Source: a virus. From it: a stretch of 23,997 nt of DNA. The notes under the pieces are model-generated. The model saw only the letters and a program-made list of their open reading frames with translations. It did not search any database and was not told where the DNA came from. A program made the position numbers and the translations under genes. Below are positions 1 to 23,997 of the stretch, one piece after another. Position 1 is the stretch's first letter; each line of letters begins with the position of its first letter. The stretch covers positions 1 to 23,997 of IMG/VR virus record IMGVR_UViG_3300017969_000148; one strand, 5' to 3'.

Positions 1-317
1 CAAGGTTGTGTTGTTTGTAAGTTTTCCATAACCTTAGCATACAACCATTGAGCGATATCTAAATTCTTATATTCATCAGGCATAAACCATTCACCTTGAC
101 ATACGCCGTCAAAAGTCTTTTGATCTACATCTAGTGGGATATATTTCTGTAGTTTGTCAAAGCCTTGTTCTTCCATCGCGGCATTGAATTTATCTATATC
201 ATCGTTTGCATCGCACAACACCACATGAACTTTATCCGCATGACCTGAATAGATCATATCGATTAAATCGCGGTTAGAGAATCTTGGTATTCCTAGTGAA
301 TCTGTTTTCATAAGCAT
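1..317 (-). CDS. Unrecognised phage protein, C-terminus cut by window edge
   Basis: This leftward reading frame is open from position 317 to the window edge, giving about 105 residues of the N-terminal part. It starts MLMKTDSLGIPRF; the in-frame second ATG at 311 (MKTDSLG) is an equally possible start. Neither ATG has a clear Shine-Dalgarno sequence. A sigma70-like promoter (TTGACA, 17 bases, TAAAAT) lies directly upstream and would start transcription at about the first ATG, so a leaderless or very short-leader mRNA is possible. The protein is soluble-looking, rich in Asp and Glu, and has a segment FDGVCQGEWFMPDEYK followed by a helical stretch. I do not recognise the family. It follows the 79-residue gene at 327-566 with a small gap and may be outside the late structural unit, since its promoter differs from the late ones. 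Confidence 0.75.
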   Translation of the reverse strand, partial: MLMKTDSLGIPRFSNRDLIDMIYSGHADKVHVVLCDANDDIDKFNAAMEEQGFDKLQKYIPLDVDQKTFDGVCQGEWFMPDEYKNLDIAQWLYAKVMENLQTTQP

Positions 318-323
318 TAATGT

Positions 324-352
324 ATTTTACGATACATTTATCAGATTGTCAA
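324..352 (-). promoter_or_regulatory. Sigma70-like promoter for the leftmost gene
   Basis: Read leftward, a perfect -35 hexamer TTGACA (347-352) is followed after exactly 17 bases by TAAAAT (324-329), five of six matches to TATAAT. The -10 overlaps the stop codon of the 79-residue gene. The expected start of transcription is about 316-319, at the candidate ATG at 317. A weak late-promoter-like GATAAATG (335-342) lies inside the spacer. This would use host RNA polymerase with its housekeeping sigma factor. Confidence 0.55.
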
Positions 353-566
353 GACCTTTATTGCCATTTTCTTGGTCTTGCTGTTGATTTAATTTTTGTT
401 TTGCTCTGCGGGATTGTAATTCTAACTTATACTCTTCAATCAGCATTGTAATCTGCATTTGTACACCTGCATTTGCTGTTTGCCAATATCTTTTTTGCAG
501 TTGGAAATATCTTTCCTCTAGTTCATTGTCAGAGTATGTTGATAAATCGCCTGTACCTGGGTGCAT
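327..566 (-). CDS. Small helical phage protein, 79 residues, function unknown
   Basis: The start ATG (564-566) lies one base after the stop codon of the 200-residue gene upstream (TAA, C, ATG), so translation is probably coupled; the candidate ribosome site is only a weak GGAAG. The protein is predicted to be mostly helical: a central segment with YFQLQKRYWQTANAGVQMQI leads into a charged Lys/Arg/Glu helix and a Gln/Asn-rich tail. There is no Cys, no signal peptide and no membrane segment. It closes the structural block and is most likely co-transcribed from the late promoter at 1188-1195. No family is assigned; a small virion or assembly protein is possible from position alone. Confidence 0.75.
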   Translation of the reverse strand: MHPGTGDLSTYSDNELEERYFQLQKRYWQTANAGVQMQITMLIEEYKLELQSRRAKQKLNQQQDQENGNKGLDNLINVS

Positions 567-567
567 G

Positions 568-1170
568 TTATGCTTCCGAGAATTCGCCTACTTTTCTACC
601 AAACACTGTAGCACCACCGTTTGATGTCCAAAACTCTAAAATAACAATATTATCGTTATTTAGAGTAACAGTACTAGTCATCGAATCATCAACGTAAAGT
701 ACGCCGCCGCCGAAGATAGTAAATTCAACATCGGTTGAATTTGTATTGCCGTCTGCTCTTGCAATTTCTAATGTAATTTTTGCAAGTCTATCTTCGTTAT
801 TACCTCCAGCACTTGAAGGTAAAGGCCATTCAGAAAGAACAACTGTTTTATCCCCGCCGAAGCGTAAAATTTGATAGTGACCGTTTGTAAAGTTGACTTG
901 AGGAGTTTCTGGACCGTCTGTAAATGTTGTAGACTGTAAAACTTTTTGTGTCGAACTATCTAAGTTTGCGTCAATAACTGCTGTACCAGCAAAATTATTC
1001 GCTTCATTTAACTTAACTGTGTTAGTTTGTAATGCTTCTATTTCTGTTTTAGCATTGCTAAAATTTGATTCAATAATAGAAAAATTATCTCTAAAGCCAC
1101 GTGTATCGTTGTCTACACCTGCTTGTGGATAGTTTACATCTATTTCATTTACTCTAATGTTACTGGCCAT
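568..1170 (-). CDS. Fibre-like virion structural protein, 200 residues
   Basis: The ATG at 1170 (MASNIRVNEIDVNYPQAGV) is chosen over an upstream TTG at 1185, because a GAGG ribosome site (1180-1183) lies nine bases before this ATG and would be inside the longer frame. The N-terminus has a variant of the docking-like motif seen in the neighbouring fibre proteins (DNDTRGFRDNFSIIESNFSN), followed by a short helical segment that may form a coiled coil (to about residue 55). The rest looks beta-rich with Thr/Asn/Gly and ends with VFGRKVGEFSEA. A late promoter core GATAAATA lies 17 bases upstream. The likely role is a small tail or baseplate-associated structural protein. This is inferred from the shared N-terminus and context, not from a recognised fold. 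Confidence 0.82.
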   Translation of the reverse strand: MASNIRVNEIDVNYPQAGVDNDTRGFRDNFSIIESNFSNAKTEIEALQTNTVKLNEANNFAGTAVIDANLDSSTQKVLQSTTFTDGPETPQVNFTNGHYQILRFGGDKTVVLSEWPLPSSAGGNNEDRLAKITLEIARADGNTNSTDVEFTIFGGGVLYVDDSMTSTVTLNNDNIVILEFWTSNGGATVFGRKVGEFSEA

Positions 1171-1187
1171 ATTTTTTTTCCTCAAAG

Positions 1188-1195
1188 TATTTATC
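1188..1195 (-). promoter_or_regulatory. T4-type late promoter core GATAAATA
   Basis: Read leftward the core is GATAAATA, 7 of 8 matches to the T4 late consensus TATAAATA. It is 17 bases before the ATG of the 200-residue gene, with a GAGG ribosome site between. The same core precedes three other genes in this window. Confidence 0.7.
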
Positions 1196-1200
1196 TTGTT

Positions 1201-4200
1201 TTAAACGTTATATTGATAATTTGGAAATAGAATGTATTGTTCATTCACATTATCAAGCGTTCTATCAATTATATATCTATCTATTGTAAAGTCGATATTT
1301 TTTACATCAAAATTTCCTTGATTGATTTCATTTTTAATGTTTAATAAAATATCTGCACTTCTTCCTGGTTTACAATAGCAGACTGGAACTGCTGTTGTGT
1401 AATCCAATTCTCTTAGTTCGGTATCTGCTTGCGGTGTACGCATCCATAGTGGAAGATACAATCTATCATTACCGCCTGTTATTTCAATCCTATCTCTCAT
1501 ATGATCAATATTTGAATTATAACGTATATTGTCAGATGTTTGTGCTACATTAACACTAGTATTATCTGCTTTAATTGTTGTATGTGTAGGTCTTATACGC
1601 ATTGGTTCGCTATCTGCTTTAAGAAGTGTAACGGTAATTTCTTGATCGCCACGAATAGTAATAGTAAAGTCTTCGTTATCTGCGTCTATAGCAATATTAC
1701 TTCCTTCTCTAGGATCTATTATAATTTCTTCTTGGCTAGGAACAATAAATCTTACTGTTTGTCTACCATAGATAGGAACTTCCGAAATACCACTTGCTGT
1801 ATTTGTATTGTCATCTGCAATAGAGTATTCTATACTGTCAACTGTTAGTCTGTTTTTATTGGTGATTGTAAACGACTTTTTCGTTGTTCCTTGTTTTGGT
1901 TTTTGCGGATCTATTACTTCTATATAAACAACTTCGTATATAGTTTCTGTGGTGCCAGGTTCTCTAGCAATCGCAGTTTTAAACTCACCTAATCTAAGTC
2001 TACGTCTTTTGTGATGCTGGGCTGTTGCAGCAACAAAAACATCTACATTTTTAGATTCTATACCAGCATATGCTAACATCTGAATTTGTTTTTGGATACC
2101 AAATTCTGGATCATCTGGTCTATAAATATATTCTGGAACAAATACATCTGGATTACTAACGAATGTTTGATAACTATTTCTGTTTCTTTGTTCTAAAAGA
2201 GGACGCATATACAAGTTACTATAGCGCAAATTGTCTTCATCACTTACCTTTAAAACAAATTCTCTAGTAATTGCACTTAACCCAAATCTATCTCTTGCTT
2301 CTACAGTAAATTTGTACTCTCTATCAAATGTTGTTCGTTCGCCGCTTATACCGTCAAAGGTAGTTGCGTTTGCATCAAAGGTTGTTAATCCAGGACCATT
2401 TACATCTTGATACTGTCTAGGGCGTCCTATTAATTCTCCTGATCGATTTAATCTTATACCAAACGGTAAACGTCCGCTTTCTAGTGTGTAAATCAAACTA
2501 GTATCGGGTACAGTGGTGGTTGCTTGTACTCTTAGTGTACTTAAAAAGTTTGCCGGCAGTGTTCCTAGATCACTGTCGGTAATCCATCTAATTGTAGTAT
2601 CAATTTCACCTATAATTTGTATTTCAAAGGTTTTACTTTTAGAAGGAAAATCTACTAATTCGTCTGTTTCTGCAACAGCGACATCCTTGCTAAAGAAATC
2701 TCCTCTGAATAGTGCTATACCTATGTTACGTCCGTCTGTTATATTTCTTTGTAGAGGATTTTGTAGATTTAATTTATTTTCATTATCTCTTGTAATAGTT
2801 AATAGGGTTGAGCCGTTTTCTGTTCCGTAAAAGAATTCTGCAACTTTAGAAATCAAACGTGTAAATGCTGTACTAGGCATTCTAACAGCAAATGCACCAG
2901 TATTTTTTTGTTCTATTGTAATTTCACCCTGTACATATTTTCTGCTTAAGGATTGTATAAGCATATTGTTATTTGTTTCTTGATCTAACAACAGCTGGCT
3001 TGCAGCAACATATTGCCATCTTAGCGCATCAAACTCAAGAATAAATTCGCCGTTATCGTCGGTTATCGGAGCACCTAGTTCGTCAGTTACTGATTTAGCA
3101 GTAAAGGAATCACCGAGAACTACTACTTTCATAATCCCGTTACCACCTGATAAAGGTAGTTTGTCTATATTAGTATTTGGATTTAAAGCACCAGATTTTG
3201 TTGTGTGTATCATTAGTGTATTAACGTCAAATATTCGCAAGAAGTAAATTGTATTTGCATCTGCTCCTACTGGTAACTGACCTGTACTTTCTATTTGCAC
3301 TGGTGCTCCGTTGAGCGAGTCTGCATCAAGTCCGTGTAACGGAGATATAATATTACCTGCAATATATTGTTGTACTGTAGCATCTATAGAACTTTTGTCG
3401 CCGAAAGCTACTTGATATATTCCAGCCTGATATGTTTCATCACCGGCATAACTTGCATAGTCTCCTAGATTGTATTCTGTTCCAACAGTCATCTCTAAAC
3501 TAGAATTGCTTGCATATACTGCTCCAAAGTTTCTGTCTCTTACTGAATACTCTAGATAAGGTACTATGCTATCAATTGTATAAAATTCGTTTTGAGAAAA
3601 TCTTATCTGACGACCAAGAATTTTATCTTGCTGTTCGCCTGTAAGTTCGCGAACAAATAGATGATTTTGTTGGGCTACTCCTGGCTTTGTTAAACTTAAA
3701 GAAATATAAGGATCTAAAGAATTATCTAGAGTGATAGTATCATATTCAGGATTGGTGTCATCAACTGCTGTTACTTTATATTCTTTATCATAAAGTTTAA
3801 TAGATCTCGTTACAAGTTCTTTTAAATCGTCTACACCGTCTATATCACCAGTAAGATCTAGCTTACCTATTTTAAAGGTAGTTGCTCCTAACAGTGTGTC
3901 TTCGTAGAACGTGCCAAATATAGTTGCAGTTCCCGTATCACCTTCAAATCTAGTTGCTGTAACACTAAATTTATAGTTCTCTGTGATTGCTGGCTGATAA
4001 GGAACACGGCCTGTTACTTCGCCCGATTTGGTATCAAGTGACATGCCCGGAGGCAATTGACTAGGAGTACCGTCATCATTAAAATCGTCTAGAGTATAGT
4101 ATACTTGACCGTATAAAAATTCGTTCTCGATCACATCTAAAAACAAAGTTACATAGTTATTTGCTCGTCTAAATCCTAAGTCTCTTGGAGTTAACCATAC

Positions 4201-6000
4201 TGGGTTTCTAAGATATGTGTTATCTGCTGTAAATATGCCTGTTCCTGATTGCATAATTGCGTTATCAGCACGTAGGTAATCATCGCCTACTAGGTATACA
4301 TTAAATTCTCTTTTTACAAAAGTATCACCGTCTGTAACTGTAACTATAAACGGATAGTAACGATTTAATTTTTTAGGTATAAGTGTAGGTATATTAAAAT
4401 CATAGTTTTCTAAATCATAAAAATAAGTACCGTATCCGTTAGCACTTTTTACATTATAATCAGCCATAATACTGTCATATAAATCTTGATCATATCCTGC
4501 ATCTTTTTGACTTCTAGCAAGAGCAAACAAAGGTTCAACAATACCTTGTATTTTTCCGTCGTCAGTTAATGTTAATCCCGGAGGTAGTTCTCCGTCGCCT
4601 TCAGCAATAAAGTATGATAGCGTATCGCCCGCGGGCAAGTCGTTGTCATCTGCAAGCAGTTGATAATCGATTAACTCGTTATCTAAAACAAAATAATGAT
4701 TACTCGGTCCGGCATCTAATAATCCTGAAGGTGTTAACCAATAAGGTTCATCTGGTCCTGAAGTAATTATTTCAAAAGTTCTATCTTCAGTTCTAGCATT
4801 AAAGTAGGCACGTAAAACAAATCTCGATACTGTGTCTCTTTCTACCTCAAAAGGAGTTCCTTTAATTGCGGTGCCTTCAATTCGTAATCCAGCAGGCAAT
4901 GATCCTGCTATTAGCTCTATTCTTGGACTTATACCGTTTGCAACAGGTAATCTTATTTCAATAGTATTTCTTTCTATAATAGTACTTAAAATATTACCAC
5001 TACCTAAGTTCCACAAACTCTCTACATATCTTTGTTCGCCTAATCCTGCTGTTCTTGCTTGTTTAGTTTGATTACCAAAAAAATAAGGATATGCAGGTTC
5101 TTCAAGTGTTAAATCTGTAAATGTTATAAAATATGCATATGTTCCGTTCGGAAACTCTGGAGTTTTACAATATCTTCCGTTGTATTGATCAAGTGTCCCT
5201 ATATTTTCAATGTACTCATAGTCTTGTATATAAGTTCCTAGTTCTAAGGTATAAAGATCATCACCTATATCTATTTGATCTGTTTCTTTGTATCCTTCTG
5301 GTCTATGTCTATCGTTTGTTTTTAACCTATAACTAGATGACATTACAGATGCTCTGCTGTTAGTATCGTCAGGGTCTTTATATCCGTACGGACCGTATAT
5401 AGGATATCCATCAAAGCAAAATCCTATTATCTTACTGTGTCCGTCTGCATGTCGCATGTGATCTTTACCGAACGAAGTATCTCCATAATATTTGTTAGTA
5501 GAATATACTTTTGCATCTTGGAAAACACTTTTTAGAAACTCGCCGCTGTAATAGCCGTAAGACCCAAATGCATCTGGAGATCCTGTTGCTGCATCTAATT
5601 TAAATACAGATTTCAAACGAAAGACATCAAAATTTAATCCAGGATGAGGTTCTGAGCTACTTGTAGGTAGTTGCTGAATAGGAAAAGAAGGGCTATTTAA
5701 GAACACTCCGTTTGCAGCTATTCCGATAGGACCTGTACGTCTATCAGTAGCATTTTCACTATTACGTGTTCCTCTATAAGTAAATGTTAAATCTCTACTT
5801 TGTTTTGTAATATTATTATTTTCAAGGAAGTTTCGGCGTTCGTTTGCCCCATCATTAATTAAAGGGGTTCCAGCCGCCGCTGGAAACGGGTCACCATCTG
5901 TGACTAATCTAATTGTTTCGCCTTCTAACCCTATTTCTGTAATACTAGGATATTGTCCTGTGTTATCTGAAATAGCAATATCGTCAGGTTTAAATGCCAT
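1201..6000 (-). CDS. Large adhesin/tail protein with YHYH domain and Ig-like repeats, 1599 residues
   Basis: The start ATG at 5998-6000 follows a GGGAG ribosome site (about 6008-6012) and a late promoter. Residues about 75-310 resemble a YHYH domain: GPIGIAANGVFLNSP (90-104), HSKIIGFCFDGYPIYGPYGY (188-207), then LDQYNGRYCKTPEFPNGTYA and PAYPYFFG near 303-309. Beyond it are several putative Ig-like (He_PIG type) units, recognised by short signatures such as GSLPAGLRIEGTAIKGTP, LPPGLTLTDDGKIQGIV, LPPGMSLDTKSGEVTGRV and LPFGIRLNRSGELIGRP. A middle segment (LHGLDADSL ... FLRIFDVNTLMIHTT) is related to one in the 2901-residue protein. There is no signal peptide, as expected for a virion protein. 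It is probably a long tail or host-recognition fibre. The YHYH assignment is by motif memory; binding partners are unknown. Confidence 0.88.
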   Translation of the reverse strand: MAFKPDDIAISDNTGQYPSITEIGLEGETIRLVTDGDPFPAAAGTPLINDGANERRNFLENNNITKQSRDLTFTYRGTRNSENATDRRTGPIGIAANGVFLNSPSFPIQQLPTSSSEPHPGLNFDVFRLKSVFKLDAATGSPDAFGSYGYYSGEFLKSVFQDAKVYSTNKYYGDTSFGKDHMRHADGHSKIIGFCFDGYPIYGPYGYKDPDDTNSRASVMSSSYRLKTNDRHRPEGYKETDQIDIGDDLYTLELGTYIQDYEYIENIGTLDQYNGRYCKTPEFPNGTYAYFITFTDLTLEEPAYPYFFGNQTKQARTAGLGEQRYVESLWNLGSGNILSTIIERNTIEIRLPVANGISPRIELIAGSLPAGLRIEGTAIKGTPFEVERDTVSRFVLRAYFNARTEDRTFEIITSGPDEPYWLTPSGLLDAGPSNHYFVLDNELIDYQLLADDNDLPAGDTLSYFIAEGDGELPPGLTLTDDGKIQGIVEPLFALARSQKDAGYDQDLYDSIMADYNVKSANGYGTYFYDLENYDFNIPTLIPKKLNRYYPFIVTVTDGDTFVKREFNVYLVGDDYLRADNAIMQSGTGIFTADNTYLRNPVWLTPRDLGFRRANNYVTLFLDVIENEFLYGQVYYTLDDFNDDGTPSQLPPGMSLDTKSGEVTGRVPYQPAITENYKFSVTATRFEGDTGTATIFGTFYEDTLLGATTFKIGKLDLTGDIDGVDDLKELVTRSIKLYDKEYKVTAVDDTNPEYDTITLDNSLDPYISLSLTKPGVAQQNHLFVRELTGEQQDKILGRQIRFSQNEFYTIDSIVPYLEYSVRDRNFGAVYASNSSLEMTVGTEYNLGDYASYAGDETYQAGIYQVAFGDKSSIDATVQQYIAGNIISPLHGLDADSLNGAPVQIESTGQLPVGADANTIYFLRIFDVNTLMIHTTKSGALNPNTNIDKLPLSGGNGIMKVVVLGDSFTAKSVTDELGAPITDDNGEFILEFDALRWQYVAASQLLLDQETNNNMLIQSLSRKYVQGEITIEQKNTGAFAVRMPSTAFTRLISKVAEFFYGTENGSTLLTITRDNENKLNLQNPLQRNITDGRNIGIALFRGDFFSKDVAVAETDELVDFPSKSKTFEIQIIGEIDTTIRWITDSDLGTLPANFLSTLRVQATTTVPDTSLIYTLESGRLPFGIRLNRSGELIGRPRQYQDVNGPGLTTFDANATTFDGISGERTTFDREYKFTVEARDRFGLSAITREFVLKVSDEDNLRYSNLYMRPLLEQRNRNSYQTFVSNPDVFVPEYIYRPDDPEFGIQKQIQMLAYAGIESKNVDVFVAATAQHHKRRRLRLGEFKTAIAREPGTTETIYEVVYIEVIDPQKPKQGTTKKSFTITNKNRLTVDSIEYSIADDNTNTASGISEVPIYGRQTVRFIVPSQEEIIIDPREGSNIAIDADNEDFTITIRGDQEITVTLLKADSEPMRIRPTHTTIKADNTSVNVAQTSDNIRYNSNIDHMRDRIEITGGNDRLYLPLWMRTPQADTELRELDYTTAVPVCYCKPGRSADILLNIKNEINQGNFDVKNIDFTIDRYIIDRTLDNVNEQYILFPNYQYNV

Positions 6001-6021
6001 ATAAAAACTCCCTATATAGCA

Positions 6022-6029
6022 TATTTATC
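6022..6029 (-). promoter_or_regulatory. T4-type late promoter core GATAAATA
   Basis: Read leftward, ACGATAAATATG surrounds the core. The identical 12 bases occur before the 1178-residue gene at about 13125-13136. It lies 21 bases upstream of the YHYH-protein start, with a GGGAG ribosome site between them. Confidence 0.75.
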
Positions 6030-6038
6030 GTTAAACTA

Positions 6039-6755
6039 TTAGAAGAAGCCGCCGTCAATGTTACGTAATTCAGGTGTTTGGAAAGTTCCGAGATCAACTT
6101 CTGTTTGTCCTATCATCCATTCTAGAATGTTATCTACTGTGTCAGAAAATGAACCAAAATCAAATCCGGCTGTAAGTGTATCCTGGAATGCTTGTAGATC
6201 TCTTACATCTATGCCGTATACTAGTCCAGTTACTCCGCCTTCTAGTGCAGCATTCACTGTTGTTGCAGATACTGTGTTAACGTTAATAATATTGTTATTT
6301 AATGCATCTAGCGTACCGCCTAATTGCGGAGTAGTATCTGTTACAATATCAGATTCTGTATTTGTAATTGTAAGTGTGTCATTTACTAAAGAAGTGCTAA
6401 TACCTTCTCCGCCGACAATATTTAAAGTGCTACCTTCTGCAAGTATAATGCTGCCACTTTCAGAACTAACTATTAGTTGTTGAAGGCCGCCAACTGCATC
6501 AAATGTAATAGTGTTCTCAGAAGAAGTAAGACTAATATTTGTTCCGCCTATTAACTTTTTAAATTGTAAGTCGTAATTGACTCTGTTAGAAAACACACCT
6601 TCACCTACATTACCTAGGTTACTAGCAGTTGTCTGTTCATCGTCTCGTAGGTCTAGTTCTTCAAAATTTTGATTAATTTTGATCATTGCTTCACGAAGGT
6701 CATCCCCTGTACCGTCGTTTGCAATATTTCCTACATTTATTAGTGATATAGCCAT
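6039..6755 (-). CDS. Fibre-like virion structural protein, 238 residues
   Basis: The start at 6755 follows a GGAG site with seven bases spacing. Residues 1-34 hold the clearest copy of the shared N-terminal motif: INVGNIANDGTGDDLREAMI, then KINQNFEELDL. The middle is beta-rich, low-complexity fibre-like sequence (GGTNISLTSSENTITFDAVG; DTTPQLGGTLDALNNNIINV). The C-terminus (GFDFGSFSDTVDNILEWMIG ... VDLGTFQTPELRNIDGGFF) is distinct and resembles the ending of structural proteins in marine T4-like phages. The gene lies 21 bases after the subtilase gene. It is probably a tail or baseplate accessory fibre; its exact position in the virion is not known. Confidence 0.82.
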   Translation of the reverse strand: MAISLINVGNIANDGTGDDLREAMIKINQNFEELDLRDDEQTTASNLGNVGEGVFSNRVNYDLQFKKLIGGTNISLTSSENTITFDAVGGLQQLIVSSESGSIILAEGSTLNIVGGEGISTSLVNDTLTITNTESDIVTDTTPQLGGTLDALNNNIINVNTVSATTVNAALEGGVTGLVYGIDVRDLQAFQDTLTAGFDFGSFSDTVDNILEWMIGQTEVDLGTFQTPELRNIDGGFF

Positions 6756-6773
6756 TTACTTCTCCGTTGTATG

Positions 6774-6781
6774 TATTTAGC
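6774..6781 (-). promoter_or_regulatory. Possible weak late promoter (GCTAAATA)
   Basis: Read leftward, GCTAAATA differs from the local core GATAAATA at one position. It overlaps the stop codon of the subtilase gene and lies 18 bases before the 238-residue gene. Chance similarity is possible because the region is AT-rich. Confidence 0.35.
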
Positions 6782-9557
6782 TAACAATTATTCTTCCGTG
6801 TGCATCATTAAAGAGACTGCTTTGATAATAGAATATGCCTCTTGCTCTAGGCCTAAATGTAATAGTTCCTGATGTTGCACCTTGACCTATACTATCGCCG
6901 ACTTGATTATCTGTTCCCGGACCTTGTACATCTTTCATGTAAATTGGACGCCCTGCACTACTTACTGTAAATAGTATTGTATCCCCGTAATCTATGTTAA
7001 TGTCTATGTTATTACCAAAGATACCCGTTGTTCTATCTTGTCCGGCAATTTCAAACGCATTATCTCCTTGTTTAGATATAAAGATATCAAATTGTACACC
7101 TGGAGGTCTAGCAGGTGATGCATCTAATAAGTCTACTTCAAGGAATTCACTTCTACCATCTAGTTCTAGTTGCATTACTTCCGAACCTTCTGTTGTTAAA
7201 TCTCTTGTAGTTGTTATAGTTGTTGTTGCAGTATTGTCATTTACTATAAATGATCCTGTTAATGATTCGTTTATATCACTTGCACTGATTCCTGTAATTG
7301 TATAAGGAACACTAGTTCCGTCAAACACATCAGTTGTTGTAAGTGTAAATGTGACACCAAAGCCTTCATCAATTTCGGTATCACTGACAGAAAGTGAATA
7401 AGTTGGTGTTTTACTAGTATCTGTTACAGATACAAACACTGGATTAGCAAACGGGTCATCTAAAGAAAATGTAATTAGTTCAGTACCTTCAGTTAGTTGA
7501 TCTTCTCTAAGTGTTATGCTTACACTCCCTGCTCCGCTTACAAGATTTATATTACCTGTAATACTACCTGAGCTTAAATCAAATTCATCTATGCCAGTAA
7601 TTGTATAACCTAGTAATCCGTCTTCTACGTTTTTCGTAGATAGTGTAAATGTTACAGTGTCACCTTCGTTGATAACATCAGCACTCTTAGTAAGTGTGTA
7701 CACCGGTCTTTGATCTGTAGTACTTGTGTCGTTAATTTGTATACCAATTTCGGCTTTGCCGTTATCTAATGTTAGCACAAAATTTTGATCACCTTCTGTT
7801 GTCAAATCAACTGTGGTAGGAAATGTAAGACTTGCTGTATTACTATTAACAACAAAATTACCAGTTAGTGAAACACCGTCAATGTCTTCAGATTCGATTC
7901 CTGTAATTGTATAAGGAACACTGGTTCCGTTTGCAACATTTTCAGTTGTTAAGGTAATTGTAAAAGATTGTCCTTCGTCTACTTCTAAAACATTCTTAGT
8001 AAGTGCATACGTTCTGTGAGTTGGGAAACTAGACGATAATAAAATATTACTGTTATAAATGTTGTATGCAAACTTATTTTCGCCGCCCCAAAGGCTTCTA
8101 GAATTTCCATAATCTGTATCAAGCCCTGTGCTTGTGAGTTTATTATCTTGCACATTAGACATGAACCATGTTTTAACTTGCGCAGGAGTAGCACTTGGAT
8201 TGAGTCCTAAGTACAATGCGATCATTCCTGCAACTTGTGGAGCTGCCATACTTGTACCGCTTATGTTTGCTTGCTGGAAGAAAGAACTTCCTTCCCCTTG
8301 TTCATAGTCTGCTGTAGCAAAATCTGCAACAACACTTGCTGCACTCATAATATTTGTTCCTGGTGCAAATACTGTTGTGCCAGGCCCTGAATTACTCGAT
8401 TGTGCTTTTTGTTCTGCTCCTACACCGATAGTAGAATCAACGTTATTTACAATAAACGCTTCGTCATCATAAGGAGACATACCTCGGTGATAAAACCTAG
8501 TATCACCGTAGAAACTACTATTCCAACTGTTATCATAATCATCTCCGCCGGGTACATCTACTTTGTGAAAATCATTACCCGATGCAATTACAACATGTAC
8601 ACCTTCGTCAATAAGTTCTTGCACATCAACGTCAACACTGGCTACTCTATAAGGATGATTAAAAGATACACCATCAAAGCTACCTGTCATGCCTCTATTA
8701 GTATCTCTATTAATACCTGTCCAAGGAACTCCTCTATAAGTGCCTCCAGTTACACCTATGTACCTGCTAAAAAATCCCCAACTCATATTAATCACAGTAG
8801 GTCTTTTGTATCCTGTGCTAGGTTCAATAGGCTTATTACGATGCCATAATTTCATTAAGTCAAAAGCAGTTGTATAAGAAATACCTACAGAAGGATCATT
8901 AGATCCTTCTAAACCTGCAACTTTCATAGAAAAAATTTGTGCGTCTTTTGCCCAACCAAAATAAAGTCCTGTTGCAATGCCAGCAACGTGTGTTCCATGT
9001 CCGCTGTAATCGTTATAAAATCCCGAAGGCTGAGTGCCTGATACTCCGGCAGCAGAATACCAGTTTATATTTTGTACTCTGCTATTGCCTTCTCTATCAG
9101 CAAATTCTGGATGTGTAGAATAAATTCCACTATCCATTATAACTACATCTACACCAGTACCTTTTATTGTATAGTTATATCCACCGTCTACGGTATTACC
9201 GGTATAAGGATCATCTACTTCGTTTAAGCGTCTTAATCCCCAGTTTACAAACGCACCGCTATCGGAAGTTGTTTTAGTAAAGTCGCTTTCTTGCACAGCA
9301 TGACGTCCTATAAAAATGTCATCTCTGTCTAAAGGATTTATCTCTACAGCGTAAACTCTGTCATCTTCACGCAATGCTGCTGCTTCTTCATCTGTAAGCA
9401 TGTAGTGAGTATTTCTGTAACTGCCTTCTCGAGGATCTGCAATGTCAACAGCTCTGTTTGGAATCGCTCCTGCACCTGTTGATGCAATCATTTCTGCATC
9501 AAATGCAGCATAATCAACGTTGCGGTTTAGACTAACTACGTATTCTTTTTCGCTCAT
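6777..9557 (-). CDS. Subtilisin-like serine protease (S8) with Calx-beta-like repeats, 926 residues
   Basis: The catalytic triad of family S8 is intact: Asp142 in IMDSGIYSTHPEF, His187 in SGHGTHVAGIATG, Ser436 in SGTSMAAPQVAGM. Asn328 in IASGNDF is the likely oxyanion-hole residue. Residues about 1-80 look like a short inhibitor I9-type propeptide (EYVVSLNRNVDYAAF ... VYAVEINP). After the protease come three repeats of about 95 residues (516-612, 619-715, 719-812) with VDEG, YTITGI and TEG signatures, Calx-beta-like. Residues 820-926 form a separate C-terminal unit ending GIFYYQSSLFNDAHGRIIVS, cupredoxin-like in appearance. There is no signal peptide. The start follows GGAG at five bases; the gene is nine bases after the 1178-residue fibre gene. 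It is probably virion-associated, cleaving either phage structural proteins or host surface material; the target is unknown. Confidence 0.92.
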   Translation of the reverse strand: MSEKEYVVSLNRNVDYAAFDAEMIASTGAGAIPNRAVDIADPREGSYRNTHYMLTDEEAAALREDDRVYAVEINPLDRDDIFIGRHAVQESDFTKTTSDSGAFVNWGLRRLNEVDDPYTGNTVDGGYNYTIKGTGVDVVIMDSGIYSTHPEFADREGNSRVQNINWYSAAGVSGTQPSGFYNDYSGHGTHVAGIATGLYFGWAKDAQIFSMKVAGLEGSNDPSVGISYTTAFDLMKLWHRNKPIEPSTGYKRPTVINMSWGFFSRYIGVTGGTYRGVPWTGINRDTNRGMTGSFDGVSFNHPYRVASVDVDVQELIDEGVHVVIASGNDFHKVDVPGGDDYDNSWNSSFYGDTRFYHRGMSPYDDEAFIVNNVDSTIGVGAEQKAQSSNSGPGTTVFAPGTNIMSAASVVADFATADYEQGEGSSFFQQANISGTSMAAPQVAGMIALYLGLNPSATPAQVKTWFMSNVQDNKLTSTGLDTDYGNSRSLWGGENKFAYNIYNSNILLSSSFPTHRTYALTKNVLEVDEGQSFTITLTTENVANGTSVPYTITGIESEDIDGVSLTGNFVVNSNTASLTFPTTVDLTTEGDQNFVLTLDNGKAEIGIQINDTSTTDQRPVYTLTKSADVINEGDTVTFTLSTKNVEDGLLGYTITGIDEFDLSSGSITGNINLVSGAGSVSITLREDQLTEGTELITFSLDDPFANPVFVSVTDTSKTPTYSLSVSDTEIDEGFGVTFTLTTTDVFDGTSVPYTITGISASDINESLTGSFIVNDNTATTTITTTRDLTTEGSEVMQLELDGRSEFLEVDLLDASPARPPGVQFDIFISKQGDNAFEIAGQDRTTGIFGNNIDINIDYGDTILFTVSSAGRPIYMKDVQGPGTDNQVGDSIGQGATSGTITFRPRARGIFYYQSSLFNDAHGRIIVS
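7122..8012 (-). repeat. Three tandem Calx-beta-like repeats in the protease gene
   Basis: Three coding repeats of about 285-290 bases each (about 7722-8012, 7413-7703, 7122-7403) share LT.....EVDEG..FT.TLT, YTITGI and DLTTEG motifs. The outer two copies keep a 35-base stretch (7287-7321 and 7896-7930) with only one difference, while the middle copy is more diverged, suggesting recent copying between the first and third units. Confidence 0.75.
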
Positions 9558-9566
9558 TGTTGCTCC

Positions 9567-12500
9567 TTACCATGCTGCACCAAACTGCCAGTTTTGTTTG
9601 CGCCATATATCAACACTTCCTGTTGTGTAGTCTGCTACACAGAAGTAAATTGATGCACCGTCAAATGCAACTTCGCCGATTCTGTCTCCTGATGATCCTT
9701 TAGATGTAGAAGGAATGTTGGTTGTTCTAATTCTAAATACGTTACCGTTTATAGTAGTATCTGTTACTCCACTGGCACCAATAATAATTTCTGCTGTTGC
9801 ACCTGTTGTATGTCCTGTACCAATGTTTACGTTACCGTCTGTTGTACTATCGCCACCGTCTATATAAACGTTACCGCCGGTGCCTGCTGTTGCACCGCCT
9901 GCTCTTAGTATAATCGAGCCACCGATTGCTGTGTTACTTGCACCTGCAATAAGATTTACATTACCACCGTCTTGTCCAGCTAGTTGTGCATCACCCGGTA
10001 ATAGTTCAATTGCCTGTGGAACAGTAGCACCAGTTGTATCCGGAGTTGTAATTGTAAATGTGCTGTTACCTTGACCAATAATACCGTCACCAGCAAGTTC
10101 GCCTGTTGAGCCGTCAATAATTAGTGCGCCAGCTGTACTGTAAAGGCTGCCCTTAACACCGTCTTGTGCATCAATTCTATTTACAAATGTTACATTAGCA
10201 CCGTCTACTTTCAAATCATTTGAAATATATGTAAGTGGTGTTTGCAATAGTATTTGTGCGCCGCTTGGTGTTCCGCTATATGTACTGTCAAAGAATCTAA
10301 TTGTAGATGTTTGTTCTGCATTTTCAATTGATGCAAGTGGAGTACCTAGCATCCTTATTGTAGAAGCGGCGTCTATTCTTCCGCTTGCATTGCTGAGTGT
10401 TGTTGTAGTTGCTGTTGCACCTACAGTTAAGTTTGTATTGTCAATATTACCTGTAACGTTAGTTGTTACGCCAGTAGCATTTGTTGATAATACTAGTGCA
10501 TTGTCATAGTATAAGTCTACACTACCGTTATTATTAAAGTAAGCAAAGTCTTCGTTTGTTGCAGCATTTAACAATCTAATAGTGTCGCCACTTAGTTGTA
10601 GTTCACCTGTGGTATTTTGTATAATACCGTTTGTGCCTGTATGCCACATTTCTAAGTCATCGTCAGTACCAAATACTGCTTTGACACTGTCAGCCATTTT
10701 AATGCCAGCGCCTGCTGCAATTTGTCTATTTGTAGTAATTGTGTAACCAGCACCTGCTGCCAAATCTAATTGTGCTGAAGCATTAATTTGTATAGGTCCT
10801 GGAGCTGTGCCGCCACCGTTTGCAATAGTTAGAAAACTATTTCTACCAATGACCCAACTGTCACTTGTAATTGGGCCTCGTATTCCTCCGTTCACAGCAT
10901 CAACTAGTATTGATGAATCATCTGCAAATACACTACCTTTGAAATCTGCTTCAACACTTGTTGCTGTAATACTACTAGAGATAATGCCTAGTGCAGCATT
11001 TAAAGTGCCACCGTTAATATACCATCTATCGTCACCTTCGCTCCATAGTATAGAACTATTAGTTTCGGTTCCTCTTTCAATTTCAATACCTGCTGAACCT
11101 GCTGTTACGCCAGCACCTGTTTCATTTTTGTTTAATAGTATTGTATTGTCTTCAACTTCCAAGTTTACAGAGTCGACTGAAGTTGTAGTTCCGTTAACTG
11201 TAAAGTTACCAGTAACAATTACGTTATGACCAAATGTTGTGTCACCGTCTACTTGGTTCGTTGCTGCTGCATGACCAACTGTAACATTTGTAGCTGTAGC
11301 ACCTACTGTTAAATTTGTATTGTCTATATTACCAGTAACATCACCGTTAACATTACCAGTAAATGTACCTGCGTTAAGTTCTACCCATTCGCTGTTTTGT
11401 CTAAATTGTGTTCTGTTAGTATCTGTGTTATAAATTACATCACCGTTTACTACTGGAAAGCCGTCTCTTGTGTCAGTTGATATTTGCGGCAACTTAAATA
11501 GTCCGCCTTCAATTCTAACACGGTTACCTGTTTCTAAAACTAAATCTCCGCCACTGCTAAATGTACCTACACCTTCACCTTCTACTGTGAAACTAGTTGC
11601 TGTTAAACTTGTAGCAGTTAAATTTGTAAATTCTGCGTTTGCAACATTAAGTGAAGTAAAGTAACCTGTACCAAACTTTTTAGTTACAGAACCAATAGCA
11701 GCACTACCGTCTGTTTCAGGTGTAATTGTACCAACAACTTCAGTATCACCTAGTTTAACAAAATATCCTGTATCAGGATCAATGTTAATATTTTTACCTT
11801 GTATATAACCTTCTGTAACTGGAAAACGTATATCGCCGGCGATTTTACCTGTTAGTCCGTCTACAAGCAGTGTACTATCATCTGCATAAACGTTACCGCT
11901 TAAATCACCTGTTGCACCTATTAAGTTTGCAGAAATTAAATCATTGCTGTTAAAATTTAAACTTGCATTTGTAACACCACCTATTGTGTTTACAAGATGA
12001 AATCCGTAGCCTTCATTTGCAGCAGTTTTATCACCTGCTACAACATTGTTTGAACGTGTTTCATTGTTAACCAAGTCACCTTGGAACGCACCTAAAAGTG
12101 TATCAGCAGTTAGTGTAACAAAGTGGCCTTCATTAAACTTTTTAGATGCTGTACCTATGAAACCTTCACTGTCGTTGACGGGTTGCAAGCCGTCAACTAA
12201 TCTTGCATTTCCTAAATCAACTGTATATCCAGGATTAGGAATAATATTAATTTCGTTACCTTCTATATAACCTTGTACTGCTTCAAATACAATTTTGTAT
12301 CCATTTTGTACGGTTAGCGTATCTGTTTTGTTTGAAGCAAACCCTGTAATATCACCAGCAGTGCCCGGTTCCCATAATTCTGTTACTTCGTTCCAAACAA
12401 TAGTTTGTCCGTCGTTAGCGCCGTTACGTGTTAGCCTTGCAGCATTAATTCGTCCGTTAATATGATCAACAAGTAGTGTACTATCTTCACCAAATACACT

Positions 12501-13103
12501 GCCTTGTAAATCGCCTGTGTTTTTAATTTCAACTGTAAGCGAACCGCCTGCTAAGTCTGCTTGTGTTACATACCCTGCATCGTTTTCGAGATCTGAAATC
12601 TGTGTTGGGCCACCTACAATTACACTGTAGGGTATTTGATTTGTAACAGCATCAAATACTGTACTTCCGTTGTACCCTTTGATACTACCTTTAAAATAGT
12701 TTCCGTGTACTTCGTTAAATTTCTTTTCGTCTGAACCTATGTTGCTTGTAAGTGTAGTAATCGGAGTAATATTACCGCTTACAGTCATGTTGCTTACTGC
12801 TAGTGGAGTTTCGCCTCCACCTAGTGCAAAAAATTCCATGCCTGTACCTGAGGCGTTTACTCTAACAATTAAGTTTTCACTACCAACATAACTTCCAGGT
12901 GTGTCAGTTAAGTCTAAAAATCCGGAAGGTTTAAGTTCTTCCCCGTTTACACTAACACTGGCTGCATTAATAGCTCCCACAGCATTAATATCTTGAACAT
13001 CAACTATACTTACTTGTCTTAGATCTAAGTTATCACCAGCCGGTATTTCTTTGATCTTATTACCGTCTGTTGTGTCTACTACTAGTGGAAATCTATTTGC
13101 CAT
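9567..13103 (-). CDS. Repeat-rich tail-fibre protein, 1178 residues
   Basis: The start at 13103 follows an AGGA site about nine bases away and a late promoter. The sequence is rich in Gly, Thr, Asn and Ala, as in phage fibres. It contains four copies of a motif like GSVFADDSTLLVDAVNGKI (about 12433-12513, 11831-11898, 10871-10939, 10084-10152), an exact 17-residue duplicate beginning VTGNIDNTNLTVGA (at about 11290 and 10408), and several 'GSDEKKFNEVHGNYF'-type units. A stretch NLEVEDNTILLNKNETGAGV, with AGIEIERGTETN after it, is a motif I associate with tail fibres of marine T4-like phages. The C-terminus ends SIYFCVADYTTGSVDIWRKQ, which may be a small beta-sheet tip. It has no recognisable enzymatic domain. 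Likely role: long tail-fibre shaft and receptor-contacting region. Confidence 0.87.
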   Translation of the reverse strand: MANRFPLVVDTTDGNKIKEIPAGDNLDLRQVSIVDVQDINAVGAINAASVSVNGEELKPSGFLDLTDTPGSYVGSENLIVRVNASGTGMEFFALGGGETPLAVSNMTVSGNITPITTLTSNIGSDEKKFNEVHGNYFKGSIKGYNGSTVFDAVTNQIPYSVIVGGPTQISDLENDAGYVTQADLAGGSLTVEIKNTGDLQGSVFGEDSTLLVDHINGRINAARLTRNGANDGQTIVWNEVTELWEPGTAGDITGFASNKTDTLTVQNGYKIVFEAVQGYIEGNEINIIPNPGYTVDLGNARLVDGLQPVNDSEGFIGTASKKFNEGHFVTLTADTLLGAFQGDLVNNETRSNNVVAGDKTAANEGYGFHLVNTIGGVTNASLNFNSNDLISANLIGATGDLSGNVYADDSTLLVDGLTGKIAGDIRFPVTEGYIQGKNINIDPDTGYFVKLGDTEVVGTITPETDGSAAIGSVTKKFGTGYFTSLNVANAEFTNLTATSLTATSFTVEGEGVGTFSSGGDLVLETGNRVRIEGGLFKLPQISTDTRDGFPVVNGDVIYNTDTNRTQFRQNSEWVELNAGTFTGNVNGDVTGNIDNTNLTVGATATNVTVGHAAATNQVDGDTTFGHNVIVTGNFTVNGTTTSVDSVNLEVEDNTILLNKNETGAGVTAGSAGIEIERGTETNSSILWSEGDDRWYINGGTLNAALGIISSSITATSVEADFKGSVFADDSSILVDAVNGGIRGPITSDSWVIGRNSFLTIANGGGTAPGPIQINASAQLDLAAGAGYTITTNRQIAAGAGIKMADSVKAVFGTDDDLEMWHTGTNGIIQNTTGELQLSGDTIRLLNAATNEDFAYFNNNGSVDLYYDNALVLSTNATGVTTNVTGNIDNTNLTVGATATTTTLSNASGRIDAASTIRMLGTPLASIENAEQTSTIRFFDSTYSGTPSGAQILLQTPLTYISNDLKVDGANVTFVNRIDAQDGVKGSLYSTAGALIIDGSTGELAGDGIIGQGNSTFTITTPDTTGATVPQAIELLPGDAQLAGQDGGNVNLIAGASNTAIGGSIILRAGGATAGTGGNVYIDGGDSTTDGNVNIGTGHTTGATAEIIIGASGVTDTTINGNVFRIRTTNIPSTSKGSSGDRIGEVAFDGASIYFCVADYTTGSVDIWRKQNWQFGAAW
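10408..10457 (-). repeat. 50-base internal repeat, copy 2
   Basis: This pairs with 11290-11339: 44 of 50 bases agree and both encode the same residues, starting VTGNIDNTNLTVGA. All six differences are silent. The copies lie 882 bases apart in the same frame of the 1178-residue fibre gene. Confidence 0.85.
11290..11339 (-). repeat. 50-base internal repeat, copy 1
   Basis: Partner of 10408-10457, upstream in the direction of transcription. The encoded peptide is identical although six third positions differ, so the repeat is old enough to have drifted but the amino acids appear constrained or recently homogenised. Confidence 0.85.
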
Positions 13104-13126
13104 TCTCTAAATCCTATTGTTATACA

Positions 13127-13134
13127 TATTTATC
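13127..13134 (-). promoter_or_regulatory. T4-type late promoter core GATAAATA
   Basis: Read leftward, ACGATAAATATG surrounds the core, in the 39-base gap between the 167-residue and the 1178-residue genes, 23 bases before the latter's start. The 12-base context is identical to that before the YHYH-protein gene. Confidence 0.75.
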
Positions 13135-13142
13135 GTAACTTA

Positions 13143-13646
13143 TCAAAGCGCCGCTATCCTTGCTTGGAAGTCAGCAAAGTCTGCACTTGCTGCTACTTCT
13201 GTCTTTAGGGTTGCTAGATCGATCGTTTCAGATTGTAGGTAATCTGTACCTGCTACTGCTGCTGTTATGTTTCCTGCGCCGTCTGCTTTTATAATACCGT
13301 TTACAGCACCGACAATTGGATCTGTTTCTGTATAAGCAGTTAAGTATCCTGCTGCTGAATGATCTCCCCAGCCGTGGGCAGTATCCCAATTTGCACTATC
13401 TTCTACGTTTGCTTTTGGTATGTTAGCATTAACAGCATCAACTAGTAATGTTGAATCTTGTGCAATTACATTACCTATTATATCACGTTCAAGCGTATTA
13501 CCTGTACTTTCTACTCTTGAGTTTAAACTTTCAACATCTGTATAAAGTTCGTCGAAGTTATTATTAATTTTTGTAAATGCTGTGCGTAGCGGATCGCCAT
13601 CGCCTTTGTTTTGACTGCTACCGGTATTAATTGACTGCTTTGCCAT
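13143..13646 (-). CDS. Fibre-like virion structural protein, 167 residues
   Basis: The start at 13646 (MAKQSINTGSSQNKGDGDPL) has an AAGGA ribosome site about eight bases upstream, which is inside the overlapping 52-residue ORF. Residues 1-37 carry the shared N-terminal motif ending TAFTKINNNFDELYTDV, followed by a short coiled-coil-like segment (VESLNSRVESTGNTLERD). A single GNVIAQDSTLLVDAVNANI unit follows, the same motif that is repeated in the next gene. Then a segment WDTAHGWGDHSAAGYLTAY, common in phage fibre proteins, and ITAAVAGTDYLQSETIDL. It looks like a short fibre or a connector made of modules found in the larger neighbours. The assignment is by motif sharing and context. Confidence 0.82.
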   Translation of the reverse strand: MAKQSINTGSSQNKGDGDPLRTAFTKINNNFDELYTDVESLNSRVESTGNTLERDIIGNVIAQDSTLLVDAVNANIPKANVEDSANWDTAHGWGDHSAAGYLTAYTETDPIVGAVNGIIKADGAGNITAAVAGTDYLQSETIDLATLKTEVAASADFADFQARIAAL

Positions 13647-13785
13647 TTGAATTATCCTTTGTTACCACTACTCTTAATTTACCAGAAGTAACAACAGCCT
13701 GAACAGCGTTGTTACCTCTTATGTCAACATTAGAAGCTTTGGCTTTTCCTTTGTCAATAAGTCTTTCTATGTGTTTTTTACCCAT
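13627..13785 (-). CDS. Small basic ORF (52 residues) overlapping both neighbours
   Basis: The start ATG (13783-13785) shares one base with the stop of the 2901-residue gene (TAATG), a typical coupling arrangement. The ORF runs MGKKHIERLIDKGKAKASNV and ends after NGKAVN, overlapping the first 20 bases of the 167-residue gene. It fills the otherwise non-coding 138-base gap between the two fibre genes exactly. The product is Lys/Arg-rich, with a basic N-terminal helix and a Val-rich second half (VQAVVTSGKLRVVVTK). No own ribosome site is obvious, so expression would rely on re-initiation. No family is recognised. It could be a small structural or regulatory protein; a chance ORF is less likely because of the one-base junction, but is not excluded. 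Confidence 0.62.
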   Translation of the reverse strand: MGKKHIERLIDKGKAKASNVDIRGNNAVQAVVTSGKLRVVVTKDNSNGKAVN

Positions 13786-16700
13786 TAAACTTTACCAACC
13801 ACAACTTCTACAACACCTCTATCAGTGTTAGTTTTGTTTTCTAGTGCCTTACCAATTACTGTACCAACTTTTGGATTGTTGTTTACAATAGCATAACCTG
13901 GAACTGCGCTTGTTACAAGTAAGTCACCTTTTTCTACTTTACCTACTACTTTACAAGGTACTCTACCTTGTAATGCAACACCTACAACGTGATCACCTTC
14001 TAGTGCGCTGTTCATTAAGTGTGCAGGATTAGTTGTAACAACACCTGCTACTTTATGGTCATCTCTTCTTGCACAAACAGAAACTTCTGCTTCTCCACCA
14101 AACACAAGCACTGTACCTGGCTCGTAATCTGCATCACCTAAATAGTTTTCTGCAAGGTCAGCATAATATGCTTCTGTTGCTGTTCCGTTGAATACTGTTG
14201 CATACACTGTATTATACCTCTTAGTCGAAAGTCCAATGTTATAGATGTTGTTAAAGTCAGGCTGCATACCAGTACTGCTAAAGATAGCCGGTACCAAACT
14301 AGATGTTGTAGCACCATCAGCAACAACCATACCAATTTGTCCAGTTGTTGTTTTACCTGTGTTAGCACCTAAGGCAATACCTGTACTTGCAGCACCTTTT
14401 TCTTGAGTACTTTCAATAAAGTTTGAATAGATCCAGTCTACAGCAAGATTTGGTTCATTATTAAATCCTGATAAGCCTTGTAGAATACTTTGTGCAACAC
14501 CTGTGCTTCCTACGTTAATGCTTCCTGGGAAGTTAACAGTAGGAGGAGAAGTTGGTCCACCACCTTGTGATGTAAATACCGTACCTTGTGCAGGTGTTTT
14601 AACTTGGAGTTCTGTAGTATTAAGTGACATAACTTCATAAGTTGAGTCACCGCCAAGTATAACACTATTAACTTGGATACTTCCACTACCGTTTGTTTTA
14701 ACAATACTATCAACTTCACCTGTTCTAGTTACGTTTGTAATGCCGTAAGTACCTGTACCAGTTTTAATTAGTGCTTCGCCGGGATCATTTACTCCCGGTA
14801 TTAACGTTGTAAAGTCGCCGTCTGCTAAGCCGCCACCTTCTGCAATTACAGTTGCAAATGATATTGCACTTACATCACCGTTACCTGCTGCACTTCTACC
14901 TATAACTGTATCGGTGCTTTGCTGTGCAAGTTCACCTAGTGCAATACCGTTGGCTTTGATGCGTACATAACCGCTTGTTGTTTCAAAGTTTTCATCACTG
15001 AATTTAGCAAGACCTAGATCCGCTTGTACTTTAGGATCTGTTCCAGCCCAACCCGAAGCTGCATTGTTTTCATCAAACGTATCAGCAGCTTGCATATTCA
15101 GTTTGCTTTGAGCTATTGCTGCATTTGCATTTACATCAGCATTTAGAATTGTATCTGGTTTAATTTGGATATCTAATTCTAGCTGCCTACTTGCAGGTTC
15201 AGTTATTGGAGCTGTTGTTGTACGATTTACTGTAACTTCCACATCAGCACCAGCAGCATAAACAGCATTCATCCATTCGTCAAACGGTCCGTCGATAACT
15301 GGACCCGTAGCGCCGCCTGGTACTTCAATTGTATCAGGTGCAGGAGAAATACCTGCAGGCTTACCGTCTGACAAATCTGTAACACTTGTTGGCTCGTATG
15401 TAATAACTTGAATGTTGCCTTCAATACTTGTGGTAATCTTAATATCTCTAATTGTACCAGTTGCAGCAGTTACATCGCCTACAAAGTTATCACCTACTTC
15501 AAATTGTCCTGTACCGCCTATGTTGTCTGCATCGATAATTACAGTCTTGTAGCCTGTTGCAGCCATAAGTTGCGCCTCTGCGATACCTTCAAATGTAGTA
15601 TCACGCATCTTATCCATAGAGTTGAATTCTCCAACAGTTGCATCTACATATGCTTTAGTTGATGCATCTGAATCAGCAATCGGTGCTCTTAAGTTAGTTA
15701 CAGAATTACCTGCTGCGTTTAAGTCTGCTGCTAGTGCAACACTACCGTTTGCAGAAAGCACACCTGGACCAATTAAGTTACCAACTGACTGGCCGTTATG
15801 ATCAAAGCCTAAACGTCTGTTAACATATCCACGTACCGCACTTTCTGTCGGTACTGTGTCTGATGCGTTATCAGTCATTGCTGTGTCTGTTGAGAATTCA
15901 GTAACAACAACACCACGCTTAAAGCCTAGACCGTCAACGTCTGAAAGCGCAATACTTGCACTGAACGAAACTGTACCAGTACCTTGGTCAACGCTAAAGA
16001 AGCGTCCAACTCTAAAGATACCGTTTTGGTCTGTGGAAACATAGAACACACGCCCTTTACCAATTTCTCTAACTTCGTTTGCTTGGTCTGGTGTTTGTGG
16101 CAGTCCAAAGATAACGTTTGGATAGTTACTTGTGTTAAATCCACCTGAACCAACGTCTAAGAAATCATGTCCAGTTGCACGACAAGTTGAAATTCTAATT
16201 GTAATTGTAGCTGGTGCACCTTCTTGTAGACCTGCCCTTAGTACAACGTTTTCGTTGCCTAATATTACTGTACTTGCTAGTCCTGTACCTGTTGCAGGAT
16301 AGTTAATTTCTGACTTGTCGTTAATACTAACAATACCAAAATCGTCTGTTTCTGAAGCCGTTGCTTGAACCTCGTATCTTGCTGTGTCGTCGTTATATTT
16401 TACACCACGATAGTTAAACACTCTGTGTTTTTTACCGCCCCAAGCCATTACCATCGGTAACACTGCACCAGAAGCTGTAAATGTTGCCGGACGGTGTACT
16501 TCAGGTGTTGCAGTATTGTTGTTCAATCTAAATATTTCATTAGGCTCGTAAATCTTAACAACAGCAATTACTGTATCACCTGCCGTGTCGCCCATTGTAC
16601 CTGTATTTGTAAGTGGGTTTCCGTCTAAATCGTAAACTGTGTTAGCATTAGATTGACCGTTTACACGATCTACAACAAGTCTAATATAGTCATATGTGCT

Positions 16701-19700
16701 GTCAAACCCTGCTAGTGTTTCGTCGACCAATAGAGCTTCGCCTGTGGCATCAGCTGTTCCGAAAGAAATTGATCTATAAACATAATCTGGGTTTTCTCTA
16801 AATACAATCGCAGTTGAGGGTCGAATTGATAGCACATCTGGTCTATTAATATCGTTTAGTACAAACGTTTGGTTATATCTAACTTGTATTAATTCGTTGT
16901 GTAGAATATTATCTAGCAGACCGTCTTGGCTAAATTGCCCGTCATTTGTGCTAAAGTTAACTTTATAAACTTGACCGCTGTACTTCGGGGTTTCTGCTGT
17001 AATACTAGGTACACCTGTAACAGATATTTCTGTAATATTGCCGTCTAGGCTCACAGCATCAACTGTAATTGTTAGATCGTTTCCAGGTGACACACCGTCA
17101 AGATTTGTACCTGCAACAACAATTGTATCGCCCACCTCGAAATCTACACCAGCAGTTTCTATGTTTACATAATAGTAAGATGTCTGATTTTTTCTAACAG
17201 TAAATGTTGGAGTTCCGCCGCCGAGTGTGCTTGTTATCGTGTAAGGAATGCCTGTGCCGTCAACAGCATATTCATCAACATTAACAGCCGTTACTTCGAT
17301 ATTAGATATTTCATAACGTGCATAAATGTCTCTTGCTACGTGGTAATAATCAAATTCACCCCTGTTGCTAGGCGGAACTTGAATGTCATACAAATATGCA
17401 CTCAGTTGTTCTACATTGTTAGTAAATCCAATTGATCTAACATCACTTGGTGGGTTAGGAAACGCACCAGTTGTACTACCACTTACGCTGTCTGAGGTAT
17501 TAAAGTTGTTTTCTACATCAGTCAAATAAACCCTTGTACCAACAGTACTCATTGTAACAACACCAGTTGCATTTGGAGATGCTGTCTGTGTGATTGTTTC
17601 GCCCGCTGTGACTGAAATCGGAGCATCAAAATCTAGTATAACGTCGGCTGTAAATATCTTGGCAGGTTGTGCCATGTCATCTCGTAGATTAACAGCATCT
17701 GGAATCTCGTTTGGATCTGAACCTTCAGCAACTAGACCAAAGTCACCATAACAAGACGAACCTGTTAGTGATCTAATTTCAGAACCATTTTTAGCATAAT
17801 AACTTGCACGACAGTAGTAGGTAAACATTGATACCATTTCTGATAGCGCACCGTTAAGTGCAACCAGTCCAAATCCTAAGTCGTTAATCTGCGTAAAGTC
17901 GTTACCTAGAATAGATCTGTTACCAGCTGTTTGCAGTGTAATTGGAAATACTGCATCAATTGATTCTGTTGTTAAATGTGCAATTCTTGACTTATTTTGT
18001 TGTATTTCATCAAATGCATCGATTAAAGACTGTACAGCCCATTCAACACTTGGATAGCGTACAATGCTCAAACTGTTTAAGTTTGCGTTTCTTACAGCCG
18101 TAATAATTTCATCTATGTTGTTGTTAGTTGCAGTTATTTCTGATGAACCTGCTGCGGCAGCAGTAAAGTCTTGTGAAACAGCACCGTATGTTGCTGCAAC
18201 CGGAGTGTCTGCTAATACACTTGCAATATGTGTTTTTAGGAATTCGTATGCTTCAACTGTTGGTTCTCTTTCTTCAGGTCCACCAAGCTGGCTCACTGCG
18301 CCTACAAAGTAACTTCTTGCTGCTGCAATACTTGCACTATTACCGCCGTATAATACATCGTATGTTAGTGCGTCAACAATATATTTTACATCTCTTTCAC
18401 ATTTTACTGCATCGTAAGTGAAATTATACCAGATGCTGCTAGGAGTAGGGCTCACATTTGTAAATTGATTTACTCTATCTGCAATATATGCTGTTACTTC
18501 CGCACCTAAGAAATTTCTGTTATTTTGTAGTTGAGAGGCAGCATCATCTGCGTTAGTTGTAGGCAACACGCCTGGTACATTAAATTGGATTGGATCTGCT
18601 GCGGTGTCTGTAGATACTACACCGTTTTCGATGATATCAATAATTTCATCAAACGCTGCTCCGCCTCTTGTTTCGGCTGTGCCGGTATATGAAGGAAGCA
18701 ATTCTACCTGTGTTTCTGCGTATCTAAATGCTGCAACAGTTTGCGGTTCTTGATCATCGCGCACAACATTTGCATTTGCACGTTGGTATGCAAGACCGTT
18801 TGTAACTTGGTTATAGTTTGTGTTTAATACTAGGTCATAAGATACAGCATCTAATACATACTCTGTATCTCTTTTACATTTTGCAACATTATATTCAAAG
18901 TCACTAACACTGTCTAAGTCTCTACCAGTATCGCTTGAGCTAGTTAGTCCTGTAAATCCTAATCCGTCATTTGAACTCCTATCAAGTATTAGTGTAGCAG
19001 TACCTAAATCAGGATCATAGTCTGTAATAGCGTTAACTTGGAAACGTCTGCCATCTACATAGAACGGACAAGGTGTTTGTGGTTTTCTAATAAACAGTCC
19101 TTGTGGATCAACTTCTGCATCACCGTCTGATTTAACTTGCAATACAAAGTTGTCTGCTGCTCCGCCGGGGAAACCTTTAGCAATAATTTTAACTGCTGTA
19201 TTACCAACAAACGCATCAGCAAGCAAGCCACCTCTAAATGCAGGTTTATTAAGACTTTTAGCAAAACTTGAACCAGTTTGGATATATGCAGACTTTGTAA
19301 GTATCTGTCCTTCTGGATCTAGACACATCATAAATCCGCCGTGTCCTTGAACTGTAATGTTACGAAGCATACACGCATCGCTCATTAGGAACACATCCAT
19401 TTCGTCGTTACGTTTTGGCGGATTGTAAGCTGGATCAAAAGCAAATGCAACAGTATCTATTAGGTTTTCAACTGCTGTAGCAGAACCTACTTCTGCTACT
19501 CCGTGGAATAAATCACCTGTAGGATAATCTAAACCTGTTCCATAAATAATGTTAGGGTTACTACCTGAAAGTAGTGCGCCAGCTACTGTGTTGATATGTC
19601 TAATGCCTGCTTCTGTTTCAACAGTTTGACTACCGTCTACTGGTAGTGCTCCAAGATAATATTCGCCTTGTGCTTCTAGTGCATTTTCATTACCACCGTT

Positions 19701-22490
19701 AGTAAGATCTAGTATAAGAGCATCAACAATTAAGCCAACATCTCTACTACACTTACTAACATTGTAAGACAGTGTAGGATATTGGTCAGCTAAGAATTCT
19801 ATAACTTGTTCTTGTATAAATTCTTTGTTATCATCTAATATTTTAACTGCTGTTTCATAACCTCCGGCATTTTGATAACCTGGGCCTGTATTTCTTAGTT
19901 GGTTAGGATTGCGTAGATAATGGTAACCAAAATATCCATCAATCTCGTTTGTAATATTGTTGTAGTAAGGTTTACCTGCGTTAATTGCATCCACTTGTAT
20001 TGTTAAGTTAGGTGCTCCACTGTTACCAATTTCGCTATCATTAATATCAAATGTGTCTCCTGCAAGATATTCATCACCCGGAGCGTTTATTGCAACGGTC
20101 ACAGAACCGTCAGTATTAACTGTAACGTCAACACTTGCGCCTGTGCCTGTACCACTTGTTTGGAAAGGTTCAACACCAGTATATGTAATAGGAAGTCCTG
20201 GAACGCCTGATCTTGTTGTATTTCTTCCACCGTTAACTGTGCTTATTTCTGTTATTTCGCCGTTAACTGTTGTAATTCCGTCAAACTGTTTGTCTCTGTA
20301 GAAATACAATTGGTTGTATCTTGATTGTGATACACGATCTTTTGGACGTATGATAGTACGTCTAAATTCGTCACCTCTGATAGACACGTTTTGTGCCATC
20401 CTGATTGGATAATCTTCTTCGTATATACCTGACTCAACATTGATTGTAACTTGACGTTCTTTAACAAAGTTACCGTATTCGAGCTCTTCACCGACCTCAA
20501 ACTCAATTGGTTCTAGAAGTTCAACTTCGAACTCGTCTGTTTCTACCACAGTTACGCTTGTGGCAGGATCTGCTTCGTAATTATATTGGATAATTCTTGC
20601 AGTTGCTCCTGACTTACGACCTCTAATTACTTTACCTGCTCTAATATCTTGGTTATCAGGGTTACCTTGGTCAAGATATCCAAAGTTGCCGTTGCTAACA
20701 TTGATTCTGTATCTTGTAGAGCCATCTGAAACAGCTCTTGCACTCAAAGGTCCAACCTGTATTGTTTCAGTAATAATATCAAATTTCTGTTGTATAGCAG
20801 TAGCCGCTTGTCCATCTGCTACCTGTAGTGCATCAACATATTGCGGCACTCTATCTTGGTATAACTGTCCTGCTAGAGCTGCTGGATTAGTACCGATTAC
20901 TCTATTTGCAACAACGTCTAGAGCAAGTTTTCTTGCATGATCAATACCATCTAGTGTTTCTGTAAGTTGTTCACCTATTGCTTTTCTTGCACTCGGGTTT
21001 GCATAATATCTAATACCTGACCAGCGAGACAAATAGTTTGCAGTATTACCACGTAAAATATCTAGTCTAACTGCATCAATAATGTAACCTACATCTCTTG
21101 CACATGTTGCTTCATCGTACGAAAAGTCTGGGTAAGTATCTGCAAGGTAAGCAATAACTTCTTTTTGTATAAACTCTTTGTTTTGTACAAGTAGTTCACT
21201 TGCATTTCCTCTGCCGCTTGCAAATGCTACAGAAGTAGCCACAGAAACAGTTGCCCTTGATCTGTTATTACCATAGGTCATTATTTGTCTGTAAGGTCCT
21301 GGTTCAATCTTACCAGCAGCCATAATTTCTTCTGCTTTTTGTGCTGCTTTGTTAATAGTCCTAAATGCTAATTTTGCACTACTGCCTTCCAGTCCTATCG
21401 GCACCCCGGTTTGTTTGTCGCTACCGTAAGTACTAACAAACAAACTTACTTGAGAAGAACCTGATCTATCAACGTATAATTTTGTAGCTGCTTGTAAGTC
21501 ATCTTCTCCGTTAGGTGTTCCTGTACCTGCAAATTCTCCAGGATGATCGTGTAGTGTTAGCGCACCAGTCATTGTGTCGCCTTGACGTCTTACAATGCTC
21601 TTACGTGGCATAGCGACACTAGAAAGGAAGAACCCTTCTAATGTAGGATCATATGCTGTATCAGTAACAGTATGAACACCACTACCACCATCTAAAATAA
21701 TTTTATCGCTATTGAATACAGCACCGTCTTCTGTTGTATGTAAACTGAAAGTATCCGGATCAATAACTCTTAAGTATGTAACTTGTCCGTCTACAATATT
21801 TGTAGGTGGATCGTTTGGAATAGTTGTATTAAATCTAAATGTAGCACCGGTAGACTGCTGATCAAGTCCGTGTCCTGGGGAGTTACAGTTACCTAGTGTA
21901 AAACTATCTATAGTAATAATATATAGGCTATCATCAAGCGGCTCGTCTCCTACACGTAATCCGCTACCTCTACTCTGTCTAACTTGGTAGTTAGCATCTG
22001 CGAATTTTTTATCAATTACAAGATCATCTTGTGTAATATTTGTACCATAAACAGCATTATATAGTTGAGCTGAGTTGTCACCAACTGGCGATATGTTTGC
22101 AATTGGCTGCGAACCTGCATTAAACGGACCACCTAGTGTCGGAGTCGGGTCAGTTGAAATATCAATAGCACCAATTTTTACTACAAGTTTGCCTTCTTGG
22201 CTAAAATCAAATTCTATACTATCTAGGTCGGCAGCATTTAGATCACTATCACTAGCAAGCTCTAAGAAACTTATACCAGTTGCATCACTTTTTACAAGTG
22301 GTACTTTGTTTTCATTGCCTTCATAAGTTGAAGGTGTATCACTTAAATCAGTAAGTGAAATCTGCCCGCCAATACCAAAGACAGCATAGAGTTCTGTAAA
22401 GTTTTCGTTTACTTTACGAAACGACTCTCGAATACTATCACCGGTATTGTCATTACCTTCAACACCTATGTCTACATTTTGTTTTGCCAT
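13785..22490 (-). CDS. Giant tail-fibre / beta-helix structural protein, 2901 residues
   Basis: The start at 22490 follows CGGAG at about eight bases, 13 bases after the Fe-S carrier gene. Residues 1-38 carry the shared N-terminal motif (NDNTGDSIRESFRKVNENF). A GDTMTGALTL ... AATKLYVD unit (about 304-341) resembles phage tail-fibre repeats. From about 349 (LFVSTYGSDKQTGV, then FRTINKAAQKAEE) a pectate-lyase-like beta-helix seems to begin; it returns at about 676-718 (VTINVESGIYEEDYPIRMAQ) and about 1033 (MLRNITVQGHGGFMMCLDP). Inserted between are four modules with a conserved Tyr, Cys, Arg-Asp core (C.RDV.YI.DA). The C-terminal about 135 residues (from YYADLAENYLGDADYEPGTV to EVVVGKV) look like a conserved terminal trimerisation or self-cleaving chaperone domain, perhaps Peptidase_G2-like. 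It is unusually long for a fibre protein. Likely role: long side fibre or spike; enzymatic activity of the helix is unproven. Confidence 0.88.
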   Translation of the reverse strand: MAKQNVDIGVEGNDNTGDSIRESFRKVNENFTELYAVFGIGGQISLTDLSDTPSTYEGNENKVPLVKSDATGISFLELASDSDLNAADLDSIEFDFSQEGKLVVKIGAIDISTDPTPTLGGPFNAGSQPIANISPVGDNSAQLYNAVYGTNITQDDLVIDKKFADANYQVRQSRGSGLRVGDEPLDDSLYIITIDSFTLGNCNSPGHGLDQQSTGATFRFNTTIPNDPPTNIVDGQVTYLRVIDPDTFSLHTTEDGAVFNSDKIILDGGSGVHTVTDTAYDPTLEGFFLSSVAMPRKSIVRRQGDTMTGALTLHDHPGEFAGTGTPNGEDDLQAATKLYVDRSGSSQVSLFVSTYGSDKQTGVPIGLEGSSAKLAFRTINKAAQKAEEIMAAGKIEPGPYRQIMTYGNNRSRATVSVATSVAFASGRGNASELLVQNKEFIQKEVIAYLADTYPDFSYDEATCARDVGYIIDAVRLDILRGNTANYLSRWSGIRYYANPSARKAIGEQLTETLDGIDHARKLALDVVANRVIGTNPAALAGQLYQDRVPQYVDALQVADGQAATAIQQKFDIITETIQVGPLSARAVSDGSTRYRINVSNGNFGYLDQGNPDNQDIRAGKVIRGRKSGATARIIQYNYEADPATSVTVVETDEFEVELLEPIEFEVGEELEYGNFVKERQVTINVESGIYEEDYPIRMAQNVSIRGDEFRRTIIRPKDRVSQSRYNQLYFYRDKQFDGITTVNGEITEISTVNGGRNTTRSGVPGLPITYTGVEPFQTSGTGTGASVDVTVNTDGSVTVAINAPGDEYLAGDTFDINDSEIGNSGAPNLTIQVDAINAGKPYYNNITNEIDGYFGYHYLRNPNQLRNTGPGYQNAGGYETAVKILDDNKEFIQEQVIEFLADQYPTLSYNVSKCSRDVGLIVDALILDLTNGGNENALEAQGEYYLGALPVDGSQTVETEAGIRHINTVAGALLSGSNPNIIYGTGLDYPTGDLFHGVAEVGSATAVENLIDTVAFAFDPAYNPPKRNDEMDVFLMSDACMLRNITVQGHGGFMMCLDPEGQILTKSAYIQTGSSFAKSLNKPAFRGGLLADAFVGNTAVKIIAKGFPGGAADNFVLQVKSDGDAEVDPQGLFIRKPQTPCPFYVDGRRFQVNAITDYDPDLGTATLILDRSSNDGLGFTGLTSSSDTGRDLDSVSDFEYNVAKCKRDTEYVLDAVSYDLVLNTNYNQVTNGLAYQRANANVVRDDQEPQTVAAFRYAETQVELLPSYTGTAETRGGAAFDEIIDIIENGVVSTDTAADPIQFNVPGVLPTTNADDAASQLQNNRNFLGAEVTAYIADRVNQFTNVSPTPSSIWYNFTYDAVKCERDVKYIVDALTYDVLYGGNSASIAAARSYFVGAVSQLGGPEEREPTVEAYEFLKTHIASVLADTPVAATYGAVSQDFTAAAAGSSEITATNNNIDEIITAVRNANLNSLSIVRYPSVEWAVQSLIDAFDEIQQNKSRIAHLTTESIDAVFPITLQTAGNRSILGNDFTQINDLGFGLVALNGALSEMVSMFTYYCRASYYAKNGSEIRSLTGSSCYGDFGLVAEGSDPNEIPDAVNLRDDMAQPAKIFTADVILDFDAPISVTAGETITQTASPNATGVVTMSTVGTRVYLTDVENNFNTSDSVSGSTTGAFPNPPSDVRSIGFTNNVEQLSAYLYDIQVPPSNRGEFDYYHVARDIYARYEISNIEVTAVNVDEYAVDGTGIPYTITSTLGGGTPTFTVRKNQTSYYYVNIETAGVDFEVGDTIVVAGTNLDGVSPGNDLTITVDAVSLDGNITEISVTGVPSITAETPKYSGQVYKVNFSTNDGQFSQDGLLDNILHNELIQVRYNQTFVLNDINRPDVLSIRPSTAIVFRENPDYVYRSISFGTADATGEALLVDETLAGFDSTYDYIRLVVDRVNGQSNANTVYDLDGNPLTNTGTMGDTAGDTVIAVVKIYEPNEIFRLNNNTATPEVHRPATFTASGAVLPMVMAWGGKKHRVFNYRGVKYNDDTARYEVQATASETDDFGIVSINDKSEINYPATGTGLASTVILGNENVVLRAGLQEGAPATITIRISTCRATGHDFLDVGSGGFNTSNYPNVIFGLPQTPDQANEVREIGKGRVFYVSTDQNGIFRVGRFFSVDQGTGTVSFSASIALSDVDGLGFKRGVVVTEFSTDTAMTDNASDTVPTESAVRGYVNRRLGFDHNGQSVGNLIGPGVLSANGSVALAADLNAAGNSVTNLRAPIADSDASTKAYVDATVGEFNSMDKMRDTTFEGIAEAQLMAATGYKTVIIDADNIGGTGQFEVGDNFVGDVTAATGTIRDIKITTSIEGNIQVITYEPTSVTDLSDGKPAGISPAPDTIEVPGGATGPVIDGPFDEWMNAVYAAGADVEVTVNRTTTAPITEPASRQLELDIQIKPDTILNADVNANAAIAQSKLNMQAADTFDENNAASGWAGTDPKVQADLGLAKFSDENFETTSGYVRIKANGIALGELAQQSTDTVIGRSAAGNGDVSAISFATVIAEGGGLADGDFTTLIPGVNDPGEALIKTGTGTYGITNVTRTGEVDSIVKTNGSGSIQVNSVILGGDSTYEVMSLNTTELQVKTPAQGTVFTSQGGGPTSPPTVNFPGSINVGSTGVAQSILQGLSGFNNEPNLAVDWIYSNFIESTQEKGAASTGIALGANTGKTTTGQIGMVVADGATTSSLVPAIFSSTGMQPDFNNIYNIGLSTKRYNTVYATVFNGTATEAYYADLAENYLGDADYEPGTVLVFGGEAEVSVCARRDDHKVAGVVTTNPAHLMNSALEGDHVVGVALQGRVPCKVVGKVEKGDLLVTSAVPGYAIVNNNPKVGTVIGKALENKTNTDRGVVEVVVGKV
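13788..14192 (-). other. C-terminal domain of the giant fibre (possible intramolecular chaperone)
   Basis: About 135 residues with a compact, non-repetitive, Val/Gly-rich character unlike the rest of the protein: YYADLAENY, YEPGTVLVFGGEAEV, VAGVVTTNPAHLMN, VALQGRVPCKVVGKVEKGDL, GTVIGKALE. Endings of this type are known on long phage fibres, where some are autoproteolytic chaperones. Whether this one cleaves itself is not visible from sequence. Confidence 0.55.
18300..18525 (-). repeat. Cys-RD module, copy 4
   Basis: Encodes NRNFLGAEVTAYIADRVNQF, a short insertion, then FTYDAVKCERDVKYIVDALT and YGGNSASIAAARSYF. It matches the helix-rich module seen in copies 1 and 2, including the pre-helix 'N..F...EV.AY.AD' part. 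Confidence 0.75.
18775..18903 (-). repeat. Cys-RD module, copy 3 (short)
   Basis: Encodes FEYNVAKCKRDTEYVLDAVS followed by YDLVLNTNYNQVTNGLAYQR. It has the Cys and Arg-Asp core but lacks the upstream 'NKEFIQ.EV' part present in the other copies. Confidence 0.72.
19648..19829 (-). repeat. Cys-RD module, copy 2
   Basis: Encodes NKEFIQEQVIEFLADQYPTL, then SYNVSKCSRDVGLIVDALIL and NGGNENALEAQGEYYLGA. It is closely related to copy 1. Confidence 0.75.
20335..20462 (-). other. Beta-helix-like segment in the giant fibre
   Basis: Encodes RQVTINVESGIYEEDYPIRM, then NVSIRGDEFRRTIIRPKDRV, resembling the 'V.V..G.Y.E..PI..P..VSI.GD..R.T.I.P' rung pattern of pectin-lyase-like right-handed beta-helices. 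No catalytic site of a known lyase can be pointed out. Confidence 0.55.
20991..21182 (-). repeat. Cys-RD module, copy 1
   Basis: Encodes NKEFIQKEVIAYLADTYPDF (from about residue 437), then SYDEATCARDVGYIIDAVRL and a tail with RYYANPSARKA. The conserved Cys is at about residue 463. It interrupts the apparent beta-helix. Confidence 0.75.
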
Positions 22491-22503
22491 TTACTTGCTC
22501 CGA

Positions 22504-22869
22504 TTAATCCATATATTCTGGTGGAAATGCGTCCATATCAAAATTTATACTTACACCACACCCGCAACTACTTTGCGCATTTGGGTTTTGTATGTCAAAC
22601 ATAGAACCCATTATGTCTTTTTTGTAGTCTATTACAGTTCCAACTAAAAACATAATGCTATGTGACCCTATTGCTAACTTACCTTCACCTGCTTCAAATA
22701 TTTCATCATCTTCTTCTAGTTCTAGTTGATGTTTAACAGTACCCCAGTCGTATTCGAACCCTGCACAGCCACCACCTTTGATGTTTAGTGTGACTGCAAA
22801 ACACTCATTTTCTTTACAAATTGTATTAATTTGGGCTTTTGCTGCGTCAGTTAGTGTACAAAATGACAT
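22504..22869 (-). CDS. A-type iron-sulfur carrier protein (IscA/ErpA/HesB family)
   Basis: At 121 residues the length is typical of the family. The three cluster-binding cysteines are present: Cys35 in KGGGCAGFEYDW and Cys102/Cys104 in SSCGCGVSINF. The segment GTVIDYKKDIMGSMFDIQNPNA before the CGC pair matches the family pattern. Such proteins carry or transfer Fe-S clusters to target proteins in the host cytoplasm and are known auxiliary genes of marine T4-like phages. The start at 22869 has an AAGGAG site four or five bases upstream and a late promoter before it. The next gene, the giant fibre, begins 13 bases downstream, so the two are probably co-transcribed. The Asp/Glu-rich middle (LELEEDDEIFEAGEG) is more acidic than usual. 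Which cluster target it serves is unknown. Confidence 0.94.
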   Translation of the reverse strand: MSFCTLTDAAKAQINTICKENECFAVTLNIKGGGCAGFEYDWGTVKHQLELEEDDEIFEAGEGKLAIGSHSIMFLVGTVIDYKKDIMGSMFDIQNPNAQSSCGCGVSINFDMDAFPPEYMD

Positions 22870-22888
22870 ATGAACTCCTTATTACAGT

Positions 22889-22896
22889 TATTTATC
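22889..22896 (-). promoter_or_regulatory. T4-type late promoter core GATAAATA
   Basis: Read leftward, TACGATAAATAAC, 19 bases before the Fe-S carrier start, with AAGGAG between. It is probably the start of the late unit including the giant fibre gene. Confidence 0.75.
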
Positions 22897-22905
22897 GTAT
22901 GATTT

Positions 22906-22911
22906 TATAAT
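22906..22911 (+). promoter_or_regulatory. Possible -10 box TATAAT for the zinc-ribbon gene
   Basis: An exact TATAAT lies 18 bases before the plus-strand ATG at 22930. The best -35 candidate is a poor ATTACA (22881-22886, 19-base spacing). No ribosome site precedes the ATG, so the leader would be only about a dozen bases. Confidence 0.35.
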
Positions 22912-22929
22912 CTTAATGTAAATATAATT

Positions 22930-23217
22930 ATGTTTATAAAAGAATATAAAGTAGAGACCCGGCATACACGTTTATCAAAAAACGGCCAAGAACATGCATA
23001 CAAACGTTCTAAAACGTATGTTATACTAAGATGTGACAATTGTGATAGCGAATTTCAGCGTGAAAGAGGCAAAATGGATCCTAAAAGGTTAACTAATAAC
23101 TACTTTCATGTATGTGAAAATTGTGATGCAAAGGTATTTGCACAAAAAAAGGGAGTAGAACGCAAACAAGTGTGGAACATGTCTGCTAGTTCTGATCTTC
23201 CTATTAGTAAATTGTAG
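22930..23217 (+). CDS. Small zinc-ribbon-like phage protein, 95 residues
   Basis: This is the only supported plus-strand gene. It has two Cys-X2-Cys pairs, CDNC (about residues 35-38) and CENC (about 63-66), spaced as in a small zinc ribbon, surrounded by basic residues (HTRLSKNGQEHAYKRSK; KMDPKRLTNNYFHVCENCD; AQKKGVERKQ). I recall similar conserved hypothetical proteins in marine T4-like phages. A zinc-binding nucleic-acid-associated role is plausible but not shown; resemblance to the zinc-binding part of HNH-type proteins exists, yet no HNH catalytic motif is seen. The start lacks a Shine-Dalgarno sequence; TATAAT lies just upstream. The stop TAG at 23215-23217 abuts the stop of the opposing membrane protein gene with no spacer and no terminator hairpin. 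Confidence 0.85.
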   Translation: MFIKEYKVETRHTRLSKNGQEHAYKRSKTYVILRCDNCDSEFQRERGKMDPKRLTNNYFHVCENCDAKVFAQKKGVERKQVWNMSASSDLPISKL

Positions 23218-23382
23218 TTATTCGGACTTCCAAATAGTCCAGCCACCGTAAACGATAGCAATGCCGGCTGCTATTTTTGCAAGCGGCGCCAAAAACAACA
23301 CCATAAGTCCTAATGCAACTAATAATGCACCGTCCCATGATGTACGTTCTTTCATTCTAGAATTTATCCATTTTTTAAGCAT
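23218..23382 (-). CDS. Small single-span membrane protein, 54 residues
   Basis: A strong ribosome site AAGGAGGG (23389-23396) precedes the ATG at 23382. The product starts MLKKWINSRMKERTSWDGAL and continues with one hydrophobic segment of roughly 25 residues (about 19-46, with LVALGLMVLFLAPLAKIAAG), ending YGGWTIWKSE. Basic residues before the segment suggest an N-in orientation. The start overlaps the stop of the 84-residue gene by eight bases (ATGCTTAA), indicating translational coupling. I recall similar short proteins in marine T4-like phages, without known function; a role at the host membrane is an inference only. Confidence 0.82.
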   Translation of the reverse strand: MLKKWINSRMKERTSWDGALLVALGLMVLFLAPLAKIAAGIAIVYGGWTIWKSE

Positions 23383-23629
23383 CCGTAACCCTCCTTAGTT
23401 TCTTTTCAAGAGTGCTAATACGAGCATCTTGATTACGAATTTTTTCTTCTAAACCTTGTACATATTTTTGACTCGGAATAGTATGTTCTGCCCCGTCTTC
23501 ACCTAATACGGTCATAGTGTCAACACCTTGGCCACGCAACCCACCTAAAACTCTGTTAGGATTTTTATTAGATGATGATTGGGTCTGGTCCGGCGACTTT
23601 CTGCCGTACATCTTTGTAAGATATGACAT
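23375..23629 (-). CDS. Small coiled-coil phage protein, 84 residues
   Basis: An AAGGAG site (23639-23644) lies nine bases before the ATG at 23629 (MSYLTKMYGRKS) and only three bases before an ATG at 23635; the former is chosen. A later ATG at 23611 (MYGRKS) has no ribosome site. The N-terminal half is polar and likely flexible (SPDQTQSSSNKNPNRVLGGL), followed by DTMTVLGEDGAEHTIPSQKY and a C-terminal coiled coil (LEEKIRNQDARISTLEKKLR). The first 60 or so bases overlap the end of uvdE in another frame. The exact T4 late consensus TATAAATA at 23650-23657, inside uvdE, would drive it. The last bases overlap the start of the membrane protein gene. Function unknown; the promoter suggests late, possibly structural. 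Confidence 0.82.
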   Translation of the reverse strand: MSYLTKMYGRKSPDQTQSSSNKNPNRVLGGLRGQGVDTMTVLGEDGAEHTIPSQKYVQGLEEKIRNQDARISTLEKKLRRVTDA

Positions 23630-23997
23630 CAGCATCTGCTCCTTTGTAGTATTTATACAGCTCGATACTTGCTAGATTCTTACATTTAGACTCTACCATA
23701 ATATCTGCGTAAGGTAAAAATTCTAGTGCCCAGTCGTTAACTGCATTGTTCCACATGTAATCGCTATGCGCTCGCAGTTTAGCTTTCTTGTAACCTGCTT
23801 CTAGTAACGAATCCATATTAGGACGCATGTTAGTAGGATAATTTCCTATTAGGTCTTCCCTACTTACACTGTAATGAATAACAGGACGCACACCACGCCA
23901 ACTATCTACTACGCGAGCAAATCTATCGTCGGTGGGCTGAATGTATTCACCTTCACGGCACCAGTGATGGTGTATGTCAAGAACGAGTGCGCAGTGG
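23568..23997 (-). CDS. uvdE: UV damage endonuclease UvdE, C-terminal part (cut by window edge)
   Basis: About 143 residues of the C-terminal part are visible; the frame is open to the right edge. The family nicks DNA 5' of UV photoproducts using a TIM barrel with several metal ions. Motifs that match metal ligands are present: LVLDIHHHW (Asp and His), VIHYSVSRE (His), LRAHSDYMWN (His) and DIMVESKCKN (Glu). The GTG at 23891 is internal, because LVLDIHHHW lies upstream of it in the same frame, so it is not the start. The 3' end overlaps the 84-residue gene by about 62 bases and contains its promoter and ribosome site in the residues YKYYKGADADV. UvdE genes occur in marine T4-like phages, where they would protect phage DNA in sunlit water. 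Confidence 0.88.
   Translation of the reverse strand, partial: HCALVLDIHHHWCREGEYIQPTDDRFARVVDSWRGVRPVIHYSVSREDLIGNYPTNMRPNMDSLLEAGYKKAKLRAHSDYMWNNAVNDWALEFLPYADIMVESKCKNLASIELYKYYKGADADVISYKDVRQKVAGPDPIII
23639..23644 (-). promoter_or_regulatory. Ribosome binding site deciding the 84-residue gene start
   Basis: AAGGAG read leftward lies three bases before the ATG at 23635 and nine before the ATG at 23629. The second spacing is within the normal range, so the 84-residue product is preferred. Confidence 0.65.
23650..23657 (-). promoter_or_regulatory. T4 late promoter TATAAATA inside uvdE
   Basis: The exact eight-base T4 late consensus, read leftward, is within the coding sequence for YKYY of UvdE and about 20 bases before the preferred start of the 84-residue gene. 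It is the only perfect consensus found near a gene start in this window. Confidence 0.72.

Follow-up and report, generated by a model that had tools for sequence, protein, structure and literature searches.

Overlapping gene starts occur in compact phage genomes, where an out-of-frame start codon and its ribosome-binding site lie inside the end of the upstream gene, and promoters inside upstream genes are known in general. A search of the literature on promoters inside overlapping phage genes found nothing by title. Late genes of T4, KVP40 and cyanophages such as S-PM2 are described as having an upstream 8-bp box, TATAAATA or NATAAATA, without a -35 element; the T4 box is reported to span positions -13 to -6 (PMC1524935, PMC2988020) and the late promoter of S-PM2 is given as NATAAATA (PMC2984593). 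Unlike these gp55/gp33/gp45-dependent promoters, the box described here is formed by codons at the end of a repair gene, and its predicted leader is about 12-15 nt long. Unlike the overlapping starts of compact phages, the locus has a promoter-like box within the upstream codons as well, and seven unrelated families share the same point. We consider it very likely that a T4-type late promoter has been overprinted on an early uvdE gene in this group of phages and is kept there as a launch pad for exchangeable late genes.

The window, the whole stretch of DNA that was analysed, is a virus record of 23,997 bases. At 23568..23996 its minus strand carries the 3' part of uvdE (UV damage endonuclease), whose 5' end lies beyond the window and whose stop codon ends at 23568. 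The 142-residue UvdE fragment matched a PHROG endonuclease family (E 5.7e-30); searched alone against Pfam, it gave no match. In L003, the nearest relative of the window, UvdE is 100% identical over these 142 residues, and the full L003 uvdE matched PF03851 (E 1.9e-36, 126.2 bits with a cut-off of 24). Through this L003 match, which lies above the PF03851 gathering score, the window gene is classed as uvdE, and its product is predicted to act on UV-damaged DNA.

The signals inside the uvdE tail overlap its codons and could be read directly, as the initial annotation had claimed. On the minus strand, TATAAATA, the form of a T4-type late promoter box, occupies 23650..23657 and doubles as Tyr-Lys-Tyr codons of uvdE. 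It is followed, still within uvdE codons, by the ribosome-binding site AAGGAG (23639..23644) and by ATGs at 23635 and 23629. The reading frame opened by ATG 23629 ends at 23375 (minus strand) and encodes 84 residues. Its first part overlaps the uvdE tail in a different frame over 62 nt (23568..23629), close to the run of about 60 bases that had been proposed, and the same layout is found in relatives. ATG 23635 would give 86 codons; ATG 23629 is the better start, because relatives of the protein begin there, with MSYL, MNYL, MTYL or similar, and because AAGGAG lies 9 nt from ATG 23629 and only 3 nt from ATG 23635. The distance from the box is 20 nt to the former and 14 nt to the latter. If the T4 rule, with the box at -13 to -6, applies here, the predicted transcription start (+1) falls at 23644 on the minus strand.

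Searches with the 86-residue protein found no relative among 50,697 phage records, no Pfam family and no PHROG family, with one of 18 members at E 0.046. The product of the 84-residue gene is predicted to have two strands, preceded by a short helix at the N-terminus and followed by a long one at the C-terminus (mean pLDDT 72.7, pTM 0.40), and this model had no match in the PDB at E <= 0.001. A 54-residue gene with one hydrophobic stretch (23218..23382, minus strand) has an 8-nt overlap with the end of the 84-residue gene and probably shares its late transcript. A homologue of this 54-residue gene stands directly behind the uvdE box in L073 and L079. The window contains two exact copies of TATAAATA, where 3.29 are expected from shuffled sequence. 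Since the octamer is not rarer there than by chance, its significance rests on the relatives and on the other sites of the window.

Relatives were taken from scans of viral_contigs. With the 86-residue protein as query, 30 loci were obtained; four UvdE queries had 431, 303, 555 and 526 confirmed candidates, of which the best 80 each were taken. Because just the best candidates were kept, the comparison set leans to close relatives. All but one (L006) of the 310 sequences held uvdE, many loci were the same contig repeated, and the set contained 108 distinct uvdE 3' ends. In three isolates (L374, L375 and L376, 3 of 76 matching records) and in contig L316 the uvdE ends differ and are without the anchor used, and 19 other genome_contigs matches (L317-L335) were left out of the analysis. 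The sequences are relatives and the counts are not independent; clustering lowers this dependence but does not abolish it.

The box, searched as NATAAATA, is present in 75 of the 108 distinct uvdE 3' ends, with T as its first base in 45, C in 24 and A in 6; the remaining seven bases are set by the search word itself. An ORF of at least 40 codons starts behind the box in all 75. In 68 of these tails the start lies 14-26 nt from the box, at exactly 17 nt in 46 of them, and is equipped with a ribosome site; in the other 7 it lies at exactly 5 nt, and a start finder that requires a ribosome site misses these seven. By comparison, an overlapping ATG preceded by a ribosome site occurs in 2 of the 33 box-less tails, L117 and L221. 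The L117 start looks spurious, because the 84-residue gene stands further on. For ribosome-site ATG starts inside uvdE, a Fisher test on these related, non-independent tails gave p = 4e-16 (65/10 versus 2/31). When GTG and TTG are allowed, overlapping starts are found in 4 of the 33 box-less tails, L156 and L296 being added, which indicates that an overlapping neighbour alone does not require the box. The overlapping gene of the box-less tails L221 (+37 from the anchor) and L296 (+25) is of a further kind, encoding proteins with ...FVI[L/M]GLPR... and having no late box; it is possible that this overlap represents a non-late counter-type.

BLASTP sorted the genes behind the box at the 75 ends into seven unrelated families. 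The 84-residue family stands there at 52 ends, a 54-residue hydrophobic family and a 57-residue family at 6 each, a Cu/Zn superoxide dismutase at 4 (the one tested matched PF00080 at E 2.7e-47), a 67-residue family and a 52-54-residue family at 3 each, and a 73-residue protein at 1. Assignment of the gene behind uvdE in L067 to the 54-residue family was rejected, this being the separate 73-residue protein.

The box is absent from uvdE where the 84-residue gene stands elsewhere. In L029, L030, L031 and L061 that gene is displaced, lying 132, 154, 148 and 604 nt past the uvdE stop, respectively, and at the box position uvdE reads TATAACTAT (L029, L030 and L031) or CACAAATAT (L061). Just ahead of the moved gene, L030 and L031 carry an exact GATAAATA together with GGAG. 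By the moved gene of L029 there is GTAAATA without a ribosome site, and by that of L061 there is CTAAATA, which lies where another ORF ends and has a ribosome site. Across these loci, CTAAATA is followed by a ribosome site and an ATG in only 8 of 96 occurrences; because it rarely precedes such a start, L061 and L029 are weak cases.

The same box recurs ahead of other genes of the window. On the minus strand, GATAAATA is found at 22889..22896, 19 nt before the ATG of an IscA/HesB-like gene (22504-22869; PF01521, E 2.5e-14); at 13127..13134, 23 nt before the ATG of a 1178-residue gene; at 6022..6029, 21 nt before the ATG of a 1599-residue gene with PHROG virion structural and baseplate matches; and at 1188..1195, 17 nt before the ATG at 1170 of a 200-residue gene. 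Altogether, 5 of 5 ATAAATA words on the minus strand precede a ribosome site and an ATG, and the two on the plus strand have no ORF of at least 40 codons starting within 40 nt. With its own GATAAATA box, the IscA/HesB-like iron-sulphur gene is apparently a late gene. The 1599-residue protein (1201-6000) contains YHYH and putative Ig domains, and a 926-residue protein with a subtilase (Peptidase_S8) domain is encoded at 6777-9557, among very large genes.

We extended these counts to the relatives. In 39 reduced loci (433 kb), with the uvdE site excluded, 86 of 107 ATAAATA words precede the ATG of an ORF of at least 50 codons within 40 nt, whereas 20 permuted 7-mers made of the same letters do so in 643 of 4088 cases (16%). 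Three large contigs (G001-G003), which are not wholly independent of the 39 loci since some of the loci lie on the same contigs, gave 111 of 157 (47/69, 46/67 and 18/21) against 14-17% for permuted words. Boxes in these contigs precede genes with head, tail-tube and virion-protein PHROG matches. Of 98 promoter-start units in the three contigs, just 4 have a box that falls within an open frame lying upstream; each contig contributes its uvdE box, which accounts for 3 of the 4. In its octamer form and its restricted distance to starts, the uvdE-embedded box thus has the sequence features of a T4-type late promoter and is predicted to work as one.

It could be argued that an A+T-rich stretch is selected here for translation, as unstructured mRNA or for coupling to uvdE, and that the downstream gene is expressed from the uvdE transcript only. 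The start unit does lie inside the uvdE message, where coupled ribosomes could read it, and the box-less L156, L221 and L296 also have overlapping starts. However, conservation concerns an exact, sharply bordered 7-mer, not A+T content in general, and 94 of the 98 units in the three contigs have the 7-mer before genes that do not overlap an upstream gene. Moreover, the 7 tails with the ATG at the predicted +1 leave no room for a ribosome site. We regard selection for translation as an unlikely explanation of the box.

Codon choice in the uvdE tail also speaks for a conserved late promoter. The peptide [Y/H]KY stands at the box position in 73 of the 108 tails, and 69 of the 73 use TAT/CAT-AAA. 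The initial annotation had raised the question of whether the YKYY codons are kept only when the downstream gene follows. All 69 TAT/CAT-AAA tails have a gene start behind them, which agrees with such a link; the gene can belong to any of the seven families, and a restriction to the 84-residue gene did not hold. The same codons without a downstream gene, which had been named as the counter-evidence, were not encountered: the four [Y/H]KY tails without a box read CAC AAA, TAC AAA (twice) and TAT AAG, and none of the seven launched families is found there. One of the four, L221, has a different overlapping ORF.

Of the 69 tails with the box at [Y/H]KY, 68 had 300 nt upstream, and clustering at 90% identity over this region gave 53 clusters. 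All 53 clusters have T as the third base of the [Tyr/His] codon and A as that of the Lys codon. Among the other two-fold columns within the 36 preceding codons, the 9 that end in a pyrimidine have T in 37-77%, and the 3 that end in a purine have A in 42-70%. The last base of the third codon, just past the box border, is T in only 14 of the 53 clusters. The ribosome site and its spacing likewise persist while the peptide varies, reading KGA in the window, MEK in many relatives and TRS in L023, and the GGAG/AGGA core is kept in relatives despite a different UvdE peptide. As judged from these alignments, it is the nucleotide signal, rather than the peptide, that is conserved at the uvdE tail. Entropy compared frame by frame across the overlap gave a weak result and carries no weight in this argument.

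These data also bear on the view that the codons are kept for a Tyr-Lys-Tyr protein sequence combined with an A+T-rich codon bias, the promoter likeness being coincidental. Such a view would fit the frequency of [Y/H]KY and the A+T-rich composition of these phages (GC 0.37-0.39 across the window and the three large contigs). Yet upstream codon use in 47 loci is TAT 138 to TAC 135 and CAT 145 to CAC 155 (AAA 210 to AAG 65), while at the box the third base is the same in every cluster. Peptides such as YNY, YES, YDY and HEY occupy the box position in box-less tails, six tails (L184, L192, L266, L107, L197 and L251) have the box 12 nt further on with another peptide, and a box with no start behind it occurs in 0 of 75 tails. 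A coincidence of this kind appears highly improbable.

A T4-type late promoter would need a gp55-type reader. A gp55 homologue was detected in 2 of 17 related contigs, namely those of L073, which has the uvdE box, and L256, which is without it; the gp55 on the L073 contig matched a PHROG late-sigma family at E 1.4e-78. A search of G001 and G002, the two largest contigs (275 and 237 kb), found none; these contigs may be incomplete or may encode a divergent factor. The window itself is a 24-kb fragment. That the box is instead an ordinary, early sigma70 -10 element, as the resemblance of TATAAATA to a -10 box and the 15 of 17 contigs in which gp55 was not found might suggest, is very unlikely in view of the NATAAATA form with a variable first base, like that given for the S-PM2 late promoter (PMC2984593), of the position of the box before the virion-structural-like 1599-residue gene and the structural genes of G001-G003, and of the near-perfect sigma70-like sites of these phages, which form a separate TTGACA-N16-18-TATAAT class.

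uvdE itself appears to be served by a promoter of that other class. Using mechanically chosen uvdE starts, ATAAATA was found within 120 nt upstream in 0 of 85 loci, and it is absent from this position in L003 too. In L003, TTGACA-N17-TATATT (4692-4727) stands 6 nt before the uvdE ATG. In 61 of 86 loci the region searched around the uvdE start contains a sigma70-like site matching at least 11 of 12 positions, against a background of 0.07-0.15 per kb and strand. In 28 of the 61 the uvdE start codon lies 5-6 nt past the -10 box, and only these 28 were used; many of the other sites, which are less clear, have the start 15-60 nt away or lie inside apparent uvdE codons. The absence of ATAAATA and the L003 promoter are consistent with the earlier proposal that uvdE would be expressed early and the gene behind it late. 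In L003, L025, L029, L039 and others, the uvdE ATG is merely 5-6 nt past the -10 box, which suggests that the early uvdE message may be leaderless too.

Taken with the predicted promoters, this layout suggests the following course of events. Early in infection, uvdE would be transcribed from a sigma70-like promoter of its own. At a later stage, the TATAAATA box inside uvdE would be opened by host polymerase equipped with a phage late promoter factor. A late transcript would then start near 23644, with a predicted leader of about 15 nt, and would express the 84-residue gene, probably together with the 54-residue gene. In the phage group as a whole, the box would act as a conserved launch pad behind which the gene is swapped. 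The downstream gene could be supplied by early read-through from uvdE as well, and the separation in time may be less than strict. If this reading is true, the locus is a natural experiment in which a promoter has been maintained over long divergence by silent codons in an unrelated enzyme gene and is missing where its dependent gene stands elsewhere. It would also provide a signature in codon choice by which active late promoters could be recognised in uncultured phages, and a reason for the high variability of the UvdE C-terminal tail.

The seven tails with the start at 5 nt (L315, L303, L121, L218, L206, L277 and L205) point to a second mode of starting. An ATG 5 nt past the box would coincide with +1, because the T4 box is reported to span -13 to -6. 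In L315, L205, L218 and L277 the gene directly behind uvdE encodes the Cu/Zn superoxide dismutase, its ATG standing at the predicted +1. This spacing is not confined to uvdE: in G001-G003, an ATG lies exactly 5 nt past 16 of 157 boxes and 4 nt past 6 more, ahead of structural and other genes, whereas permuted words have one at exactly 5 nt in an average of 0.8 cases in total. The 5/4-nt layout is common to three orthologous sets, each present in two or three of the three contigs. Against leaderless starts, at 7 of these 22 sites another start codon stands in frame within the 120 nt upstream, in no case with a ribosome site. Some late genes of these phages thus look leaderless on the evidence of their spacing. 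Leaderless messages are not in themselves new for phages, since the AR9 paper describes phage transcripts as often lacking a leader; a literature search for leaderless T4-type late genes gave nothing by title. Leaderless late messages would, if true, be a testable feature of these T4-related jumbo-like phages.

We tentatively extend the launch-pad reading on this basis. The uvdE tail might be a conserved docking point for late genes, at which one gene is exchanged for another by recombination while the promoter stays in place. The same phages might use two kinds of late start, one about 14-26 nt from the box with a ribosome site and the other leaderless at exactly 5 nt, as for the superoxide dismutase at the uvdE site, with uvdE similarly leaderless from its sigma70-like promoter in many of the phages.

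The 5-nt layout distinguishes the related contigs from T4, where an ATG stands 5 nt past ATAAATA at 0 of 41 sites in 99 kb. The nearest isolates, as judged by one virion structural protein of G001 (38-46% identity), are the jumbo phages PA5oct, Atu_ph07, CBB and GAP32; two 41-kb pieces, from PA5oct and Atu_ph07, contained 36 sites, none of them with an ATG at 5 nt. In PA5oct, GATAAATA lies 19 nt before the orthologue of that G001 gene, with a ribosome site, whereas in G001 and G002 the same orthologous gene has its ATG 5 nt from the box.
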